DNA of 64,000 nucleotides from contig NZ_CP134949.1 of assembly GCF_032116555.1 (NCBI RefSeq), positions 930,001 through 994,000 on the forward strand, written 5' to 3'. Every line of letters begins with the position of its first letter. Positions within the stretch are counted from its first letter, which is position 1. The notes beneath the pieces were generated by a model. It did no database searches and had not been told where the DNA came from. It worked only from the letters and a program-made list of their open reading frames with translations. Made by a program: the position numbers and the translations under genes. Shown here piece by piece: positions 1 through 64,000 of the stretch. The DNA is from Halobaculum sp. XH14 (GTDB lineage Archaea; Halobacteriota; Halobacteria; Halobacteriales; Haloferacaceae).

Positions 1-121
1 CGAACGGCTTCAGGTCGGTCCTCTCGTGCTTCGGCCGTGGATGGACGATGTGGGCCTCAGCGTGGACACTCCCCGATTCGATCGGCCGAGGCGTCTCCGT
101 GTCACTTGTCCTCTCCCCTGC

Positions 122-175
122 AATATATAGATGTCATAGTAGGGTATTTATGTAAAACTCGGCTTCGTTCGGACG
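122..175 (+). promoter_or_regulatory. Promoter of the pst operon
   Basis: AT-rich stretch in otherwise GC-rich DNA. TATTTATG at 145-152 sits about 27 bases before the pstS ATG at 176, the normal haloarchaeal TATA position for a leaderless transcript. A second AT-rich patch (AATATATA, about 122-129) lies further upstream and could be a binding site or an alternative promoter. Phosphate control is inferred from the operon content only. I see no gene in bases 1-121. Confidence 0.6.
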
Positions 176-1189
176 ATGCCCGATACAGACGGTCGTGGCG
201 GCCTCTCCCGGCGACACGTGCTCGCGGCGGCGGGGGCTGCCGGGGCGGTCGGGATCGCTGGGTGTACCGCCGAAGCGAACCCGGACGACTCGTTCGGGCC
301 GGGCGCGTCCGCCGGGGCCGGCGACGGCGGCCTCGTCGGGAACGTCTCGATCGCCGGCTCCTCGACGGTGTTCCCGATCGCCGCCGCGGTGGCCGAGGAG
401 TTCCAGCGCGAACACCCGGGCGTGGACATCACCGTCCAGTCGACCGGCTCGGGCGGCGGCTTCGCGAACTTCTTCTGTCCGGGGAAGACCGACTTCAACA
501 ACGCCTCCCGGCCGATGGCCGAGGAGGAGAAACGGCAGTGTACCGAAAACGGCGTCGACTGGCACGAGGTCCGCGTCGCCACCGACGCCTTGACCGTCGT
601 CGTCAACAACGAGGCCGACTTCGTCGACCACCTCACCGTCGAGGAGCTCCGGCGGATCTGGAAGCCGGACCCGGTCGAGTCGTGGGCGGAGGTCCGCGAC
701 GGTTTCCCGGACGAGACCATCGAGCGCTTCGGCGCCGCCGAGACGTCCGGCACGTTCGATTACTTCACCGAGACCATCGTCGGCGAGGCGGGCTCGCACA
801 CGCAGGACTACCAGGCGACCGAGGACGACAACCAGATCGTCACCGGCGTCGCGGGCAGCCAGTACGCGATCGGCTACTTCGGGTTCGCGTTCTACCAGGG
901 CAACTCGGACACGGTGAAGGCGCTCGGCATCGACGACGGCGACGGGCCAGTCGAGCCGTCGCTCGAAACCGCACAGAGCGGCGAGTACGCCCCGCTCTCG
1001 CGGCCGCTGTTCACCTACCCCGCGCGCGACTCCATGACCGAGGAGCACGTCGCCGAGTTCGCGCGCTACTACGTCGAACAGAGCGCGAACCGCGAACTCA
1101 TCGCCGAGAGCATCGGCTACGTCCCGAACACGGACGAACAGATGCGGGAACAGCTCGACCAGCTCGACCAGTTCATCCAGCAGGCCTGA
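176..1189 (+). CDS. pstS: Phosphate ABC transporter substrate-binding lipoprotein PstS
   Basis: Captures phosphate outside the cell and delivers it to the PstC/PstA channel. The 337-residue product starts with a twin-arginine signal (SRRHVL, residues 11-16) and a lipobox Cys at 30, so it is probably Tat-exported and lipid-anchored. Phosphate-loop motifs typical of the family are visible: SSTVFP (62-67) and STGSGGG (89-95), with a later ETSGTFDYF segment. The ATG at 176 fits the TATA at 145-152. It is the first gene of pstSCAB. A 100-base gap with a hairpin separates it from pstC, which may allow more PstS than permease to be made. Confidence 0.95.
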   Translation: MPDTDGRGGLSRRHVLAAAGAAGAVGIAGCTAEANPDDSFGPGASAGAGDGGLVGNVSIAGSSTVFPIAAAVAEEFQREHPGVDITVQSTGSGGGFANFFCPGKTDFNNASRPMAEEEKRQCTENGVDWHEVRVATDALTVVVNNEADFVDHLTVEELRRIWKPDPVESWAEVRDGFPDETIERFGAAETSGTFDYFTETIVGEAGSHTQDYQATEDDNQIVTGVAGSQYAIGYFGFAFYQGNSDTVKALGIDDGDGPVEPSLETAQSGEYAPLSRPLFTYPARDSMTEEHVAEFARYYVEQSANRELIAESIGYVPNTDEQMREQLDQLDQFIQQA

Positions 1190-1256
1190 CCATGTACGAC
1201 CGACCGTCCAGGAGTAGGCGTCGACGTCGTAGCGCCCGCAAGACAACACCGCGCGT

Positions 1257-1275
1257 GCCGGCCGACCGGGCCGGC
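1257..1275 (+). promoter_or_regulatory. Hairpin between pstS and pstC
   Basis: Perfect inverted repeat GCCGGCC, 5-base loop, GGCCGGC in the 100-base pstS-pstC gap. It may act as an RNA stop or processing point that uncouples pstS from the permease genes (inference). The same gap holds a 33-codon Arg-rich reading frame (1192-1293) that starts just after the pstS stop and whose TGA overlaps the pstC ATG. I do not call it as a gene. Confidence 0.4.
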
Positions 1276-1289
1276 CCGACCCCCAGTCC

Positions 1290-2264
1290 ATGAGCACCGA
1301 ACCGACGGACATCACGGGCGCCGCCGGAACGCGCTCGCTGCGCGAACTCGCCGTCCATCTCGCGTTCCTCTGCTGTGCCGTCGTCTCCGTGCTCACCACG
1401 GTCGGGATCGTCGGCGCGCTGCTGATCGACGCCGTCGGCTTCTTCTCGAACTACCCGCTCGGCAGCTTCCTCACGGGGACGAACTGGAGTCCCGGGATCA
1501 CCCCCATCTCGTTCGGGGTGCTCCCGCTCGTGTTCGGCACGCTCGTCGTGACGATCACGTCGGCCGCGGTCGCGCTGCCGATCGGCGTCCTCACCGCGAT
1601 CTACCTCAGCGAGTACGCGAGCGAGCGGGTCCGGAGCTACCTCAAACCCGCCCTCGAGATCCTCGCCGGCGTGCCGACGATCGTGTACGGGATCCTCGCA
1701 CTCGTCTACCTGACGCCGTTCCTCCGATCGACGCTGTTCCCGAACATCTCGACGTTCAACGTGCTCTCGGCGTCGCTGATGGTCGGCATCATGATCGTCC
1801 CGATGGTCGCCTCGATCAGCGAGGACGCGATGAACGCGGTGCCGGACTCGCTCCGGCAGGCCGGCTACGGGCTCGGCGCGACGAAGTTCGAGGTCTCGAC
1901 CGGCATCGTCGTCCCCGCCGCCGTCTCGGGCATCGTCTCCTCGTTCATCCTCGCGCTCTCGCGCGCGATCGGCGAGACGATGATCGTCGTGGTCGCCAGC
2001 GGGTCGAACGCCCGGCTCCCCGCGGTCAGATACGACCAGCTCCTCGGCCTCTCGATCCCGTACGTCCACCCCGCGGACGTGTTCCTCGAACCGGCACAGC
2101 CGATGACCTCCGCGATGGTCCAGCTCGCCAGCTCAGACATCATTGGCGGATCGCTCGCGTACGACGCGCTGTTCGCCATCGGCATCACGCTGTTCGTCAT
2201 CACGCTCGCGATGAACGTCGTCAGTGAACTCGTCGTCCGGCGCTACCGGGAGGAGTACCAATGA
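1290..2264 (+). CDS. pstC: Phosphate ABC transporter permease PstC
   Basis: Inner-membrane permease half of the high-affinity phosphate importer, 324 residues, about six membrane helices. The ABC-contact EAA-type loop is visible as AGYGLGATKFEVSTG at about residue 190. The segment IGETMIVVVASG is typical of PstC. The start ATG at 1290 is followed directly by the Ser-Thr-Glu N-terminus of a cytoplasmic tail. Its stop overlaps the pstA start (ATGA at 2261-2264), so the two permease subunits are translationally coupled. Confidence 0.93.
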   Translation: MSTEPTDITGAAGTRSLRELAVHLAFLCCAVVSVLTTVGIVGALLIDAVGFFSNYPLGSFLTGTNWSPGITPISFGVLPLVFGTLVVTITSAAVALPIGVLTAIYLSEYASERVRSYLKPALEILAGVPTIVYGILALVYLTPFLRSTLFPNISTFNVLSASLMVGIMIVPMVASISEDAMNAVPDSLRQAGYGLGATKFEVSTGIVVPAAVSGIVSSFILALSRAIGETMIVVVASGSNARLPAVRYDQLLGLSIPYVHPADVFLEPAQPMTSAMVQLASSDIIGGSLAYDALFAIGITLFVITLAMNVVSELVVRRYREEYQ

Positions 2265-3883
2265 CTGCCGACTCGACGGCGACGGTCGACTCGACCGCGG
2301 CCGGCGACACGGACTTCGGCGAGGTGAGCCGCCTGAAGGGGGTCGCGTTCGAGTACCTCACGCTGGGCGCCTCGCTCGTCGGCATTGTCGCGCTCGCGGT
2401 GTTGCTCGGCTACGTCGCCGCCGACGCGATCGGCGTCGGCGCGGCAGACCCGGCGTGGTTCCCCGTCGTTCTCCTCGCGCTCGCCGCCCCGACGCTCGGG
2501 TTCCTGTGGTACGCGGCCCGGACGCCGGACGTCCTCGACGTGATCGAGGGACTCTCCGTCAGGGTCGTCGGCGGCCTCGAACTCGCGGTCGCGCTCGTCG
2601 TCCTGTTCGTCGTCACCGACGTCCAGTTCCTGTTCCTGCTCTACACGGTCGGGGTCCTCCCCGCCGCGGGGCTGTACCTCTACGGCCGCGCCACGGACGA
2701 CTCCCGCGTCGACTTCCCGGTGCCCCTGGCCGTCCTCGCCGTCGGCCTGCTCGCCGGCTACCTGCTGAAGGGGCCGATCGACACGTACCCGCTCGACTCG
2801 CTCATCGGGCTCTGGATGCTGGGCGTCCCCGTCGCGGCCTCCCTCGGGGCGCGCTGGCGGGCGCGGGCCGGCACCGCCGTCGGCCTGGTCGTCGGCGTCG
2901 GCGTGCTCGCGGGCGCGGCCGCCGCGGGGTACGGGCTCGCCGCCGCGTCCGGGCTCGGTCCGGAGGTCGGCGTCGTGCTCGCGCTCACGCCCGGCGCGTT
3001 CCTGCTCTCGTACGCAGGGGAGGTCGCGCTGGACGAGCCGGTCGGTCGGCGGGGGCTGCTGTTCCCGGTCGCCGTGCTCGTCGGCCTGCTCGCGGGACGG
3101 CTCCTCGTCTCGGCGCTCGGACTCGCCGGGCCGGAGCCGTGGATCGACTGGGGCTTTCTCACCAGCGCGCCCTCGCGGTTCGCGGAACAGGCGGGGCTCT
3201 ACCCCGCGATCATCGGCTCGGTGTTCATCATCTCGCTCGTCGCGATGTTCTCGTTCGTCTTCGGGGTCGGCTGTGCGGTGTACCTCGAGGAGTACGCGCC
3301 CGAGTCGGGCTACGGCGGGATGGTCACGAACGTCGTGCAGGTGAACATCTCGAACCTGGCGGGGGTCCCATCGGTGGTGTACGGGCTGCTCGGGCTCGGC
3401 ATCTTCGTGAACCTCGTCGGGCTCGGGTTCGGCATCGTCCTCGTCGCGGCGATGACGCTGTCGCTGCTCATCCTGCCGATCGTCATCATCTCCGCACAGG
3501 AGGCGATCCGGTCGGTGCCCGACTCCCAGCGACAGGCCGCCTACGGCATGGGCGCGACGCGGTGGCAGACGGTGAAGTCGGTCGTCATCCCCGAGGCGCT
3601 CCCGGGCATCCTAACGGGCTCGATCCTGGCGCTCGGCCGCGCCATCGGGGAGACGGCGCCGCTCATCATCATTGGGCTGCCGACGACGATCTTCGCCGCG
3701 CCGACGGGGCTCTTCCAGAAGGGCGCGGCGATGCCGATGCAGATCTACGGCTGGGCGTTCCTCCCGGAGGAGGCGTTCCGGGAGGGCGTGCTCGCGGCCG
3801 GCGTGGTGACCCTGATGGTCGTGCTGCTCTCGATCAACTCGGTCGCCATCTACGTGCGGAACAACTATCAGCGGGGTTCCTAG
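2261..3883 (+). CDS. pstA: Phosphate ABC transporter permease PstA with long N-terminal membrane extension
   Basis: Second permease half of the phosphate importer. The C-terminal 280 or so residues are a normal PstA domain (AAYGMGATRWQTVKS loop; AIGETAPLIIIG). The N-terminal 250 residues hold roughly seven or eight further hydrophobic segments, making the protein 540 residues against about 280-300 in bacteria. I believe extended PstA proteins occur in other haloarchaea, but the role of the extension is unknown. It is coupled to pstC by a 4-base overlap and followed after 3 bases by pstB. Confidence 0.92.
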   Translation: MTADSTATVDSTAAGDTDFGEVSRLKGVAFEYLTLGASLVGIVALAVLLGYVAADAIGVGAADPAWFPVVLLALAAPTLGFLWYAARTPDVLDVIEGLSVRVVGGLELAVALVVLFVVTDVQFLFLLYTVGVLPAAGLYLYGRATDDSRVDFPVPLAVLAVGLLAGYLLKGPIDTYPLDSLIGLWMLGVPVAASLGARWRARAGTAVGLVVGVGVLAGAAAAGYGLAAASGLGPEVGVVLALTPGAFLLSYAGEVALDEPVGRRGLLFPVAVLVGLLAGRLLVSALGLAGPEPWIDWGFLTSAPSRFAEQAGLYPAIIGSVFIISLVAMFSFVFGVGCAVYLEEYAPESGYGGMVTNVVQVNISNLAGVPSVVYGLLGLGIFVNLVGLGFGIVLVAAMTLSLLILPIVIISAQEAIRSVPDSQRQAAYGMGATRWQTVKSVVIPEALPGILTGSILALGRAIGETAPLIIIGLPTTIFAAPTGLFQKGAAMPMQIYGWAFLPEEAFREGVLAAGVVTLMVVLLSINSVAIYVRNNYQRGS

Positions 3884-3886
3884 ACC

Positions 3887-4747
3887 ATGAACGACGACAT
3901 GACGACTTCCGAGACGGGATCGGACGAGCAACTGATCGAGACCGACCCGGGGATGGGCGGGCTCAGCGAGCAGGAGGGGTCCGCGCCGGACGCGGCGTCG
4001 ACGGTCATCGAGAGCCGAAACCTGAGCGTCTGGTACGACGACGATCAGGCGCTCCGGGACGTCTCGATGGAGATTCCCGAAAAGCAGGTGACGGCGATGA
4101 TCGGCCCGTCCGGCTGTGGGAAGTCGACGTACCTGCGCTGTATCAACCGGATGAACGATCTCATCGACGCCGCGCGCGTCGAGGGCGACCTGCTGTTCGA
4201 CGGGAAGAACGTCTACGACGACGACGTCGACCCGGTCGCGCTGCGGCGCCGCATCGGGATGGTGTTCCAGCAGCCGAACCCGTTCCCCAAGAGCATCTAC
4301 GACAACGTCGCCTACGGCCTGCGGGTCCAGGACAGGACCGAGAACCTCGACGAGCAGGTCGAGCAGGCGCTCAGGCGGTCGGCGCTCTGGGACGAGGTGA
4401 AAGACCAGCTCGACGGCTCCGGGCTCGACCTCTCGGGCGGCCAGCAACAGCGGCTCTGTATCGCCCGCGCCATCGCGGCCGACCCCGAGGTCATCCTCAT
4501 GGACGAGCCCGCGAGCGCGCTCGACCCGGTGGCGACCTCGAAGATCGAGGACCTCATCGACGACCTGAGCGAGCAGTACACGGTCGTCATCGTCACCCAC
4601 AACATGCAGCAGGCGGCCCGCATCTCGGACAAGACCGCCGTGTTCCTCACCGGTGGGGAACTCGTGGAGTTCGACGACACGAACGAGATCTTCGAGAACC
4701 CCGAGTCCGAGCGCGTCGAGGACTACATCACCGGCAAGTTCGGCTGA
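3887..4747 (+). CDS. pstB: Phosphate ABC transporter ATP-binding protein PstB
   Basis: ATPase that drives PstSCA. The 286-residue product has Walker A GPSGCGKS (73-80), signature LSGGQQQR (182-189) and Walker [10 protein letters not shown] (202-210). [16 protein letters not shown] (125-140) is the Q-loop region characteristic of PstB. The first 38 residues are an acidic Glu/Asp-rich tail before the ABC domain begins; a second in-frame ATG four codons downstream is also possible. It is the last gene of the contiguous pst block. phoU lies beyond a convergent gene. Confidence 0.95.
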
Positions 4748-4815
4748 ACGTCGGCCGCTTCCGCTGCTCGGAGCCCAGTCCCCCGACCACGTCAACGCCC
4801 CCTTCTCGGACTGGA

Positions 4816-5943
4816 TCAGCCACCGTCAGCCGTGCCGTTCTCGGTCGCGGTCGCCGGTTCGTCGGTCGGCTCCGTCGCCGTCATCGTCGCCCCGTCGTCC
4901 GCCTCCACGCTCCGTGCGGCCACGTCGATGCCCTCGTCGTCGACCGCCAGGACCACCGGTCCGACGGGCGGACAGTCCGGTAGTTCGTAGTGGGCCCATA
5001 CCCCGCCCGACTCGATCCGGACGACGTGCTCGCCTGCCGGCGGGACCACAGCGCGGAACGCGCGTATCGCCCCCGGTTCGACGTTCGTCCGGCGGGTGAA
5101 CGCGGTCCGGCCGTCCGCTCGGACGATCACCTCGGCCGCCCAGTCGGTCACGGTCCGGTTCTCGACCCGGAGGCTCCGGAACAGCGTGTCACAGACGAAC
5201 CGCGGGGGGTCGACGAGCAGCGGGAGCGGGCCGTCGGCCCGCGGGTGCCACGTCGCGGACGCGTCCCGCCCCCCGACGGTCGCGGCGACCTCGACTTCGT
5301 CGGCCGGCACCGTCACTGGGAGCCGCACGCGGGACCGCGGCGGGACGTCGAGCGTGACGCCGCCGAACCCGTCGCCGTTCGAGAACGCGACCCGCGCCGG
5401 GGTCACCTCGCCGGGGTTGTCGAGGACGAGCGGGAACCACGTATCAGCCGGCCCATCTCGGATGACGCCGGTGTCGCCGGTGAGCAGGCGGGTCGAGGCG
5501 TCGATGTCGAACGCCTCGCGGACCGAGACGTCGTCCCCGAATCCGATCCGGAGGGCGCTGCCACGTCTGCCGGGCTCCCACTCGAACGCCCGGGCGTGGC
5601 CGGCTGACGTGGTGACGGCGGCCTCGTAGCTTCGGTCGGCGGGCAGGACGTCGAACCGGTGGGCCGTCATCGCCGGGGCGAGCCGTGGATCCGCCCGCAG
5701 GACCGTCTCCCCGTCGCTCACGACCTCCAGTTGCGTCTCCAGCGCATGGTGGGTGTCGTTCGCCAGCAGGACGGTCCGTGAGCCGCCCGTCGGCGGTGCC
5801 GACGCCGTCGGCTCCGCGGTCGGACTCGGGGTCGGGGCGGGCGTCCCCCGGAGGTCGGGGGCGACGGTCCGCGCTCCCCCGGAGCCGTCGCTACAGCCGG
5901 CCACCCCCGCCAGCGCGGCCGCGAGGAACGAGCGCCTGTCCAT
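4816..5943 (-). CDS. Uncharacterised lipoprotein between pstB and phoU
   Basis: No recognised family. The 375-residue product begins MDRRSFLAAAL...AGC, a short twin-arginine signal with lipobox Cys at about 16, then a Thr/Pro/Ser/Ala-rich linker (about 25-55) typical of surface-anchored haloarchaeal proteins. The body has repeated beta-sandwich-like segments and an acidic Thr/Glu tail. I chose the ATG at 5943 because the reading frame upstream lacks coding character and the signal begins there. It is convergent with pstB and divergent from phoU, so it splits the usual pst-phoU arrangement. A phosphate-related role is possible from location only. Confidence 0.7.
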   Translation of the reverse strand: MDRRSFLAAALAGVAGCSDGSGGARTVAPDLRGTPAPTPSPTAEPTASAPPTGGSRTVLLANDTHHALETQLEVVSDGETVLRADPRLAPAMTAHRFDVLPADRSYEAAVTTSAGHARAFEWEPGRRGSALRIGFGDDVSVREAFDIDASTRLLTGDTGVIRDGPADTWFPLVLDNPGEVTPARVAFSNGDGFGGVTLDVPPRSRVRLPVTVPADEVEVAATVGGRDASATWHPRADGPLPLLVDPPRFVCDTLFRSLRVENRTVTDWAAEVIVRADGRTAFTRRTNVEPGAIRAFRAVVPPAGEHVVRIESGGVWAHYELPDCPPVGPVVLAVDDEGIDVAARSVEADDGATMTATEPTDEPATATENGTADGG

Positions 5944-6114
5944 GCCGGTGGCTCGCCCGCCCGGCACAAAGAACCAGCACGTGAGTCCGGCGCGACCCCG
6001 ACGGACGTGCCCCGACGCGGTCGGTACGGGCTCCCGAGCGCTACTGTGAGTGTGGTACCCGAACCGGACGGTCTGAGGGTAACGCTTACCCGCCACCCAA
6101 CGGGAGTGGCACGT

Positions 6115-6789
6115 ATGCCCCGAAAGCAGTACCAGGAACGGCTCGCGGAGCTCCGCGAGGACGTGCTCTACATGAGCGAACTGGTCGCCGAGCGCCTCCG
6201 GATGGGCATGGACGCGCTCGAACAGAAGGACGAGGCGCTCGCCCAGGAGGTCATCGAGAAGGACGCCGAGGTGAACCAGCTCTACCTCGAACTCGAACAG
6301 GACTGCGTGGACCTGCTGGCGCTCCAGCAGCCCGTCGCGGGCGACCTGCGCTTCATCGCGGCGTCGTTCAAGATCATCACGGACCTGGAGCGCATCGGCG
6401 ACCTGGCGACGAACCTCGGGGGGTACACCCTCGAGGCCCACCGGGACGTGTTCCCGGACGTCGACGTCCAGCGCATCGGCGAGGCGACCCTCGACATGCT
6501 CGAGGACGCGATGGACGCCTTCGCCGACGAGGACGCGGCCGCCTGCTACGAGGTGTCCGACGCGGACGACACCGTCGACGAGATGTGCGAGGTGGCCAGT
6601 TCCGCGGTCGTGCGTGACCTCATCGAGCGCGAGGGCGTCGACTCCGAGGAGGACGTCGAGGACGTCATGGCGGACGTCTCGCGGCTCCTGTTGACGATCC
6701 GGGACCTCGAACGTGTCGGCGACCACGCGGTCAACATCGCGGCGCGGACGCTCTACATGCTAGAGAACGACGACGAACTCATCTACTGA
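6115..6789 (+). CDS. phoU: Phosphate uptake regulator PhoU
   Basis: Negative modulator of PstSCAB activity and phosphate signalling. The 224-residue, all-helical protein contains two PhoU repeats. The metal-binding type motif ITDLERIGDLATN is in the first repeat and the matching TIRDLERVGDHAVNIA is in the second. I prefer the ATG at 6115, which begins MPRKQYQERL as in the family; an upstream in-frame start at 6007 would add an Arg/Pro-rich stretch unlike PhoU. It is separated from pstB by a lipoprotein gene on the other strand, so it needs its own promoter. Confidence 0.9.
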   Translation: MPRKQYQERLAELREDVLYMSELVAERLRMGMDALEQKDEALAQEVIEKDAEVNQLYLELEQDCVDLLALQQPVAGDLRFIAASFKIITDLERIGDLATNLGGYTLEAHRDVFPDVDVQRIGEATLDMLEDAMDAFADEDAAACYEVSDADDTVDEMCEVASSAVVRDLIEREGVDSEEDVEDVMADVSRLLLTIRDLERVGDHAVNIAARTLYMLENDDELIY

Positions 6790-6804
6790 CGAACCGCTTC
6801 GCAC

Positions 6805-7642
6805 GAACCCCTTTTGCGGGGGTCCTGACCTGAACCTCTTTTGCGGGGGGCATGTCCTCGCGCGTCGGCTTCGCCGACGCGCTGCGGCCAGATCCCCCGC
6901 AAAACCCGTTCATGCCAAAACGCCGCGAGCGAGGGAGCGAAGCGACCGCTGCTCGCGGCACGGACGCTGGTGCAAACCGCATCCGGCTGTTCGGCTACGT
7001 TGGCCCCTGAATCTCATCCTGTTTGACGCGTTCAGTTGGTCTGTCACGTCCTCCGAACGACCAGAGCGAGCAGTGTAGTTCGAGGTCGAACCTCCTCGAA
7101 ACCCGCCACTGGCGGGTTCTGAGTATCGGAGGTGTTTTGTAGCGACGGGCGGGAGTACTGGTAGGCGGCACGGTCAGACGGCACCTTTCAGCCCACATGG
7201 CTTCCATGTGTGGTCACATCGCCGACTGACCTACCCCGTCTCTCTACTACTCACGAGCGGCTGCTACGGCGGTCCAGGAAACACCTGACTGGGCCGATAG
7301 TACGCTACTGCACTCAACGGTCGTTTTCATCGAACTGTACCGAGTCGAGACGTACGACGACATCGATCCGATCGGCGAGGTTGCGACTCTCGGTGCAGGC
7401 GGTAACCACCAGCGTCCGTACCGCGAGCGAGGGAGGCGCGGCGAAGCCGCGCCGACCGTGGCTCGCGGCCTTTTGGCAGTACGGGAAATCGAAGATTTCC
7501 CGTCAGCAGTGGGATTCCACAGGAATCCCACAGCATGAACGGGTTTTGCGGGGGTTCGACGAACGCGGGCCGGCTCTGCCGGCCCGCGAGAGGAGGACCC
7601 CCGCAAAAGAGGTTCAGGTCAGGACCCCCGCAAAAGAGGTTC
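6805..7642. mobile_element. 838-base non-autonomous element with long inverted ends
   Basis: This fills the space between the phoU and cdc48 stop codons. The left end (6805-6980) and right end (about 7395-7642) are inverted copies of one sequence. Both contain the doubled outer unit GAACC(T/C)CTTTTGCGGGGG, then a G+C hairpin, then AAAACCCGTTCATGCC, a GCCGCGAGC...GCTCGCGGC stem, and CACCAGCGTCCGT. The middle (6981-7395) has no intact gene; frame 7230-7535 is open for about 100 codons and reads partly protein-like before entering the repeat. No clear target duplication is visible. It resembles a decayed transposon or MITE-like element. A third single copy is at 31954-32115. Confidence 0.6.
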
Positions 7643-9867
7643 TATTGGAACCCGATCCGCCCGCCCTGGTCCCTGCGGAGCGAGTCCGTCCCGCCGCCCT
7701 TGAACTGCTCCTCGATGCCCTCGTAGTAGCTGAGGATGTCCTCGGAGATGGTCGGCCGGACGTTCTCCATCGCCTGCCGGAAGTGTCGCATGCCGACCTC
7801 CTCGGCGTCGTCGTCCTCGCGGAGCGCCTCGATGGCGGACTCGCGGGCGATCGATTCGAGGTCGGAGCCGACGTAGCCGTCGGTGATCTCGGCGAGTTCG
7901 CGGAGGCTCACGTCGGCGGCCAGCGGCGTGTCGTCGGTGTGGATCTTGAGGATCTGCTCGCGCCCCTCCTCGTCGGGCTGGCCGATCATCACGAGGCGGT
8001 CGAACCGGCCCGAGCGGATGAGCGCCGGGTCGATCATGTCCGGGCGGTTCGTCGCGCCGATGACCATCACGTCACCCATCTCCTCCAGCCCGTCGAGTTC
8101 GGTCAGGAGCTGGTTCACGACGCGCTCGGAGACGTTGTTGCCCATCTCCTGCCCCCGACTCGGTGCGAGGCTGTCCAGTTCGTCGAAGAAGATGATCGTC
8201 GGCGACACCTGGCGGGCCTTCCGGAACGTCTGCCGGATCGCCTTCTCGGACTCGCCGACCCACTTCGAGAGGAGCTGTGGCCCCCTGACGGAGATGAAGT
8301 TCGCGTTCGTCTCGTTGGCGACGGCCTTCGCCATCAGCGTCTTGCCCGTGCCGGGCGGGCCGTACAGCAGGACGCCCTTGGGCGCCTCGACGCCCATGCG
8401 CTGGAACTTCTCGGGGTCCGAGAGCGGCCACTCCACGGCCTCTTTCACCTTCTGCTTGGGGTCCTCCAGCCCGCCGACGTCGTCCCAGGTGATCTTCGGG
8501 AGTTCGACGAGCACCTCGCGCATCGCGGACGGCTCGACGTCCGCGAGCGCGCCGTGGAAGTCGTCCCGCTTGACGATCATCCGGTCGATGAGGCTCGGCG
8601 GGATGTCCTCCTCGTCGAGGTCGATCTCGGGGAGGTACCGGCGGAGCGCCTTCATCGCCGCCTCCTTCGTCAGGCTCTCGATGTCGGCGCCGACGAAGCC
8701 GTGCGTCTCGTCCGCCAGCCGGTCGAGGTCCACGTCGTCCGAGAGCGGCATCCCGCGGGTGTGGATCTGGAGCACCTCCTTCCGGCCCGACTCGTCGGGC
8801 ACGCCGATCTCGATCTCCCGGTCGAACCGACCCGGGCGTCGGAGCGCCGGGTCGACCGAGTCGACGCGGTTCGTCGCCGCGATGACGATGACCTGGCCGC
8901 GCGTCTCCAGCCCGTCCATCATCGTCAACAGCTGTGCGACGACGCGCCGCTCGACCTCGCCGGTGACGTCCTCCCGCTTGGGCGCGATGGAGTCGAGTTC
9001 GTCGATGAAGATGATGGCAGGCGACTCCTCCTTCGCGTCCTCGAAGATCTCCCGGAGCTGCTGTTCGGACTCGCCGTAGTACTTCGAGATGATCTCGGGG
9101 CCGGCGATGGAGAAGAACGAGGCGCTCGTCTCGTTGGCGACCGCCTTCGCCAGCAGCGTCTTCCCGGTGCCGGGCGGGCCGTGGAGCAGCACGCCCTGTG
9201 GCGGCTCGATGCCGAGCTTCTGGAAGATCTGCGGGTGCTTCATCGGGAGTTCGACCATCTCCCGGACCCGCTGGATCTCGCCCTGGAGGCCGCCGATGTC
9301 CTCGTAGGTGATCCCGCCGCCGGTCTTCTCGAACCCGGAGATGGGCTCCTCGCGGAGTTCGACCTCGGTGTCCTCTGTGATGAGGACGACGTCCTCGGGT
9401 TCGGTGTCGACCGCGATGAGGGGGATCGCCTGGCCCGGCGAGCGCATGAACGGGTGGTTCGTGCTCGACATCACCGGCACGATGTCGCGCTCGACGACGG
9501 GACGCTTGAGGATCTGGCGTTTCACCATCCCCGCCGCGTCGGAGCCGAACTGGACCGACGCCTCCTCGGGCGGCGCGAGCGTGAGGCTCTCGGCCTTCTG
9601 GGCCTCCGCCTTGCGAATCGTCACCCGTTCGCCGATGCCGACGTCGGCGTTCTGGCGTGTGAAGCCGTCGATGCGGACCGTGTCCGTGTTCCAGTCCTGC
9701 CGGTCGGCACGCCACACCTTCGCCGCGGTGGTCTCGGCACCCTCGATCTCGATGATGTCGCCGGGGGAGAGCTTCAGGTGGAGCAGCGTGTCGGGGTCGA
9801 GACGCGCGATGCCGCGCCCCGAGTCGTTCGGGTAAGCCTTCGCAACTTCGAGTTGGACTTCGTTCAT
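7642..9867 (-). CDS. cdc48: AAA ATPase Cdc48/p97 (VAT-type)
   Basis: Hexameric unfoldase that extracts and unfolds proteins for proteasomal degradation. The 741-residue product has the Cdc48 N domain (about 1-185, double-psi barrel and CDC48_2), then D1 and D2 AAA modules, each with GPPGTGKT, a Walker B ([18 protein letters not shown]) and an arginine-finger region ([16 protein letters not shown]). The C-terminus is Gly/Arg-rich. Start ATG at 9867 gives [13 protein letters not shown], the conserved beginning. The TTAA-type promoter at about 9917-9920 lies upstream. The stop codon overlaps the end of the neighbouring repeat element. Confidence 0.95.
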
Positions 9868-10125
9868 GAGTTGGGGGACGGGGTGTTCGTGTGGGCAGTT
9901 ACCGGCGCGTTCGCGGTTAAGTGCTTTGCTACCGCCGCTCGCCGTCCGTTCTCGCCGATCCGTGCCACTATGTAACACGGTAGGTGGCGGGGCTTGAAAA
10001 CACCACCGGGTGGCCGATGACGGGCGGCAGACGCCGGACGGACGGCCCTGGACGGACGACCCCGGACGGAGGTGGGCCACCCGGTCTCCGAACACGGCGG
10101 CGGCGGCGCGACGGGGAACGGCCGC

Positions 10126-10139
10126 AGGCGGTACCGCCT
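10126..10139 (+). promoter_or_regulatory. Perfect palindrome at the larC promoter
   Basis: AGGCGGTACCGCCT, a perfect 14-base palindrome that abuts the TATA-like TTTACC at about 10140. The larC ATG lies at 10166, so a protein bound here would block the basal factors. It is a candidate operator. The regulator is unknown; a nickel-responsive one is only a guess from the gene it precedes. Confidence 0.5.
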
Positions 10140-10165
10140 TTACCCCCGCACCCCGAGGTGGAGGT

Positions 10166-11572
10166 ATGCGAACGCTCGCTCTCGACGGCCGGATGGGTGC
10201 CGCCGGCGACATGCTGCTCGGCGCGCTCGTCGCGGCCGGCGCCGACCCGTCCGTCCTCGACCCGGTCGAGGACCACCTGCCGATCACGTACGAGTTCGAG
10301 ACGGTCGACGAGTGCGGCATCTCCGCGACGCGTGCCCGCGTCGTTCACGACGACGCGGGCGGCGATGCGGACCACGGTGACGGGCACGAGCACGACCACG
10401 GCCGTGACGACGACGGGGGCCACTCGCACACGCATTCTCACGGCGCGGATCACGACCACGAGGAGCACCAGCACGACCACGGCGCCGACTGCCCGCGCGG
10501 CCACGACCACGCCCACGAGCACGGCGCGGAGGGGCACGGCCCGCAGCGAACGTACGCGGAGGTCGTGGCGTTCGTCGAGGGGATGGGCCTCCCGGAGGCC
10601 GTCGAGGCCGACGCGCTGGCGACGTTCGAGATCCTCGGCGAGGCCGAATCGTCGGTCCACGACCAGCCGCTGGGGGACACCCACTTCCACGAGGTCGGCG
10701 CGGACGACGCCATCGCGGACGTCGTCGGCTGCTGTCTCCTGCTCGCGGACCTGGGGCCCGAGCGCATCGTGACGACGCCGCTGTCCACGGGCGACGGCGA
10801 GGTCGAGTTCAGCCATGGCGTCTACCCGGTCCCGGTTCCGGCGGTCGTCGAGATCGCCGAGCGGGCGGACTGGTCGCTCCGCGGCGGTCCCGTCGACGCC
10901 GAACTGCTGACGCCGACCGGCGCGGCGATCCTCGCGCAGTTCGCCGACGGCGTCGACCGCCTCCCCTCGCTCCGCGTCGCGGGTTCGGGCTACGGCGCGG
11001 GCGGCTACGACTTCCCCGACCGGCCGAACGTCCTCCGGGCCATCGTGGGCGAGGCCCGGTCGGGCGACGGCACCGCGGCCGACGAGGCTGCCGAGGGCGA
11101 CGCGTCGGGGCTCGTTCACGACGACGTCGCGGTGCTGGAGACGAACCTCGACGACGCGACGCCGGAGGTGCTCGGGGGGCTCCACGAGGCGCTCGCCGAG
11201 GCCGGCGCGCGCGACGTGTCGGTCCTGCCGGCGACGATGAAGAAGTCGCGGCCGGGCCACCTCGTGAAGGTCGTCTGCAAGCCCGACGACGCGGAGGCGG
11301 TCGCGCGCCGCCTCGCCGAGGAGACCGGGACGCTCGGGGTGCGGGAGGGCGGCGCGAGCCACCGCTGGATCGCCGAGCGCTCGTTCGAGACGGTCGCACT
11401 CGACGTCGACGGATCGACCCACGAGGTGTCGATCAAGGTGGCCGCCGACGCCTCCGGCACCGTGTACGACGTGAGCGCCGAGTACGACGACGCCGCGGCG
11501 GTCGCGCGCGAGACCGGCCTGTCGACCCGCGAGGTGATTCGCCGTGCCGAAGCGGCCCGCGGGGAGGACTGA
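10166..11572 (+). CDS. larC: Nickel-pincer cofactor biosynthesis protein LarC with His-rich insert
   Basis: LarC (DUF111) inserts nickel into the pyridinium bis-thiocarboxylate pincer cofactor, first known from lactate racemase. The 468-residue product begins [21 protein letters not shown], the family N-terminus. The conserved [15 protein letters not shown] and [13 protein letters not shown] segments follow, then the C-terminal domain [15 protein letters not shown]. Residues 61-124 are an insert with 19 His, mostly alternating with Asp/Glu/Ser, a probable nickel store. I chose the ATG at 10166 (preceded by GAGGT and a TATA 25 bases upstream) over one at 10010. No larB or larE is nearby. Confidence 0.92.
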
Positions 11573-11602
11573 GCCGGCCGACTCGAGGAACGGGCGAGGG
11601 GA

Positions 11603-11764
11603 ATGAGCGACCGATACGAATGTCCGAACTGCGGCCGACGGTTCGCCCGCGAGGAGGCGACGCGGTCCGAGACGATGGGCGGCCTCGACCCCGCGACGTG
11701 GCAGACCCTGAACTGTCCAGCCTGCGGCGCACGGGTGAAGACGGTGTTCGTCGGCGACGAGTAG
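11603..11764 (+). CDS. 53-residue zinc-ribbon protein with two Cys pairs
   Basis: Small reading frame 30 bases after larC with GAGGGG before the ATG. It encodes CPNCGRRF near residue 7 and CPACGARV near residue 38, two CPxCG knuckles that together could hold one zinc. Such single-domain zinc-finger microproteins are common in haloarchaea and a few are known regulators. Function unknown. Spacing suggests co-transcription with larC, so a metal-linked role is possible but unproven. Confidence 0.75.
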   Translation: MSDRYECPNCGRRFAREEATRSETMGGLDPATWQTLNCPACGARVKTVFVGDE

Positions 11765-11844
11765 TCCCCTCGGCCCGGAGTACCGCGGAGCTCGTGGTTC
11801 AGACGGCGAGGCTCGGGGCCACTCCGTCCGCCGTTCGGCGAGCG

Positions 11845-12585
11845 CTACTCCTCCCGCTGTTCGGCCAGTGCCTCCGCCATCGTCAGGTCGCCGAGCGCGA
11901 CCCGCCTGGCGAGCGCCTCGCCGATGGTCACCGCGCCATCCGAGCGCTCGCGCGACTCGTTTTTCACCCGCTGGATCTCTCCGGGCGTGGGATCGAGGTC
12001 GCGCGTCTCGATCCGCTCGCCCTCGCGTCGGGCGATGTTCACCGCCGCGAGCACGTCGGCCAGCCCCTTGCCCGTCGCGCCCGCGCCGAGCGACGGGGTC
12101 GTCCCGGTCTCGTCGACGAGTTCGACGGTCACGCCCTCCAGGTCGTTGACGACGCGGGCGCCCTGGAGGCGGGCGCCGTCGCCGACCCTGACCAGCGCGT
12201 CCGGTTCGTCGGCGACCGCCTCCCTGATGGCCTCGACCGCGTCGGCGACCGGGAGGTGATGGACCGCCACGACGGTGTCGCCCGAGAGGACGGCGACGCC
12301 CGGACGTTCGCCAGGGTCGACGCCGATCACGAGCCGCTCGTCGCCGCCGCGGAGGGTGCCCAGCGCGGTCGCTACACCCTCGTCGGCGTCCGACGCGGTG
12401 GTGGTGACGTGTGCGACTTCGTCGTCCTCGACCGGGACCGGGTCGTCGACCGCGGAGATGACGACCGCGGCGCGGTCGGGGAGGTCGCCGCCGGGTTCCC
12501 GCGTGGTGAACGTCGCTCCGCGGTCCCGCAGTTCGCCGACGACGGCGTGATAGAGCGCGAAGTCCTCGGTGGCGACGACGATCAC
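11845..12585 (-). CDS. RuvC/RNase H-fold-like protein, uncharacterised
   Basis: 246 residues. The centre reads LVIGVDPGERPGVAVL (GVDPG at 88-92), the same opening strand and Asp as RuvC-type nuclease folds. Further acidic residues (DEPDALVRVGDG, VELVDETG) and a C-terminal NIARREGERI segment fit a two-lobe fold. The first 80 residues form a separate alpha/beta domain that may bind a nucleotide or nucleic acid. It is divergent from radB, with 136 bases between starts, and a DNA-repair role is plausible. I have not confirmed all catalytic acids, so nuclease activity is inference. Confidence 0.7.
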   Translation of the reverse strand: MIVVATEDFALYHAVVGELRDRGATFTTREPGGDLPDRAAVVISAVDDPVPVEDDEVAHVTTTASDADEGVATALGTLRGGDERLVIGVDPGERPGVAVLSGDTVVAVHHLPVADAVEAIREAVADEPDALVRVGDGARLQGARVVNDLEGVTVELVDETGTTPSLGAGATGKGLADVLAAVNIARREGERIETRDLDPTPGEIQRVKNESRERSDGAVTIGEALARRVALGDLTMAEALAEQREE

Positions 12586-12721
12586 GAGCGGGAGTACGTC
12601 GCCTGAGGTGCTTTACCGTGTCGGCGACGCGGTCGGTCCGGGGCCGGGTTCACCCGGACGACCGCCCGGCGAGGTCGCGCGGTCCGGGAGGTTCTTATCG
12701 GATGCCGCCCGACCCACGGCC

Positions 12722-13414
12722 GTGCCCGACCCGCTCACCACCGGCTCAGACGCCCTCGACGACCTGCTCGGCGGGGGGATCGAACGGGGCGTCGTCACAC
12801 AGCTCTACGGCCCGCCGGCGGCCGGGAAGACGAACGTCGCGCTGACCGCGGCGGCCGAGGCGGCCATCGCGGGCGAGACGGTGCTGTACGTCGACACCGA
12901 GGACCTCTCGATGGAGCGCTTCCGACAGATCGTCGAGGCGCGCACCGACGAGGCGGTCGAGGAGGTCGCCGCCCGCCTCATCGTCACCGAGGCGCTCTCG
13001 TTCGAGGACCAGGCCGAGGCGGTCCGGGACGTCGACGGGTTCGCCGAGGACGCGGATCTGGTCGTCCTCGACTCGGCGACCGGCTTCTATCGGCTGGAAC
13101 GGGGCGAGGACCAGCAGGGGGGCGACTCGCTGCGGGCGGTGGCGAAACAGGTCACCCACCTGCTCTCGCTGGCCCGCAAGCACGACCTCGGCGTGCTCAT
13201 CACGAACCAGGTGTTCACCGACCCGGACGCCGACCGGGTCCGGCCGCTCGGGGGCAACACGCTCGAACACTGGACGGGCGTCGTCGTTCGGCTCGACCGG
13301 TACCGCGGCGGCAACCGTCGCGCGACCCTCGAGAAGCACCGGTCCCAGCCCGCCGGCGAGACCGCGCGGTTCCGCATCACGGGTGCCGGCATCGAGGATG
13401 GGGAGGCGCGCTGA
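12722..13414 (+). CDS. radB: DNA repair and recombination protein RadB
   Basis: Archaeal RadA paralogue that assists RadA in homologous recombination. 230 residues; Walker A GPPAAGKT (30-37), Walker B DLVVLDS, and a LITNQVF segment near the C-terminal third. It lacks the N-terminal helix-hairpin-helix of RadA, as expected for RadB. I use the GTG at 12722 because the protein then begins right at the family N-terminus (PDPLTTGSDALDDLLGGG), and TTCTTATCG at about 12693 gives a TATA at leaderless distance. In-frame codons further upstream are Pro/Gly-rich noise. Confidence 0.92.
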   Translation: MPDPLTTGSDALDDLLGGGIERGVVTQLYGPPAAGKTNVALTAAAEAAIAGETVLYVDTEDLSMERFRQIVEARTDEAVEEVAARLIVTEALSFEDQAEAVRDVDGFAEDADLVVLDSATGFYRLERGEDQQGGDSLRAVAKQVTHLLSLARKHDLGVLITNQVFTDPDADRVRPLGGNTLEHWTGVVVRLDRYRGGNRRATLEKHRSQPAGETARFRITGAGIEDGEAR

Positions 13415-13508
13415 GCCCCCCGTTCCCGCGGAGTTCCCGTTTCCGGACGCGAGGAGTCCGGAGACGGGAGTCGAGCGATTCAAGTAGTCGCCGGCGGTTT
13501 GTCCGGGC

Positions 13509-13886
13509 ATGAAAGACCAGAGCGGTCGCGAGAAGCGCAAGCGGACCGGCGGTCGACGCCGCACGTTCCGGAACAAGAAGCGCCACCAGCTCGGCCGCGA
13601 GCCGGCCGAGACGACCGTGGGCGAGCCCCGCTTCCAGGTCGTCGCCTCCCGCGGCACCGGCGAGAAGGTCCGCGCGCTCTCGACCAACGTCGCGCAGGTG
13701 ACCGACGACGGCGAGACGACCGAGGCCGACATCGAGGACGTCGTCGAGAACCCCGCGAACGTCAACTACGTCCGCCGGAACATCATCACGAAGGGCGCGG
13801 TCATCGAGACGAGCGCCGGTACCGCCCGCGTCACCTCCCGTCCGGGCCAGTCCGGGCAGGTCAACGCGGTCGTCGTCGACGAGTAA
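13509..13886 (+). CDS. rps8e: 30S ribosomal protein S8e
   Basis: Archaeal/eukaryotic ribosomal small-subunit protein, 125 residues. The basic N-terminus with the KRKRTGGRRR run and the RNKKRHQLGREPAET segment is diagnostic, as are VRRNIITKGAVIET and the C-terminal SRPGQSGQVNAVVV. Normal length for the family. ATTCAAGTAG at 13479-13488 lies 25-30 bases before the ATG, a leaderless promoter. It stands alone between radB and a cupin gene on the other strand. Confidence 0.97.
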   Translation: MKDQSGREKRKRTGGRRRTFRNKKRHQLGREPAETTVGEPRFQVVASRGTGEKVRALSTNVAQVTDDGETTEADIEDVVENPANVNYVRRNIITKGAVIETSAGTARVTSRPGQSGQVNAVVVDE

Positions 13887-13969
13887 CGCCCTCGCGTTCT
13901 TCGGTTTCCTCGGCGCCGAGCGACCGCGCCGGCCGGTCAGCCGTTCCTTCTCGCCCGCCACTCCGACGG

Positions 13970-14299
13970 TCAGCCGCTGCCCGGAAGCGGGCAGAGGCTC
14001 GCGGTGACGGCTGCGACCTCGTCGGTGTCGTTTCGCGCGCCGTGGACGTCGCCCCGCTCGTGGAGGACGACCCCCGGCGCGTCGATCGCCTCCGCCACGT
14101 CGTCCCGCAATACCGTTACCGTCCCCCGGACGACGTGGAAGACGTTCGTGCTGTCGGCGTGCTCGTGGGGGTCGAGTTCGGCACCGGGGCCGAGCGCGAA
14201 CAGCTTCACGAGCACGTCGTCGGTCACGACCAGTTCCGCGGAGTCGACGGTGCCGTCGTCGGGGTCGAGGTCGGCGAGGGCCTCGGCAAGTCGGTCCAT
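13970..14299 (-). CDS. Cupin-domain protein
   Basis: Small single-domain cupin, 109 residues. The first metal-binding motif reads ELDPHEHADSTNVFHVVRG (G-x5-HxH-x3-4-E variant) and the second reads GVVLHERGDVHGARN. The fold is a small beta-barrel that usually binds one metal. The substrate is unknown. The ATG at 14299 (MDRLAEALAD) is preferred; the frame extends upstream into Arg/Pro-rich sequence without family character. Convergent with rps8e. Confidence 0.75.
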   Translation of the reverse strand: MDRLAEALADLDPDDGTVDSAELVVTDDVLVKLFALGPGAELDPHEHADSTNVFHVVRGTVTVLRDDVAEAIDAPGVVLHERGDVHGARNDTDEVAAVTASLCPLPGSG

Positions 14300-14531
14300 G
14301 CGGAGCCGTTCGCTCCGTGAAGTAAAAGCGTGTGTGGGTGCCCGTGGCGGTCTCGTTCCACCGTCTCGGTGGGTGCCCGGACGCGGTGCCCCCCGACACC
14401 GCAACGGGCGGTGGTGTCCCGCCCGGCGTGTGGCTCCGATTCGCGCCCCCGGCGGGGCGCGTCGACGTTCAGTTACCGTCCGTTCCCGGCGGCCGATCCG
14501 CCGTCGTCACCGTCCGCGTTCCGGACCGCGG

Positions 14532-15356
14532 TTACGGGCGGCCGTTGCCGTTCCCGCGGTCGTCGTCTTCATCGTCGTCGTCGTCATCCTCGTCGTCTTC
14601 ATCGTCGTCGTCGTCATCCTCGTCGTCGGTGTCGTCGTCCTCGTCGTGGACGTCCTCGGGCGGACCCGCGTCGTCCGGCCGGCCGCGGTCGTCTTCCTCG
14701 TCCTCGTCGTCAGCGTCCTCGTCGTCAGCGTCCTCGTCGGACGGGCCGATGTCGTCCGGTCGGCCGCGATCCTCGGGAGCGCCGACGTCCTCGGGCGACT
14801 TCTCGCCGGAGGCGACGTCGTGGAGCGCCTCGCCGAGCGTCGTGTTCTTGTTCAGGTCACCGTCGAGGTAGGCGTTGATGACGGCGTGGATGTTCTCGAC
14901 GCGCTCGTCGGCCTGCTCGGGCATCTCGCTCGGCGGGCCGCGCGTCTCGTTCTCCTCCTCGTCGTCCCCCTCGTCGGCGTAGGAGAACTCGCCCTCCTCG
15001 AGGGTCAGCGAGTCGTTCTCCACGCTGTAGACGAACTCGCCGGTGACGTTCTCGCCCGTCACCGTGACGGTGAACTCCGAGGCGTTCGTCTCGAAGGTGA
15101 TCCGCCCGTCCGCGTCGGTCGTTCCGACGGGCTCCTCGTCGACGGCGACGTCGAGCCCCTCGACGCCCGAGCCGTTGGCGGTGACCTCGAACGTCACCGT
15201 GCCGTTGTCGTAGCTCGCGTCCGCGTCGTATTCGTCGAGGTCGGCGTCGGTCGCCGCGCTCGCGTTCGTTCCCCCCGTGCCGGCCGCGGCGGCCCCCGCA
15301 CCGGCGCTCACCAGGAGCGCGGCGGCGGCGACCGTGAGCAGTTTTCGGACGTTCAT
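14532..15356 (-). CDS. Secreted protein with very acidic repetitive tail
   Basis: 274 residues. Sec-type signal peptide (residues 1-26, cleavage probably in the GAAAAG region), then a beta-rich Asn/Thr/Glu domain (about 45-125) resembling a carboxypeptidase-regulatory or Ig-like fold, a helical segment (about 140-180), and a tail dominated by Asp/Glu with GRPDD(I/A)GP spacers. The tail DNA contains an exact 30-base tandem duplication at 14561-14620. TTTTATGG at about 15385-15394 provides a TATA. Function unknown; related tail-bearing exported proteins are common in haloarchaea. Confidence 0.7.
   Translation of the reverse strand: MNVRKLLTVAAAALLVSAGAGAAAAGTGGTNASAATDADLDEYDADASYDNGTVTFEVTANGSGVEGLDVAVDEEPVGTTDADGRITFETNASEFTVTVTGENVTGEFVYSVENDSLTLEEGEFSYADEGDDEEENETRGPPSEMPEQADERVENIHAVINAYLDGDLNKNTTLGEALHDVASGEKSPEDVGAPEDRGRPDDIGPSDEDADDEDADDEDEEDDRGRPDDAGPPEDVHDEDDDTDDEDDDDDDEDDEDDDDDDEDDDRGNGNGRP
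14561..14620. repeat. Exact 30-base tandem duplication in acidic tail
   Basis: The unit at 14561-14590 is repeated without change at 14591-14620. It encodes runs of Asp/Glu on the minus strand and lies inside a longer GTC/ATC-rich low-complexity stretch (about 14555-14760), so tail length is likely to vary between strains by slippage. Confidence 0.85.
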
Positions 15357-15546
15357 CGCGGTTCCCCCGACCGGAGCCACCCCCATAAAACGGGGAAACG
15401 TCGAACCAGCGTTTCGGGTTCTGAAGCGCTCTGAAGCCGAATTAACTCCGATTAAGGAGGATTCGGATCGCTCGATTCGCTCCGTTCGTTCGGGACGCTC
15501 GGGACACTCGATGACGCCGGGAGCCGCGTCGTTCCGGACCCGCGGA

Positions 15547-15876
15547 CTACGCCGCGAGTTCCTCGGCGACCGCGTCGGCCGCGAGGAGTTCGGGGTCGAC
15601 GGCGAGGTCGACCTGGCCCTTCGCGAACTCCGGGAGCGAGTCGTCCGCGTAGACAACCGCGCGGGCGTCGGGGTTCAGTTCCTTGGCGACGGGGATGCTC
15701 GTCGCCTCGTCGACGTCGGTGAGGACGAACAGCGCGGCGTCCTCGATGCCGGCCGCCTCCAGGCGGTCGGCGGTGACGACGCCGTCGATTCGGGTGACGG
15801 CGACGTCCTGGGAGTCGAGGGCGTCCCCGAGGCCGTGCTCGTCGGGACCGGCGACGATGGCGGATGTCGTGGGCAT
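15547..15876 (-). CDS. Small Rossmann-like (TrkA-N-like) protein
   Basis: 109 residues. Alternating beta strands and helices (AIVAGPDEHGLGDAL, VAVTRIDG, AALFVLTDV, ARAVVYADDSL) look like a truncated TrkA-N/RCK NAD-binding fold without the canonical GxGxxG. I think it belongs to a haloarchaeal family (possibly DUF7126), but I am not certain of the number. Function unknown. Upstream lies a 775-base repeat-rich gap. Confidence 0.7.
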   Translation of the reverse strand: MPTTSAIVAGPDEHGLGDALDSQDVAVTRIDGVVTADRLEAAGIEDAALFVLTDVDEATSIPVAKELNPDARAVVYADDSLPEFAKGQVDLAVDPELLAADAVAEELAA

Positions 15877-15955
15877 GGGTCCTTGGAGCGTGTGAGCGGT
15901 GAAAAGGGGTCGTATTCGTGATTCGCGTTTGGGTCGGATTGGGTGTCGGTACGTG

Positions 15956-16065
15956 GGTTGTTTCGGTCGTCACTTCGACCGCCTCGAAAGCCCCCGTGGC
16001 GCTCGACTTCTGCGGTTGTTTGGTCATCGCTTCGACTACCTCGAAAGCCCCCGCGGCGCTCGACT
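15956..16065. repeat. 58-base tandem duplication
   Basis: Two imperfect copies, starting GGTTGTTT at 15956 and at 16014. Each contains CTCGAAAGCCCCCG(T/C)GGC followed by GCTCGACT. The CTCGAAAGCCCCC core belongs to the second dispersed repeat family of this window (also at 20304, 20524, 24664, 32489 and 34100). Confidence 0.8.
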
Positions 16066-16200
16066 CGGTGCGGCCGCTGCGCTCCTCGCGCTCGCTTCGC
16101 TCGCGCTGTCGTTCGAAAATCGAAGATTTTCGTGATGACGAGAGAGCGGAGCTCTCTCGAACCACGGTGCTTGTCGGTCCGCGCCGTCCCCGAGAGGAGC

Positions 16201-16220
16201 GGCCCCTTTCAGTCCCACCC
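16201..16220 (+). repeat. Dispersed motif GGCCCCTTTCAGTCCCACCC
   Basis: One instance of the 20-base motif that recurs at 20318-20337 (same strand), 32601-32620 (C for T and G for A variants) and 34050-34069 (reverse complement). All instances are between genes. No function is known to me. Confidence 0.7.
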
Positions 16221-16497
16221 AGCGGTTGGTCGGCCAAGCATCGCAGGCCCGACTACCGCTCGTGCCGCCGTGGGTAGTCCGAAGGGACGTTCGCCTGGTC
16301 AGTCGGTGAGCATGTCGGCAGCAGGGGTGGGGTCGGCGGTTGCTGGCGGTCGGCGCGCGTGACGCGAACCCCCTTATGGGGTGAGTCGACGCGCGCGAGG
16401 GGTGAGAAGCGCAGCGAGCCTGCGAGCGAGCATCGCAAGCGGTTGGGGAGGGCGAGGCCGTAATCACCGCCAGGGGTAGTGGTCTACTGCTGAACTA

Positions 16498-16574
16498 CCG
16501 ACGCAACGACGAACCCACTCACAGCCGACGCAACGACGAACCCCACTCACAGCAGACGCAACGACTAACTCCCG
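16498..16574. repeat. 27/28-base tandem repeat
   Basis: Unit CCGACGCAACGACGAACC plus CACTCACAG, copy 1 at 16498-16524, copy 2 at 16525-16552 (one extra C), and a decaying third copy at 16553-16574. It lies about 80 bases before the start of the TVP38-type gene. The units have no internal palindrome, so this is not CRISPR-like. Confidence 0.8.
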
Positions 16575-16651
16575 ACCGAGAACCCAACCCCACGCTAATC
16601 CCACCGAACCCCATCACGCGCCTTTTTCAGCCGGCAGGAACACCCGAACCC

Positions 16652-17311
16652 GTGAACCGTCGCGCCGTCGCCGCCGGCCTGCTCGTCGCGCTCGCGCTCG
16701 CGGCGGCGTGGCTCTCCTCGCCCGACCTGCTGCTCTCGCGGCTCGCCTGGCTCACCGCGGACCCCCTCCGGTTCGCCGTCGCGCTCCTCCTGCTCGCGGC
16801 CGTCCGTCCGGTCCTCGCGTGGCCCACCTCCCTGCTCGCCGTGCTGGCCGGCTACGGCTACGGGCTCGCCGGAGCGCCGTTCGCGCTGCTGCTCATCACG
16901 CTCACCAGCGTCCCGCCGTACCTCCTCGCGCTCCGTGGCCGCGACGGCTGGGGCGAGGGACGCGCCTCGGTGCTGGCACGGCGGGCGGCCGAGGCCGGCG
17001 AACGCGCCGTCTCGGTGGCGGGCGGGTTCCGCTCGGTCGCCGCCTCCCGGCTCGTCCCGACGCCCTCCGACGCCGTCAGCGTCGCCGCCGGACTCGCCGG
17101 CGTCCGCCTCCGGCCGTTCCTCGCCGGCACGGCGGTCGGCGAGGTCCCCTGGGCCGTCGCCGGGACGGTCGCCGGTGCGTCCGCGGGACGGCTCGCGGCA
17201 GGCGGTGTGAGCGCGGTGTTCGACCCGCGGCTCGTCGTCGCCGCGGCGCTCGCGGGCCTGTTGCTGCTCGCGGGGCCGGCGTTCCGCCGTTACGCGTCCT
17301 CGCGGTCCTGA
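16652..17311 (+). CDS. TVP38/TMEM64 (VTT-domain) membrane protein
   Basis: 219-residue integral membrane protein with about five or six helices. The VTT/DedA-like core is visible as TSLLAVLAGYGYGLAGAPFALLLITLTSVPPYLLALRG, then SRLVPTPSDAVSVAAGLAGVRLRPFLAGTAVGEVPWAVAGT. VTT proteins are linked to phospholipid or polyprenyl-phosphate scrambling; the archaeal role is untested. The start is GTG at 16652 with CCTTTTTC about 28 bases upstream. Its last 22 bases overlap the convergent acetyltransferase gene. Confidence 0.85.
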   Translation: MNRRAVAAGLLVALALAAAWLSSPDLLLSRLAWLTADPLRFAVALLLLAAVRPVLAWPTSLLAVLAGYGYGLAGAPFALLLITLTSVPPYLLALRGRDGWGEGRASVLARRAAEAGERAVSVAGGFRSVAASRLVPTPSDAVSVAAGLAGVRLRPFLAGTAVGEVPWAVAGTVAGASAGRLAAGGVSAVFDPRLVVAAALAGLLLLAGPAFRRYASSRS

Positions 17312-17835
17312 CGCGCTGTTCCGTCCGGAGTCGAGTCCGCGTCGGCCGCACGCACCATCACGAGCGCATCGCCGTCGGGGTAGAACCCCGGCCGCTCGGC
17401 CGAGACGACGAAGCCGAGGCTCCGGTAGAGCGCGATCGCCGCCTCGTTCCCAGAGTCGACGAACAGCGTCACCGGACCGTCCGTCGCGGCGATCGCCCGG
17501 CTGAGGAGGCCCCGGGCGCGCCCCTCGCGCCGATGGTCCGGGTGGACGACCAGTTCGGCCAGGTGGACGCCGGCGGCGGTCGGCTCGCCGGTCGTGGCCG
17601 CCGCGGCCGACCCCGTCGGCCCATCGGGTCCGCCGCCTTCCCCGATCGACCCGGTTCCGACCGGCAGGAGGTAGCCCACCGGCACGTCCCCCCCGGCGGT
17701 GCTCACCAGCACTTGGCCGGTCATGAGCCCGTAGGCGAGGAGGCCGGGGCTCGGCTCCCGGAGGTGTCCCTGGAGCCCGCGGAGGAGGGGTTCGTCGGCC
17801 GGCGTCCCTTCCCGGATGTGGCCGCCGGGGGTCAC
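17290..17835 (-). CDS. GNAT-family N-acetyltransferase
   Basis: 181 residues. The acetyl-CoA-binding motif A is clear: LAELVVHPDHRREGRARGLL (V-x-P-x-x-R-x-x-G-x-A), followed by LFVDSGNEAAIALYRSLGFV and a typical C-terminal GFYPDGDALVM. The middle carries a Gly/Ala/Thr-rich loop (about 72-90). It starts with GTG at 17835, sharing the GTGA with the stop of the upstream DUF92 gene, so the two are coupled. The acceptor substrate is unknown; it resembles RimI-type enzymes. Confidence 0.85.
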   Translation of the reverse strand: MTPGGHIREGTPADEPLLRGLQGHLREPSPGLLAYGLMTGQVLVSTAGGDVPVGYLLPVGTGSIGEGGGPDGPTGSAAAATTGEPTAAGVHLAELVVHPDHRREGRARGLLSRAIAATDGPVTLFVDSGNEAAIALYRSLGFVVSAERPGFYPDGDALVMVRAADADSTPDGTARQDREDA

Positions 17836-19181
17836 ACGAACGGGACGGCGAGCGCCACGCCGGCGAGGCCGCCGGCGAGCGTGGCGAGGAAGTTGACGGT
17901 CTGGTTCGTCAGCGACTCGCCCTCGACGGTCGCGCCGAGGACGCTGTCGACCGTCATGCCGACCACGCCAGCGAGGGTGACGACGACGAGCGCCGGGAGC
18001 GGGTCGCCCAGCGACATCAGCGACGCGGCGATGCCGCCGACGAGGGCCGCGCCCGCGAGCCCAGCCACCTCGCCCTGCCAGGTGATCGCGCCGTCGGTTC
18101 CCGGCTCGACGCGCTCGAAGGTCGTGACGAGCCGCGGGTCGTCGTACAGGCCGCCGAACTCCGAGGAGAGCGTGTCGGCCATGGCGGCCGCGACCGAGCC
18201 GGCGAAGGCGAACGCGAGCAGCGTCGGCGCGACGTCGGCCAGCGGGAGCGTCGGGTCGAGTAGCCGGTCGGCCGCGGCCGAGCCGACGACCGCGAACAGC
18301 GCGACGGCGGCGTTACCAAGCACGTTTCCGGTGCCGCGCGCGCCGTCGTTCTCCTCGGCGACGCCGCGGGCGCGCTTCTCCTCGTAGCGGTACTTCGTGG
18401 CGAGCGCGCCGACCGAGAAAAACGAGATGAGCACGGCGAACCAGCCGTAGCCGCCGAGCACGACCGAGAGCGCCGCGAGGAGGACGCCGGTGAGCATCCC
18501 CGGGACGGAGGCGGCATCGAGGGCGTAGGAGACCCAGCCGAGCGCGACGGCGAGCCCGAGCCCGACCGCGACGAGGCTCGCCGGCACGGTCCCGGTGAGC
18601 ACGTGGAACAGCCAGAGGAGGAAGCCGACCGAGATCATCACGAGCGGGTCGTCGCGGCCGAAGAGGATCGAGCGCAGCAGGGCCGCGACGAGCGTGCCGA
18701 CGGCCGCGAGGAAGGCGAACTCCGGAACGGCCCGGACGGCGAACTCGCCCGCGACGGCCGCGACGAACGCCTGGCCGGCGCTGCCCGCGAGCGTCCCGGC
18801 GGTCACGAACCCGACGACGAGGGCGAACTCGTCGGTCGTCCGCTCGCGGACGAGTTCCCGGCCGAGGTTCCCGAACGCGAGCGTGAGCACGGCGGCTGCG
18901 AAGACGGTGTCGGGCATCGGCGGGGCCGAGGGAAAGTCCACGGTCAGCACGCCGAGGCCGGCGGCCGCGAGCGCGAAGCCGGCGAGCCCGTTGAGCCGCC
19001 GGTCCTCGCGGTCGCCCGGCCGGGCGAACAGCTCGAAGAGGAAGCCGTCCTCGATGACGAAGACGGCGAGGACGGCGACGGCGGCGAAGGGCGCGGCGGC
19101 GGCCGGTCCGAGCACCGGGGCTGCGAGGACGAGCGTCCCGACGGCGGCGAACGCCCCGGCGCGCCGGAGTCGGTGAGTCAC
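17832..19181 (-). CDS. DUF92 membrane protein, candidate isoprenoid-phosphate kinase
   Basis: 449 residues, roughly 11-13 membrane helices. The C-terminal half is the DUF92 domain, with GTGNVLGNAAVAL, AMADTLSSEFGGLYD and PGTDGAITWQGEVAGLAGA. The plant DUF92 protein VTE6 phosphorylates phytyl phosphate; the related dolichol kinases have a similar number of helices. The N-terminal half (about 1-215) is an additional membrane domain not present in minimal DUF92 proteins. Start GTG at 19181. It is divergent from a cis-prenyltransferase homologue, so a role in carrier-lipid metabolism is a reasonable but untested inference. Confidence 0.8.
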   Translation of the reverse strand: MTHRLRRAGAFAAVGTLVLAAPVLGPAAAAPFAAVAVLAVFVIEDGFLFELFARPGDREDRRLNGLAGFALAAAGLGVLTVDFPSAPPMPDTVFAAAVLTLAFGNLGRELVRERTTDEFALVVGFVTAGTLAGSAGQAFVAAVAGEFAVRAVPEFAFLAAVGTLVAALLRSILFGRDDPLVMISVGFLLWLFHVLTGTVPASLVAVGLGLAVALGWVSYALDAASVPGMLTGVLLAALSVVLGGYGWFAVLISFFSVGALATKYRYEEKRARGVAEENDGARGTGNVLGNAAVALFAVVGSAAADRLLDPTLPLADVAPTLLAFAFAGSVAAAMADTLSSEFGGLYDDPRLVTTFERVEPGTDGAITWQGEVAGLAGAALVGGIAASLMSLGDPLPALVVVTLAGVVGMTVDSVLGATVEGESLTNQTVNFLATLAGGLAGVALAVPFV

Positions 19182-19627
19182 GTGGTGCGGTATCGCGGAC
19201 GGCCACTTAACGGTCCCGACATGATACCCCCGGTACAGTCCCGCGCTGGGCCGTGCTTTCGGTGGTTCTCGTGCGGGCCTGTATTGCACCGACGACGCGG
19301 GAAGGCCGGGTGGACGGTGCACACGGGGAGCCGATGACCGACGCTGAATACGGGGAGACCTACCGGCTGGCGAGCGTGACCGCGAGCTTCGGAGGGCGAG
19401 CGGACGCGTGCGAGGGACGAGCGTCGCAGGCTCGCGAACGGAGCGAGCGAAGCGCACAGCGAGGCGCAGGAGCCGAACGATGCGGGGGCTTTCGGGGCGG
19501 TCGTCACGACTCCCGGGACAGTACTGAGTGCCCCATATCGACCGCCGATCGGCGCTCACCGGACGGAGCCCCGCGAACTCCCGCGACAGAATAGACTTTT
19601 CCCGAACCCGCAACCACACTGGACGTA
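19182..19627. other. Divergent intergenic region
   Basis: 446 bases between the starts of the DUF92 gene and a prenyltransferase homologue. No credible gene. The middle (about 19385-19500) is a GC-rich run of short self-complementary GCGAGC/GCTCGC words ending in GCGGGGGCTTTCG (19482-19494), a piece of the second dispersed repeat family in reverse. TAGACTTTTC at about 19594 is the likely TATA for the plus-strand gene. Confidence 0.6.
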
Positions 19628-20236
19628 GTGGGACTGTACGACCGGTACCTCGCGCTCCGCCACCGCCTCCACGACGAAGCCCCGCCGCGACACGTCGCGC
19701 TGGTCATCACCGAGCGCGACCTGCTCGAACAGGGTGCCTACGCGACGCTCGAGGACGTCCTCGGCTGGGCGTTCGAGTACGGCGCCGAGCGCGTCACCGT
19801 CTCCGTCTCGGTGCTCGACGAGGCGGTCGTGGACACGCTCGCCCGCGAACTCGCGGAGGTCGACTCGCCCCGGCGCGTCGCGGTCAGGACGCCCGAGGAC
19901 ACCGCCCGGGCCGACGCGCCGGTCCGGGTGAACATCGGCCTCGGCGGGAAGCGGGAGTTCGCCGCCGCTGTCCGGGAGATCGCCGAGGCCGTCGAGGCCG
20001 GGGACCTCTCGCCCGAGGACGTCGACGAGGCCGACATCGAGGAGCGACTGGTGTTCCCCGAGGAGCCCGACCTGGTGGTGAAGACGGGAGCGGAACGGCT
20101 CTCGGACTTCCTCATCTGGCAGTCGGTGTACTCGGAGCTCTATTTTACGGACGTGAACTGGCGCGACTTCCGGCTACGTGATTACCTGCGGGCGGTGCTG
20201 GACTACCAGAACCGGCAGCGACGGTTCGGGCGGTAG
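19628..20236 (+). CDS. cis-Prenyltransferase-like subunit lacking the catalytic Asp (NgBR-like)
   Basis: 202 residues homologous to undecaprenyl diphosphate synthase, but in place of the catalytic HVAxxxDGNRR it has HVALVITERD (22-31). The second half is well kept: VNIGLGGKREF (101-111), VKTGAERLSDFLIWQ (151-165), SELYFTDVNWRDF (169-181) and C-terminal RRFG (198-201), the RxG motif that completes the partner's active site. That combination matches the non-catalytic NgBR/Nus1 subunit of heteromeric enzymes. The catalytic homologue is 1 kb downstream (21299-22231). GTG start. Confidence 0.8.
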   Translation: MGLYDRYLALRHRLHDEAPPRHVALVITERDLLEQGAYATLEDVLGWAFEYGAERVTVSVSVLDEAVVDTLARELAEVDSPRRVAVRTPEDTARADAPVRVNIGLGGKREFAAAVREIAEAVEAGDLSPEDVDEADIEERLVFPEEPDLVVKTGAERLSDFLIWQSVYSELYFTDVNWRDFRLRDYLRAVLDYQNRQRRFGR

Positions 20237-20303
20237 GTGGGAACAGCGCTGTTGGACACGTTCCGGCTCCCGACAGATGCGTCGTTGGCCCCGGTCGGAA
20301 CGG

Positions 20304-20337
20304 CTCGAAAGCCCCCGGCCCCTTTCAGTCCCACCCC
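20304..20337 (+). repeat. Dispersed repeat, family 2
   Basis: CTCGAAAGCCCCC directly followed by GGCCCCTTTCAGTCCCACCCC, the shortest form of the family, with both conserved blocks fused and no spacer. Its inverted counterpart begins at 20524. Confidence 0.75.
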
Positions 20338-20523
20338 GTGGGACGGTCGGGTCGTCGCGGTGGCTCCCCACGCCTCCCCGGCGGGCGCGGCTCGCTCCCA
20401 CGGGTCGCTCGCGATCGCGCCCGCCGCATCCCCCCGACCGTCAGCCGGGCGGCGTCACAGTGGACTACCCGCGGCGTGCGCACTCGGTAGTCAAGGTCGC
20501 GTCGCGTAGTTGGGAAACCGGCA

Positions 20524-20558
20524 GGGTGGGAACGGAAGGGGCCGCGGGGGCTTCCGAG
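20524..20558 (-). repeat. Dispersed repeat, family 2, inverted
   Basis: GGGTGGGAACGGAAGGGGCC followed by GCGGGGGCTTCCGAG, the reverse complement of the family with a few changes (GAAC for GACT). Pairs with 20304-20337. Confidence 0.7.
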
Positions 20559-20662
20559 ACGTTCCGATTCCCCGCGAACGCTGAACGATCCAGTGCAGAC
20601 GCAAACCGCGAGCCACGGAAACCGCAAGCGATAGCACGGCCACTACGAACGACGAGGGAGAA

Positions 20663-21298
20663 ATGTCGTGGTTCGTCCTCGTCGTCGCCGGCCTGTTCGA
20701 GATCGCCTGGGCCATCGGCCTGGAGTACTCCGAGGGGCTCACAAAGCCGCTCCCGACCGCCGGAACCGCCCTCGCGCTCGTCGTCAGCATGGTGCTGCTC
20801 GCACAGGCCGTGCGGGACCTCCCCATCGGCACGGCCTACGCGGTCTGGACCGGCATCGGCGTGGTCGGGACCGCGACGCTCGGCATCGTGCTGTTCGACG
20901 AACCGGCGTCGCTCGCGCGCGTCTCGTTCATCATCGTCATCGTCGTCGGCGGCGTGGCGCTCCTCCTGTACCTCCTCCCGCCGCTCCTGCTCGTCGCCGG
21001 CGGCTACGCGTTCGTCCGCTCGGGCGGCATCGTAACCGCGATGGCCGTCAGCGGCGGGGCGAGCGTGGCGGCGGGGTACACACCGGTGATGATTCTCGGC
21101 GCGTTCCTCGTCACCACCTCCGCCAGCACGTCCGCCGGCATCAGGGTCGCCGCCTCCCCATCCGGTATCCTCGGCGTCGCGGCCGCGTTGGTGTACCCGC
21201 TGGTCTTCGGCGCGCTCGGCGGGATGCTGGCGAAGCGACGTCTCCAGACGGCTGATGAGACCGGAGCCACTCGGGAGTCCGCGTTCGACCGCCCCTGA
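20663..21298 (+). CDS. SMR transporter (Gdx/SugE-like) fused to an extra membrane domain
   Basis: Residues 1-105 match guanidinium exporter Gdx/SugE closely: [25 protein letters not shown] with the essential Glu13, then [17 protein letters not shown] and [19 protein letters not shown] proteins normally end near residue 105. This one runs on to 211 with about three more hydrophobic segments ([57 protein letters not shown]). It may be a true fusion or a frameshift joining two genes. It lies between two cis-prenyltransferase homologues and is convergent with the second. Confidence 0.75.
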
Positions 21299-22231
21299 TC
21301 AGTCCGCCGTCTCGCCGCTCGACTCCAGGACCTCCTCCATCTCTGCCGCGTCGCCGCTCGGCAGCGTCTCGCGCAGCCGACCGGCGACCGCGCGGGCGGC
21401 CTCCGTCTCGGTCGCCGCGAGCGAGCGGACGAGCGCGACGGCGCGTTTCGTCCGGGCGCGCCGCCAGGACTCCTCGCGGGCCTCGTACGTCCGGATGCCA
21501 CGCAGCAGGTCGACCTTGGAGAACTCCGGCCAGTACGGCGTACAGAAGAACACCGCAGCCTCGTTGCCGTTGGCGTGCCACGGCAGGAAGTTCGAGGTGC
21601 GCTCGTCGCCGCCGGTCCGGATGATGAGGTCGACGTCGCGAACCGGGCTGCGGTAGAGGCGCGACTCGACCTCCGCGACGTCGACGTCGCTCGCGGCGAG
21701 GGAGCCGTCGGCCACGTCCTCGGCGACCTCGTGGACCGCGCCGAGCAGTTCGTTCCGGCCGCCGTAGGCGAGCGCGATGTTGAGGGTGAAGCCCTCGTGG
21801 CCGACCGTCCGGGCCTCGGCGTAGTCCACCGCCTCGCGCACGCGCTCCGGGAGCATCCCGACGTCGCCGAGCGCGCGGACCCGCACCTCCTGCTCGTGGA
21901 CGCGGTCGGCGTCGGCGAACTCCCGGAGTTTCCCCTCGAGCAGGTCGAAGAGGGGCTGGAGTTGCTCCTCCGGTCGCTCGAAGTTCTCCGTCGAGAACGC
22001 GTACAGGGTGAGCTCCTCGACGCCGAGTTCGGCACACCAGTCGAGCACGCGCTCGGTCGTGTCCGCGCCGGCCTGATAGCCCTCGGCGGTGTCCTCGCCC
22101 TGCTTGCGGGCGTACCGGCGGTTGCCGTCCTGGATGATGGCGACGTGTTTCGGCGCGCCGGAGATCTCGCGGCGGAGCAGCCCCTCGTACGCGCGCTCGA
22201 ACGCGGTCCGGAGGCGGGCGGGGACGTTCAC
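21299..22231 (-). CDS. uppS: Catalytic cis-prenyltransferase (UppS-type polyprenyl diphosphate synthase)
   Basis: Extends farnesyl or geranylgeranyl diphosphate with cis isoprene units to make the polyprenyl carrier for glycosylation. The 310-residue product has the catalytic HVAIIQDGNRRYARKQG (Asp35), AFSTENFERP (78-87), LNIALAYGGRNEL and IIRTGGDERTSNF (203-215). After PYWPEFS the protein diverges into a helical tail that has no RRFG-type RxG motif. The missing motif is present in the 202-residue homologue at 19628-20236, so the two may form one enzyme. ATG at 22231. Confidence 0.92.
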   Translation of the reverse strand: MNVPARLRTAFERAYEGLLRREISGAPKHVAIIQDGNRRYARKQGEDTAEGYQAGADTTERVLDWCAELGVEELTLYAFSTENFERPEEQLQPLFDLLEGKLREFADADRVHEQEVRVRALGDVGMLPERVREAVDYAEARTVGHEGFTLNIALAYGGRNELLGAVHEVAEDVADGSLAASDVDVAEVESRLYRSPVRDVDLIIRTGGDERTSNFLPWHANGNEAAVFFCTPYWPEFSKVDLLRGIRTYEAREESWRRARTKRAVALVRSLAATETEAARAVAGRLRETLPSGDAAEMEEVLESSGETAD

Positions 22232-22379
22232 GCTGCCCTCACGTGATGCCCCGAAGGATATGTGTCTTTTGAGAACAGTCCGTGCGGTCGCCGCCCGTGG
22301 CCCGTCATCGGGCTAGCCAGGCAGCCGGGCGACCTTCGTTACGTCGCCGATAACACCCGCCCAACGTCCGCCCGCCGAG

Positions 22380-23261
22380 TCACTCGGTGCCGGCCGGGTC
22401 GGCGACCGATTCGACGACCTCGAGGTCGCCGGTGAGCTGACGGTGGACGTACGGCATGTCGATCCCTTCCGCGTCGAAGCGCTCCTTCACGGCCTGCACG
22501 TACGCCGAGCGCACGCCGACGAAGTCCGCGCGGTCCGGGTCCTCGATCCAGAAGCGCGACTGGAGGCCGACCGCCGAGTCGCCGAGTTCGGTCACGCGGA
22601 CCGACGGCGCGGGGTCCTCGAGGACTCCCTCGGTGGCCTCGGCCTCCTCGATCAGGCAGTCGGTCGCGTGGTCGATGTCGTCGTCGTAGCCGATGCCGAA
22701 GACGAACGTCTGGCGGAGCGTGTCGGACGCGACCGGGTTCGTGACCGCGTTGTTCGCCAGTTCGCCGTTCGGCACGGTGATCCGCTCGTTGTCGAACGTC
22801 CGGATCCGCGAGACGCGGAGGTCGATGTCCTCGACCCGGCCCGCTGTGTCGTTCCACTCGATCCAGTCGCCCACCTCGAAGGGTCTGTCCTTGAGGATGA
22901 ACACCCCGGCCACGAAGTTGCCGATGAGGTCCTGGGCGGCAAAGCCGACGGCGAGCGCGAGCGCGCCGCCGAGCGCGGCAAAGGCGGTCAGCGACGCGCC
23001 GGGGACGCCGACGCTGAACGCCACCGCGACCGCCGCGAACAGCACGAGTCCGCCCGCGACGCTGTCGGCGAGACCGAGCACGCCCTCGTCGAACCCGCGG
23101 GCCGACAGCGACCGTTTCACCAGCGGGACGAACGCGACCCTGCCGACGACGTAGACGACGACGAACGCGAGCACGAAGAACAGCGCCCGTCTGACGTACG
23201 CCTCGACGTTCGTGAACAGCGCCCCGGCGTCGAACCCCAGCTGCAGAACGAGCGTTTGCAT
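22380..23261 (-). CDS. Small-conductance mechanosensitive channel MscS family
   Basis: 293 residues with an N-terminal extracytoplasmic turn and three membrane helices. The pore helix ALGGALALAVGFAAQDLIGNFVAG is the Gly/Ala-packed TM3 of MscS, continuing to the beta domain DRPFEVGDWIEWNDTAGRVEDIDLRVSRIRTFDNERITVPNG. The C-terminal alpha/beta portion is present. It protects the cell during osmotic down-shock, which matters for a halophile. ATG at 23261. The frame extends upstream without family character. Confidence 0.93.
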   Translation of the reverse strand: MQTLVLQLGFDAGALFTNVEAYVRRALFFVLAFVVVYVVGRVAFVPLVKRSLSARGFDEGVLGLADSVAGGLVLFAAVAVAFSVGVPGASLTAFAALGGALALAVGFAAQDLIGNFVAGVFILKDRPFEVGDWIEWNDTAGRVEDIDLRVSRIRTFDNERITVPNGELANNAVTNPVASDTLRQTFVFGIGYDDDIDHATDCLIEEAEATEGVLEDPAPSVRVTELGDSAVGLQSRFWIEDPDRADFVGVRSAYVQAVKERFDAEGIDMPYVHRQLTGDLEVVESVADPAGTE

Positions 23262-23403
23262 CGGCCCCGGCTTCGCGCGGTCTTTTAAAGAAGCTGGCGG
23301 CGGCGCTGCCGGCGTCGACGGCGAGGGCGACGGTGGCAAGGGAAGCAGCGGCGGTGGAGTACGGCGGTGGAGACGGCGACGGTGACAGGCCGTTCCCAGT
23401 CGC

Positions 23404-24573
23404 TCACGGCGACAGCGGGCCGTCCCGCGAGGCCACGCCACGGAACCGCTCGCCGTGGACGTCCTCGCGGTCGAGCGCGCCGAAGAGTCGGCCGTGGAGC
23501 CAACCGAGGTCATCCCTCGGGCCGTCGCCACCCGTCGGGTCGGCGGCCTCCACGTCCCCGCGCCGGTGGCGATCCGGAAGGAAGCGGTCGTACACGGGGA
23601 GGCGTTCGTACAGCGGGACGCCGCCGGACTCGGCGATCTCCTCGAGTTCACGGAGCGCGGGCCACTCGTAGTCCGGGTTGATGTAGTCGTCCGTCACGGG
23701 CGAGACGCCGCCCAGGTCGTCGACGCCGCAGTCGAGCAGGTCGCGGACGGGCGCGAGGTTCGGGGGCGCTTGCACCGACACCGCCCCGGGCAGCGCGGCG
23801 CGGGCCATCGAAACGACGCGGCGCATCGTTTCGGTCGAGGGGGCGTCGTAGTCCGAACGCTCGTTCGGCACGACCGGCTGGACGATGACCTCCTGGACGT
23901 GGCCGTAGCGCTCGTGGAGCGCCCGAACGGCGAGCAGCGACTCGGCGCGGTCCCGCCACCCCTCGCCGATGCCGACGAGGATGCCGGTGGTGAACGGGAC
24001 GCGCGCCTCGCCGGCCGCGCGGATGGTGGCGAGCCGCTGGCCGGGCGTCTTCCGGCGGGCGCCGGCGTGGGCGTCCACGTCGGCGGTCGTCTCCAGCATC
24101 ACGCCCATCGAGACGTTCACGTCGCGGAGGCGCTCGAACTCCGCGCGGGTGAGGTCGCCCGGGTTCGAGTGCGGGAGCAGCCCCTCCTCCAGCGCGATCT
24201 CGCAGGCGCGGACGTGGTAGTCGACGATGGAGTCGTGGCCCCACTCCGCTAGCTGGTCGTGGATGGCCGCGTAGCGGTCGTCCGGTTTGTCGCCGAAGGT
24301 GAACAGCGCCTCGGTACAGCCGGCGTCCGCGCCGATGCGACACTGCTCGCGAACCTCCTCGGGGCTCATGAGGCTCGCCTCGCCGGGGACGTCGTAGTAG
24401 GTGCAGTAGGTGCAGGTGTACCGGCAGGCGGTGGTGAGCGGCAGGAAGACGTTCCGCGCGAACGTGAGCTCCGGGGCCGGGTCGACGTCTTCGGGCGTGA
24501 CCGTGAGGAGGTCGTCGACCTCGTCGGAGTCGACCGTCACGTCGACGTCGTACCGTGCGGCGTCGGGGAACAC
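23404..24573 (-). CDS. cofG: FO synthase subunit CofG (radical SAM)
   Basis: Joins with CofH to make FO, the chromophore of coenzyme F420. The 389-residue product has the radical-SAM cluster CRYTCTYC (Cys50, 54 and 57) after LPLTTACRYTC. LMSPEEV, DYHVRACEIALEEGLLPHSNPGDL and DLGGVSPVTDDYINP are CofG signatures. The C-terminal 50 residues are a more variable Arg/Asp-rich extension. I use GTG at 24573 (VFPDAARYDVDV); further upstream the frame is Pro/Arg-rich. Divergent from an acyl-CoA dehydrogenase. cofH is not in the window. Confidence 0.93.
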   Translation of the reverse strand: MFPDAARYDVDVTVDSDEVDDLLTVTPEDVDPAPELTFARNVFLPLTTACRYTCTYCTYYDVPGEASLMSPEEVREQCRIGADAGCTEALFTFGDKPDDRYAAIHDQLAEWGHDSIVDYHVRACEIALEEGLLPHSNPGDLTRAEFERLRDVNVSMGVMLETTADVDAHAGARRKTPGQRLATIRAAGEARVPFTTGILVGIGEGWRDRAESLLAVRALHERYGHVQEVIVQPVVPNERSDYDAPSTETMRRVVSMARAALPGAVSVQAPPNLAPVRDLLDCGVDDLGGVSPVTDDYINPDYEWPALRELEEIAESGGVPLYERLPVYDRFLPDRHRRGDVEAADPTGGDGPRDDLGWLHGRLFGALDREDVHGERFRGVASRDGPLSP

Positions 24574-24663
24574 GTTTCGGTGTGGCCGTCGGATCGTGAA
24601 AAAGGGACTCGGTCGCGGAGATGACGGGGACCGGAAGCCCGCCCGGCTCACGAGCACTCACCC

Positions 24664-24685
24664 GAGCGCCGCGGGGGCTTTCCAG
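24664..24685 (-). repeat. Dispersed repeat, family 2, half copy
   Basis: AGCGCCGCGGGGGCTTTCCAG, reverse complement of the CTCGAAAGCCCCCGCGGCGCT block. The partner block with GGCCCCTTTCAGTC is absent here. It sits in the cofG-acyl-CoA dehydrogenase divergent promoter region. Confidence 0.6.
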
Positions 24686-24777
24686 GCGTGCGACACGACG
24701 GCAGACCAATCCACGAAATCGAGCGCCCGAGCCGCCTCCATCGAGAGAATCGGGCGACGTTCGAAACCCGACTCCAC

Positions 24778-24811
24778 ACAGTTTATCACCCGCTCGTCGC
24801 AACACTTGCCC
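24778..24811 (+). promoter_or_regulatory. Promoter of acyl-CoA dehydrogenase gene
   Basis: AGTTTATC at 24779-24786, 26 bases before the ATG at 24812, the expected TATA place for a leaderless message. It decides the start: upstream in-frame codons would fall within the promoter. Confidence 0.65.
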
Positions 24812-25954
24812 ATGAACTTCGATCTACCCGCCGAACACCGGATGATCCGGGACCAGGTTCGGGAGTTCTGCGAGGAGGAGATCGCCCCCATCGCCCAGGA
24901 GATCGAGGACGAGCACCGCTTCCCGGCCGAGGTGTTCGACCAGCTCGCCGACCTCGACATGCTCGGCGTCCCCATCGACGAGGCGTACGGCGGGCTCGGC
25001 GGCGACCAGCTCATGTACGCGCTCGTGACCGAGGAGCTCGGCCGCGTCTCGGGCGGCATCGGGCTCTCGTACGCCGCGCACGTCTCGCTCGCATCCAAGC
25101 CCATCGAGCTGTTCGGCACCGACGAGCAGAAGGAGCGCTGGCTTCGCCCGCTCGCCGAGGGCGAGTACCTCGGCTCGTGGGCGCTCACCGAACCCGGCTC
25201 GGGCTCGGACGCCTCGAACATGGAGACCACCGCCGAGAAGGAGGGCGACGAGTGGGTCATCGACGGCACCAAGCAGTTCATCACCAACGCGAACGTCGCC
25301 GGCTCCGTGCTCGTGAAGGCCGTCACCGACCCCGAGGCGGGCTACGACGGCATCTCGACGTTCATCGTGGACCCGGAGGCGGACGACGGGTTCGAGGTGA
25401 CGACCGTGTGGGACAAGATGGGCCTCAACTGTTCGCCCACCTGCGAGATCCAGTTCGACGACGTCCGGCTGCCCGAGGACCGCCTGCTCGGCGAGGCGGG
25501 CGAGGGGTGGAAACAGACGATGAAGACGCTCGACGGCGGGCGCGTCTCCATCGCCGCGCTGTCGGTCGGGCTCGCGCAGGGGGCTTACGAGGCCGCCGAG
25601 TCCTACGCCGGCGAGCGCGAGCAGTTCGGCCAACCCATCTCGAAGTTCGACGCAATCCGCGACAAGCTGGTGGACATGCACCGCAAGACCGAGCGCGCCC
25701 GACTGTTGACCCACAAGTCCGCCAGCCTGTACGATCGGGGCGAGTCGGTCACCCGCGAGTCGGCGCTCGCCAAACTCGACGCCAGCGAGGCGGCCCGCGA
25801 GGTCGCCGAGGACGCCGTCCAGGTGCTGGGCGGCTACGGCTACACCACCGACTTCGCTCCCCAGCGATTCTACCGCGACGCGAAGCTGATGGAGATCGGC
25901 GAAGGCACGAGCGAGATCCAGCACGTGGTCATCGGCCGCGAACTCGGGCTCTGA
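24812..25954 (+). CDS. acd: Acyl-CoA dehydrogenase
   Basis: FAD enzyme that makes the alpha-beta double bond in acyl-CoA during beta-oxidation or branched-chain degradation. The 380-residue product (family length) shows [22 protein letters not shown], the substrate/FAD loop [13 protein letters not shown], and the C-terminal [20 protein letters not shown] followed by GEGTSEIQ, whose Glu is the usual catalytic base. Chain-length specificity cannot be read from sequence. A leaderless promoter precedes the ATG. It is not in an operon with other beta-oxidation genes here. Confidence 0.93.
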
Positions 25955-26093
25955 TCCGGGTCCCGTCGCCGGTCGACCGCTCGTCGTTCTCCCGTCCGTC
26001 GCCCGATCCGTCCCCGACGAGAACGTTATCAGCGGCGATACCGATGGGGGTAGCCTTTTCCCTCACCCGCGGTCCTGTCAGCCCGAACCGGGA

Positions 26094-28223
26094 ATGGGAG
26101 TCGACATGGTCGCGTGGCTCGCCGCCGCATCCCTCCTCGCTGCGGTCGTCAGTCTCGCCGTCGTCCCGAGCGTTCACCGCGCGACGCGCGGCAGCCCCGG
26201 CTACGTCCGGACGCTGGCCACCGGCTCGCTCGTCGCCGCGGCCCTCTGGTCGGTCGCCCACTGCTTCGCGCTGACGGCCGACACCCTCGCCGCACAGGAG
26301 ACGTGGGCCACCATCGGCATCGCGGTCGGCGCGCCGCTGGTCACCTGCTGGTTCGCGCTCGCCTACCGACTCTTCCGGCCCGAGGAGCGGCTCGGCCGCC
26401 GCGAGGTCGCGTTCCTCGCCGCCGAACCGCTGGTCACGGCGGTCGGCGTGCTGACCGGGACCGGCTGGTTCTTCGATGGCCGCCGGCTCCTCGGGCGGAG
26501 CGACGGGACCTTGCTCGTGCTGGAGCCGGGAGTCGGGCTCCACCTGCACACGCTCTACACCGCGGGGCTCGGGATCGCCGGGACGGCGCTGCTGGTCCGC
26601 AGCGCCGACCGGGGCGGGACCGGGACGCGGGGCCGCGTCGGCCTGCTGGTCGCCGGCGCGATCGTGCCGGGGCTCACCTGGAGCGTCTGGCTGCTGGGGC
26701 TGCCCGGCGCGCTGGCACCGGATTACACGCCCGTCGCGCTCGGCTTCTCGGCGGTCTGCATCCACGTCGCCACGAGACAGTACTGGCTGTTCGGTCCCCA
26801 GTCGGCCGCGCGAAACGCGGTGTTCGACGGGCTGCGGGACGCGGTCGTCGTGGTCGACGACCGGGGGACGCTCACCGACGCGAACCCGGCCGCGCGGGAG
26901 ACGTTCGACGTGACCGACGCGGACCTGGGGCGGGACGCGGCGACCGTCCTCCCGAGCGACGTCCCGGTCGAACGGGACGGGGACGACGAGTTCGGCACCG
27001 TCAAACACCGTGTCGACGGGCGCTCCCGCTATCTGGAACCGCGCTGGCGGTCGCTCCCCTCGGCCGGCGGCGGGACGGTGATCTCCTTCCGGGACGTCAC
27101 GGAACGGACGCAGGTCGAGCGCCGGTACCGCTCGTACGTCGAGCACAGCCACGACGTTGTGGTCGTCACGGACGCGGACGGCGTCCTCGAGTACGTCAGC
27201 CCGGCCATCGAACACGTCCTGGGGTACGAGCAGGACGCAGCCGCCGGGAAGTCGCTCACCGACTACATCCACCCCGACGACACGCAGGACGTCGCGGCGT
27301 CGCTCGCGGAGTCGCTCGACAGCCCCGGCGAGGGCGTCCGGGTGACGTTCCGCGCGCGCCACGCCGACGGCGGGTGGCGGACGCTGGAGGGCGTCGGCGT
27401 GAACGGCTTCGACGACCCCGACATCGGCGGGTTCCTCGTCACGCTCCGTGACACGACCACGAGGGACCGCTACGACCAGCGGCTGCGGGTGCTCACCCGG
27501 GTGCTCAGACACGACCTCCGGAACGAACTCAACGTGGTGATGGGCTACGCCAGTTCGCTCGCGGACGCCGACAGGGAGCCGGTGGCACACAAGGGGACCA
27601 CCATCCGGCGCGCGGCAGAGCGGCTCGCGGACCTGGGCGAGCGCGTCCGCGGCGTCGACAGGACGCTCCGGGACGCCGACCACGGCGGTCGACCGCTGTA
27701 CGTCGACGAGGTCGTCGAGGCCGTCGCGGACCTGGCCACCGACCGGCACCCCGCCGCGACGGTGACGACCGACTGCGAGGAGGGGGTCGCGGCCTACGCG
27801 GACGGGCTGCTCGCCACGGCGCTGTGGAACGTCGTCGAGAACGGCATCGTCCACAACGACGGGCCCTCGCCGACCGTCTCGGTCGCCGTCGACGCCGACG
27901 AACGCGCCGTCGAACTCGTCGTCCGCGACGACGGCCCCGGCATTCCCGCCGGCGAGCGCTCGGCAGTCGAAGCGGGCCACGAGACCCAGCTCGAACACGC
28001 GAGCGGGCTCGGGCTCTGGCTCGTCCGCTGGGTGCTCGACGGCGTCGACGGCGAGTTACGCTTCCCGGACACCGACGCCGGCGGCGCGGTGGTGTTGCGG
28101 CTCCGCGCGGCTGACCCGGCGGACGCCGACAGCGTCCGGATGCCGACGCCGGCCGAGTGGACGAAACCCGGCGCGCGCTCGCCGGCGGACGCTCCGATGG
28201 AGGGTCAGCGCGGCACCGACTGA
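26094..28223 (+). CDS. Membrane sensor histidine kinase with 7TM and two PAS domains
   Basis: 709 residues. About seven helices at 1-215 (haloarchaeal 7TM N-terminal sensor), PAS at about 240-345, second PAS at about 350-465 (SHDVVVVTDADGVLEYVSPAIEHVLGYE), then HisKA with RVLRHDLRNELN (phospho-acceptor His473) and HATPase_c (NVVENGIVHND; DDGPGIP; GLGLWLV). A complete sensor kinase, but no response regulator gene adjoins it, so it is an orphan. The signal is unknown. The start could also be ATG at 26106, four codons later. The C-terminal Pro/Asp-rich tail after residue 680 is unusual. Confidence 0.93.
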   Translation: MGVDMVAWLAAASLLAAVVSLAVVPSVHRATRGSPGYVRTLATGSLVAAALWSVAHCFALTADTLAAQETWATIGIAVGAPLVTCWFALAYRLFRPEERLGRREVAFLAAEPLVTAVGVLTGTGWFFDGRRLLGRSDGTLLVLEPGVGLHLHTLYTAGLGIAGTALLVRSADRGGTGTRGRVGLLVAGAIVPGLTWSVWLLGLPGALAPDYTPVALGFSAVCIHVATRQYWLFGPQSAARNAVFDGLRDAVVVVDDRGTLTDANPAARETFDVTDADLGRDAATVLPSDVPVERDGDDEFGTVKHRVDGRSRYLEPRWRSLPSAGGGTVISFRDVTERTQVERRYRSYVEHSHDVVVVTDADGVLEYVSPAIEHVLGYEQDAAAGKSLTDYIHPDDTQDVAASLAESLDSPGEGVRVTFRARHADGGWRTLEGVGVNGFDDPDIGGFLVTLRDTTTRDRYDQRLRVLTRVLRHDLRNELNVVMGYASSLADADREPVAHKGTTIRRAAERLADLGERVRGVDRTLRDADHGGRPLYVDEVVEAVADLATDRHPAATVTTDCEEGVAAYADGLLATALWNVVENGIVHNDGPSPTVSVAVDADERAVELVVRDDGPGIPAGERSAVEAGHETQLEHASGLGLWLVRWVLDGVDGELRFPDTDAGGAVVLRLRAADPADADSVRMPTPAEWTKPGARSPADAPMEGQRGTD

Positions 28224-28672
28224 CCGACGAGCACCAGCGGCTCCCAGTCGCCCCGGTCGACGACGTCGGTCCCCGCGTCGAACGCACGTTCGTGGAGCGC
28301 CCGCAGCGCCGCGAGTTCGGCGTCGCCGCCGTCGATCGCGGCCCCGAACTCGGGCCACACCCGCGGCGGCACGAGCAGGTAGTGGACGTCGCCCTCGCGT
28401 GCGACGAGCGGGTCGTGCGAGAACGAGCGGCGGTACTCGAAGACGAGGTCGGTGACGCCGGGATACGTCGTCACGGACTCGTGGAGCCGGGCGGCGGCCG
28501 TTCGAACCGTCCCTCCGTCGAGGCCGCGTTCGGCGGCGACCGCGGGAACGTGTCTCGCCAGCACCGACGGCACCGTCGGGCCGTCCCCGACTCCTCCGTC
28601 GCCGTCATCGGCCCTCTCGGCGGCCTTACCGCCCTGGCTGTCCCCACAACGCTCCCCGTCCACGTCCGTCAT
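28205..28672 (-). CDS. Hypothetical protein, 155 residues
   Basis: Unrecognised. The N-terminal 30 residues are Asp/Gly-rich and disordered. The rest is a compact alpha/beta domain with LARHVPAVAAERGLD, LHESVTTYPGVTDLVFEYRRSFSHDPLVAREGDVHYLLVPPRVW and a C-terminal DWEPLVLVGQSVPR. ATG at 28672; in-frame codons upstream are Arg-rich. Its last 19 bases overlap the end of the histidine kinase gene, convergently. It is divergent from a sugar kinase. Codon use matches the neighbours, so I regard it as real. Confidence 0.65.
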   Translation of the reverse strand: MTDVDGERCGDSQGGKAAERADDGDGGVGDGPTVPSVLARHVPAVAAERGLDGGTVRTAAARLHESVTTYPGVTDLVFEYRRSFSHDPLVAREGDVHYLLVPPRVWPEFGAAIDGGDAELAALRALHERAFDAGTDVVDRGDWEPLVLVGQSVPR

Positions 28673-28743
28673 GCCGGGTCGTTGCCGTCGCGCCGGCATG
28701 AAGCGTCCGGTGGGTCGAAGTACCCCGCCGGCAGACGGAAGGT

Positions 28744-29712
28744 ATGAGCACGCGGGAGCGCCGGGGAGCCCCGGCCAGACTCGTCGTCGGCGAATGCATC
28801 GTCGACCTCCACCCGTCCGGGGCGGGGGGCGTCGGCGACGCGACGGCCTACACCCGTCGGGCCGGCGGTGCCCCGGCAAACGTCGCCGTGGGACTGGCAC
28901 GCCTGGGCGCCACGCCGCTGTTCAGGACGCGACTCGGTGACGACGGCTTCGGTGCGTTCCTCGCGGACGCGCTCGCGACCGAGGGCGTTCCGGACGAACT
29001 CGTCGAACGCGACCCCGACGCGCCGACCGGCCTCGCGGTCGTCGGCCGCGACGACGCCGGCGACCGCTCGTTCTCGCTCTATCTCGAGGGAACGGCGAGC
29101 ACGCGGTTCGAATCGGGCGTCCCAGCGAACTCGACGCTCGCGGGCGTCGACTGGGTCCACGTCGGCGGCGTCCTGCTGGCGTTCGAGCCGGCCCGTTCGG
29201 CGCTGTTCGACCTGCTCGACCGGGTCCCGCGGGACGCGACCGTCTCGGTCGACCCGAACGCCCGCCCGGGGCTCTGGACCGAGTTCGACTACGTCGACAC
29301 GCTCGACCGGCTGCTGGGGGTCGCGGACGTCGTCGTCGCGTCGCCGGAGGACCTCCACCCCGCCGGTTTCGCCGGAGAGGGGCCGGAACTGGCGGCCGAC
29401 GTCCTCGATGCCGGCCCGCACACGGCGCTCGTCACGCGTGGTGCCGAGGGGGCCTGCGGGTGCGCGACCGACGCCGCACCGTGGGGGCCCGCGGACGGTG
29501 AGCACGCAGGCTTCGCCGTCGACGTCGTCGACACGACCGGCGCGGGCGACGCGTTCACGGCGGGCGCGATCGAGGCGCTCTCGGGCGGTCGCTCGCTGGC
29601 CGAGACGCTCGCGTTCGCAAACGCCGTCGGCGCGGCGTCGACGACCGCGGAGGGCGCGATGGCCGCGCTGCCCGACCGCGACGCGGTCGACGCGATGCTG
29701 GCCGGGGACTGA
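28744..29712 (+). CDS. PfkB-family carbohydrate kinase (fructokinase-like)
   Basis: 322 residues. Ribokinase-fold signatures: N-terminal GGAPANVAVGLARLG, GDDGFGAFLAD and C-terminal DTTGAGDAFTAG with the catalytic Asp. These fit fructokinase or 2-keto-3-deoxygluconate kinase types; the substrate cannot be decided from sequence. The start ATG at 28744 is preceded by GAAGGT. It is followed 67 bases later by an M24 peptidase in the same direction, and the two may be co-transcribed. Confidence 0.88.
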   Translation: MSTRERRGAPARLVVGECIVDLHPSGAGGVGDATAYTRRAGGAPANVAVGLARLGATPLFRTRLGDDGFGAFLADALATEGVPDELVERDPDAPTGLAVVGRDDAGDRSFSLYLEGTASTRFESGVPANSTLAGVDWVHVGGVLLAFEPARSALFDLLDRVPRDATVSVDPNARPGLWTEFDYVDTLDRLLGVADVVVASPEDLHPAGFAGEGPELAADVLDAGPHTALVTRGAEGACGCATDAAPWGPADGEHAGFAVDVVDTTGAGDAFTAGAIEALSGGRSLAETLAFANAVGAASTTAEGAMAALPDRDAVDAMLAGD

Positions 29713-29779
29713 CGGGCGGCACCCGTCGACGGGCGACCGCCTCGCCACGTTCTTGCCGTCCGGGTCGGAACGGAACGCC

Positions 29780-31009
29780 ATGCGCAGTCCCCACGAACGA
29801 CGGACGCGGGCGGCGAGGGTCCGCCTCCGCGAGCGCGGCGACGACTGTCTGGTGCTGTTCCCGAGCACGAACCTCCTGTACCTCTCCGGGTTCGAGGAAC
29901 AGCCGGGCGAGCGGCACCTGCTGCTGTTCGTTCCCGCGGCGGTGGACGGCGACGCCGACGCGGATGCCGCCGGGGCCGACGCGGCCGTCGCCGGGGCGGA
30001 CGCGGACACCGCCGGGGTCGAAGCCGCCGACCTCGACGCGAGCGGCGCGACCCGCGACCCGGTCTTTCTCGTCCCCGAACTGTACGGCGAGCAGGTTCGC
30101 CGGGAGTCGTGGGTGCCCGACGTCCGGACGTGGGCCGACGACGAGGACCCGCGGGCGGCGGTCGCCGCGGTGCTCGCTGACCTCGGTGTGGATGACGGGC
30201 GCGTCCTCCTCGACGACACGATGCACGCCCGGTTCACGCTCGACCTCCGGGAAGCGCTCCCCGACGCCGAGTTCGGCCTGGCCTCCGAGGTGCTCTCGGA
30301 GCTCCGCGTCCGCAAGGACGACGCGGAACTCGACGCGATGGCCCGCGCGGGCGACGTCGCCGACGCCGTGATCGAGGACCTCAGGGCCCGCGACGGCGAC
30401 GTGGTCGGCGACACCGAAGCCGAGTTGGCCGAGTACGTCGAGGACCGCCTCGCACACCACGGCGGGGCGGGCGTCTCCTTCGAGACCATCGTCGGCTCCG
30501 GGCCGAACGGTGCGATGCCACACCACGCCCACGGCGAGCGGGAGATCGGGGCCGGCGAGCCGGTCGTGCTCGACTTCGGGACGCGGGTCGACGGCTACCC
30601 CTCCGACCAGACCCGGACGCTCGTGTTCGGCGCCGACGAGGTGGAACCGAGCGCGACGGTCCGCGAGGTCCACGACGTCGTCCGCGAGGCACAGCGGGCG
30701 GGCGTCGACGCGGTCGAACCGGGCGTCACCGCGGGCGCGGTCGACGCGGCCGCCCGCGAGGTCATCGAGGACGCGGGCTACGGCGGGGAGTTCATCCACC
30801 GGACGGGCCACGGCGTCGGTCTCGACGTCCACGAGGAGCCGTACGTCGTCGCCGGCAGCGATCGGGAACTGGCCGAAGGGATGACCTTCAGCGTCGAACC
30901 CGGCGTCTACCTGCCCGACGAGTTCGGCGTGCGGATCGAGGACCTGGTGGTGGTGACCGAGGACGGGTGCGAACGGCTCAACCACACCGACCGCGGCTGG
31001 CGCCCCTGA
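29780..31009 (+). CDS. M24-family metallopeptidase (Xaa-Pro aminopeptidase-like)
   Basis: 409 residues, creatinase/prolidase fold. Metal ligands are visible in VLDFGTRVDGYPSDQTRTLVFG (two Asp), FIHRTGHGVGLDVHEEPYV (His), SVEPGVYLP (Glu) and VRIEDLVVV (Glu), so both metal sites look intact. The N-terminal domain carries an Asp/Ala-rich low-complexity insert (about residues 55-89, GADA-type repeats) not expected in the family. ATG at 29780 with GTTCTTGCC at leaderless distance suggests it may also have its own promoter. Confidence 0.9.
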   Translation: MRSPHERRTRAARVRLRERGDDCLVLFPSTNLLYLSGFEEQPGERHLLLFVPAAVDGDADADAAGADAAVAGADADTAGVEAADLDASGATRDPVFLVPELYGEQVRRESWVPDVRTWADDEDPRAAVAAVLADLGVDDGRVLLDDTMHARFTLDLREALPDAEFGLASEVLSELRVRKDDAELDAMARAGDVADAVIEDLRARDGDVVGDTEAELAEYVEDRLAHHGGAGVSFETIVGSGPNGAMPHHAHGEREIGAGEPVVLDFGTRVDGYPSDQTRTLVFGADEVEPSATVREVHDVVREAQRAGVDAVEPGVTAGAVDAAAREVIEDAGYGGEFIHRTGHGVGLDVHEEPYVVAGSDRELAEGMTFSVEPGVYLPDEFGVRIEDLVVVTEDGCERLNHTDRGWRP

Positions 31010-31038
31010 GCCGACGCGGACGACTCCCGGCCGAGCGG

Positions 31039-31054
31039 TTTAGGCGAACCAAAA
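31039..31054 (+). promoter_or_regulatory. Possible metal-repressor operator before the ZIP gene
   Basis: TTTAGGCGAACCAAAA, an imperfect inverted repeat reminiscent of DtxR/MntR-type iron or manganese boxes. It lies 20 bases upstream of TTTATT (31074-31079), the TATA for the ATG at 31103. The position upstream of the TATA would also suit an activator. The DtxR link is by resemblance only. Confidence 0.4.
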
Positions 31055-31102
31055 CATATCAGTAATCAGAGTGTTTATTCGGGACGGGGACGTAGCTGAG
31101 CC

Positions 31103-31900
31103 ATGGTCGCCCTCGAGTCGGTTCTGGTCGTCGCTGTCGCCGGGTTGGTGACGGCGCTGGCGACCGGACTCGGCGCCCTCCCGTTCTTCGTCGTCGAGGA
31201 CCTCTCCGACAGGTGGAACGTCGCGCTGTGGGGGCTCGCCTCGGGGATCATGGTCGCGGCCTCCGTGTTCGGCCTCGTGTTCGAGGGGCTGGCGGAGGGG
31301 ACGCCGTTCCGCGTCGGCGTCGGTGCCGTCGCGGGGGTCGCGCTCGTCGCGGTTGCCCGCGACGTGGTGATGGACGCCGACATCGACCCGAAGGAGTACG
31401 AGGAGGCGGACTTCAGGAAACTGGTGCTCATCCTCGGCGTGCTCACGGTCCACTCGTTCCCCGAGGGCGTCGCGGTCGGCGTCTCGTTCGCGGACCTGGG
31501 CCTGGACGGAGGGTTGCAGGTGCTGGGGCTCTCGGTGCCGCTGCTCGCGGTGGTCATGACGCTCGCCATCTCGATCCACAACGTCCCGGAGGGCGTCGCC
31601 GTGTCGATTCCGCTCCGGTCGATCGGGATCTCCCCGCCGCGGATGGTCTGGTGGGCCGTGTTCTCCAGCCTCCCGCAGCCGATCGGCGCGGTCATCGCGT
31701 TCGCGTTCGTCAGATACGCGCGAGCGTTCCTGCCGGCGGGCTTCGGCTTCGCCGCGGGCGCGATGGTGTACCTCGTGCTCTCGGAGTTCGTGCCGGAGGC
31801 GCTCGAGACCGGCGCGGACCTCCCGAGCGGCGGGAAGCGGGAACTGACCGCGGGCATCGTCGTCGGCGTCCTGGCCATGGTTCCGCTGCTGTGGATCTAG
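31103..31900 (+). CDS. ZIP-family divalent metal transporter
   Basis: 265 residues, eight membrane helices. The metal-path motifs are HSFPEGVAVGVSF (helix 4) and SIHNVPEGVAVSIPL (helix 5), with the usual His-x-x-Pro-Glu-Gly pairs. A short His-poor cytoplasmic loop (about 92-108, Asp/Glu/Lys-rich) sits between helices 3 and 4. Likely imports zinc, manganese or iron. Leaderless promoter (TTTATT 31074-31079). Convergent with a small gene, with a repeat between them. Confidence 0.92.
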   Translation: MVALESVLVVAVAGLVTALATGLGALPFFVVEDLSDRWNVALWGLASGIMVAASVFGLVFEGLAEGTPFRVGVGAVAGVALVAVARDVVMDADIDPKEYEEADFRKLVLILGVLTVHSFPEGVAVGVSFADLGLDGGLQVLGLSVPLLAVVMTLAISIHNVPEGVAVSIPLRSIGISPPRMVWWAVFSSLPQPIGAVIAFAFVRYARAFLPAGFGFAAGAMVYLVLSEFVPEALETGADLPSGGKRELTAGIVVGVLAMVPLLWI

Positions 31901-31953
31901 CGTAGGGCCGTGGCACCAGCACCCCTGTGTGAGAAAACGCTTCGTGGTTCAAC

Positions 31954-32115
31954 TGCGGCCTGCACCAGCGTCAGTGCCGCGAGCGAGGGAGGCGAGACGA
32001 AGCCGCGCCGACTGCTGCTCGCGGCGTTTTGGCATGAACGGGTTTTGCGGGGGTTCGACGAGCGCGGGCCGGCGGAGCCGGCCCGCGTGAGGAGGACCCC
32101 CGTCAAAAGAGGTTC
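31954..32115 (+). repeat. Single copy of the 6805-7642 end repeat
   Basis: Contains, in order, GCGGCCTGCACCAGCGTC, the GCCGCGAGC...GCTCGCGGC stem, GTTTTGGCATGAACGGG, TTTTGCGGGGGTTCGACG, a perfect 11-base hairpin (CGCGGGCCGGC-GGA-GCCGGCCCGCG), then GAGGACCCCCGTCAAAAGAG. The outer end overlaps the stop codon of the minus-strand gene at 32114. It lies between two convergent genes, like the first copy. Confidence 0.8.
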
Positions 32116-32398
32116 AGTGCGAGTGACCCATCGCGTCCTGGAGGCTCTGCCCGAAGCGCTCCTCGAACAGTTCCTCGGCCTTCGCGTTGATCTCCTCGAC
32201 GTCGGCGGGCGTCTCGCCCTGCGAGTGGTGCGCGAGCGCGTGGGCCTGCTGTGCGAACGCCTGCAACACGACGTCGCTGATGACGCGGCTCGGCTCCTCG
32301 CCCTGTTCGGCCATCATGTCGACGAGCCCCGCGGGCAGGTCGACGGTGTCGGTGTCGCCGTCCGGTCCCTCGACGGTGTAGGTTTCCGAATCAACCAT
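32114..32398 (-). CDS. Small conserved haloarchaeal protein, 94 residues
   Basis: Unknown function; I think a haloarchaeal-only family (possibly DUF7545), number uncertain. It reads MVDSETYTVEGPDGDTDTVDL, then helical segments LPAGLVDMMAEQGEEPSRVISDVVLQAFAQQAHALAHHSQGE, an amphipathic acidic helix NAKAEELFEERFGQSL, and a His-containing end. ATG at 32398. A palindrome (32418-32431) covers its TATA. The stop codon overlaps the 31954-32115 repeat. Confidence 0.75.
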   Translation of the reverse strand: MVDSETYTVEGPDGDTDTVDLPAGLVDMMAEQGEEPSRVISDVVLQAFAQQAHALAHHSQGETPADVEEINAKAEELFEERFGQSLQDAMGHSH

Positions 32399-32417
32399 GG
32401 CTCGTTGCTGGCGTGCC

Positions 32418-32431
32418 GGACCTAAAGGTCC
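32418..32431 (-). promoter_or_regulatory. Palindrome over the TATA of the 94-residue gene
   Basis: GGACCTAAAGGTCC: perfect GGACCT/AGGTCC arms around AA. Read on the minus strand, its TTTA lies about 26-30 bases before the ATG at 32398, so the palindrome covers the presumed TATA box. Candidate repressor site. Confidence 0.5.
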
Positions 32432-32488
32432 GTGGGTATCGTGCGTCGATTCTGCTGGGTTGAGTTGGTTCGACACCCGACCGGACGT

Positions 32489-32635
32489 CTCGGAAGCCCC
32501 CGCGGCGCTGCGGTCGCGCGCCTCGTTGCGCTTCTCGCACTCGCTCGCTTCGCTCGGTCGCGCTGCGGTGCGTACGTCGTCGGGCTTCCCGCAGCGCCAC
32601 GGCCCCTTCCAGTCCCGCCCGTGGCCGGTCGTGCC
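32489..32635 (+). repeat. Dispersed repeat, family 2, full copy left of trxB
   Basis: Begins with CTCGGAAGCCCCCGCGGCGCT (32489-32509) and ends with GGCCCCTTCCAGTCCCGCCC followed by GTGGCCGGTCGTGCC (to 32635). The last 35 bases are the near-exact reverse complement (34 of 35) of 34035-34069 on the other side of trxB. Confidence 0.85.
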
Positions 32636-32776
32636 CGTCGTCGCGGGCGAATGGCTGGTGAGCACGAGCCGTGGGAAGTCAGTAGCCGTCGCGGGCGAAA
32701 GTCTGGTGGGTGCGAACCATCGGAAGTCGGCAGTCGTCGCGGTCGGAGGACGGTCGTAACGAAGTCGAGAGGCCGG

Positions 32777-33829
32777 TCAGTCGTCGGCAGCGGCCGTTTC
32801 GCCCGCCTTCGCCTCGGCGCGTTCCAGTTCCTCGAGGTAGCCGTCGGCGTCGATTGCGGCCTCACAGCCCATGCCGGCGGCGGTGACCGCCTGCTGGTAG
32901 TGGAAGTCGACGACGTCGCCCGCGCCGAAGATGCCCTCGACGTCGGTCCGGGTCTGCCCGGCCCCCGTCCCGCCGACGGTCTTGATGTACCCCTCGGCGT
33001 CCAGTTCGACGCCCGTGTCCGCGAGGTAGTCGGTGTTGGGCGTGTGGCCGATTGCGTAAAAGGCCGCGCCGACCTCGAACTCCCACTCCTCCGTCTCGGG
33101 GTCGTCGAGGCGGTCGGTCGGGTAGCCCTCCGGGTGGCGGACGAGCGTGGCGGACTCGACGCCCTCCTCGCGGGTGCCATGGAGTTCCGTGACCTCCGTG
33201 TTCAGCATGAGTTCGACGTCGCCGTCCTCGACGTGCTCCATCAGGCGGTCGATCCAGTAGTCCTCCGCGCGGAACTCGTCGCGCCGGTGGGCCAGGTAGA
33301 CGGTGTCGGCGAACTTCGTGAGGAAGACGGCCTCCTCGCAGGCCGCGTCGCCGCCGCCGACGACGAGCATGTCCTCGCCGCGGAAGAAGGCACCGTCGCA
33401 GGTCGCACACGTCGAGAGCCCGTAGCCCATCAGCTCGTCCTCGCCCGGAATCCCGAGCGTCCGTGCCGAGGCCCCGGAGGCGGCGATGACCGCGTCCGCC
33501 GTGTACACGTCACCGTTCGTCAGCTCGACCCTGAACGGGTGCGAGGAGTCGTCGACCGACGCCACGACGCCGTTCTTCACCTCGGCGCCGAAGCGCTTCG
33601 CCTGCTCCTTGGTCCGGTTGATGAACTCCGCGCCGTTGACGCCCTCGGGGAAGCCGGGGAAGTTCTCAACCTCGGAGGTGAGCGTGAGCTGTCCGCCCGG
33701 CTCGTCGCCCTCGAAGACGAGGGGCTCGTTGTTCGACCGCGCGGCGTAGATGGCCGCCGTGAGGCCCGCGGAGCCGGTTCCCGCGACGATCAGCTTCCTG
33801 TGTTCGACGATGTCGGCCGCATCACTCAT
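32777..33829 (-). CDS. trxB: Thioredoxin-disulfide reductase
   Basis: Uses reduced nucleotide (or another donor) to reduce thioredoxin. 350 residues with the FAD-binding N-terminus (LIVAGTGSAGLTAA, GSAG where GPAG is commoner), the redox-active CATCDG, the second Rossmann motif VVGGGDAACEEAVF and the FAD C-terminal GIFGAGDVVD. The C-terminal 20 residues are acidic with an alanine tail. ATG at 33829 giving MSDAADIVEHRK. The gene lies between inverted family 2 repeats. Confidence 0.93.
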   Translation of the reverse strand: MSDAADIVEHRKLIVAGTGSAGLTAAIYAARSNNEPLVFEGDEPGGQLTLTSEVENFPGFPEGVNGAEFINRTKEQAKRFGAEVKNGVVASVDDSSHPFRVELTNGDVYTADAVIAASGASARTLGIPGEDELMGYGLSTCATCDGAFFRGEDMLVVGGGDAACEEAVFLTKFADTVYLAHRRDEFRAEDYWIDRLMEHVEDGDVELMLNTEVTELHGTREEGVESATLVRHPEGYPTDRLDDPETEEWEFEVGAAFYAIGHTPNTDYLADTGVELDAEGYIKTVGGTGAGQTRTDVEGIFGAGDVVDFHYQQAVTAAGMGCEAAIDADGYLEELERAEAKAGETAAADD

Positions 33830-34233
33830 TGCTCACGGGTACTCGCCTGGCCGGTTTGTAGGTTGTGCTGTCCGGCGCGCGACCCGCATGCCCGTCACCG
33901 TCTCACACGCCGATTCGCCCTCCGCCCGCCGCCGAGCCGTTCACCCCGCACGCCGCGAGAATCCGAACTCCCCACGGCCGTACGAGCGGGTGTCGGCAAA
34001 CGACGGTCGAACGACCGTCCGCCCCGCGACGCTCGGCACGACCGGCCACGGGTGGGACTGGAAGGGGCCGCCTCGCTCGGCGAACCCCGGACCCGGTGAG
34101 GCGGGGGCTTCCGCGGTCGTCGCGGTGGCGGTAGTGGTGAGGTGCCGGGTAGCTGAAACAGCAAATGCACGAGACACGGATGAGAGCCGAAGCACTCACC
34201 ACCCTCCCGATACCACACACGAACCAGAAACCG
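33830..34233. other. Intergenic region upstream of trxB
   Basis: 404 bases between divergent genes. Contains the inverted family 2 copy (34035-34114) and nothing else of note. Start-like ATGs at about 34165 and 34180 would add an N-terminus without family character to the 94-residue gene at 34234. Confidence 0.6.
34035..34114 (-). repeat. Dispersed repeat, family 2, inverted copy right of trxB
   Basis: GGCACGACCGGCCACGGG, then TGGGACTGGAAGGGGCC, a short spacer, and GAGGCGGGGGCTTCCG at the far end. The first 35 bases match the reverse complement of 32601-32635 with one mismatch. Confidence 0.85.
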
Positions 34234-34518
34234 ATGCCGGCCGAACTCGACGAGAAGACGACCCGATACGGCGATATGCTCGCCGACGCGCTCGCCGAGG
34301 CCGAGGTGTGCGTCCCGGAGGGGACGCCGCTCCACGAGGCGGCGGTCGAGTGCCGGGAGATGGCCCTGTCGTACCTCGAGGACGGCCGGCACTTCCGGGC
34401 GGCCGACGACCCGGTGAATGCGCTCGCCGCCTACTCGTACGGCTACGGCTGGCTGGACTGTGGCGTCCGGCTGGGATTGTTTTCGGTCCCCGAGGACACT
34501 GAACTGTTCACCACCTGA
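34234..34518 (+). CDS. DUF357-family protein
   Basis: 94 residues. Helical: TTRYGDMLADALAEAEVCVPEGTPLHEAAVECREMALSYLEDGRHF, then AADDPVNALAAYSYGYGWLDCGVRLGLF, the end characteristic of archaeal DUF357. Function unknown; the fold is a helical bundle. I use the ATG at 34234, whose neighbours match the family N-terminus. It precedes the universal stress gene by 41 bases and may share its transcript. Confidence 0.8.
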   Translation: MPAELDEKTTRYGDMLADALAEAEVCVPEGTPLHEAAVECREMALSYLEDGRHFRAADDPVNALAAYSYGYGWLDCGVRLGLFSVPEDTELFTT

Positions 34519-34559
34519 CCGCCACCGGACCTTTCCTCCCCTGTCCCGTAACGCCGACC

Positions 34560-35456
34560 ATGGCGACCCTGCACTTCGACGAGATCCTCGTCCCGACGGA
34601 CGCGAGCGAGACCGCCGACGCGGCGCTGGACGCCGCGCTCTCGCTGGCCTCGCGGACCGGCGCGCGCGTCCACCTGCTCTCGGTGGTGAACCCCTACGTG
34701 CTCTCGAAGGTGACCGACGTCGGCGAGAGCCGGTCGGAGGTCGAGTCGATCGTCGCCGAGGCCGCCGAGCGCGCCCGGGATGCCGGCGTCGGCGTCGAAA
34801 CCGCCGTCGCCGAGGGGGCCCCCCACGAGGAGGTCGGGGCGTACGTCGACGAGCACGGCATCGACGTCGTCGTGATGGGTACCCACGGCCGATCCGGCGT
34901 CGGGCGGGCGCTCATGGGCAGCGTCACCGAGAAGGTCGTGCGGACGGTCGACGTGCCGGTGCTCACGATCCACGAACCGATCCCCTCGTTCGAGCCGAGT
35001 CGGATGCTGCTCCCGACCGACGGGAGCGACCCGGCCACGGCGGCAGAGCGCGTCGCGCTGTCGCTGGCCGACGAGTACGACGCGACCTTGGAGGCGCTGA
35101 GCGTCGTCGACAGCCTCCAGCTCGCGGCCGCCTCGGACCCCGCCGCCGGCGGCGAGGGCATGGCTCAGGTGACCGACCTGCTGAAAGAACAGGCCGAAAC
35201 CGCGGTCCAGAACGTGGCGGCCGACGGGACGTCCGCCGGCGTCAGCGTCGAGACGACCGTCGGGGAGGGCCGCCCGCACGAGCGCATCCTCGCCGCCGCC
35301 GAGGAGCACGACGCCGACGTCATCGTCGTCGGCACGCACGGACGGAGCGGCGTCCAGCGGTTCGTCCTGGGCAGCGTCGCCGAGAAGGTGCTGCGACTCG
35401 CGGATCGACCCGTGCTCGTCGTTCCGGCAGCGAACTCGGACGGGACCGCGGCGTGA
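34560..35456 (+). CDS. Universal stress protein with two UspA domains
   Basis: 298 residues. First UspA domain at about 5-145 (ILVPTDASETADAAL; VVVMGTHGRSGVGRALMGSVTEKVVRTVDVPVL) and second at about 150-290 (MLLPTDGSDPATAAE; VIVVGTHGRSGVQRFVLGSVAEKVLRLADRPVLVV). The GTHGRSG-x9-GS motif for ATP binding is present in both halves. Stress resistance and nucleotide-binding roles are known for the family; the specific partner is unknown. Confidence 0.93.
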   Translation: MATLHFDEILVPTDASETADAALDAALSLASRTGARVHLLSVVNPYVLSKVTDVGESRSEVESIVAEAAERARDAGVGVETAVAEGAPHEEVGAYVDEHGIDVVVMGTHGRSGVGRALMGSVTEKVVRTVDVPVLTIHEPIPSFEPSRMLLPTDGSDPATAAERVALSLADEYDATLEALSVVDSLQLAAASDPAAGGEGMAQVTDLLKEQAETAVQNVAADGTSAGVSVETTVGEGRPHERILAAAEEHDADVIVVGTHGRSGVQRFVLGSVAEKVLRLADRPVLVVPAANSDGTAA

Positions 35457-35474
35457 CGTCCTCGGGCGATCCGG

Positions 35475-36980
35475 CTACTCGAACCGGTAGGTCGGCCCGT
35501 CGTCGCCGTCCTCCACCGCGACCCCGAGCGCCTCGATGTCCTCCCGGAGCGCGTCGGCGCGCTCGTAGTTGCCCGCGGCCCGCTCCTCCTCGCGCACGTC
35601 GAGCACGAGTTCGACCAGGTCGCCGGCGAGGTCGACGTCGCCGTCCGCCTCGCGGCCGAGTTCGAGGCCGAACACGTCGCCGCCGAGTTCCTCGAACGTC
35701 TCGACTGCCCGTCGCAGCCCCCGGTAGTCGTAGCCGTCGGCCGCCTCGTCGGCGACGAGGTCGACCGCCTCGACGTGCCGGTTCACCGCCGAGGCGAGCT
35801 CCAGCAGCGCGTTCGAGGCCGTCCGCACGTCGAAGTCGTCGTTCATCGCCGCGGTGAACTCCTCCCTGGTCGTCTCGACGGCCTCCCGGAGCGCCTCGTC
35901 CGTGGCCTTCGTCCGCGCGTCGACCGAGTCGCAGCCGTCGACGGCGGCCTCGTAGGCGCGTTCGAGGCGCTCCCAGCGCTCCGCGGCTTCTTCCATTGCG
36001 TCGGCCGAGAACGTCTGGTCGCCGCGGTACTGCGCGCCGAGGTAGAACGTGCGGACGACGTTGACGCCGAACTCGTCGAGCGCGTCGCGCACGGTGAAGA
36101 AGTTACCGAGGCTGGAGGACATCTTGTCCTCGGTCGTCCGCAGGAGGCCGTTGTGGAGCCAGTACCGGGCGAACGTGTGTTCGGTGGCCGCCTCGCTCTG
36201 GGCGATCTCGTTCTCGTGGTGGGGGAACACGAGGTCGCGCCCGCCCATGTGGATGTCCAGCGTCTCGCCCAGATGCGTCATCGACATGGCCGAGCACTCG
36301 ATGTGCCAGCCGGGCCGGCCCGCGCCCCACGGCGAGTCCCAGGTCTCGCCCGACGGGAGGTCGCCCCCGTGCTCGTGTTTCCGGTGTTCGCGGATCGCGT
36401 CCTCGCCGACGCCGTCGGCCTTCCACAGCGCGAAGTCCGAGGGGTGACGCTTCTCGGCGAGTTCGTCGGGATCGGCGTCCGATTCGAGTTCCCCGAGCTT
36501 CTGGTTCGAGAGGTCGCCGTAGCGGTCGAACCGGGTGACGTCGAAGTACACCGAGCCGTTCGCCTCGTAGGCGTAGCCGCGCTCGACGAGCGTCTCCACG
36601 AGGTCGATGATCTCCGGGACGTGCTCGGAGACGCGGGGGTACACCTCCGCGCGCAGGAGGTTGAGCCGGCGCATCTCTTCGATGACCTCGCCGGTGAAGT
36701 GGCGGGCGACGTCGGCCTCGGCGTCCCAGCCCTCGCGCTCGCCGACGCGGGCGGCGATCTTCTCGTTCACGTCGGTGACGTTCTCGACGTGCCGGACGTC
36801 GTAGCCGAGGTGTGCGAGCCAGCGGTGGACGACGTCCGCGTGGAACCAGAGGCGCGCGTGGCCGAGGTGCGGGTCGTCCGAGACCGTCAGCCCACAGACG
36901 TACAGCAGGACCTCGTCGTCGGCTGCGGCTTCGAACTCCCGGCTGTCACCCGTCAGGGTGTCGGTCACGGACAGGGTCAT
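35475..36980 (-). CDS. cysS: Cysteinyl-tRNA synthetase
   Basis: Class I synthetase that charges tRNA(Cys). 501 residues with HLGHAR (38-43, HIGH-type), zinc-site residues around Cys29 and WHIECSAM/HHENEIAQ, and DKMSSSLGN (KMSKS-type, about residue 285). The C-terminal DALR-like helical part ends with AGNYERADALREDIEALGVAVEDG. Normal length. Stops 19 bases from the usp stop, convergently. ATG at 36980. Divergent from the ferredoxin fusion. Confidence 0.97.
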   Translation of the reverse strand: MTLSVTDTLTGDSREFEAAADDEVLLYVCGLTVSDDPHLGHARLWFHADVVHRWLAHLGYDVRHVENVTDVNEKIAARVGEREGWDAEADVARHFTGEVIEEMRRLNLLRAEVYPRVSEHVPEIIDLVETLVERGYAYEANGSVYFDVTRFDRYGDLSNQKLGELESDADPDELAEKRHPSDFALWKADGVGEDAIREHRKHEHGGDLPSGETWDSPWGAGRPGWHIECSAMSMTHLGETLDIHMGGRDLVFPHHENEIAQSEAATEHTFARYWLHNGLLRTTEDKMSSSLGNFFTVRDALDEFGVNVVRTFYLGAQYRGDQTFSADAMEEAAERWERLERAYEAAVDGCDSVDARTKATDEALREAVETTREEFTAAMNDDFDVRTASNALLELASAVNRHVEAVDLVADEAADGYDYRGLRRAVETFEELGGDVFGLELGREADGDVDLAGDLVELVLDVREEERAAGNYERADALREDIEALGVAVEDGDDGPTYRFE

Positions 36981-37140
36981 TCGGTCGCCGCTACGCGTGC
37001 CTCCGGGTTAAACCGTCGAACTTCTCGCGGCCCGGGTCCCCGGTCCGTCCCGGTCAACGATGCCCGTTCGAGCGGTCCGACCCCGTCGGCGCTCCCCGGG
37101 GCGCGGTTCCTTTATCACGCTGAGTCGGCTACGGGGGTGC

Positions 37141-37785
37141 GTGGACTCCCCGTTCGACGTTCTCCACGTCGACCCCGACGCGAGCGACCGTGAGATCGAT
37201 CTGGCGTACCGCGAACGCGTGCTGGAGTCCCACCCGGACCAGGGGGGCTCGGCCGAGGAGTTTCAGCTCGTTCGGGCCGCCTACGAGGCGATCAGGGCCG
37301 CCGCCGGCGAGGACGACGGGCGGGCGACCCTGGAGGAGCGCGACGAGCCGAGCCGCGACGAGACGTCCCGGGTCGAGTACCTCAACTACGAGGTGCTCTC
37401 GGACCACGGCTGGGCGGTCGGGGACGACGACCTGTTCGAGAAGGCGTCGGCCGCGGACCTCGACCCGACCGACCACGGCCGGTTCGTCGTCGAACCCGAC
37501 GAGTCGCTGCTCGAAGCCGCCGAGAACCGCGGGTACGCCTGGCCGTACGCCTGCCGCGGCGGGGCGTGTGCGAACTGCGCCGTCGCGGTGACCGAGGGCG
37601 AACTGACCCAGCCCATCGACCACATCCTCCCGCCCGAGATCAGCGACCGCGGCATCCGGCTCTCCTGTAACGGGATGCCGCTGACCGACGAACTGCGCGT
37701 CGTCTACAACGTCAAACACCTGGCCGACCTCGACGACCTCCGCCTGCCGCCACACCCGTTCGAGCGGGCGTATCCGACCGACTGA
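37141..37785 (+). CDS. J-domain-like N-terminus fused to plant-type [2Fe-2S] ferredoxin
   Basis: 214 residues. The N-terminal 55 read as a J domain: PFDVLHVDPDASDREIDLAYR, then ESHPDQGG with the HPD tripeptide (31-33) and LVRAAYEAIRA. A linker (60-110) follows, then the ferredoxin domain with Cys138, 143, 146 and 176 (CRGGACANC...SCNG), spacing as in Halobacterium ferredoxin. The start is GTG at 37141, with TTTATC (about 37111-37117) as TATA at leaderless distance. The J domain would suggest contact with a DnaK-type chaperone. Confidence 0.88.
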   Translation: MDSPFDVLHVDPDASDREIDLAYRERVLESHPDQGGSAEEFQLVRAAYEAIRAAAGEDDGRATLEERDEPSRDETSRVEYLNYEVLSDHGWAVGDDDLFEKASAADLDPTDHGRFVVEPDESLLEAAENRGYAWPYACRGGACANCAVAVTEGELTQPIDHILPPEISDRGIRLSCNGMPLTDELRVVYNVKHLADLDDLRLPPHPFERAYPTD

Positions 37786-37841
37786 GCGGGGAGCCGAATG
37801 CGGGGAGCCGGACCGATCGCGAACCGGAAAGGGGAGGCCGA

Positions 37842-38315
37842 CTACGCGTCCAGCGCCGCCTCGACCGCCCGGAGCGCCGTCGCCCCGTCGCGCCGCCCGA
37901 CGACCACGACGAGTTCACCGTCCCCGAGACCCGTCGCCACCACGTCAACTTCGGCCGTACGGAGACGGCCCAGCGCCGCCTCCAGCGCCCGCGCGTCCAC
38001 CTCGCCCGCCGCGACGACGGCGGTCAGGTCGCCGCCGTCGGCGGTGAACCCGGTGCCGGCGACCGCGAGCAGTTCGTCGTCGTCACTCCCCGCCGGGCCG
38101 ACCCCGCCGTGCATCGTGACCCGCGCGTCGGCGTCGACGGCGGGCGGGTCCAGGTTCGCCCCGAACCGGCGGAGCGCGGTCGCCACGGCGTCCGTCTCGG
38201 CGTCGATGTCGAGCGTCTCGGCGGCGGCGGCGTAGTTCACCACGCCGGCGCGCAGCGCGTCGAACAGGTACGGCCGGGCCCGGACTGCGGCGCGGGCGTC
38301 CTCCGCGACTGTCAT
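37842..38315 (-). CDS. Conserved haloarchaeal protein, 157 residues
   Basis: N-terminal helical segment ARPYLFDALRAGVVNYAAAAETL reads like a small wHTH or dimer helix; the C-terminal half (EVDVVATGLGDGELVVVVGRRDGATALRAVEAALDA) has the beta-alpha-beta order of an ACT-like fold. I associate this arrangement with a haloarchaeal DUF, possibly DUF7523, not certain. A regulator binding a small ligand is plausible. ATG at 38315. Confidence 0.7.
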   Translation of the reverse strand: MTVAEDARAAVRARPYLFDALRAGVVNYAAAAETLDIDAETDAVATALRRFGANLDPPAVDADARVTMHGGVGPAGSDDDELLAVAGTGFTADGGDLTAVVAAGEVDARALEAALGRLRTAEVDVVATGLGDGELVVVVGRRDGATALRAVEAALDA

Positions 38316-38450
38316 ACCTCGGGCTCGAACGCGCCCGCGATAACACCGACGGTTTCTCGGGTGGCGGCCGACGCGTGAACGGGGTCAGCGGACGGGCGGC
38401 TCGCCGGGCCGGCGGGAAGCGGGGGCCGACCGACCGCCACTGAAGCGAAC

Positions 38451-38472
38451 TTCTGTACGAACCCGTACAGAA
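38451..38472 (+). promoter_or_regulatory. Perfect inverted repeat upstream of a small membrane protein gene
   Basis: Arms TTCTGTACG (38451-38459) and CGTACAGAA (38464-38472) around AACC. Nine-base perfect arms at about 50-70 bases before the ATG at 38522. Strong operator candidate; regulator unknown. Confidence 0.55.
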
Positions 38473-38521
38473 AGGTGATTCAGATTACCGTTTTGGGGGC
38501 GGAGGTCCATCGTTCACCTGC

Positions 38522-38794
38522 ATGAGACCGGATCACCTGAACACCGACGACGCGCTCCTGGTGTCGCGCCGGGGGCCGAAGACCGACGGCTCGGTCCTGG
38601 TATCGCTCGCGGTCACACTGGCGGTCGTGTTCGGCGTCCTCGCCGCGTCGGCGCCCGCCGTCGCCGCCGCCGCCGTCGTGCTCGTCGCCGCCGGCTTCCT
38701 CCTCGCGGAGGTTCGCCGGCGGGCGCGTGCCGGCGTCGGCCGACGGCGACGACGGCTCTGCGTCCCGAAAACGTCGGTCTGCGTGACGGTCTGA
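38522..38794 (+). CDS. Small membrane protein, 90 residues
   Basis: Unknown function. Residues 25-60 form two closely packed hydrophobic helices (SVLVSLAVTLAVVFGVLAA; AVAAAAVVLVAAGFLLAEV), followed by an Arg-rich cytoplasmic tail with RRRARAGVGRRRRR and a Cys near the end. The purine-rich GGAGGT at 38501-38506 may be a ribosome binding site (16 bases before ATG). A strong inverted repeat lies upstream. I cannot place it in a family. Confidence 0.6.
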   Translation: MRPDHLNTDDALLVSRRGPKTDGSVLVSLAVTLAVVFGVLAASAPAVAAAAVVLVAAGFLLAEVRRRARAGVGRRRRRLCVPKTSVCVTV

Positions 38795-38926
38795 GACGAC
38801 GACTGCACGGTCCACGGCCGACCGCCCGCACGGTCGACCGCCCGCACGACCGCCACGGAACCGACAGCGGTCCCCGCTGACCCCCTCCGCTCGCCCGCCC
38901 GATTCGTGGCCCCGCCGCGCTCCTCC

Positions 38927-39706
38927 TCACCAGACCGGCTCGAGCGTCTCCCGCGTCCCGCCGGCGACGACCCGTTCGACGTGGGGCGCGACAGCGTGAG
39001 CGGCCGCCTCGAACCGCTCTTTGGCCGATGGCGTCGAGGAGAGCTGGACCGTCACGGGGCTCTCGACCGCGGTCGAGAACCCGCGCGCGATGGTCTCCAG
39101 CCAGTAGGTCGTCGCGTACTCCGGGTCACAGAGGGGAACGAGGAACCCGTCGACGACCTCGTCGAGCCGTGCCAGGTCGAGCCCGCGCCTCGCGCGCAGG
39201 TGACCGGGGTACGGGTCCGGGTGGGCCGTCAGGACGAACTCGCCGGGGACGCGGTCGGCGACGTCCTCGACGAACTCGGTGATGACGGCCGCACGCCAGT
39301 CTGTCCGCTCCTCGTGCTCGCTCGCGTCGAACAGGGCGGTACAGCGCTCGCACCGACAGAACCCCTCGCCGGGGAAGCCGACGGTCAGCAGCCTGACGTC
39401 GGGGCTCGCGGCGACACAGCGGTCCACGCAGTCGTGGATGCGGTCGCGGTACCCCTCGTCGGTCGGGCAGAGCCAGTTCCAGTCGAACTCGCGCCGGGCC
39501 GAACTCGCCCGATCGCCGTCGGCGTCCACGGCGAGCCGGTCGGGTTCGGCGCGCCCCGTCGCGGTGTCGCCGAAGCAGGCGACCGAGTTGATGGCGTCGG
39601 CGCGCGGGTCGACCGTCTCGCCGCTCACCCGCTTGACCGTGTAGTGAGCGACCTCGGGGTCGAGCGAGTCGACCGCGGCCGGGTCGTGCGTCGTGATGCC
39701 GTCCAT
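38927..39706 (-). CDS. Unrecognised protein, TIM-barrel-like, 259 residues
   Basis: No family that I can name. The pattern DWNWLCPTDEGYRDRIHDCVDRCVAASPDVRLLTVGFPGEGFCRCERC, then VITEFVEDVADRVPGEFVLTAHPDPYP, is like hypothetical glycosyl hydrolases in which a Cys cluster follows an Asp/Glu on strand 4. The Cys-rich motif (CRCERC) may bind metal. ATG at 39706 starts MDGITTHDPAAV; the in-frame extension upstream is Gly/Ala/Arg-rich. It is divergent from CbiX. Confidence 0.6.
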   Translation of the reverse strand: MDGITTHDPAAVDSLDPEVAHYTVKRVSGETVDPRADAINSVACFGDTATGRAEPDRLAVDADGDRASSARREFDWNWLCPTDEGYRDRIHDCVDRCVAASPDVRLLTVGFPGEGFCRCERCTALFDASEHEERTDWRAAVITEFVEDVADRVPGEFVLTAHPDPYPGHLRARRGLDLARLDEVVDGFLVPLCDPEYATTYWLETIARGFSTAVESPVTVQLSSTPSAKERFEAAAHAVAPHVERVVAGGTRETLEPVW

Positions 39707-39814
39707 ACCGGCGGTTCGGGCGGGGGCCACTAAGTCGTGTCCCGGGGCGACCACGCGCCGTCGGCCGGAGCCGGCTCCGAAGGCGATAAGGTTCGCGCCC
39801 CCCTGCTCCCGTCC

Positions 39815-40696
39815 ATGAGCCAGGCGCTGGTGATCGTCGCCCACGGGTCACACCTCAACCCCGATTCGAGCGCGCCGACCGTCGCGCACGCCGACACGAT
39901 CAGAGCGACCGGCGCGTTCGACGAGGTCCGGACCGGCTTCTGGAAGGAGGAGCCGAGCCTCCGCGAGGTGCTCCGGACCGTGGCTGCCGAGGAGGTGTTC
40001 GTCGTCCCGATGTTCATCTCGGAGGGCTACTTCACCGAGCAGGTCATCCCCCGCGAGCTCCGGCTCGACGGCTGGGACGTGGCCGACTGGAACTCGGACG
40101 GCCTCTCGGCGGACGTCGCCACCTACGCCGCGAGCGACACCGGCCAGACGGTCCACTACTGCGGCCCGGTCGGCACCCACGAGTCGATGACGGACGTGCT
40201 GGTTCGCCGCGCCGAGTCGGTCACCGGCGACGCCGAGGTGGGCGAGGGGTTCGGGTTCGCCGTCGTCGGCCACGGCACCGAGCGCAACGAGAACTCCGCG
40301 AAGGCCATCGAGTACCACGCCGAGCGCGTCCGCGGTCTGGACCGCTTCGACGAGGTGCGGGCGCTCTACATGGACGAGGAGCCGGAGGTCGACGACCTCC
40401 CCGACTACTTCGAGAGCGAGGACGTCGTGCTCGTCCCGCTGTTCGTCGCCGACGGCTTCCACACCCAGGAGGACATCCCCGAGGACGTCGGCCTCACCGA
40501 CGACTACCGCGAGGGGTACGACGTGCCCGCCGAGGTCGGTGGCCACCGCGTCTGGTACGCGGGCGCTGTCGGCACCGAGCCCCTGCTGGCCGACGTCGTG
40601 CTCGAGCGCGCCGCCGACGCGGGCGCCGACGTCGGCACCGCCGTCGAGGACGTGCGCGAGACGACCCGCGTCGCGGCCCCGGAGGCTGACGACTGA
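39815..40696 (+). CDS. cbiX: Sirohydrochlorin cobaltochelatase CbiX
   Basis: 293 residues made of two CbiX repeats. First: ALVIVAHGSHLNPDSSAPT and VFVVPMFISEGYFTEQVIP. Second: FAVVGHGTERNENSAKAIEYHA and VVLVPLFVADGFHTQEDIP. The His-Gly active sites (HGS, HGT) are kept in both. Inserts cobalt (or iron or nickel) into sirohydrochlorin for cobamide or siroheme. I use the ATG at 39815. The next gene begins immediately at 40697, so the two are tightly coupled. Confidence 0.93.
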   Translation: MSQALVIVAHGSHLNPDSSAPTVAHADTIRATGAFDEVRTGFWKEEPSLREVLRTVAAEEVFVVPMFISEGYFTEQVIPRELRLDGWDVADWNSDGLSADVATYAASDTGQTVHYCGPVGTHESMTDVLVRRAESVTGDAEVGEGFGFAVVGHGTERNENSAKAIEYHAERVRGLDRFDEVRALYMDEEPEVDDLPDYFESEDVVLVPLFVADGFHTQEDIPEDVGLTDDYREGYDVPAEVGGHRVWYAGAVGTEPLLADVVLERAADAGADVGTAVEDVRETTRVAAPEADD

Positions 40697-41785
40697 ATGC
40701 GGGCCGCTCAGTTCGACGCGTTAGTCGACGCCGCGGGCGGTGAGCGCGGCGTCGACTTCGAGGGGCTCCGCGTCTCACGCGACCCCGAAGGCGGGTTCCG
40801 CTTCGAGACGCCCGCCGTGACGGCGACGGGCCTCTCCGAGGCGGAACTGCACGCCCACGCCGACGGCTCGCCACACGTCACGAACTGGTACTTCTGGGAG
40901 CGGGACGTGAAGCGGCGCGACTCGCCGCGGCGCGCGTTCCTCCGACGCGCCGAGGCCGCCGACTCGCGGCAGGTCGCGGACAGGTACGACGCGCTCCGCG
41001 GGGGCCTGGTCACCGAGTGGGGGCAACTCCGCATCGAGGCGACGCTCTCGGACCACGGCGCGCGACGCTACGACCTCCGCCACGTCGACGACGCCGACCG
41101 CGGGGGCTCCGACCTCGAGGCCCACGAGGACCCGTTCGACGCCCGCGAGATCGCCACGCTCGACGACGACGGGCGCTACCGGCCGCTCAAGACCGCCCCG
41201 TCGCTCCCGAGCGGGTGGGTGTTCCCCTCGCTGGACTGGCACGCCGTGCTGGAGGCGGTGGAGGCGTTCTACCCGGTGACCGTGGCGAACTGGTACCGCG
41301 AGCGCGAGGGCGAACTGGACGTGAGCCACTGGCGGGAGACGGCCGAGCGCCAGACCGGCATCTACGACGTGATCGAGGAACTCCCGCGCGAATCCGTCGA
41401 GCACGTCGCGAGCGCCTGCTGTGTCGACTCGCAGTGTCTGAAGCGCCGCGAGTGGGAGTACGACGAGGGCGACGAACTCGCCGCCGACGGCGGGACGGGG
41501 GCGTTCCCGTGCCGGGAGCCGTGCTCGCTCGTGGTCGCTGCCTCCCGGAAGTGGACGACCCTCGAGCGCGAGGAGGAGCGCGAGTTCGGCATCTCGCTGA
41601 CGCCGAGCGAGGCCGAGCAGGTGGGCGAGATCGTCGACGCCGTCGCGGACGGCCGGGTCGAGGAGATCCGCGAGGCGGACGTGGGCGAGGGCGCGAACCG
41701 CTACCGCGCGCGCTACCTGCGGGCAAAGCACATGGGCGAGGACGGGACGCTCGACTGGACGGACGGGAACGAGACCGACTCCTGA
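40697..41785 (+). CDS. DR2241-family CbiX partner with cysteine cluster
   Basis: 362 residues. Cysteines cluster late: SACCVDSQCLKRREW and CREPCSLVVAA, four or five Cys that fit a [4Fe-4S] cluster as in the DR2241 4Fe-4S domain. The first 180 residues are a separate alpha/beta domain. It begins one base after the cbiX stop. In other organisms the DR2241 gene accompanies CbiX; a structural or redox role in cobaltochelation is likely but not shown. Confidence 0.8.
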   Translation: MRAAQFDALVDAAGGERGVDFEGLRVSRDPEGGFRFETPAVTATGLSEAELHAHADGSPHVTNWYFWERDVKRRDSPRRAFLRRAEAADSRQVADRYDALRGGLVTEWGQLRIEATLSDHGARRYDLRHVDDADRGGSDLEAHEDPFDAREIATLDDDGRYRPLKTAPSLPSGWVFPSLDWHAVLEAVEAFYPVTVANWYREREGELDVSHWRETAERQTGIYDVIEELPRESVEHVASACCVDSQCLKRREWEYDEGDELAADGGTGAFPCREPCSLVVAASRKWTTLEREEEREFGISLTPSEAEQVGEIVDAVADGRVEEIREADVGEGANRYRARYLRAKHMGEDGTLDWTDGNETDS

Positions 41786-41866
41786 CTCGGGGCCCGGCGT
41801 CGCGACGAGCAGCCGAGCCGGCCGGGTACGAACCGTCGACCTGGCCGGGGAGGAGCGGCCGGCGTC

Positions 41867-42475
41867 TCAGGTCCGGAGCACGTACGCCGCGCCACAGACC
41901 GAGAGCACGACCGCCAGCAGGCCCATCGCCACGGCGAAGCTGTTCAGCGTGAGGACGGCGATCACGCCCGCGAGCAGCGCGGTCAGGGCGAACGCCGCGA
42001 GCAGCAGCGAGACGGACTCGTCGCCGGGCCACCTGCTCCCGTCGCCCAGCCGCCGTCCCTGGTCCGGGCCCCCGGACTGGCCGGACCCCTGATCGGTCCC
42101 GCGCTTGGGCGGCTGTGAGAGGGCGTCGTCCACGTCGACGCCCGCCGTTCTCTCGCGCGGCTCCAGCGCGAGGTCCACGTCCGCGCCGTCGGCACCGTGG
42201 CCGGTGATCACTTCGAGGCCGCCGCCGACCGGTTCGGGGACGTCCGCGGCGTCGACGTGGACGTGGCGCGTCTCCCCCTCGTCGACGAAGTGGTTGGCCG
42301 CGCTCACGGAGGTCAGGTCCGCGAGCCGGTCCCGAAAGCGGACGTGGACGTGCACCGCCTTGCCCCGGTTGTCCAGCGCGAGCGTGAACGAGCCGCTGCT
42401 CGTGAACGACGCGGGAGCGTCCACGCCGTTGAGGCGGTCGCGGTTGAGGACGACGCGCAGCGGCTCCGAGGACAC
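41867..42475 (-). CDS. Haloarchaeal protein with soluble head and two C-terminal helices
   Basis: 202 residues. N-terminal beta-sandwich-like domain (LRVVLNRDRLNGVDAPASFTSSGSFTLALDNRG; AVHVHVRFRD), Asp/Gly/Gln-rich linker (about 120-150), and two hydrophobic helices (SLLLAAFALTALLAGVIAVLTL; AVAMGLLAVVLSVCGAAYVL) at the end. Orientation suggests the head is cytoplasmic. No known function; possibly the DUF7524 family (uncertain). Confidence 0.7.
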   Translation of the reverse strand: MSSEPLRVVLNRDRLNGVDAPASFTSSGSFTLALDNRGKAVHVHVRFRDRLADLTSVSAANHFVDEGETRHVHVDAADVPEPVGGGLEVITGHGADGADVDLALEPRERTAGVDVDDALSQPPKRGTDQGSGQSGGPDQGRRLGDGSRWPGDESVSLLLAAFALTALLAGVIAVLTLNSFAVAMGLLAVVLSVCGAAYVLRT

Positions 42476-42538
42476 GTCGGGGGATTACGGTAAACCGGCA
42501 AAAAGGTTCGCGTGGTCGCCTCGCGGGCGGTCGGCGGC

Positions 42539-42733
42539 TCAGGCCTCCCGCATGTCCGGCGGGAGGAGGTTCGGGATGCCGTCCTCGATGGGGTACGCCT
42601 CGCCACAGTCCGTGCAGGTGAGCGTCCCCGAGATGATCTCCCCGTCGTCCTCCTCGTCGCGTTCCTCGACCGAGAGCTCCAGGTCGTGCTTGTCGAGCGG
42701 GCAGCAGACGATGTCCAGCAGGGACTCCTTCAT
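42539..42733 (-). CDS. Trm112-like methyltransferase activator
   Basis: 64 residues. Cys10-Cys11-Pro and CTDCGEAYPIEDGIPNLLP make the Trm112/UPF0434 zinc-binding shape. In archaea Trm112 activates tRNA, rRNA and protein methyltransferases. Full length for the family. ATG at 42733. The gene lies just downstream of purA and may be read through from it. Confidence 0.88.
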   Translation of the reverse strand: MKESLLDIVCCPLDKHDLELSVEERDEEDDGEIISGTLTCTDCGEAYPIEDGIPNLLPPDMREA

Positions 42734-42792
42734 TGTCGGCCAGTGGGCCCGGACCCGTCAAAAGCCTACGGGTTCGACCGGGCGACGCGCGG

Positions 42793-44115
42793 CTACTCCC
42801 AGGGGTTCGCGCGGACGACCGTCTCCGCGCGGTCGGGGCCGACGCCGACGGCGTACACCGGCGCCTCCACTTGCTCCTCGGCGTACCCGAGGTACTCCCG
42901 TGCGGCGTCGGGGATCGCCTCGTAACCCGTCTCGGCCACGTCGGCCCAGTCGACCTCGGGCCACGGCTCGAACTCGCGGAGGATCGGCTCACAGCGGGCC
43001 CACTCCTCGGTCGTGGACGGGACCGTCTCGATCGTCTCCCCGTCGAGGTCGTACGCGTGGCCGACGTGCACCTCGTCGAGGCCCGCGAGCACGTCGACGT
43101 GGTTGACGGCGATCCCGGTGAACCCGTTCGCGCGGGAGGCGTGCCGGAGCATCGGGACGTCGAGCCAGCCGATGCGGCGCGGACGCCCGGTGACGGTGCC
43201 GAACTCGCCGCCCTTCTCGCGGATGAAGTCCGCGAGCTCCTCGTCCGGCCCCTCGAGTTCCGTCGGGAGCGGCCCCTCGCCGACCCGCGAGAGGTACGCC
43301 TTCACGACGCCGACGACCTCGCCCCGGCCGGTGACGGTCGGGCCGACGCCGGAGCCGACCGCGGCAGCGCCGGCCGTCGGGTTCGAGGAGGTGACGTACG
43401 GGTAGTTGCCGTGGTCGACGTCGATGGAGGTGCCCTGTGCGCCCTCGAACATGAGGTTCTTCCCGGCCTCGCGCCGCTCGTGGAGGAAGTCGCCGCAGTC
43501 GACGGTCATGCCCTCCTCGCGGAGGCGCTCGCCGACGGCGGCGAACTCCTCGTGGAGCGCCTCGACGTCGCACTCCTCGCCCGCCTCGAGGCCGTACACG
43601 TCCTCGATGAGCGCGCGCTTTTGGGGGACGGCGTACTCCAGGCGCTCGCGGAGGACTTCCGGGTCGAGCAGGTCGCCGATCCGGACGCCCCGGCGGCCGG
43701 CCTTGTCCTCGTAGGTCGGGCCGATGCCGCGGCCGGTGGTGCCCACCTTCACCCCCGAGTCGGCCTTCGCCTCCTCCTCGATGCCGTCGAGGCGGCGGTG
43801 GTACGGGAGAATGACGTGCGCGCGGCGGGCGACGCGGACGTCGGGGTCGAGCCCCTTCCCGCGGAGCTCGTCGAGCTCGTCGAACAGCGTCCGCGGGTTG
43901 ACGACACAGCCGTTGCCGAGCACGCCGACCTTCCCGCGGACCGCGCCCGAGGGGACGAGCGAGAGCGCGTACTCCTCCCCGCCTTCGACCACGGTGTGGC
44001 CGGCGTTGTCACCGCCCTGATACCGGACGACGACGTCGGCCTCCCCGCCCCAGAGGTCGACGAGGGCGCCCTTCCCCTCGTCGCCGAGCTGGGAGCCGAC
44101 GATAGTTACGGTCAT
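42793..44115 (-). CDS. purA: Adenylosuccinate synthase
   Basis: Makes adenylosuccinate from IMP, Asp and GTP in AMP synthesis. 440 residues, beginning MTVTIVGSQLGDEGKGALVD (P-loop type GDEGKG). GGDNAGHTVV, GVKVGTTGRGIGPTYEDKAGRRGVR and SSNPTAGAAAVGSGVGPT are diagnostic. ATG at 44115; GGTTTACC 25-30 bases upstream is a TATA. Confidence 0.97.
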   Translation of the reverse strand: MTVTIVGSQLGDEGKGALVDLWGGEADVVVRYQGGDNAGHTVVEGGEEYALSLVPSGAVRGKVGVLGNGCVVNPRTLFDELDELRGKGLDPDVRVARRAHVILPYHRRLDGIEEEAKADSGVKVGTTGRGIGPTYEDKAGRRGVRIGDLLDPEVLRERLEYAVPQKRALIEDVYGLEAGEECDVEALHEEFAAVGERLREEGMTVDCGDFLHERREAGKNLMFEGAQGTSIDVDHGNYPYVTSSNPTAGAAAVGSGVGPTVTGRGEVVGVVKAYLSRVGEGPLPTELEGPDEELADFIREKGGEFGTVTGRPRRIGWLDVPMLRHASRANGFTGIAVNHVDVLAGLDEVHVGHAYDLDGETIETVPSTTEEWARCEPILREFEPWPEVDWADVAETGYEAIPDAAREYLGYAEEQVEAPVYAVGVGPDRAETVVRANPWE

Positions 44116-44468
44116 ACCGTCGCCCACTTCCCCGGCGGCCGGTAAACCGATTACGGTCCCGACGCGCTGAGTATCCACGTTCACGCATCGAGTCCCGCTG
44201 TTCTCGCCGGAAATGTCCCCACACATGTATCAGTCCGCGCCGCCGCCGGCGTCCCGTCCGGGGATACCTGTCGGTGCGGGTTGCCTGCCGAACCCCCTGC
44301 TGCCGCGGAACCCTGACACGACCGCCGGGAACGGAACTGTTAACCTGTACCACCCGAAACGTCGCCCAATATCGGTCGTAACCGGCCGGTTCCGCCCGCT
44401 TTCTGCACGGCCCCGTCCCGCGACGGAGGGTAACTTTTAAACCCCGCACGCACAAGTTAACATGTGGC
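44116..44468. other. Divergent promoter region of purA and a wHTH gene
   Basis: 353 bases. On the minus strand the purA TATA is at about 44138-44146. On the plus strand TAACTTTTAAACC (about 44430-44442) is the TATA for the gene at 44469. The middle is unique sequence with no gene, repeat or strong hairpin I can see. Confidence 0.65.
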
Positions 44469-44774
44469 ATGATAGATCGACTTGAGAAGGAGGTGGACAT
44501 GCTGGAGCGACACCTCCAAGTCCTCCGGATGGTCATCGAGAACGAACCGATCGGCATCGTGAAGATGTCGAACGAGACGGGCTACCCGCATCACAAGGTA
44601 CGCTACTCGCTGCGCGTTCTCGAGGAGGAGAACCTCATCGAGCCGTCCAGCCAGGGCGCCATCACGACCGAGCGCACCGTGGAGTTCGTCGACGAACTGG
44701 ACGACAAACTCGACGACATCATCGACAAGATCGGCGGCATGCGCATCGACAACCCGCCGGAAGTCGAGAACTGA
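44469..44774 (+). CDS. Small winged-helix protein, likely transcription regulator
   Basis: 101 residues. Helical N-terminus (MIDRLEKEVDMLERHLQVLRMVIENE), then a wHTH: PIGIVKMSNETGYPHHKVRYSLRVLEEENLIEPSSQGAITT, with a recognition helix near HHKVRYSL and a wing after it. Highly charged and well conserved in character, an archaeal wHTH family. The acidic C-terminus (VDELDDKLDDIIDKIGG) may dimerise. ATG at 44469. The target is unknown. Confidence 0.85.
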   Translation: MIDRLEKEVDMLERHLQVLRMVIENEPIGIVKMSNETGYPHHKVRYSLRVLEEENLIEPSSQGAITTERTVEFVDELDDKLDDIIDKIGGMRIDNPPEVEN

Positions 44775-44794
44775 CCCGACTTCGAACTCCGAGC

Positions 44795-47212
44795 CTATAG
44801 CTCCGGCACGTTCACGTGGAACTCACCCTCCCGTGACTCGACGAGACACAGGTGGAACCCCCGCTTGCGGGAGAGCTTCACGAAGCTTTTGTTCTTGTTG
44901 CGGTTGAGCAGGCCGCCGCCGGTCGCGTCCGCGACCGCTTCGAGCGCGCCCGGTTCGAAGAACGACGACGTGACGTGGAAGGCGGCCGCCAGCCCGTCGT
45001 TCTGGTCCGCGACGCTGCTTGCGCCACCCACGAGCCCGTCGAGCATCGACTCCGTCGTGGCGGTCCGCGAGTCGGTGACGTTGGCGACCACGAGCGGGTC
45101 GCCCATCCGGTCGCGCAACACGACGTCGAACGAGCGCTCCTCGTTCTTCTTGCCCTGCTCGTCGACGAGGTCGACGACCGCGTCGAGTTCGGCGCGGTCG
45201 ATCTTCGGGATGGCGTCGTACAGCGCGCGCATCGACGACCGGCTCCCCGTCTCTCGAATCTCGTACAGCAGGGTCCGGACGACCCACTCGACGAAGCCGT
45301 ACTCGATGGTGTCCTCGAGCCATTCGCCGTAGGCGGTCCCGCCGACGACGGCGTCCGCGGCGTCGAACTCGGTGTGGACCTCCAGCCGGAGGTTCTCGTC
45401 GACCTCCTCGCGGGTGGCGTTGCCCGCGTGGACCTTCTCCAGGGTCCCTTCGCCCTTCGACTCGTATCTGACGAACAGGTTCGTTCCTTCGAGCGCGCGC
45501 GACGGGGAGATCGACCGGCCGCCGGCCGCGTCCGACGATCCGGCCGATTCCGAGAGCTGCGAGCGCGCGTCGGCCAGGTCCGACTGGAGCGTCTCGATCC
45601 GGCCTTCGAGCCGTTCGTTCTCCTCGGTGAGCCGCTCGACCTCGCTACGGGCCGTCGAAAGCTCCTCCCGCGTGGAGGCGAGCTCCTCGGCCGCGTTCTC
45701 CTTGGCGCTCCGCGCCCGCTGCAGGTCCCGCCGCAGCGTCGCGCTCTCGACGGCGTCACCGTCCTCCCCGGACGCGTCGTCGTCCTCGCCGGACTCGGAC
45801 TCAGCGGCACGATCGGCCTCCGGAGGACGCTCGGATTCCGGGGACGGCTCGGGCTCTGATCGCCGCCCGGACCGCGCGTCGTCGGTTCCCGACGCGGCCG
45901 TGGCGCTCCCGTCGGTTCGGTTCCGTCGCGCCGCGCTCGACGGTCGGTCGGCCGCACTCGTCGACGCCGACCGTCCCTGCGCGTCGGCCCCGTCGGGGTC
46001 GGCCGCCCGGGTCTCGTCGGGGTCGAGCGAGGGGATGGCGGTCGTCTCCCGCCACTGCTCCTCGGCGGAGAAGGGGTCGGACTCGGCGGCCGCGACGGCG
46101 TCGGTCGGCTCGGCGTCGCGCTGTCGCTTTCGCTCCTTGCTCTCCTCCCGTCGCGCGGGGCGTTCGCTCGCGGCCGTGGCGGAGCCGTCGTCGTCCTCGT
46201 CCGACGCCGACACGGCCGCCGGCGACGCGTCGGCGGACCCGGCCTCGGCCGCGGGCTCCTCGTCGACGTCGTCTGGTTCCGCGTCGACCCCGGCTTCGGG
46301 TTCGGACTCGCTCCCTGACGGGGTGCTCGGGGCCGTGGTCTCCTCGGTGTGCTCCCGTTCGGCAGCGTCCCGCCCAGTCGCCGTCTCGCCGACCGCCTCG
46401 CCGCCCCCCGCGTCCGGGTCGATGGTGACGCTCCCGGGGCCAGCGTCCCCGGCGTCGGCGGCCTCGTCCGACGCGTCCGCTTCGCTCGGCTCCTCGGCCT
46501 CGTTCGAACTCGCGGCTTCCTCCGGGTCCTCGGCCTCGTCGATCGCCGCCGCGGTGCCGCCGCCGCCGCCGCCCGCCGTCCCGAGGTCGCTCCCGCCCGA
46601 GTCGTCAGGTTCCGGTTCCGCGGCGGACTCCGGCTCCGTATCGAGCGTCGGATCGGGGTCCGGCTCGGGTTCGGGCTCCGGAACGTCGATCACGTCCACG
46701 TCGACCGTCCTGACCTCGTAGATGCCGACCTCGTCGTCGGCGCGTTCGAACGCCTCGTCGTCGGTGAGCAGCTCGCGCTGGGTGCCGACGAACGCGCACG
46801 CGAGCCGACGGCCGCCGTGGTAGACGACGTAGTAGTCGCCCGAGAGGACGTTCTCGGAGAGCTCGACGAAGCCGGTGAAGTTGCCGGCAGAGAGCGTAGC
46901 GTCGGCCTCCGAGAGCGGGGTGTCGTTCGTGTAGTACTTCGCTTTGGTCTCCCCGCCGCGTTCGCGCATCGCAAACAGCAGCGGGAGCGAGGGGTCTGGC
47001 GCGGCGTATGCCGTCCCGTCGGCGTCCTCGAAGGACTCGATGGTCCCGTCGGCGGCGCCGACGACGCGACCGTTCAGCACGAACAGCCACGCCGTCCCGT
47101 CGGTGACCGCGCCCGTGAACTCGCGGTCGGCGAGTTCGTGAAGGCCGCCGTATCCCCCCGAATACGGCTCGGAACTCCAGCCGGTCACCGTCTCGATTGT
47201 CTCGCTATCCAT
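44795..47212 (-). CDS. Large acidic coiled-coil protein (haloarchaeal, possibly DUF7527)
   Basis: 805 residues. N-terminal globular domain (1-165, GGYGGLHELADREFTGAV; SAGNFTGFVELSENVLSGDYYVVYHGGRR), a long Asp/Glu/Ala/Ser-rich linker (about 175-505), a coiled coil (about 525-590, TREELSTARSEVERLTEENERL), and a C-terminal globular domain (600-805, ENLRLEVHTEFDAADAVVGGTAYGEW; GGGLLNRNKNKSFVKL). The start ATG at 47212 (MDSETIETV) has CGTATTTG upstream as a TATA. No membrane helix. Function unknown; the layout is that of a scaffold. Confidence 0.8.
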   Translation of the reverse strand: MDSETIETVTGWSSEPYSGGYGGLHELADREFTGAVTDGTAWLFVLNGRVVGAADGTIESFEDADGTAYAAPDPSLPLLFAMRERGGETKAKYYTNDTPLSEADATLSAGNFTGFVELSENVLSGDYYVVYHGGRRLACAFVGTQRELLTDDEAFERADDEVGIYEVRTVDVDVIDVPEPEPEPDPDPTLDTEPESAAEPEPDDSGGSDLGTAGGGGGGTAAAIDEAEDPEEAASSNEAEEPSEADASDEAADAGDAGPGSVTIDPDAGGGEAVGETATGRDAAEREHTEETTAPSTPSGSESEPEAGVDAEPDDVDEEPAAEAGSADASPAAVSASDEDDDGSATAASERPARREESKERKRQRDAEPTDAVAAAESDPFSAEEQWRETTAIPSLDPDETRAADPDGADAQGRSASTSAADRPSSAARRNRTDGSATAASGTDDARSGRRSEPEPSPESERPPEADRAAESESGEDDDASGEDGDAVESATLRRDLQRARSAKENAAEELASTREELSTARSEVERLTEENERLEGRIETLQSDLADARSQLSESAGSSDAAGGRSISPSRALEGTNLFVRYESKGEGTLEKVHAGNATREEVDENLRLEVHTEFDAADAVVGGTAYGEWLEDTIEYGFVEWVVRTLLYEIRETGSRSSMRALYDAIPKIDRAELDAVVDLVDEQGKKNEERSFDVVLRDRMGDPLVVANVTDSRTATTESMLDGLVGGASSVADQNDGLAAAFHVTSSFFEPGALEAVADATGGGLLNRNKNKSFVKLSRKRGFHLCLVESREGEFHVNVPEL

Positions 47213-47334
47213 TGCCGGTAGTTCGCTTCGTCCCACGCAAATACGTTTCGTTCGGTGTGACGGGCGTCTTGCGTCGGGGCGTGGCCGTTGGCCGCTTGTT
47301 TTCGACCGTCGTGACCGCCGACTGAACGGTCCGG

Positions 47335-47625
47335 TCAGCCCGCGACCGCGTAGGTGAACAGGAAGCCGAAGTAGAGCAGGACGAGCGCGCCGAGCGCGAG
47401 GATCTGGAAGCGCCGCAGGTCGGCCGCCTCGCCCTCGCTCGCGGCGTCGTAGGCGGCCCGCTCCGCCTCGGAGAGGTCCCCGTGGTCGAGGCCGACGTGG
47501 AGGTCGCGGTGTCGTTCCCGGGCGAACGGCGCGCCACAGCGTGGGCACTCGTACACCGTCGCGTCCGCCGGTACGTCGGTCCTCGGTGCGGCGTCCCGGG
47601 ATCGGACGTCAGCGTCGCCGGTCAT
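47335..47625 (-). CDS. C2H2 zinc-finger protein with membrane tail, 96 residues
   Basis: Zinc finger YECPRCGAPFARERHRDLHVGLDH (C-x2-C-x12-H-x4-H type) at residues 25-48, then a helix and one hydrophobic segment at the C-terminus (ILALGALVLLYFGFLFTY). Its ATG overlaps the stop of the upstream 461-residue gene (47622-47625). Single zinc finger proteins anchored to the membrane are a haloarchaeal feature. The role is unknown, probably linked to its operon partner. Confidence 0.8.
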   Translation of the reverse strand: MTGDADVRSRDAAPRTDVPADATVYECPRCGAPFARERHRDLHVGLDHGDLSEAERAAYDAASEGEAADLRRFQILALGALVLLYFGFLFTYAVAG

Positions 47626-49007
47626 ACGAACGGCGGCACACCCCCGGGGCGCGTGAGGATCCACAGGCTGACCATCGTGTACAGCACCATCGCGGCCGTG
47701 ACGCCGTACTGGCTCCGGATCGCCTGCAATCGGTCCGGGAACAGGTCGTAGGCGACCGCGTGTGCGACCCAGACCGCGAGCAGGTGCCCCGCCAGCACGG
47801 CCGCGATGCCGACCCCGCCGAACCAGCCGGGGACGACGAGCTGTGGCGGCGAGGGCGGCGGAGCGAGCGGCGAGGCGAGCACGACCGCGAGCGTCGGCGC
47901 GAGCGCGAGCACGGAGCCGAGGTTGTGCGCGAGGTGATAGCCCGCCGCGATGGCGAGCAGCGAGGGGGCGAACCGGCGGCCGAGCGCGGCCGTCGAGACG
48001 AACGTGTCCGCGTAGCGGCGTGCGGCACGGACCGCCCCGAAGTACGCGCCGAGAAACAGCGCGAACCCGGCGACCATGCCGACGGCGTAGATCGCGAGCG
48101 GCGGGACGCCCGCGAGGAACAGGGCGCGGGCGAACTCGGCCCAGAGGTCGGTGCCGGCGAAGCCGTCGAACGTCGTGACGAACAGCACCGCGATGACGAA
48201 GGCCACGTCGCTCCGGTCCCGCAGCCAGCCGGCGTCCGTGAGTCCCGTCCCGGGGAGCCTGAGTCGGAGCCCGTCGTCGGTTCGAGCGAGCGGCGCGACG
48301 CGGCCGTAGGCCGCGAGCAGGCGCGACACCGGGTCGGCGTTGCCGAACCAGTCGTCGGCACCGACGGCGACGCTGCCGGCGAGCGAGAGGAGGCCGTAGC
48401 CCAGGACGACGAGGGTCAACAGGCGCGGGTCGTCCGCCAGCGGCGTCACGACTTCGAGATACACCAGGGCGAGGAGCCCGACGACGGCGGGCCAGCGCCC
48501 GAGGGAGTCGGGATATGACCTGTCGAGCGACGGGAGCGCGAGCGCGATCGTCCGGAACGGGTTCACGACGGGCCAGCTGTTGGTAAACAGGTAGGCGGTG
48601 GCGACGAACGCGCCCCACCACGCGATCCAGACGAGCAGCACCGCGGCGTTCCGCCCGCCGACGTCCGGCCCGAGGAGGCCGGTGACGACGACGAGCGCGA
48701 GGCCGACGAGGCCGAGCGCCCTGCCGGCGAGCGTCGCCAGCCTGCCGGGGTCGAGCACCGGCCGCCGCCAGCCGTCCAGCCGCCGGATGTACGCCCGGTC
48801 GGTGACGAAGGAGGCGAGCAGGAACGACGCGCCGATGACGCCCCCGCCGGTGGCGAGAAACAGCCACGTCGGCACCGTGAGACTGCCGGCACCGGCACCG
48901 CGGACGCCGCCGGCGTGTGCGAGCGCGCTGCCCGCGAGCGCGAGCAGGCCCAGGAACGCTGCCCCGATCAGGCTCGCTCGAGGTCGCGGGAGGGCGCGGT
49001 CGGTCAT
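47622..49007 (-). CDS. Multi-spanning membrane protein, 461 residues
   Basis: About 11-12 hydrophobic segments. An N-terminal signal-like helix (LIGAAFLGLLALAGSALAHAGG) is followed by VPTWLFLATGGGVIGASFLLASFVTDRAYIRRL and a run of segments including LLVWIAWWGAFVATAYLFTNSWPVVNPFRTIA. His/Trp-containing motifs (GYHLAHNLGSV; AGHLLAVWVAHAVAYDLF) could bind heme or metal. No family that I can name. It overlaps the zinc-finger gene by ATGA, so the pair is one operon. Confidence 0.75.
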   Translation of the reverse strand: MTDRALPRPRASLIGAAFLGLLALAGSALAHAGGVRGAGAGSLTVPTWLFLATGGGVIGASFLLASFVTDRAYIRRLDGWRRPVLDPGRLATLAGRALGLVGLALVVVTGLLGPDVGGRNAAVLLVWIAWWGAFVATAYLFTNSWPVVNPFRTIALALPSLDRSYPDSLGRWPAVVGLLALVYLEVVTPLADDPRLLTLVVLGYGLLSLAGSVAVGADDWFGNADPVSRLLAAYGRVAPLARTDDGLRLRLPGTGLTDAGWLRDRSDVAFVIAVLFVTTFDGFAGTDLWAEFARALFLAGVPPLAIYAVGMVAGFALFLGAYFGAVRAARRYADTFVSTAALGRRFAPSLLAIAAGYHLAHNLGSVLALAPTLAVVLASPLAPPPSPPQLVVPGWFGGVGIAAVLAGHLLAVWVAHAVAYDLFPDRLQAIRSQYGVTAAMVLYTMVSLWILTRPGGVPPFV

Positions 49008-49134
49008 CGCCGGCGGTAGGGACGGCGGTCGGGAGTAGCTTCCGGAATCGCCCCGGCGTTCGACTGCCGTGCCAACCCGGAGTCGACGCGTTCGAGATCG
49101 GTCGGACGCGTGGTCCGGGGCGGTCGGCCGCCGA

Positions 49135-49575
49135 TCACTCCAGTTCCTCGCGGAGGATCGTCCGGTGACAGCGCTTCTTCGCCGTGTTCTCGTAGCAGAC
49201 GAGCGCGACGTCATCGCCGCCATTCAGTGCCGTGCGGATGGCCGCGAGCGCCTCGGCCGCATCGTCGGACGCCGAGAGGTACTCGCGGTACCGCTCGGCG
49301 AAGTCGACCTCGTCCCAGGCGGCGTTGTGCGCCTCCTCGTCGCAGAGGCCGGCCATCTTCAGATCGTCCTCGGCCCGCTTCACGTCGTCCAGGAGCGGCT
49401 CGGGCGGCCCGAGCGCGGGCCGGTTCTCGTCGATCGCGCCGGCGAACCACCGCGTCGGCCGGCGGACGACGCCGACCAGCCGCGTCCCCGCCGGGAGCTC
49501 CGCGAGGTCGTGCTGGAGCGCGGCGACGTACGTGTCGTGGAGCGCCACGGGGACTGCTGGGGCGCTCTCGGGCAA
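49135..49575 (-). CDS. DUF488-family protein
   Basis: 146 residues. C-terminal VALVCYENTAKKRCHRTILREELE is the CY/CHR signature of DUF488. The middle LCDEEAHNAAWDEVDFAERYREYL is helical. Its function is uncharacterised; it is a putative nucleic-acid or redox-related fold. ATG at 49575; a Val (GTG-type) start a few codons later is also possible. Confidence 0.75.
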   Translation of the reverse strand: MPESAPAVPVALHDTYVAALQHDLAELPAGTRLVGVVRRPTRWFAGAIDENRPALGPPEPLLDDVKRAEDDLKMAGLCDEEAHNAAWDEVDFAERYREYLSASDDAAEALAAIRTALNGGDDVALVCYENTAKKRCHRTILREELE

Positions 49576-49665
49576 AAGAGTTCGTGACGATTCGGTTCAA
49601 AGCGACGGGAACCAAACCAGTTCGGTCGTGTCGGTGGCGGTCGATCGCTCGCTGCGGTCCGGCGA

Positions 49666-49821
49666 CTACACGCGCTTCGAGCGCGCCTCGCGCACGCCCG
49701 CGCCGTCCCGGACCATGTCCTCACACGAGGGACAGACGCGGACGGTCGACATCCCCTCCGGGGCGAACACGCGGACGTATCGTTCGGTCACGAACGAGCT
49801 ACAGTTCCCACACTCCGGCAT
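49666..49821 (-). CDS. Small zinc-binding protein, 51 residues
   Basis: CGNC (4-7) and CPSC (30-33) pairs in MPECGNCSSFVTERYVRVF and STVRVCPSCEDMVRDGAG, one zinc ribbon. Possibly the DUF7563 family. Basic C-terminus (REARSKRV). A GTG eight codons upstream is an alternative start. Antisense to the upstream region of coxC. Confidence 0.7.
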   Translation of the reverse strand: MPECGNCSSFVTERYVRVFAPEGMSTVRVCPSCEDMVRDGAGVREARSKRV

Positions 49822-49941
49822 GTTCGGCCACTTCTCGTGAGCCACCGTAGTCCTGTCGGATTTCGTGTGAGACAGTCCCAGCCGATCGGGTGGCCGACGC
49901 AGATGGAGGGGTTTTTGGTCCGCCACGGGCAACCCGGAGAC

Positions 49942-50808
49942 ATGGCTACGGAAACGGAAGACGCCCACGACGACGGGCACCACCTGCCGGCGGTCCAGGA
50001 CTGGCCGCGCGGGTTCGGCGAAGCCTCGTGGTGGCCGTTCGTCACCGCCGTCGGCGGTGGCGGCATCTACGTCGGTGCCGCGCTGTTCCTGATGGGCACC
50101 GCGGGAATCGTCCCGACGCTGGCCGGGCCGGTCACGCTCGTCGGCAGCGTCGGCCTGTTCCTCGTCGGGGTGTACGGCTGGCTGTATCACGCCTTCGTCG
50201 CCGAGTTCTGGGAGCGCGGCGCGAACGAACACGGCGCGTCGAAGCTCCGCTGGGGCATGCTCGCGTTCCTCGGCTCGGAACTGGGCACGTTCAGCGCCGG
50301 CTTCGTCTACTTCTTCTTCATCCGCGCGAACACGTGGCCGCCCGAGGGCGCGGAGTTCCCGACGCTGCTCGGCTCGCTCGTCATCGTCAACACGGCGATC
50401 CTGCTGCTCTCGTCGGTGACGCTCCACTTCGCCCACGAGGCCATCCGTGAGAACAACCGCGGCCGGTTCCTCGGCCTCCTCGGCACGACGCTGTTGCTCG
50501 GGGTCGTCTTCATCGGTGGGCAGGTGTACGAGTACTACGAGTTCATCCTGCACGAGGAGTTCACGCTCACCAGCGGCGTGTTCGGCTCGGCGTTCTACGG
50601 GCTGACGGGGCTCCACGGCCTCCACGTCACGCTTGGCGCGGTGCTGCTGGGGATCGTGTTCGTCCGGGCCCTCAGGGGGCAGTACTCGGCCGAACGGCAC
50701 GTCTCGGTGACGACTGCCTCGATGTACTGGCACTTCGTCGACGCCATCTGGGTGCTGCTCGTCGTCGTGCTGTACGTCGGCGCCGAACTCACGGGCACGC
50801 TGGGATAG
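49942..50808 (+). CDS. coxC: Cytochrome c oxidase subunit III
   Basis: Subunit III of a heme-copper oxidase, 288 residues, seven helices. Signatures: FLGSELGTFSAGFVYFFF, LTGLHGLHVTLGAVLLGIVF and YWHFVDAIWVLLVVVLYV. The start ATG at 49942 is favoured by the acidic N-terminus and a TTTTTGG TATA at about 49912. The other cox genes are not in the window, so it is solitary here. Confidence 0.95.
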   Translation: MATETEDAHDDGHHLPAVQDWPRGFGEASWWPFVTAVGGGGIYVGAALFLMGTAGIVPTLAGPVTLVGSVGLFLVGVYGWLYHAFVAEFWERGANEHGASKLRWGMLAFLGSELGTFSAGFVYFFFIRANTWPPEGAEFPTLLGSLVIVNTAILLLSSVTLHFAHEAIRENNRGRFLGLLGTTLLLGVVFIGGQVYEYYEFILHEEFTLTSGVFGSAFYGLTGLHGLHVTLGAVLLGIVFVRALRGQYSAERHVSVTTASMYWHFVDAIWVLLVVVLYVGAELTGTLG

Positions 50809-51053
50809 GTCCGAACTCGTCGGTCCCCGAGTTCCTCCTCCTCCGACCGTTCTGGTAGTCCGTTCGAACAGGGTGAGGTGCCCACTCGCGGCGGCCGTCA
50901 CGACACCGAACGCGACACGTCCGGAAACGTTCGAGACGGTCCCCACCGGATCGGGGACGCCCCGCGACACGAACGCCGGACCACGTTCACGTCCGTCGAT
51001 CGTCACGAACGCTCAGCGGACCTTTATTGCCATACGGAGCCACACACGGCACG

Positions 51054-52031
51054 ATGGAACTGCGCCGACTCGTCCGGGGGAGCGTGGAGTGGTCGCGGCT
51101 CGAGTCGATCGCTCACGAACTCGCCGAGCGCTACGGCGGCGAGACGGCCCACGTCACGTTTCTCGACGCGGACAACTGGCTCTCGACCCCCTTCGTGCTC
51201 GACGTCGGCGACGCGACCTACTTCGTGAAGGTCATCACGAGACAGAACTCGCTGGTCCACGCGCTGTTCACCACCGGGCGGAACCTCGGCGCGTTCACCT
51301 CCGGCACCGAGGGGTTCTTCGAGCACTTCGGCACGCCCTACCAGATGGCCGAACACGAACTCGACGCCACGCGCCGGATGCGCGACATCGGCCTCAACGC
51401 CCCCGAGCCGGTCGAGGCGCTGGAGATGGACGGCCTCGGCGTGCTCGTGCTGGAGTACCTCCCCGCGTTCCGCCCGCTGGACGAACTCGACGTCGAGCGC
51501 GAGCGCGAACTCGCCCCGGAGCTGTTCCGGGCGCTCCACACGATGCACGAGCACGGGCTGGCCCACGGCGACCTCCGGGCCGAGAACGTGCTCATCCTCG
51601 ACGGCGACCTCTACTTCATCGACGCGACGAACGTCCGCGGCGCGGTCGGCGACGAGGGCGAAACGGGCGACGGAGGCGGAGAATCCGACGACGGCGGGAC
51701 CGGTGGCACCGGCGGAGGCGGAACTGCCGAGCGCGCCGGGAGCGCCGACCCGGCCGACGCGGTACCGGCGGAGCCGACCGGCGCGGGCGAGGCCGGCGAG
51801 GACGCTCGCCGGTACGATCTGGCCTGCGGGCTGGCCGCGCTTGAGCCGCTCATCGGGGCCGCCGACGCCGTCGAGGCGGCGCTGTCGGCGTACCCGTTCG
51901 CGGACCTGCTCGGCGCCCGCGAGTACCTCGATTTCGTCCGCGTGCGTCCGGACCACGACTTCGACGGGCCGGCGCTGAAAGGGGAGATCGAGAAGCGTGC
52001 GGACGCAGACGAGGCCGGCGAGGCGACGTAG
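51054..52031 (+). CDS. RIO-like / aminoglycoside-phosphotransferase-fold kinase
   Basis: 325 residues. The kinase core is readable: beta-3 Lys in YFVKVITR, catalytic loop LAHGDLRAENVLI, and metal-binding YFIDATNV (DAT instead of DFG). The C-terminus (DARRYDLACGLAALEPLIG) is helical. An Asp/Gly/Thr/Ala-rich insert of about 55 residues (51645-51805) follows the DAT motif where the activation loop would be. ATG at 51054 with CCTTTATTG at leaderless distance. Substrate unknown. Confidence 0.8.
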   Translation: MELRRLVRGSVEWSRLESIAHELAERYGGETAHVTFLDADNWLSTPFVLDVGDATYFVKVITRQNSLVHALFTTGRNLGAFTSGTEGFFEHFGTPYQMAEHELDATRRMRDIGLNAPEPVEALEMDGLGVLVLEYLPAFRPLDELDVERERELAPELFRALHTMHEHGLAHGDLRAENVLILDGDLYFIDATNVRGAVGDEGETGDGGGESDDGGTGGTGGGGTAERAGSADPADAVPAEPTGAGEAGEDARRYDLACGLAALEPLIGAADAVEAALSAYPFADLLGAREYLDFVRVRPDHDFDGPALKGEIEKRADADEAGEAT

Positions 52032-52105
52032 GACCTCGCCCCGCCGGCCGTCGGAGCCGCCCGTCCGCCTCGGCCACCGCGCCGTCGGTCGGCGGAGGGG
52101 GCGGC

Positions 52106-52531
52106 TCAGTCCTCGGTCACGTCGATGGTGATCGGTCCCTCCTCGTCCATCGCGTCCTCGCGCCCCTCGACGCCGAGATACCGCTCCAGGGACGCGACGT
52201 TCCACGCGTTCGCCTTCCAGAACGCGTCGAACACGACGCCCAGCACGGGGATCGACCCGCCGACGACGTCGACGCTGACCGTGCCGAGCATCTTCACGAG
52301 CGTCGTGAGCGGCACGCCCAGGTACGCCGCCTCGGCGACGATGTACAGCGAGATGCCGGCGGCGACGACGTCGCCCCCGCCGGGCACGACGCCGAGGATC
52401 GGGTCGAGTCCGATCTCGAAGTCGGTTCCCGGGACCCGTACCGCCTCGTCCATGAGGCCCGCGACCGTCCGGACGCGTTCGAGCGCCGCTTCGTCGGCCC
52501 GGTCCAGCGCTTCCCGCGTTGCCTGGTCCAT
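52106..52531 (-). CDS. DUF4112 membrane protein
   Basis: 141 residues. ARVRTV...LMDEAVRVPGT precedes two hydrophobic parts with LDPILGVVPGGGDVVAAGISLYIVAEA and GSIPVLGVVFDAFWKANAWNVASLERYL, the DUF4112 shape. Function unknown. Acidic C-terminus (EEGPITIDVTED). ATG at 52531. Convergent with the kinase gene, divergent from the aldehyde dehydrogenase. Confidence 0.88.
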   Translation of the reverse strand: MDQATREALDRADEAALERVRTVAGLMDEAVRVPGTDFEIGLDPILGVVPGGGDVVAAGISLYIVAEAAYLGVPLTTLVKMLGTVSVDVVGGSIPVLGVVFDAFWKANAWNVASLERYLGVEGREDAMDEEGPITIDVTED

Positions 52532-52637
52532 GGCCGATAGCGACGCTCCGCGGGAAAAGGGTTGTCGGCAGGCTGGCCGCCGATTTGTGACCACGACCGG
52601 GTGGGCGGTTCGAACCGGGGCGCCGTCCGTTTCCCGC

Positions 52638-52670
52638 ACCTATATGAGCACCCTCGCGCAAGATTTGCAC
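52638..52670 (+). promoter_or_regulatory. Promoter of aldehyde dehydrogenase gene
   Basis: CACCTATATGAG at about 52636-52647; TATATG lies 25-30 bases before the ATG at 52671. This favours that start over the in-frame ATG at 52644, which would be inside the TATA. Confidence 0.7.
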
Positions 52671-54203
52671 ATGAGTCGAAGCTCTACGGGCGCGTCCCAG
52701 CACTACATCGGCGGCGAGTGGACTGACGGCACGGGAGAGGAGACGTTCGAAAGTGAGAACCCGGCGACGGGCGAGTCGCTCGGCACGTTCCGGCGCGGGA
52801 CGCCGGCCGACGTCGACGCCGCGCTGGCCGAGGCCGAGGACGCCTTCGAGGAGTGGCGCGACCTCTCGCACATCGACCGCGCGGAGTACCTCTGGGACAT
52901 CTACCACGAGCTGCGCGAGCGCACCGACGAACTCGGCGAGATCGTCACCAAGGAGTGTGGCAAGGAGATCAGCGAGGGGAAGGCCGACGTCGTCGAGGCC
53001 GCACACATGGTCGAGTGGGCCGCGGGCGACGCCCGCCACCCGAAGGGCGACGTGGTCCCCTCCGAGATCCCCAGCAAGGACGCCTACATGCGGCGCAAAC
53101 CGCGCGGCGTCATCGGCTGTATCACGCCGTGGAACTTCCCGGTCGCCATCCCGTTCTGGCACATGGCGGTCTCGCTCGTCGAGGGCAACACGGTCGTCTG
53201 GAAGCCCGCCGAGCAGACGCCGTGGTGTGGCCAGGTCATCGCCGAGATGTTCGAGGACGCGGGCATCCCCGACGGCGTGTTCAACATGGTCCAGGGCTTC
53301 GGCGACGCGGGCAACGAGATCGTCGAGGACGACCGCGTCGGCACCGTGCTGTTCACCGGCTCGGCCGAGGTCGGCCACGAGATCGCCTCGAAGGTCGGCG
53401 GCGAACCCGGCAAGCTCGCGGCCTGTGAGATGGGCGGCAAGAACGGCATCGTGATCACCGAGAACGCCGACCTCGACACGGCGGTCCACTCGGCGGTCAT
53501 GTCGAGCTTCAAGACGACCGGCCAGCGCTGTGTCTCCTCCGAGCGGCTCATCGTCCACGAGGACGTCTACGACGAGTTCAAAGAACGCTACGTCGAGAAC
53601 GCGAAGTCGGTCGCCGTCGGCGACCCCCTCGACGAGAACACGTTCATGGGGCCGCTCATCGAACCCGAGCACAGGGAGAAGGTGGCGAAGTACAACCAGC
53701 TCGCCAAGGACGAGGGCGTGAACGTGCTCGTCGACCGCGAGGAACTCGACGCCGACGAGATTCCCGACGGGCACGAGGACGGCCACTGGGTCGGCCCGTT
53801 CGTCTACGAGGCCGACGCGAAAGCCGACCTCCGGTGCACCCACGAGGAGGTGTTCGGCCCGCACGTCGCCCTGCTCAAGTACTCTGGCGACATCGAGGAG
53901 GCCGTCGAGATCCACAACGACACGGACTACGGGCTCGCGGGCGCGATCATCTCGGAGGACTACCGGCAGATCAACTACTTCCGCGACAACGCCGAGGTCG
54001 GGCTCGCGTACGGCAACCTTCCCTGCATCGGCGCGGAGGTCCAGCTCCCGTTCGGCGGCGTGAAGAAGTCCGGGAACGGCTACCCGAGCGCCCGGGAAGT
54101 GATCGAGGCCGTCACCGAGCGCACCGCCTGGACGCTCAACAACAGCTACGAGATCGAGATGGCACAGGGCCTCTCGGCCGACATCAAGACGAGGGAAGAG
54201 TAG
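52671..54203 (+). CDS. Aldehyde dehydrogenase family protein
   Basis: 510 residues. TPWNFPVAIPFWHMA, TGSAEVGHEI, CEMGGKNGIVI (catalytic Glu segment) and TTGQRCVSSERL with catalytic Cys are all present, then EEVFGPHVALLKY. Overall it looks closest to the ALDH7 / alpha-aminoadipic semialdehyde type, but the substrate is not fixed by sequence. Uses NAD(P). ATG at 52671 by promoter position. Short Ser/Arg N-terminus before YIGGEW. Confidence 0.92.
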   Translation: MSRSSTGASQHYIGGEWTDGTGEETFESENPATGESLGTFRRGTPADVDAALAEAEDAFEEWRDLSHIDRAEYLWDIYHELRERTDELGEIVTKECGKEISEGKADVVEAAHMVEWAAGDARHPKGDVVPSEIPSKDAYMRRKPRGVIGCITPWNFPVAIPFWHMAVSLVEGNTVVWKPAEQTPWCGQVIAEMFEDAGIPDGVFNMVQGFGDAGNEIVEDDRVGTVLFTGSAEVGHEIASKVGGEPGKLAACEMGGKNGIVITENADLDTAVHSAVMSSFKTTGQRCVSSERLIVHEDVYDEFKERYVENAKSVAVGDPLDENTFMGPLIEPEHREKVAKYNQLAKDEGVNVLVDREELDADEIPDGHEDGHWVGPFVYEADAKADLRCTHEEVFGPHVALLKYSGDIEEAVEIHNDTDYGLAGAIISEDYRQINYFRDNAEVGLAYGNLPCIGAEVQLPFGGVKKSGNGYPSAREVIEAVTERTAWTLNNSYEIEMAQGLSADIKTREE

Positions 54204-54270
54204 TCGCCGAGCGCGGACGGTCGAACGTTTCCCGATCGCCGGTTTTCTCCCCGTCCGTTCGGTCCCGACG

Positions 54271-54948
54271 TCACGATCGGGTGAACTCCTCCCGAACCGA
54301 CTCCAGTTGCCTGCGCGTGTTGACGTTGCTGGTGGACCGGTCCAGCGGGACGTCGTCCGGGACCGACGCCGGGGAGACGGTGTGGACGCTCTCGAGCCCC
54401 GCCAGCAGCGCCCGCGGGCCCGCCGTCCGCGGGAGCAGACGGTGCAGCGAGGCGACGGGCTCCCGCCGATAGACGGCGTGGAGCGGGTTGAGGGTTCCAT
54501 CCGGGTGCTCGATCGCGACCGCGTCGACCCGGCCCCCGTCGATCGCCGGACGGTCGCGGTCGAGCCGCGCCAGCAGCCACGACACCGCGCGCTCGTCGAG
54601 CAACGGCATGTCGCAGCCGCAACAGAACAGCCAGGGGTCCCCGACGGCGGCCGCGGCGCCGACGATTCCCGCCAGGGGTCCCTCGTACTCCGGGTCGTCG
54701 CGGACGAACGCAACCTCGCCGTCCCGCAGGGCGTCGGCGTACCGCGCGCGCTGCTCGGGAGTCCGGACGGCGACGACCGGACGCCGGTCCGTGACCCGAG
54801 CCAGGACGGCGACGATCCGGCCCAGCACGGGTTCGGAGCCGACCCCCGCGAGCGCCTTGTCGTCCCCTTCGGCCCCGAAGCGGCTGCTCTCGCCGCCAGC
54901 GAGGACGACTCCCCGGACCGATTCTGACTCGCCGTGCGTCACTGGCAT
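54271..54948 (-). CDS. mobA: Molybdenum cofactor guanylyltransferase MobA
   Basis: Adds GMP to molybdopterin to give the bis-MGD form used by formate dehydrogenase and relatives. The 225-residue product has VVLAGGESSRFG, DKALAGVGS, and FCCGCDMPLLDE with catalytic Asp. The position just after the molybdoprotein operon makes functional sense. ATG at 54948; the reading frame upstream is Arg-rich noise. Its end is convergent with the aldehyde dehydrogenase. Confidence 0.9.
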   Translation of the reverse strand: MPVTHGESESVRGVVLAGGESSRFGAEGDDKALAGVGSEPVLGRIVAVLARVTDRRPVVAVRTPEQRARYADALRDGEVAFVRDDPEYEGPLAGIVGAAAAVGDPWLFCCGCDMPLLDERAVSWLLARLDRDRPAIDGGRVDAVAIEHPDGTLNPLHAVYRREPVASLHRLLPRTAGPRALLAGLESVHTVSPASVPDDVPLDRSTSNVNTRRQLESVREEFTRS

Positions 54949-54992
54949 CGACGCCTCCGTTCTCGACCGGAAAGACCCGTTCGGCACATCGC

Positions 54993-57026
54993 TCAGTTGG
55001 GCTCCCCCCTCGGGTCCGACGTCGGCTCGACGGCGACGGTCGACGTTCCGCCCCGGAGAAGCGGGTCTGCGGCGGCCGCGGGGAGGTGAACCGTCCCCCG
55101 GCGGCCGCGCTCGTCGAGGGCCACGACGGTTTCGACGGCGACCGCGCCGGCGGAGACGACGACCGGCTCGCCCGCGTCGACCCCCCGGTCGGCGGCGTCG
55201 GCGGGGTGCATCCGCAGCGGTCGGTTTCCTCCGGCGTCCTCGTCCGGGAACTCGCTCGCCCGCCCGCCGGCGATCAGGTGGAGTCCGTCGGCCGGCCCGA
55301 CCTCGGGGACCGGTCCCGCCGTCCCGAAGGCGGCGCGCCCGTCGGGCGTCTCGAACGACTCGCGGTAGAGCACGCCGTCGTCGTCCTCGAACGGCCACCG
55401 CCGTCCCTCGGCGTCGATGTCGGCGTACGAGAGGCCTTGGTGGGTCGGCGCGACACGCGAAAGCTCGTCGAACACGGCCGACACGTCGGCGTACTCGAAG
55501 TACCCGTCCGTCGGGAACAGTCGCCGCCCGAGGTCCCGGAGGACGGTGAAGTCGGTCCGGGCGTCCCCCGGCGGCCCGCTCGTCCGCCGGAGCCGCTGGA
55601 CGCGACGTTCGAGGTTCGTGACGGTCCCCGTCTTCTCGACGCCCGCCGCCGCCGGCAGGAGCACGTCGGCGTGGCGGGTGGTCGCGCTCGGCGCGACCTC
55701 GAGGACGACGAGCGCGTCGAGGGCGTCGAGCCGCCGCCCGATCCAGTCGGGGTCGCGCTTCGAGACGGCCGGGTTCTCCCCGACGACGAGCGCGCCGTGG
55801 ACTCCGTCGCCGAACGCCGAGAGCAGTTCAGTCGCCGTCTTCCCCGGCGTGGCAGGCGGCGCGACGCCCCACGCCGCTTCGATCCTGTCGCGCGCGTCGG
55901 GGTCGGTGACCGGCCGGTGGCCCGGGAGCCGGTCCGGAACGCAGCCGGCGTCCGTCGCGCCCTGCTCGTTGACGAGCCCGCGGAGGACGAACAGCCCCGT
56001 CCCGCGGCGACCGACGTTCCCGGTCACCAGCAGCAGATCGAGAAGCGATCCGGCCGCCGTCGCTCCGTTCCTGGCGTCCACCTCGTCCGCGCCGTCCACG
56101 GGGTCCGCGCCATCCACGTGGTCCGTACCGTCCACCTCCTCCGTGCCGCCCTCGATGCCCGTGCCGGAGAGCGCGGCGACGCGGTCGGCGTCCGCGACGA
56201 GTTCCGCGACGCGGGCGATGGTCGACTCGTCGACCCCCGTCGCCGACACGGCGGCCTCGCGGTCCAGGTCGGCGACCGACGCCGCGAACCGGTCGTACCC
56301 CCGCGTCCGTTCGGCGACGAACGCCTCGTCGACGGCGTCCCCGCCGTCGAGCAGGTGCGCGTTCAGGAGGTCGAACGCCGTCGCGTCCGTCCCGGGACGT
56401 GGAGCGAGGTGGACGTCGGCCAGCCGGGTCGTCCGGTTCCCGACCGGGTCGACGTGGACGAGCGTCGTCCCGTCCGCGACCGCCGGCCGGACGAAACCGT
56501 CGAAGGCGACGGGCTGTCGCTCCGCCGGGTTCGCGCCGGCGACGATGAGGAGGTCGGCCTCCCCCAGGTCAGCCAGCCCGTTCGTCGTCGCCGGCCAGCC
56601 GACCCGCTCGCGGAGCGCCCGCGCGGTCGAGACGTGACACAGCCTGGCCCGGTTGTCCACGTTGTTCGTCCCGAGCGTCCGCGCGAGCTTCCCTAGCAGG
56701 TAGTTCTCCTCGTTGGTGCTGTGTGGCGCGCCGAGGAACGCCAGCCCGTCGGGCCCGTGGGCGGCGAGCACCGCCTCCAGCCCCGCGATGGCGCGGTCGT
56801 AGGCGGTCTCCCACGACACGGCCCGGAGGTCGCCGTCGTGGCGGACCCGCGGCCGCACGAGACGCTCGTCGCCGACGTCGAAGGCGTCGATGCCCGTCCG
56901 GCAGAGCCGCCCGTTCGGGTTGGCGGCGCCGACGACGCCCCGGGCGCGCGAGTCCTCGCCCGGTTCGAGTCGGCAGCCGACCGCACAGCCCGGACAGACC
57001 GTCGGCGGTGACGGCCGGTCGCTCAT
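54993..57026 (-). CDS. Molybdopterin oxidoreductase, FdhA paralogue
   Basis: 677 residues. N-terminal [4Fe-4S] cysteines at 11, 14, 18 and 42 (CPGCAVGC...LCRTG), then Mo-ligand Cys130 in NNVDNRARLCHVST. The segment order is that of formate dehydrogenase alpha: GAPHSTNEENYLLGKLARTLG; VVGENPAVSKRDPDW; C-terminal molybdopterin-binding part ending VVALDERGRRG. An insert with six-residue Gly-(Thr/Ala)-(Asp/Glu)-x-Val-Asp repeats (DNA 56076-56147) lies in the middle. It may be a second catalytic subunit or a different substrate enzyme. Confidence 0.87.
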   Translation of the reverse strand: MSDRPSPPTVCPGCAVGCRLEPGEDSRARGVVGAANPNGRLCRTGIDAFDVGDERLVRPRVRHDGDLRAVSWETAYDRAIAGLEAVLAAHGPDGLAFLGAPHSTNEENYLLGKLARTLGTNNVDNRARLCHVSTARALRERVGWPATTNGLADLGEADLLIVAGANPAERQPVAFDGFVRPAVADGTTLVHVDPVGNRTTRLADVHLAPRPGTDATAFDLLNAHLLDGGDAVDEAFVAERTRGYDRFAASVADLDREAAVSATGVDESTIARVAELVADADRVAALSGTGIEGGTEEVDGTDHVDGADPVDGADEVDARNGATAAGSLLDLLLVTGNVGRRGTGLFVLRGLVNEQGATDAGCVPDRLPGHRPVTDPDARDRIEAAWGVAPPATPGKTATELLSAFGDGVHGALVVGENPAVSKRDPDWIGRRLDALDALVVLEVAPSATTRHADVLLPAAAGVEKTGTVTNLERRVQRLRRTSGPPGDARTDFTVLRDLGRRLFPTDGYFEYADVSAVFDELSRVAPTHQGLSYADIDAEGRRWPFEDDDGVLYRESFETPDGRAAFGTAGPVPEVGPADGLHLIAGGRASEFPDEDAGGNRPLRMHPADAADRGVDAGEPVVVSAGAVAVETVVALDERGRRGTVHLPAAAADPLLRGGTSTVAVEPTSDPRGEPN
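56076..56147. repeat. 18-base x 4 tandem repeat in coding DNA
   Basis: Units at 56076-56093, 56094-56111, 56112-56129 and 56130-56147, about 75-95% identical, encoding repeated Val-Asp-Gly-(Ala/Thr)-Asp on the minus strand. It lies within the 677-residue molybdoprotein gene and keeps frame. Confidence 0.85.
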
Positions 57027-57038
57027 CGGCCCACCACC

Positions 57039-57653
57039 CTATCGGCTCCCCAGCCGGTGGCCCAGAGCCCGCAGGAGTGCGAGGAGGTAGCCGAGGCCGG
57101 CGCGGGCGTCCCGGTCCCTGAGTCCGGCGAGCGCGCCGAGCGGGCCGACGGGCTCGGCCGCCTCGCCCGCCTCCCCGACGGCACCGAGCAGGTCGTTCAG
57201 TCCCTCCACCGCCTCCGCGTCGAGGTCCAGCGCCGAGAGCGTCCCCGCGAGGGCGACGAGTTCCTCCAGGCTGCCGTCACGCTGGAGCGTCAGAACCACG
57301 TCGAGCGCCTCGACCAGTTCCGCCCCGTTCGCGCCGACCTCCTCGGCGAGCGCGGCCGCCTCCTCGGTCGAGAGCCCGTCGGCGGCCGCGACGAGGTTCG
57401 CGGTCGAGTCGGTGAGCCGGTCGAGTTCGTCCTCGTCGGCGCTGGCGACCACCAGAATCGCCGTGGCGAGCAGGTCCGACAGTTCGTCGCTGGCGTCGAT
57501 CGCCGCCGCGAGCCGGTCGCCGTGTTCCGCGATCGCCTCCCGGACCGCCGCCTCGCCGTCGCCGGCCTCGCTGCCGTCGCCGGCCCCGTCCACGCTCCCG
57601 GTCTCTCCCCGGTTCGTTGCCGACTCCGGGTACGTATCGCGCGGCTCCGCCAT
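57039..57653 (-). CDS. DUF1641 protein of the formate dehydrogenase operon
   Basis: 204 residues. Acidic N-terminal 50, then an all-helical body with DELSDLLATAILVVASADEDELDRL, LVEALDVVLTLQRDGSLEELVALAGTLSAL and a C-terminal GLGYLLALLRALGHRL. DUF1641 proteins are encoded next to FdhA in many organisms; the function is unknown. Starts 2 bases after the fdhA stop and ends 12 bases before the 677-residue gene, so it is in the operon. Confidence 0.85.
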   Translation of the reverse strand: MAEPRDTYPESATNRGETGSVDGAGDGSEAGDGEAAVREAIAEHGDRLAAAIDASDELSDLLATAILVVASADEDELDRLTDSTANLVAAADGLSTEEAAALAEEVGANGAELVEALDVVLTLQRDGSLEELVALAGTLSALDLDAEAVEGLNDLLGAVGEAGEAAEPVGPLGALAGLRDRDARAGLGYLLALLRALGHRLGSR

Positions 57654-57655
57654 CG

Positions 57656-59929
57656 TCAGTCGTCCCCCGTCCCGGTCCCGACGTCGCCGGCCCCGATCGG
57701 CTCCGAGTCGCCCTCGTACGGGCCGATCCTGACGGCAGACACCTTGTACTCCGGCGTGGCCGCGTCCGGATCGAGGTGTTCCTCGTCGGTCAGCCGGTTG
57801 ACGGCGCTCTCGGCGAAGTGGATCGGCACGAACACGGTGTCGGTGCCGACCCGATCGGTCACCTGGGCCGGGACGACGATCTCGCCGCGGCGCGAGGCGA
57901 CCGTGACCATGTCGCCGGGGTCGATGCCGTGGTTCGCGGCCGTCTCCGGGTGGACCTCGACGAAGTCGCTCGGCGCGTACTCCATCAGCCCCTCCTCCCG
58001 GTGGGTCATCGTCCCCGTGTGGTACTGGTAGAGGACGCGCCCGGTCGTGAGCGTGAACGGGTACTCCTCGTCGGGCGTCTCGGCCGGTTCGCTGTAGCCG
58101 ACGCCGTGGAGGGTCGCCCTGCCGTCCTCGGTGTCGAACGAGTCCTCGTAGAGCCGCTCGGTTCCCGGGTGGTCCTCGTCCGGGCAGGGCCACTGGAGGC
58201 CGCCCTCCTCCCTGACGCGCTCGTGTGTCACGCCGCCGTAGATGGGCGTCAGCGAGTTCACCTCGTCCATGACTTCCGCGGTCGACTCGTAGTCCCAGTC
58301 CCGTCCCATCCGGTTCGCCAGGTCCTGCAGGATCTCCCAGTCGGGTCGGGAGTCGCCCTTCGGCTCCATCACCGCGTTGACCATCTGGACGGTCCGGTCG
58401 GTGTTGGTGAACGTGCCCGTCTTCTCGACGAACGAGCACGCGGGCAGGACGACGTCGGCGTACTCGGCGGTCTCGGTGACGAACAGGTCCTGGACGACGA
58501 GGAACTCGAGGTCCCGCAGGACCCGTTCGGCGTGGTTGACGCCGGGTTCCGAGAGCGCCGCGTTCTCGCCGATGACGTACATCCCGCGGAGGTCGCCCCG
58601 GTCGGCCGCCAGGAACATCTGGGTGGTGTAGTAGCCGTACTCCGGCGAGATGTCGCAGTCCCAGGCGTCCTCGAACCGCGCGCGGACATCGTCGTCCGCG
58701 AGGTCCTGATAGCCGGGGAAGTTGTCCGGGAGCGGCCCCATGTCCCCGCCGCCGCCCTGGACGTTGTTCTGGCCCCGGAACGGCGAGACGCCCGCGCCCG
58801 GCTTGCCGAGGTTGCCGGTGATCGCCGCGAGGTTCGCCATCGCCAGCACGTTCTCGGTCCCGTGGGAGTGCTCCGTGAGCCCCAGCGTCCAGCCGAACAC
58901 GCAGGCGTCCGCGTCGGCGATGGTTTCGGCCGCCGCCTCGATCTCCTCGGGCGGGACGCCCGTCACCGCCTCGACGCGTTCGGGCGTGAACTCCCGGACG
59001 GCCGCCGCGACGTCCGCGAACCCGGTCGTCCGCTCGGCAACGAACGACTCGTCGTACAGGCCGTTCTCGACGACGTGCCGGATGATGCCGTTGATCCAGA
59101 CCGCGTCGTAGCCGGGTCGCACCCTGCTGTACTGGGTGGCGTACTCGGCGATCTGGACCTCGCGCGGGTCGAACACCAGCAGGTCCGCGCCGTCCCGGAC
59201 GTTCTGCTTGATCCGCGTGGCGAGCACCGGGTGGGCCTCGGTCGTGTTCGACCCCGTCAGCAGGATGCAGTCGGCGAGTTCGAGGTCCTCGGTGCTGATC
59301 GAGGCCGCGCCGTAGCCGAACGTCCGGGCGAGGCCGGCGACCGTCGAGGAGTGACAGAGCCGGTTGCAGTTGTCGACGCTGTTGGTGCCGAGCACCTGCC
59401 GGGCGAACTTCCCCATCAGGTAGTTCTCCTCGTTGGTCGCCTTCGAGGAGGCGATCACGGAGAGGGCGTCCCCGCCGTGCGCCTCGCGGATCGACCCGAA
59501 CCCCTCGGCGACGCGCGCGAGCGCCTCGTCCCACGTCGCCTCGCGGAACTCGTCGTCCCCGTCGCGCACCAGCGGCGACGTCAGCCGGTCGTCCGAGTTC
59601 ACGAAGTCGTAGCCGAACTTCCCCTTCACGCACGTCGAGATGCCGTTGACCGGGGCGTCCTCCTCGGCGGTGGGTCGCGCCGCAAGCACCTCCTCGCCGT
59701 CGGAGTAGAGGTCGAACCGACAGCCGACGGCACAGTAGCCGCAGGTGGTGTCCTCGACGGTGAGTTCCTCCAGCCGACGGTCGCCGATCGACCGCGCGAT
59801 CTCGAACAGTTTCCCCTCCGGGAGCGTCTCGGCGGCGACGCCCTCGGCGACCTGCTCGACGTTCTTCAGCGCCTTCGCCCTCGCCCGCCGCATGTAGCCC
59901 GCGACCCCGTCGAGGTCGCCGTCGCTCAC
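57656..59929 (-). CDS. fdhA: Formate dehydrogenase alpha subunit (Cys-type)
   Basis: 757 residues. [4Fe-4S] Cys63, 66, 70 and 100 (CGYCAVGC...STC). Mo ligand Cys192 in DNCNRLCHSSTVAGL (selenocysteine in some homologues). KATNEENYLMGKFARQVLG, GSNTTEAHPVLA, GQNNVQGGGGDMG and the C-terminal VASRRGEIVVPAQVTDRVGTDTVFVPIHFAESAVNRLT are typical. Oxidises formate (or reduces CO2) at bis-MGD. The N-terminal 60 residues are a helical extension in place of a ferredoxin domain. ATG at 59929 overlaps the next gene stop. Confidence 0.92.
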   Translation of the reverse strand: MSDGDLDGVAGYMRRARAKALKNVEQVAEGVAAETLPEGKLFEIARSIGDRRLEELTVEDTTCGYCAVGCRFDLYSDGEEVLAARPTAEEDAPVNGISTCVKGKFGYDFVNSDDRLTSPLVRDGDDEFREATWDEALARVAEGFGSIREAHGGDALSVIASSKATNEENYLMGKFARQVLGTNSVDNCNRLCHSSTVAGLARTFGYGAASISTEDLELADCILLTGSNTTEAHPVLATRIKQNVRDGADLLVFDPREVQIAEYATQYSRVRPGYDAVWINGIIRHVVENGLYDESFVAERTTGFADVAAAVREFTPERVEAVTGVPPEEIEAAAETIADADACVFGWTLGLTEHSHGTENVLAMANLAAITGNLGKPGAGVSPFRGQNNVQGGGGDMGPLPDNFPGYQDLADDDVRARFEDAWDCDISPEYGYYTTQMFLAADRGDLRGMYVIGENAALSEPGVNHAERVLRDLEFLVVQDLFVTETAEYADVVLPACSFVEKTGTFTNTDRTVQMVNAVMEPKGDSRPDWEILQDLANRMGRDWDYESTAEVMDEVNSLTPIYGGVTHERVREEGGLQWPCPDEDHPGTERLYEDSFDTEDGRATLHGVGYSEPAETPDEEYPFTLTTGRVLYQYHTGTMTHREEGLMEYAPSDFVEVHPETAANHGIDPGDMVTVASRRGEIVVPAQVTDRVGTDTVFVPIHFAESAVNRLTDEEHLDPDAATPEYKVSAVRIGPYEGDSEPIGAGDVGTGTGDD

Positions 59930-60918
59930 GGCCAGTCACCCCCGTCGTCCCACACGCCGGCTCCCGGCGTTCCGTTCACGTCGGGCGCCCCGTCGGCGTC
60001 GGATCCGTCCTCGCTCGCGTTTCCGGCCGCGTCGCCCGCCTTCCCGTCCCCGCCGCTCGTCGGCTCCGCGCGCTTCTTCGGCGTCATCGGGCCGGACCGC
60101 TCGCCGGCGCGTTCGGACGTCTCCCCGACGCTGTTCGCCTGCGTGAAGCCGGGCAGCGGGATCGTCGTCGCGTCCACGATTCCGTCCTCGACGAGCGCGC
60201 CGGTCGGGCAGACGGTCGCGCAGTGGCCACAGGAGACGCACGTCGAGTCGGCCATCGTCTCCGCGTCGCTCTGGAAGCCGATGCGGGTGTCGCTCCCGGA
60301 GCCCTCCATCCGCAGGACGCCCTCGACCTGCACGTCGTTGCAGGCCTCGACACAGCGGTTACAGAGGATGCACTTGTTGCGGTCGATCGCGATGAACGGG
60401 GAGGTGTCGTCGAGCGGTTCGTACTCGTCCCGGTCGTCGAACACCCCGTAGCGCGGCTCCTCGACGCCCGCCTCGATGGCGGCGTCCTGGAGCTCACAGC
60501 GCCCGTTCTTCCCGCAGGTCGTACACCGAAGGTTGTGGTCCGAGAGCACCAGATCGAGGTTCACGTCCCGCGCCTCCGCGGCGTCGGTCGCGCCGGTCCG
60601 GACGGTCAGCCCGTCCTCGGCAGGGAAGCTACAGGCCGGGACGACGCCGTGTTCGTCGGTCGCCACCATGCACGTGCGACACTCGCTCCGGGGGCCGATT
60701 CCCTCCCTGCCGTAGTGGCACAGCGCGGCGACGTGCTCGTCGGTCTCGACCGCCTCGACGGCATCGAGCAGCGTCGCGCCCGACTCCAGCGACACGGCGG
60801 TGCCGTCCACCGTCACGGTCGCGGGCCCGTCGCTCCCGACGGCCGGGTCGGTCGCGGTCCCCGGCGCGATTCCCTCGGTCAGCGGCGGCACGTCGACGTC
60901 CCGCTCGTCGGAGCGCAC
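59926..60918 (-). CDS. NuoG-like iron-sulfur subunit of formate dehydrogenase
   Basis: 330 residues. [2Fe-2S] cysteines in ALCHYGREGIGPRSECRTC and VVPACSFP; a His-Cys3 cluster in DHNLRCTTCGKNGRCELQ; two [4Fe-4S] motifs, CILCNRCVEACNDVQ and CVSCGHCATVCPTGAL. This is the electron-transfer portion of complex I NuoG/HoxU without its molybdopterin domain. The C-terminus (about 255-330) is a Gly/Asp/Ala-rich disordered tail. Stop overlaps the fdhA start (ATGA). ATG at 60918. Confidence 0.9.
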   Translation of the reverse strand: MRSDERDVDVPPLTEGIAPGTATDPAVGSDGPATVTVDGTAVSLESGATLLDAVEAVETDEHVAALCHYGREGIGPRSECRTCMVATDEHGVVPACSFPAEDGLTVRTGATDAAEARDVNLDLVLSDHNLRCTTCGKNGRCELQDAAIEAGVEEPRYGVFDDRDEYEPLDDTSPFIAIDRNKCILCNRCVEACNDVQVEGVLRMEGSGSDTRIGFQSDAETMADSTCVSCGHCATVCPTGALVEDGIVDATTIPLPGFTQANSVGETSERAGERSGPMTPKKRAEPTSGGDGKAGDAAGNASEDGSDADGAPDVNGTPGAGVWDDGGDWP

Positions 60919-60919
60919 G

Positions 60920-62404
60920 TCAGGTCACCTCCGCCGGCTCGACACACTGGCCCGCGGGACAGCGCCCGTCCGCGTGGGCCGCGAACTCCGATTCGAACGC
61001 CGCGAGCGCGGTTCGGGCCGGTCGCCCCGCCCGGACGCCGAACGAACAGAGACTGGACGTGGCCATCACCCGGCCGAGTTCCTCGATGCCGTCGGCGTCG
61101 TACTCGCCGTCGTAGACCGCCCGCAGGAGCGCCGTGAGCTGTGTCGTCCCCTCGCGGCACGGCACGCAGCGGCCGCAGTTCCCCTCGGCCGCGAACCGCG
61201 CGCGTCGTCCGACGAACTCGACGACGCAGCTGTCCTCCGCGAGCACGTGAACCGTGCCGTCGGTCCCCAGGTTCGCGGCCGACAGCGCCTCGGGGTCGAC
61301 GCCGACGTCGAGGTCGCGCGTGAGCCCGCCGAAGCGGCCGCCCACGCAGGCGGCCTTGACCGTCCCCTCCACCTCGACCGCGTCGACCGCGTCGGCCAGG
61401 CTGTCGCTCTCCCGCAGTTCCACCGTCGCCGGCGCGGCCACGTCGCCGGTCACGGTCACCACCCGTGTTTCCGGCTCCCGTCCGTCCCTGAGCGCGATCG
61501 CGAGCTGGGCGAGCGTCCGGGAGGTGTGGACCAGCGTCGGCCGGCCGTGGAGTCCGACCTCCTCGGGGCCGGGCGGCCGGAGGCGGGCCTCCAGCCGGTG
61601 GTTGCCTTCGATCGCTTCCAGCGCCATCGTCGGTTCGGCGGCCCGGTACTCCGGCGGCCCGGCGACCACGTCGATGGGGGCCGGCGGGTCCGGGTACGTT
61701 GTTGCCGCCTCCCGGGCGGTTTCGACGGCCCGCTCGTCCGCGGCGGACGCGTACACGACGAGCCGTTCGGCGTCCACGGCCCGGGCGAGGGCGGTCGCCC
61801 CGTCGAGGACCTCGAAGGGCGCGCCGGCGAGCAGGAGCGCGTCCGCGGGGTTCCCGTGCCCGTTCACGACGACTGCGGCGTCGCCGTCACCGTCACGAAC
61901 GGTCCCCCACGTCTCCGCGAGGAACGCGTCCTGGCAGCGGTCGCCCCAGCCTCGTCCGCGGAGGCGAGTCCCGGCGTCCAGCACCGCGGCGGGGTCGGGA
62001 TTTCCGAACCCGCCCGCAGCCTCGTGGTCGGCCGGGTTCGTCGGGCGTCGCCACCCGCAGGCCGCAAGCACCGAACGATTCCCAACACCGAACCCGGGCA
62101 ACTCCGGGACGGGGAGCCGCGTCGCGTCGGGGTCGTGCTCGACGACGGCGTCCGGATCGGCCGTCGTCACGTCCCCGGCCTCCGCGACCGTCGAAACGAT
62201 CGTCTTCGCGCGCTCGGGCGGACACCGCGCGTGGAAGCCGGTCCGGCCCCGGCGCGTGACCGAGAGGAGCGGCTCGACGGCGGGGACGCCGGTCGACCCG
62301 ACCGCGAGGACCGTCGCGTCGGCGTCGGAACCCCGCAGTTCGGCTCCCTGAGCGGTCCCGGAGACCCGGACGACCGGGTCCCCCGCTGTCGATGTGAGTG
62401 TCAT
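60920..62404 (-). CDS. NuoF-like subunit of formate dehydrogenase with degenerate FMN/NAD site
   Basis: 494 residues. Matches the order of NuoF/Nqo1: Rossmann-like centre, SLBB-like part, then iron-sulfur domain with GNCGRCVPCREG (Cys410, 413 and 416) and LCSFG (Cys453). The FMN/NAD motif that should read GRGGAGFPTG is GRGWGDRCQD (150-159), and the NADES-EPG segment is NGHGNPAD (181-188). So flavin and NAD binding is doubtful. The N-terminal 120 residues are a thioredoxin-like or unrelated part. First gene of the operon. ATG at 62404. Confidence 0.85.
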   Translation of the reverse strand: MTLTSTAGDPVVRVSGTAQGAELRGSDADATVLAVGSTGVPAVEPLLSVTRRGRTGFHARCPPERAKTIVSTVAEAGDVTTADPDAVVEHDPDATRLPVPELPGFGVGNRSVLAACGWRRPTNPADHEAAGGFGNPDPAAVLDAGTRLRGRGWGDRCQDAFLAETWGTVRDGDGDAAVVVNGHGNPADALLLAGAPFEVLDGATALARAVDAERLVVYASAADERAVETAREAATTYPDPPAPIDVVAGPPEYRAAEPTMALEAIEGNHRLEARLRPPGPEEVGLHGRPTLVHTSRTLAQLAIALRDGREPETRVVTVTGDVAAPATVELRESDSLADAVDAVEVEGTVKAACVGGRFGGLTRDLDVGVDPEALSAANLGTDGTVHVLAEDSCVVEFVGRRARFAAEGNCGRCVPCREGTTQLTALLRAVYDGEYDADGIEELGRVMATSSLCSFGVRAGRPARTALAAFESEFAAHADGRCPAGQCVEPAEVT

Positions 62405-62975
62405 TTGCTACCGTCTCACGGGAAGTGGGCGCTTCAGTATGTTAAATCATCGGGGGTGGAATGAGCTTCAGTAATTACTCCGCGAGAAACGATCGTCGTT
62501 CGCGGCCGGGAGCCCATCGGCTCACGAGTCAGTCGCGTCGAGCCCGTCCCACCCTATGACACGGATGCATTCCTCCTCCGGGACGCGCTCGTCGGCGGTT
62601 CGATCGCGGGGGACGCCGGTGTGGTAGCCGGGTGCGGGAGTGGGAGCGGAAGCAGTCCGGCTACCGGTCCCGCGGCGGATGGGCCAGTGGCCGTCGCCGC
62701 GGCACGCCCGCGTCCCCGCGCCGCCGTCGGGAAACTCCCGACGTCCCGCGAGCCGGACCGATATCGGACCCGGAGCGGTCGCGATACCGCCGGGCACACT
62801 GGGGAACGCGCCCGGCGGCGCGGGTCGCCCCCGTGGGCGACTGCGTCGCGTATCCGGTTCGCGGCGTCTCGTGAGGGGGAACTGCGACACTTCACTGTAC
62901 CGCCCACGTTCTCGAAACTGATTCTTTCCGGCGCCACGGGCCGGCTTTTTGCCACGCGCCGTGCTCGTTCCCGTC
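62405..62975. other. Divergent region, fdh operon and Gfo/Idh/MocA gene
   Basis: 571 bases. GTTAAATC (62441-62448) is the TATA of the fdh operon on the minus strand. CTTTTTGCC (about 62944-62952) is the TATA of the plus-strand gene. The region between is Arg/Pro-rich in all frames and I do not see a credible gene; the longest frame (62522-62995, minus) lacks coding character except perhaps at its C-terminus. Confidence 0.6.
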
Positions 62976-64000
62976 ATGTTCGAACGGCTGTTCACGAACG
63001 CGGCGGCCCGCGACTGGGATCAGTCCCCCTCCGGCACGGTCAGGGTCGCCGTCGTGGGGCTGGGCAACTACGCGCGCTCGGTCTCGCTGCCGGCGATGGC
63101 GGACGCGACGTACTGCGAACCGACGGTCGCCGTGAGCGGCAGCGCCCGGGCGCGAACGGCCGCCTCGGAGGAGTTCGGTCTCACCGCCCTCGACTACGAC
63201 GCCTACGAGGCCGGCGGGGCGGCCGGGGAGTACGACGCGGTGTACGTGGCGACGGCGAACCGGCTCCACCTCCCGCACGTCGAGACGGCCGCGGGCCTAG
63301 GCAAGGCCGTCCTCTGTGAGAAGCCGCTGGAGGCGACCGTCGAACGGACGGAGCGGCTCGTCACGGCCTGCGAGTCGGCGGACGTCCCGCTGATGACCGC
63401 CTACCGGATGCAGGCCGACCCGGTGATGCGTCGGCTTCGGGAGTTAGTCCGCGCCGGCGGCATCGGCGACCCCGTCCGCGCGTCGGGCGACTTCACGTTC
63501 CCGCTGCTCGCGGGCGGCGGCGACCCGGACCAGTGGCGGCTCGACGCCGACCTCGCTGGCGGGGGCGCGCTCTTCGACGTCGGCGTCTACCCCCTGAACA
63601 CGACGCGCTTCCTCCTCGATGCCGACCCGCTGGCCGCGTGGGGCCACGTCAGGTCCACGAGCCCGCCGTTCGCGGACGTGGACGAGCACGTGGAGTTCGG
63701 CGTCGACTTCGGCGACTGCGTCGGGAACTTCTCCGCGTCCTTCTCGGGTCACCCCTCGACGACCCTGCGGCTCCAGGGGAGCGAGGGGACCGTCGACGTG
63801 ACCGACGCTTTCGAGCCCGGAGTCGAGCGCACGGTCGCCGTCGAGACGGACGCCGGCCGGGCGACCGTCGAGGGCGTCGGCGCGGACGAGACGCGCGAGG
63901 AGTTCGACTACTTCGCACACGCGGTGCTGACGGGCGCGGCGATCGAACCCGACGGCGCGGACGGCCTGGCCGACGTGCGAACGATGGCGACGGTGCTGGA
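62976..64000 (+). CDS. gfo6: Gfo/Idh/MocA oxidoreductase, D-xylose dehydrogenase-like, truncated by window edge
   Basis: First 341 residues of a longer gene. Rossmann N-terminus TVRVAVVGLGNYARSVSLPAM, then YDAVYVATANRLHLPHVETAAGLGKAVLCEKPLEATVE with the family Glu-Lys-Pro. The rest (PDQWRLDADLAGGGALFDVGVYPLNTTRFLL) is very like the NADP-dependent D-xylose 1-dehydrogenase of haloarchaea (Gfo6), a first step of pentose oxidation. Leaderless TATA CTTTTTGCC before ATG at 62976. The end lies beyond the window. Confidence 0.8.
   Translation, partial: MFERLFTNAAARDWDQSPSGTVRVAVVGLGNYARSVSLPAMADATYCEPTVAVSGSARARTAASEEFGLTALDYDAYEAGGAAGEYDAVYVATANRLHLPHVETAAGLGKAVLCEKPLEATVERTERLVTACESADVPLMTAYRMQADPVMRRLRELVRAGGIGDPVRASGDFTFPLLAGGGDPDQWRLDADLAGGGALFDVGVYPLNTTRFLLDADPLAAWGHVRSTSPPFADVDEHVEFGVDFGDCVGNFSASFSGHPSTTLRLQGSEGTVDVTDAFEPGVERTVAVETDAGRATVEGVGADETREEFDYFAHAVLTGAAIEPDGADGLADVRTMATVL

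Follow-up and report, generated by a model that had tools for sequence, protein, structure and literature searches.

Transcription in archaea can end at U-tracts without the need for a hairpin (PMC8716108, PMC7237163). In Haloferax, T-stretches were reported as an intergenic termination signal, T5C ending 95% of transcripts in an in vivo reporter (PMC7237163); aCPSF1 was reported to bind RNAs with two U4 tracts best and not to bind those with U3, and in Methanococcus two U-tracts led to the highest termination in vivo (PMC8716108). As far as the available parts of these accounts go, terminators of this aCPSF1/FttA type are described as short motifs. Among mobile repeats, the closest kinds are the PATE and SMR of Haloquadratum walsbyi, which, in the available part of their description, are haloarchaeal and transposase-free, with near-terminal palindromes and no evident target duplication (PMC3119063).

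The repeat analyzed here was noted at positions 31954-32115 of a window of 64,000 nucleotides (G000:C1:930001-994000), by which we mean the whole stretch of DNA under study. It resembles the U-tract terminators in having a T4-T7 tract behind genes and two tracts on one strand, and differs from them in being a homologous unit of 100-260 nt whose two hairpins covary, which has tracts on both strands, and whose position at the stop codon is fixed. As in a bacterial Rho-independent terminator, its + strand carries a GC-rich hairpin directly followed by a T-tract. However, the T-tract of the gene that it abuts precedes its hairpin (hairpin B below), a second T-tract and hairpin follow, and the host is an archaeon; the order of hairpin and then T-tract is found only on the strand opposite to the abutted gene (hairpin A). 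REP/RAYT sequences are likewise dispersed extragenic palindromes, some of them near stop codons, but the present element is a longer two-hairpin unit with T-tracts, and no Y1 (RAYT/TnpA) transposase was found in genomes G000, G001, G002 and G020 (PF01797, 0 matches). From PATE and SMR it is set apart by its strict stop placement, its covariation, its T-tracts and its order-wide occurrence at the same genes; as to the PATE/IS605 comparison, no IS605-type transposase was found in the genus of the window.

Rfam 15 gave 0 matches in the window at gathering thresholds and 0 matches up to E 0.1 in five element loci, and we found no description of the element in the published literature. On comparative sequence grounds, we consider it likely that the element is an ancient, dispersed haloarchaeal transcription terminator and border, portable and acting in two directions, of the aCPSF1/FttA U-tract type. 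The homology of its copies, their structure, geometry and conservation, and their association with genes are shown by the results presented here.

Copies in the window and anatomy of the element

The window contains three copies, including the repeat at 31954-32115. In window coordinates, the copies, their parts and their neighbours are:

6115..6789, + strand: phoU (Pfam PhoU)
6805..6831, - strand: extra right-end piece GAACCCCTTTTGCGGGGGTCCTGACCT, degenerate, in the interval between phoU and the second copy
6832..6972, - strand: second copy, facing phoU (84.9 bits)
7407..7615, + strand: third copy, of the long form, in which two additional hairpins (about 7480-7533) separate A from B (68.7 bits)
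7616..7641, + strand: extra right-end piece of the third copy
7642..9867, - strand: cdc48 (Pfam CDC48); the element is also carried by homologues of this gene in families f1, f4, f5 and f10
31103..31900, + strand: left-hand gene, ZIP family transporter (Pfam Zip); its stop lies 62 nt ahead of the element
31963..32115, + strand: complete copy (covariance model R2 positions 1-136; 99.3 bits, E 1.5e-23)
31976..32025, + strand: hairpin A, with arms GCCGCGAGC (31976-31984) and GCTCGCGGC (32017-32025)
32027..32030, + strand: first T-tract, 1 nt past hairpin A; T4 here, T5-T6 in other genera
32036..32115, + strand: hairpin B, GAAC..GTTTTGCGGGGG / CCCCCGTCAAAA..GTTC, with a GC-rich tip
32043..32046, + strand: second T-tract, 12 nt past the first, within the left arm of hairpin B
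32105..32108, - strand: T-tract on the strand of the 94-residue gene, beginning 6 nt past its stop; it reads AAAA on the + strand, in the right arm of hairpin B
32114..32398, - strand: right-hand gene, DUF7545 protein of 94 aa (Pfam); its stop (TCA at 32114-32116) overlaps the right end of the element

The second and third copies face one another between phoU and cdc48. An earlier note, made from the letters of the window, had described the repeat as adjoining or overlapping stop codons, and this was borne out: it overlaps that of the 94-residue gene (32114-32116), touches that of cdc48 (7642) and begins 15 nt past that of phoU (6789). The post-stop sequence quoted there, AACCTCTTTTGCGGGGG, is exact at cdc48, while the strand of the 94-residue gene reads AACCTCTTTTGACGGGGG. 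The hairpins exceed chance (z -3.9 on the gene strand, with 0 of 200 shuffles folding equally well). A scan for bacterial terminators gave 0 sites at a threshold of 5 T, and in this genus the tract is only T4; both points count against a terminator.

From left to right, the element comprises hairpin A, a first T-tract, a gap of 8-12 nt, another T-tract and hairpin B, followed by the stop codon of the right-hand gene. Its total length is 100-260 nt, and the right arm of hairpin B holds an A-tract that constitutes a T-tract on the other strand. Many copies have extra hairpins between A and B, as at 7480-7533 in the window, which implies that the element is modular.

T-tracts were counted in 100 sites of nine other genomes, comprising 90 matches from outside the genus with E up to ~1e-9 and 10 weaker ones (9 of G377 and 1 of G311). 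Among these copies, picked by BLAST or by models already containing T-tracts, the gene strand close to the right end had, as its longest T-tract, T5 in 51, T6 in 43 and T7, T4 and T3 in 2 each; that is, at least T5 in 96 and at least T4 in 98, the latter being what is expected of U-tract terminators on the coding strand shortly past the stop. The + strand of 96 of the 100 copies carried two tracts of at least T4, exactly 8 nt apart in 93 (shuffles, 7/2000), which corresponds to the aCPSF1-type arrangement of two U4+ tracts close together on one RNA, and one tract of at least T4 was present on the other strand, also in 96. In the genus of the window, at least two T4 tracts were found on the + strand of 34 of 46 full copies, with a spacing of 12 nt in 20. 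A T5 occurred within 25 nt past the stop in 70 of the 76 genes with an abutting element, compared with 9 of 206 other genes at the same loci.

The pairing of the hairpins is conserved through compensatory change. In alignment A3 (49 copies, fitted to the structure of the model and selected by the same BLAST or model matches that already contained T-tracts), 95.5% of the cells pair, the covariation score is 0.411 as against 0.097 +/- 0.010 for shuffled alignments and at most 0.057 for slid versions, and 189 cells are altered on both sides against 59 in the shuffled ones. The pair at the base of the stem swaps from C-G to G-C in 20 of 48 copies, while three T:A pairs never swap (48, 48 and 49 of 49). 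A MAFFT alignment of 38 copies, made without fitting to the structure, gave both-side changes in 10 of 24 predicted pairs and in none of the four T:A pairs. Covarying stems together with fixed T:A pairs indicate that either selection or the copying mechanism maintains the pairing, and that the identity of the T residues is maintained as well.

Two further features of the stems were seen in alignment A1. The motif GAGCGAG is present in both arms of hairpins A and B and would produce tandem G.A mismatches confined to the + strand. Copies differ in the orientation of the tip of hairpin B (L087, L107, L109 and others), with CATGTCCTCGCGCG... to the left or to the right of the tip, as if the tip had been inverted between the arms of the stem.

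Position of the element relative to genes

The position of the element was analyzed in sets of 59, 22, 40 and 100 copies that overlap in part, with genes taken from a codon-usage caller, except in the Halobellus limi record, where the NCBI annotation was used. The set from the genus of the window derived from 52 loci around BLAST matches in three genomes, in which a profile defined 59 sites; before clustering, weak antisense matches of the model were removed where their overlap with a stronger match exceeded 20 nt. Measured from the stop codon of the right-hand gene, the right end lay at -3 to 20 nt in 47 of these 59 sites, against 4.15% for random placement and orientation in the same intergenic DNA (P ~7e-54). 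The left end was so placed in only 2 of the 59, and in 1 of the 100 sites of the nine other genomes. When orthologous sites were collapsed, 25 of 30 clusters had at least one fitting member and in 20 of 30 all members fitted.

The same position was found beyond the genus, in 20 of 22 loci of other genera of the family (the sequence of L076 being that of L063) and in 24 of 40 loci of a further set. In the nine other genomes, the distance of the right end from a stop was again -3 to 20 nt in 74 of 100 copies, against a null of 4.1%; as the model holds no gene information, this test is independent, except for the sites that belonged to its training set. Thus the bias to gene 3' ends that the earlier note had proposed to look for in other copies proved very strong and order-wide. 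Its statement that copies lie between convergent genes is true of all three in the window, but in the genus as a whole only 31 of 59 sites are convergent. At 23 sites the genes are tandem and the right-hand one has its end at the element, at 4 they are tandem and just the left-hand one ends there, and 1 site is divergent. Likewise, the 100 sites elsewhere divide into 38 convergent, 41 tandem, 13 with only the left-hand gene ending and 8 that are divergent or have one side without a called gene. The defining feature is therefore one particular end placed at a stop codon in one fixed orientation, and convergence is not the rule.

Plasmid records gave three matches, of which that of Halobellus limi alone follows this placement, with the element 1 nt from the annotated stop of DV707_RS15730 on NZ_CP031312.1. 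In the Haloarcula record (L413) the element is reversed and the annotated stop at 1457 is some tens of nt away, and in the Halovenus record (L412) no annotated gene end lies near it.

A second class of positions comprises 19 of the 100 sites, which face a gene start; in about 11 of them the right end lies 30-46 nt upstream of the start codon, that is, abutting the promoter. In the genome of the window, L078 (39 nt) and L271 (40 nt) are of this kind, and in the genus the class was seen at L078, L107, L125 and L271. Since 19 of 100 sites face starts, a function as terminator of the right-hand gene leaves some copies uncovered. A set of near-identical copies in family f7, located tens to hundreds of nt from stops, also counts against that function.

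Distribution, shared genes and signs of mobility

A first covariance model, built from 38 copies, matched 156 of 392 genomes of the order Halobacteriales, from at least 47 of the 95 genera sampled (E <=1e-5, with 8 candidates scored per genome). The broader model R2 gave between 12 and 51 matches per genome in 10 genomes from six families (E <=1e-3). When 120 genomes sampled from the phylum were searched, it had matches in 12 of the 19 inside the order and in 0 of the 101 outside Halobacteriales, a result that doubles as the negative control of the model. Copies were present in Halobellus limi (Haloferacaceae) and Halolamina rubra. Judged from the sequences, the size and age of the family go far beyond what the window would lead one to expect.

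The genes behind which the element stands are in part the same across families. The 164 sites of 45 genomes already placed within -3 to 20 nt of a stop, the only ones clustered, fell into 77 clusters of right-hand genes, of which 13 span at least two families as a raw count. Among the cross-family genes are the housekeeping genes cdc48, menB, porB, EF-2, transcription factor S (TFS), DnaJ, the large subunit of PolD and a KaiC-like gene, and in addition an acyl-CoA dehydrogenase.

This recurrence weighs against the likeliest alternative, that of a mobile repeat of the SMR, PATE or REP kind, selfish and transposase-free, that inserts or survives only at the edges of transcription units, its T-tracts being a recognition sequence for mobility and any terminator effect incidental. 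Single sites are indeed gained or lost between sister species: the copies at truB and ilvE are present in G002 and absent from G000, G001 and seven other compared genomes, and the one at etfA was seen in G001, G077, G004 and G085 but is missing from G000, G002, G020, G066, G086 and G102 (the three gene names are our reading of the protein sequences, not a family search). In 85 of 100 cases the nearest relative of a copy was in the same genome, some copies have repeated right ends or extra hairpins, the second class of sites adjoins promoters, and family f7 contains near-identical copies; all of this speaks for a mobile repeat. However, between the close genomes G077 and G102 a few dozen nt are replaced behind etfA with no visible target duplication, and the etfA and truB comparisons gave neither a clean target duplication nor a clean empty site. 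The absence of a Y1 transposase from the four genomes searched, and the retention of T:A identity where pairing alone would permit swaps, also speak against this alternative, which we regard as unlikely.

Three candidates connected with mobility were rejected. A resident IS200/IS605 or RAYT transposase was discarded as the mover in the genus of the window, where no Y1 transposase was found. A general terminator motif as the target is contradicted by GAACCTCTTTT: its 40 occurrences in the three genomes of the genus all fall, by coordinates, at known right ends of the element, indicating that the tract arrives with the element. An autonomous long element at L123 was discarded as well: at L123:2579-4058 a foreign-looking gene (2784-3875) separates the two halves, A and B, of one copy, and this gene, which we take from its sequence to be an alcohol dehydrogenase, is not a transposase.

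As to the terminal inverted repeats and target duplication that characterize SMR/MITE sequences, an inverted CGRTCAGTACAGC end was present in some f7 copies (L257) and none was seen in the genus of the window. The f7 copies (L252-L266 and L302-L310) have a longer right end, GCTGTACTGACCG, to which L257 has a matching inverted left end; the near-identical ones are perhaps an active mobile form.

Proposed role

The conservation of T-tracts on both strands beyond the needs of pairing makes a bidirectional terminator the best reading. The suggestion of such a terminator in the earlier note is in this respect upheld, with the amendments that convergence is not required (41 of 100 sites being tandem) and that the T-tract of the abutted gene lies ahead of the hairpin. 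From the tracts and their placement we infer termination itself and the use of aCPSF1; by analogy with the described U-tract terminators, FttA/aCPSF1 is probably involved. On the strand of the abutted gene, the T4-T6 tract a few nt past the stop would cause the archaeal RNA polymerase to release the mRNA. On the other strand, which presents hairpin A, a T-tract, 8-12 nt, a T-tract and hairpin B, aCPSF1/FttA would act at the paired U-tracts, so that this strand would arrest transcription before it enters the right-hand gene, be it read-through of a convergent gene or antisense. In both classes of sites the strand with two T-tracts faces transcription entering the right-hand unit, which suggests a border as well as a terminator. 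New sites would arise via copying.

A wider form of this proposal, which we put forward tentatively, is that the elements could be order-wide, self-copying, transposase-free "plug-in" terminators that are installed exactly at the borders of transcription units, past stops or a short way upstream of promoters, that always turn the double-U-tract side towards entering transcription, and that have been kept behind the same core genes across families. Already the narrower reading, if correct, would provide a defined terminator part with dozens of natural copies, homologous, with two covarying hairpins and located behind the stops of core genes. Experiments could then address the contribution of hairpins to termination in archaea, the way in which paired U-tracts are used by aCPSF1/FttA and the shielding of prokaryotic genes against antisense transcription. 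One would also have to ask by what means a non-coding element locates stop codons when no transposase is resident.

An mRNA 3'-end structure controlling stability or translation seems improbable to us. In E. coli, REPs within 15 nt of a stop were reported to lower translation, and hairpin B, which starts a few nt past the stop, falls inside the range given in the available part of that report (PMC12306157). Nevertheless, the T-tracts follow the stop and precede the hairpin, so that the mRNA would end before the hairpin is reached, the conservation of the opposite-strand T-tracts would be left unexplained, and it is the opposite, + strand that folds better (L272, z -6.9 vs -4.6).

Integron attC sites also follow stop codons in a fixed orientation; a recombination site of that type, which the fixed orientation of the element and the foreign-looking gene between the two halves of the L123 copy would fit, is nonetheless highly improbable, as the copies are single and dispersed behind core genes, not in cassette arrays.

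Besides the two-way terminator proposed here, the window contains other repeats. A second dispersed family (CTCGAAAGCCCCCGYGGCGCT ..., with inverted copies), GC-rich and intergenic, occurs at 15962-16071, 19465-19520, 24654-24727, ~32490-32610 and 34023-34089, and was also seen at L160 behind ilvE of G000, where the terminator-like element is absent. Two tandem 48-bp units, 77% alike, lie at 32639-32734 between the two genes to the right of the element, and a low-complexity repeat of CGTCGTCTTCATCGTCG-like units spans 14543-14742.

Follow-up and report, generated by a model that had tools for sequence, protein, structure and literature searches.

A NuoF-fold subunit with replaced FMN/NADH loops in a haloarchaeal formate dehydrogenase-type operon

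In complex I, bifurcating hydrogenases and NAD-linked formate dehydrogenases, the NuoF/HydB-type subunit is generally taken to be the port for NAD(H). A gene for a subunit of this fold, nuoF* (60920..62404, minus strand; 494 aa), opens a formate dehydrogenase operon in the 64,000-nt stretch of the Halobaculum sp. XH14 genome analysed here (the window), and public records label such haloarchaeal proteins after NADH-ubiquinone oxidoreductase. The initial annotation reported that two FMN/NADH motifs of this protein were replaced and proposed that the enzyme passes electrons to something other than NAD, for example ferredoxin or a membrane carrier, or that the subunit is purely structural. The locus therefore raises the question of whether NuoF* can still act as an NAD port and, if it cannot, by which route electrons would leave the complex. 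The literature searched, mostly outside subscription journals, yielded no description of this variant of NuoF.

Alignment with E. coli NuoF bears out both replacements. GRGWGDRCQD (aa 150-159; 61928..61957, minus strand) occupies the position of GRGGAGF(P/S)TG, GRGGAGFPTG in the motif first reported, and NGHGNPAD (aa 181-188; 61841..61864, minus strand) that of NADE(S/M)EPG..D, in which NADESEPG has given way to NGHG and NPAD on either side of a 4-residue deletion. Two more FMN/NADH loops, absent from the initial annotation, are replaced as well. In the third, YRAAEPTMALEAIE (aa 253-266; 61607..61648, minus strand) stands for Y(I/V)CGEETALINSLE, GEETAL becoming AEPTMA at aa 256-261, and in the fourth PTLVHTSRT (aa 289-297; 61514..61540, minus strand) stands for PTCVNNVET, with HTSRT in place of NNVET at aa 293-297. 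The ligands of the N3-type [4Fe-4S] cluster are all present, as first reported, C410, C413 and C416 lying at 61157..61177 and C453 at 61046..61048 (both minus strand). In Nqo1, NuoF and FdsB, NADH is reported to be held by Phe70/71, Lys76, Glu95-Ser96-Glu97 and Glu185 (PMC11677225, PMC6560083, PMC7171172); the aligned equivalents in NuoF* are Arg156, Thr165, Gly184 or a deletion, and Pro258. The pocket was judged from alignment alone, and on this basis FMN binding has probably been lost in the folded complex.

Domain scores follow the same pattern. The Pfam profile of the Nuo51 FMN-binding domain matches NuoF* weakly (36.7 bits, cut-off 31.2) and only from profile position 29, the iron-sulfur region of NuoF matches strongly (70.1 bits), and the NCBIfam NuoF equivalog gives 94 bits, far under its cut-off of 559 and compared with 489 bits for a canonical homologue from haloarchaea. 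In addition, a search for a partner of the NuoE/FdsG type (PF01257) gave no match in the 99.9% complete Halobaculum sp. XH14 genome, although control genomes do match. With neither the FMN/NADH loops nor a NuoE partner, NuoF* is not classed as an NAD-binding NuoF. Membership of complex I was also considered and rejected, since there is no NuoE and the gene sits in a formate dehydrogenase operon.

The loss of these loops does not appear to have disturbed the fold. An AlphaFold model of NuoF* built with 44 natural sequences (mean pLDDT 91.1, pTM 0.91) finds its best solved matches in the B subunits of NfnABC and HydABC and in FdsB (Foldseek E-values down to 1.6e-34; VIA Z 46.2 over 467 residues at 2.5 A), hence the full NuoF/HydB/FdsB fold is predicted to be preserved. 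HydB and NfnB of the electron-bifurcating complexes (9n5u, 9bov, 7p5h), which match across the whole chain, retain the FMN/NADH loops, the [2Fe-2S] cysteines of the N-domain and the C-terminal ferredoxin domains, whereas NuoF* has none of the three. NuoF/Nqo1 of respiratory complex I shares with NuoF* the fold and the N3 ligands but differs in its FMN/NADH motifs, its NuoE partner and its genomic setting. The thioredoxin-like N-domain of NuoF* is present without cluster cysteines; that this absence marks degeneration was considered and rejected, since the N-domain cluster is likewise absent from R. capsulatus FdsB (PMC7171172).

A known formate dehydrogenase with such a subunit is the NAD-dependent FdsABGD of R. 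capsulatus and C. necator (PMC7171172), which combines an FdhA-type subunit, NuoG-type clusters and a NuoF-fold subunit with an N3-type cluster, and also shares the CH/RGQ motif and the cluster-free thioredoxin-like N-domain. However, FdsB binds FMN and NADH and is partnered by FdsG, of the NuoE type, whereas the haloarchaeal operon encodes a subunit with replaced FMN/NADH loops and adds a DUF1641 protein, and the search of the genome yielded no protein of the NuoE type. The intact fold and the largely retained equivalents of canonical pocket residues (N181, D188, E257 and T259) would be compatible with an ordinary NAD-dependent formate dehydrogenase whose NuoF* still binds FMN and NAD through diverged residues. 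Against this stand the alteration or deletion of all the NADH-holding positions named above and of both Asn of NNVET, together with the absence of NuoE/FdsG from the genome, and we consider this reading very improbable. The initial proposal of a non-NAD acceptor is partly supported: the loss of the NAD route has gained support, and one of the acceptors offered is favoured, as described below.

Comparison of haloarchaeal homologues, which the initial annotation had suggested as a check, revealed the same losses across a whole family. Of the 391 genomes sampled from the class, 156 are matched in a search with NuoF*, a few via canonical homologues, and the NuoF* family occurs in more than one third of the sampled haloarchaeal genomes; the 77 named loci are all haloarchaeal by name except for one record labelled only Euryarchaeota. 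In a tree of 119 rows, 104 NuoF* proteins are split by a fully supported branch of length 0.93 from 15 canonical rows, which come from haloarchaea, from elsewhere in the phylum and from E. coli. The tree was built by a quick method and contains long branches, which leaves the exact position of the outgroup unsure. All four motifs are replaced in the 104 relatives, which form one clade, with the consensus forms GRG[W/R]GD, VVNxHG or VVNANE, A[A/G]EPTMALEA and HTPRT, and the replacement maps as a single change on the tree. Canonical homologues from the same class and phylum retain normal FMN/NADH motifs, and canonical HydB-type proteins with all motifs occur in some haloarchaea (loci L034-L037), hence the class is able to make the normal version. 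The FMN/NADH pocket thus appears to have been rewritten once, in the ancestor of the haloarchaeal family, and kept since.

The replaced loops bear the marks of a maintained structure. D155, D188, E263, R274 and R296 are invariant in all 104 NuoF* proteins, H293 is found in 103 and T294 in 102, and the four loops average 0.95 bit of entropy, compared with 1.48 across the fold region (random segments, p 0.023). Since the replacement motifs are conserved and the dN/dS of close pairs lies between 0.11 and 0.45, the nuoF* genes are under purifying selection and are not decaying through disuse. Chance, a pseudogene or a sequencing error was rejected for the same reasons and because the frames of the relatives are open. 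Two disrupted copies were noted: in Natronorubrum thiooxidans the NuoF-like gene is interrupted by an in-frame TGA and fdhA is open (L137 8800-10419, also L085), and in Halorussus amylolyticus the NuoF-like gene is reduced to a partial frame beside an fdhA that looks intact (L167, also L087).

Such conservation could mean that the rewritten pocket binds a different ligand (another form of flavin, F420 or a regulatory nucleotide), making NuoF* an electron exit or a control site. The low entropy of the loops, the newly invariant D155, R274 and R296 with the near-invariant H293 and T294, and the low dN/dS all point this way, but no candidate ligand can be named and loop conservation could equally serve packing or subunit contacts; furthermore, in the type B relatives without N3 described below, a redox ligand in the pocket would be left unconnected to the other clusters. 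We regard this as rather unlikely. In a related and similarly doubtful form of the idea, the cavity might have been rebuilt around D155, R274, R296 and H293 for another ligand, or for direct contact with a quinone or a protein carrier, and would serve as a flavin-free electron outlet on the NuoF fold.

The operon around nuoF* encodes the remainder of a putative formate dehydrogenase complex, which is probably cytoplasmic. The gene nuoG' (59926..60918, minus strand) encodes the NuoG N-terminal domains as a separate protein with one [2Fe-2S] cluster, one His-Cys3 [4Fe-4S] cluster and two further [4Fe-4S] clusters. It is followed by fdhA (57656..59929, minus strand), the formate dehydrogenase catalytic subunit, by the gene of a ForE-like DUF1641 protein (57039..57653, minus strand; PF07849, 40.3 bits against a cut-off of 21) and by fdhA2 (54993..57026, minus strand), a second FDH-like molybdopterin subunit in which LCH is retained and RGQ has become RGL. 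A mobA-like NTP transferase gene (54271..54993, minus strand, start position not fixed; PF12804), associated with molybdenum cofactor guanylylation, lies beyond it. The second subunit is present in nearly all operons of type A, defined below, and the copies read retain the LCH motif and the cysteines of the Fe-S cluster, with RGL or RGP in place of RGQ. Elsewhere in the window, a nickel insertion protein (PF01969; 10010-11572, plus strand) has no bearing on the NuoF* finding.

FdhA scores above the Fdh-alpha equivalog cut-off (TIGR01591, 819 bits against 666) and carries the active-site motifs LCHSST and FRGQNNVQG, that is, CH...RGQ. Its nearest solved structure is ForC1/YjgC (658 bits), ahead of FdsA-type chains (530-552). 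FdhD is required for sulfuration of the cofactor in the formate dehydrogenases that have been studied. A search for this sulfurtransferase (PF02634) matched 8 of 14 control genomes and none of the 391 haloarchaeal genomes, yet FDH-like operons are common in the class; either the class replaces FdhD, or its enzymes work without it. Hence some doubt attaches to the name formate dehydrogenase, despite the passed cut-off. That the complex oxidizes or reduces another small substrate would also accord with the altered motif of the second molybdopterin subunit and with the result that formate-tetrahydrofolate ligase was not found in the Halobaculum sp. XH14 genome. This alternative is nevertheless improbable in our view: the score and the CH/RGQ motif of FdhA speak for formate, the operon adjoins C1-tetrahydrofolate genes in some relatives, and formate-oxidizing haloarchaea are known (PMC5437934), to which the same question about FdhD would apply.

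Two types of operon carry nuoF*. Type A, which includes the operon of this window, has the order nuoF*-nuoG'-fdhA-DUF1641-fdhA2 and corresponds to a single clade in the NuoF* tree (38 rows, support 100). In type B, nuoF* is followed by a fused or split nuoG-fdhA. DUF1641 was found in 24 of 24 type A loci (complete named loci with enough downstream sequence) and in none of 49 type B loci. The types also differ in the N3 cluster, the cysteines of which are intact in 38 of 38 type A NuoF* proteins, compared with 52 of 66 in type B, where the other 14 have lost at least one ligand in at least five independent events on the tree (e.g., L041, L044, L083, L088 and L147). In the NuoG part, all 12 Cys pairs of ligands and H128 are invariant in 24 type A and 50 type B loci, so that the electron path between the Mo site and the NuoG clusters is constrained everywhere. 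N3 can apparently be dispensed with in type B and, with all NuoG ligands kept, the exit is probably not from N3 to a flavin. The repeated loss of N3, which would feed FMN, also counts against an ordinary NAD-dependent enzyme.

The simplest reading of these patterns is that electrons no longer exit via NuoF*, at least in type B. The suggestion that the subunit is purely structural gains from the repeated losses of N3 in the sister clade. It is less probable for type A, since retention in all 38 proteins suggests that N3 still does something there. In type A, the cluster may make NuoF* a relay as well as a cap. The two types, N3 and DUF1641 being fixed in one and N3 repeatedly lost in the other, amount to a natural experiment on the purpose of N3 without a flavin.

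The DUF1641 protein offers a candidate for the exit in type A. B. subtilis ForE is likewise a DUF1641 protein, and ForC1 without ForE1 loses its formate:menadione activity and nearly all of its bound menaquinone (PMC8808070). A 2026 review that covers the ForCE structure 8RQZ places lipid in cavities of the ForC-ForE interface and assigns to ForE a role in electron transfer to the quinone pool (PMC13397495). Menaquinones are present in haloarchaea (PMC5437934). Because the operon gene is the sole DUF1641 gene found by a search of the Halobaculum sp. XH14 genome, NuoE is missing, ForE has this role in Bacillus and FdhA is nearest to ForC1, we propose that the type A complex may be a formate:menaquinone enzyme. 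Among the acceptors first offered, the membrane carrier is accordingly the favoured one, with DUF1641 present in all type A loci, and by analogy with ForCE menaquinone is favoured over ferredoxin.

Several observations weigh against the menaquinone proposal. DUF1641 occurs in 221 of the 391 haloarchaeal genomes, many of them without a type A operon, and is therefore not a specific mark of quinone reduction. The CQ...RGH signature of the ForC subfamily (PMC8808070) is absent from FdhA, which has CH...RGQ in the window and in relatives, and FdhA of type B is also nearest to ForC1, though type B lacks DUF1641. The model of the DUF1641 protein is poor (pLDDT 68, pTM 0.32) and gave no match to the ForE fold, and a profile comparison finds ForE1 weakly (E 0.017), ranked below a ribosomal protein. 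The retention of N3 in all 38 type A proteins also speaks against the proposal in so far as the cluster still has a function. An N-terminal segment of FdhA shared with ForC was considered as a ForE docking site and dropped, since the 58-aa piece by itself has no match to ForC.

The likeness to the menaquinone-linked ForCE (B. subtilis YjgC/YjgD; PDB 8RQZ, PMC8808070) thus consists of the nearest catalytic subunit, NuoG-type clusters and an adjoining DUF1641 gene. ForC is one fused chain with CQ/RGH, whereas the haloarchaeal operon has a separate NuoG' and CH/RGQ, and it adds NuoF* and fdhA2 to a system for which neither a NuoF subunit nor a second FDH-like subunit has been described. Because FdhA lacks the CQ/RGH signature, the complex is not classed as ForCE, although we infer by analogy that it works in a similar way.

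Alternatively, N3 or one of the NuoG clusters could pass electrons to a soluble carrier such as the haloarchaeal ferredoxin, DUF1641 then serving in assembly only. ForE also helps to keep ForC1 intact (PMC8808070), N3 is retained in all type A members, and type B must use some acceptor without DUF1641. However, the operon shows no ferredoxin gene, N3 can be lost in type B and the known partner enzyme of DUF1641 is quinone-linked, which leaves the soluble carrier with a minor share of our expectation.

The reading that we prefer, and hold at about an even balance of belief and doubt, is that of an NAD-independent formate dehydrogenase. Formate would be oxidized at the Mo/W site of FdhA, and the electrons would then cross the cluster of this subunit and those of the NuoG-like part. 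In type A, menaquinone in the membrane would take them up at a site to which the ForE-like DUF1641 subunit contributes, as in Bacillus ForCE. NuoF* would be a structural cap, possibly with a role as one-electron relay or store through N3, and would have no diaphorase role. As NuoF* has kept its fold and given up its FMN/NAD residues, metabolic models in which haloarchaeal formate oxidation yields NADH are probably wrong.

The physiological setting was approached through gene neighbours. In Halomicrococcus, the operon adjoins genes for formate-THF ligase, a trimethylamine-methyltransferase family protein, an FAD-dependent oxidoreductase and Etf, and in Haloarcula hispanica it adjoins FolD and a BCCT transporter. 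A C1 gene lies within reach in just 24 of 137 locus records and, as the genome of the window lacks a detectable formate-THF ligase, a C1-folate neighbourhood was dropped as a general rule and is taken as a lead only. At two loci (L182 1-12000 and L181 853-6019), the tetrahydrofolate C1 genes, the trimethylamine-methyltransferase family gene, the Etf genes and the BCCT transporter beside relatives of the operon hint at the oxidation of osmolyte methyl groups.
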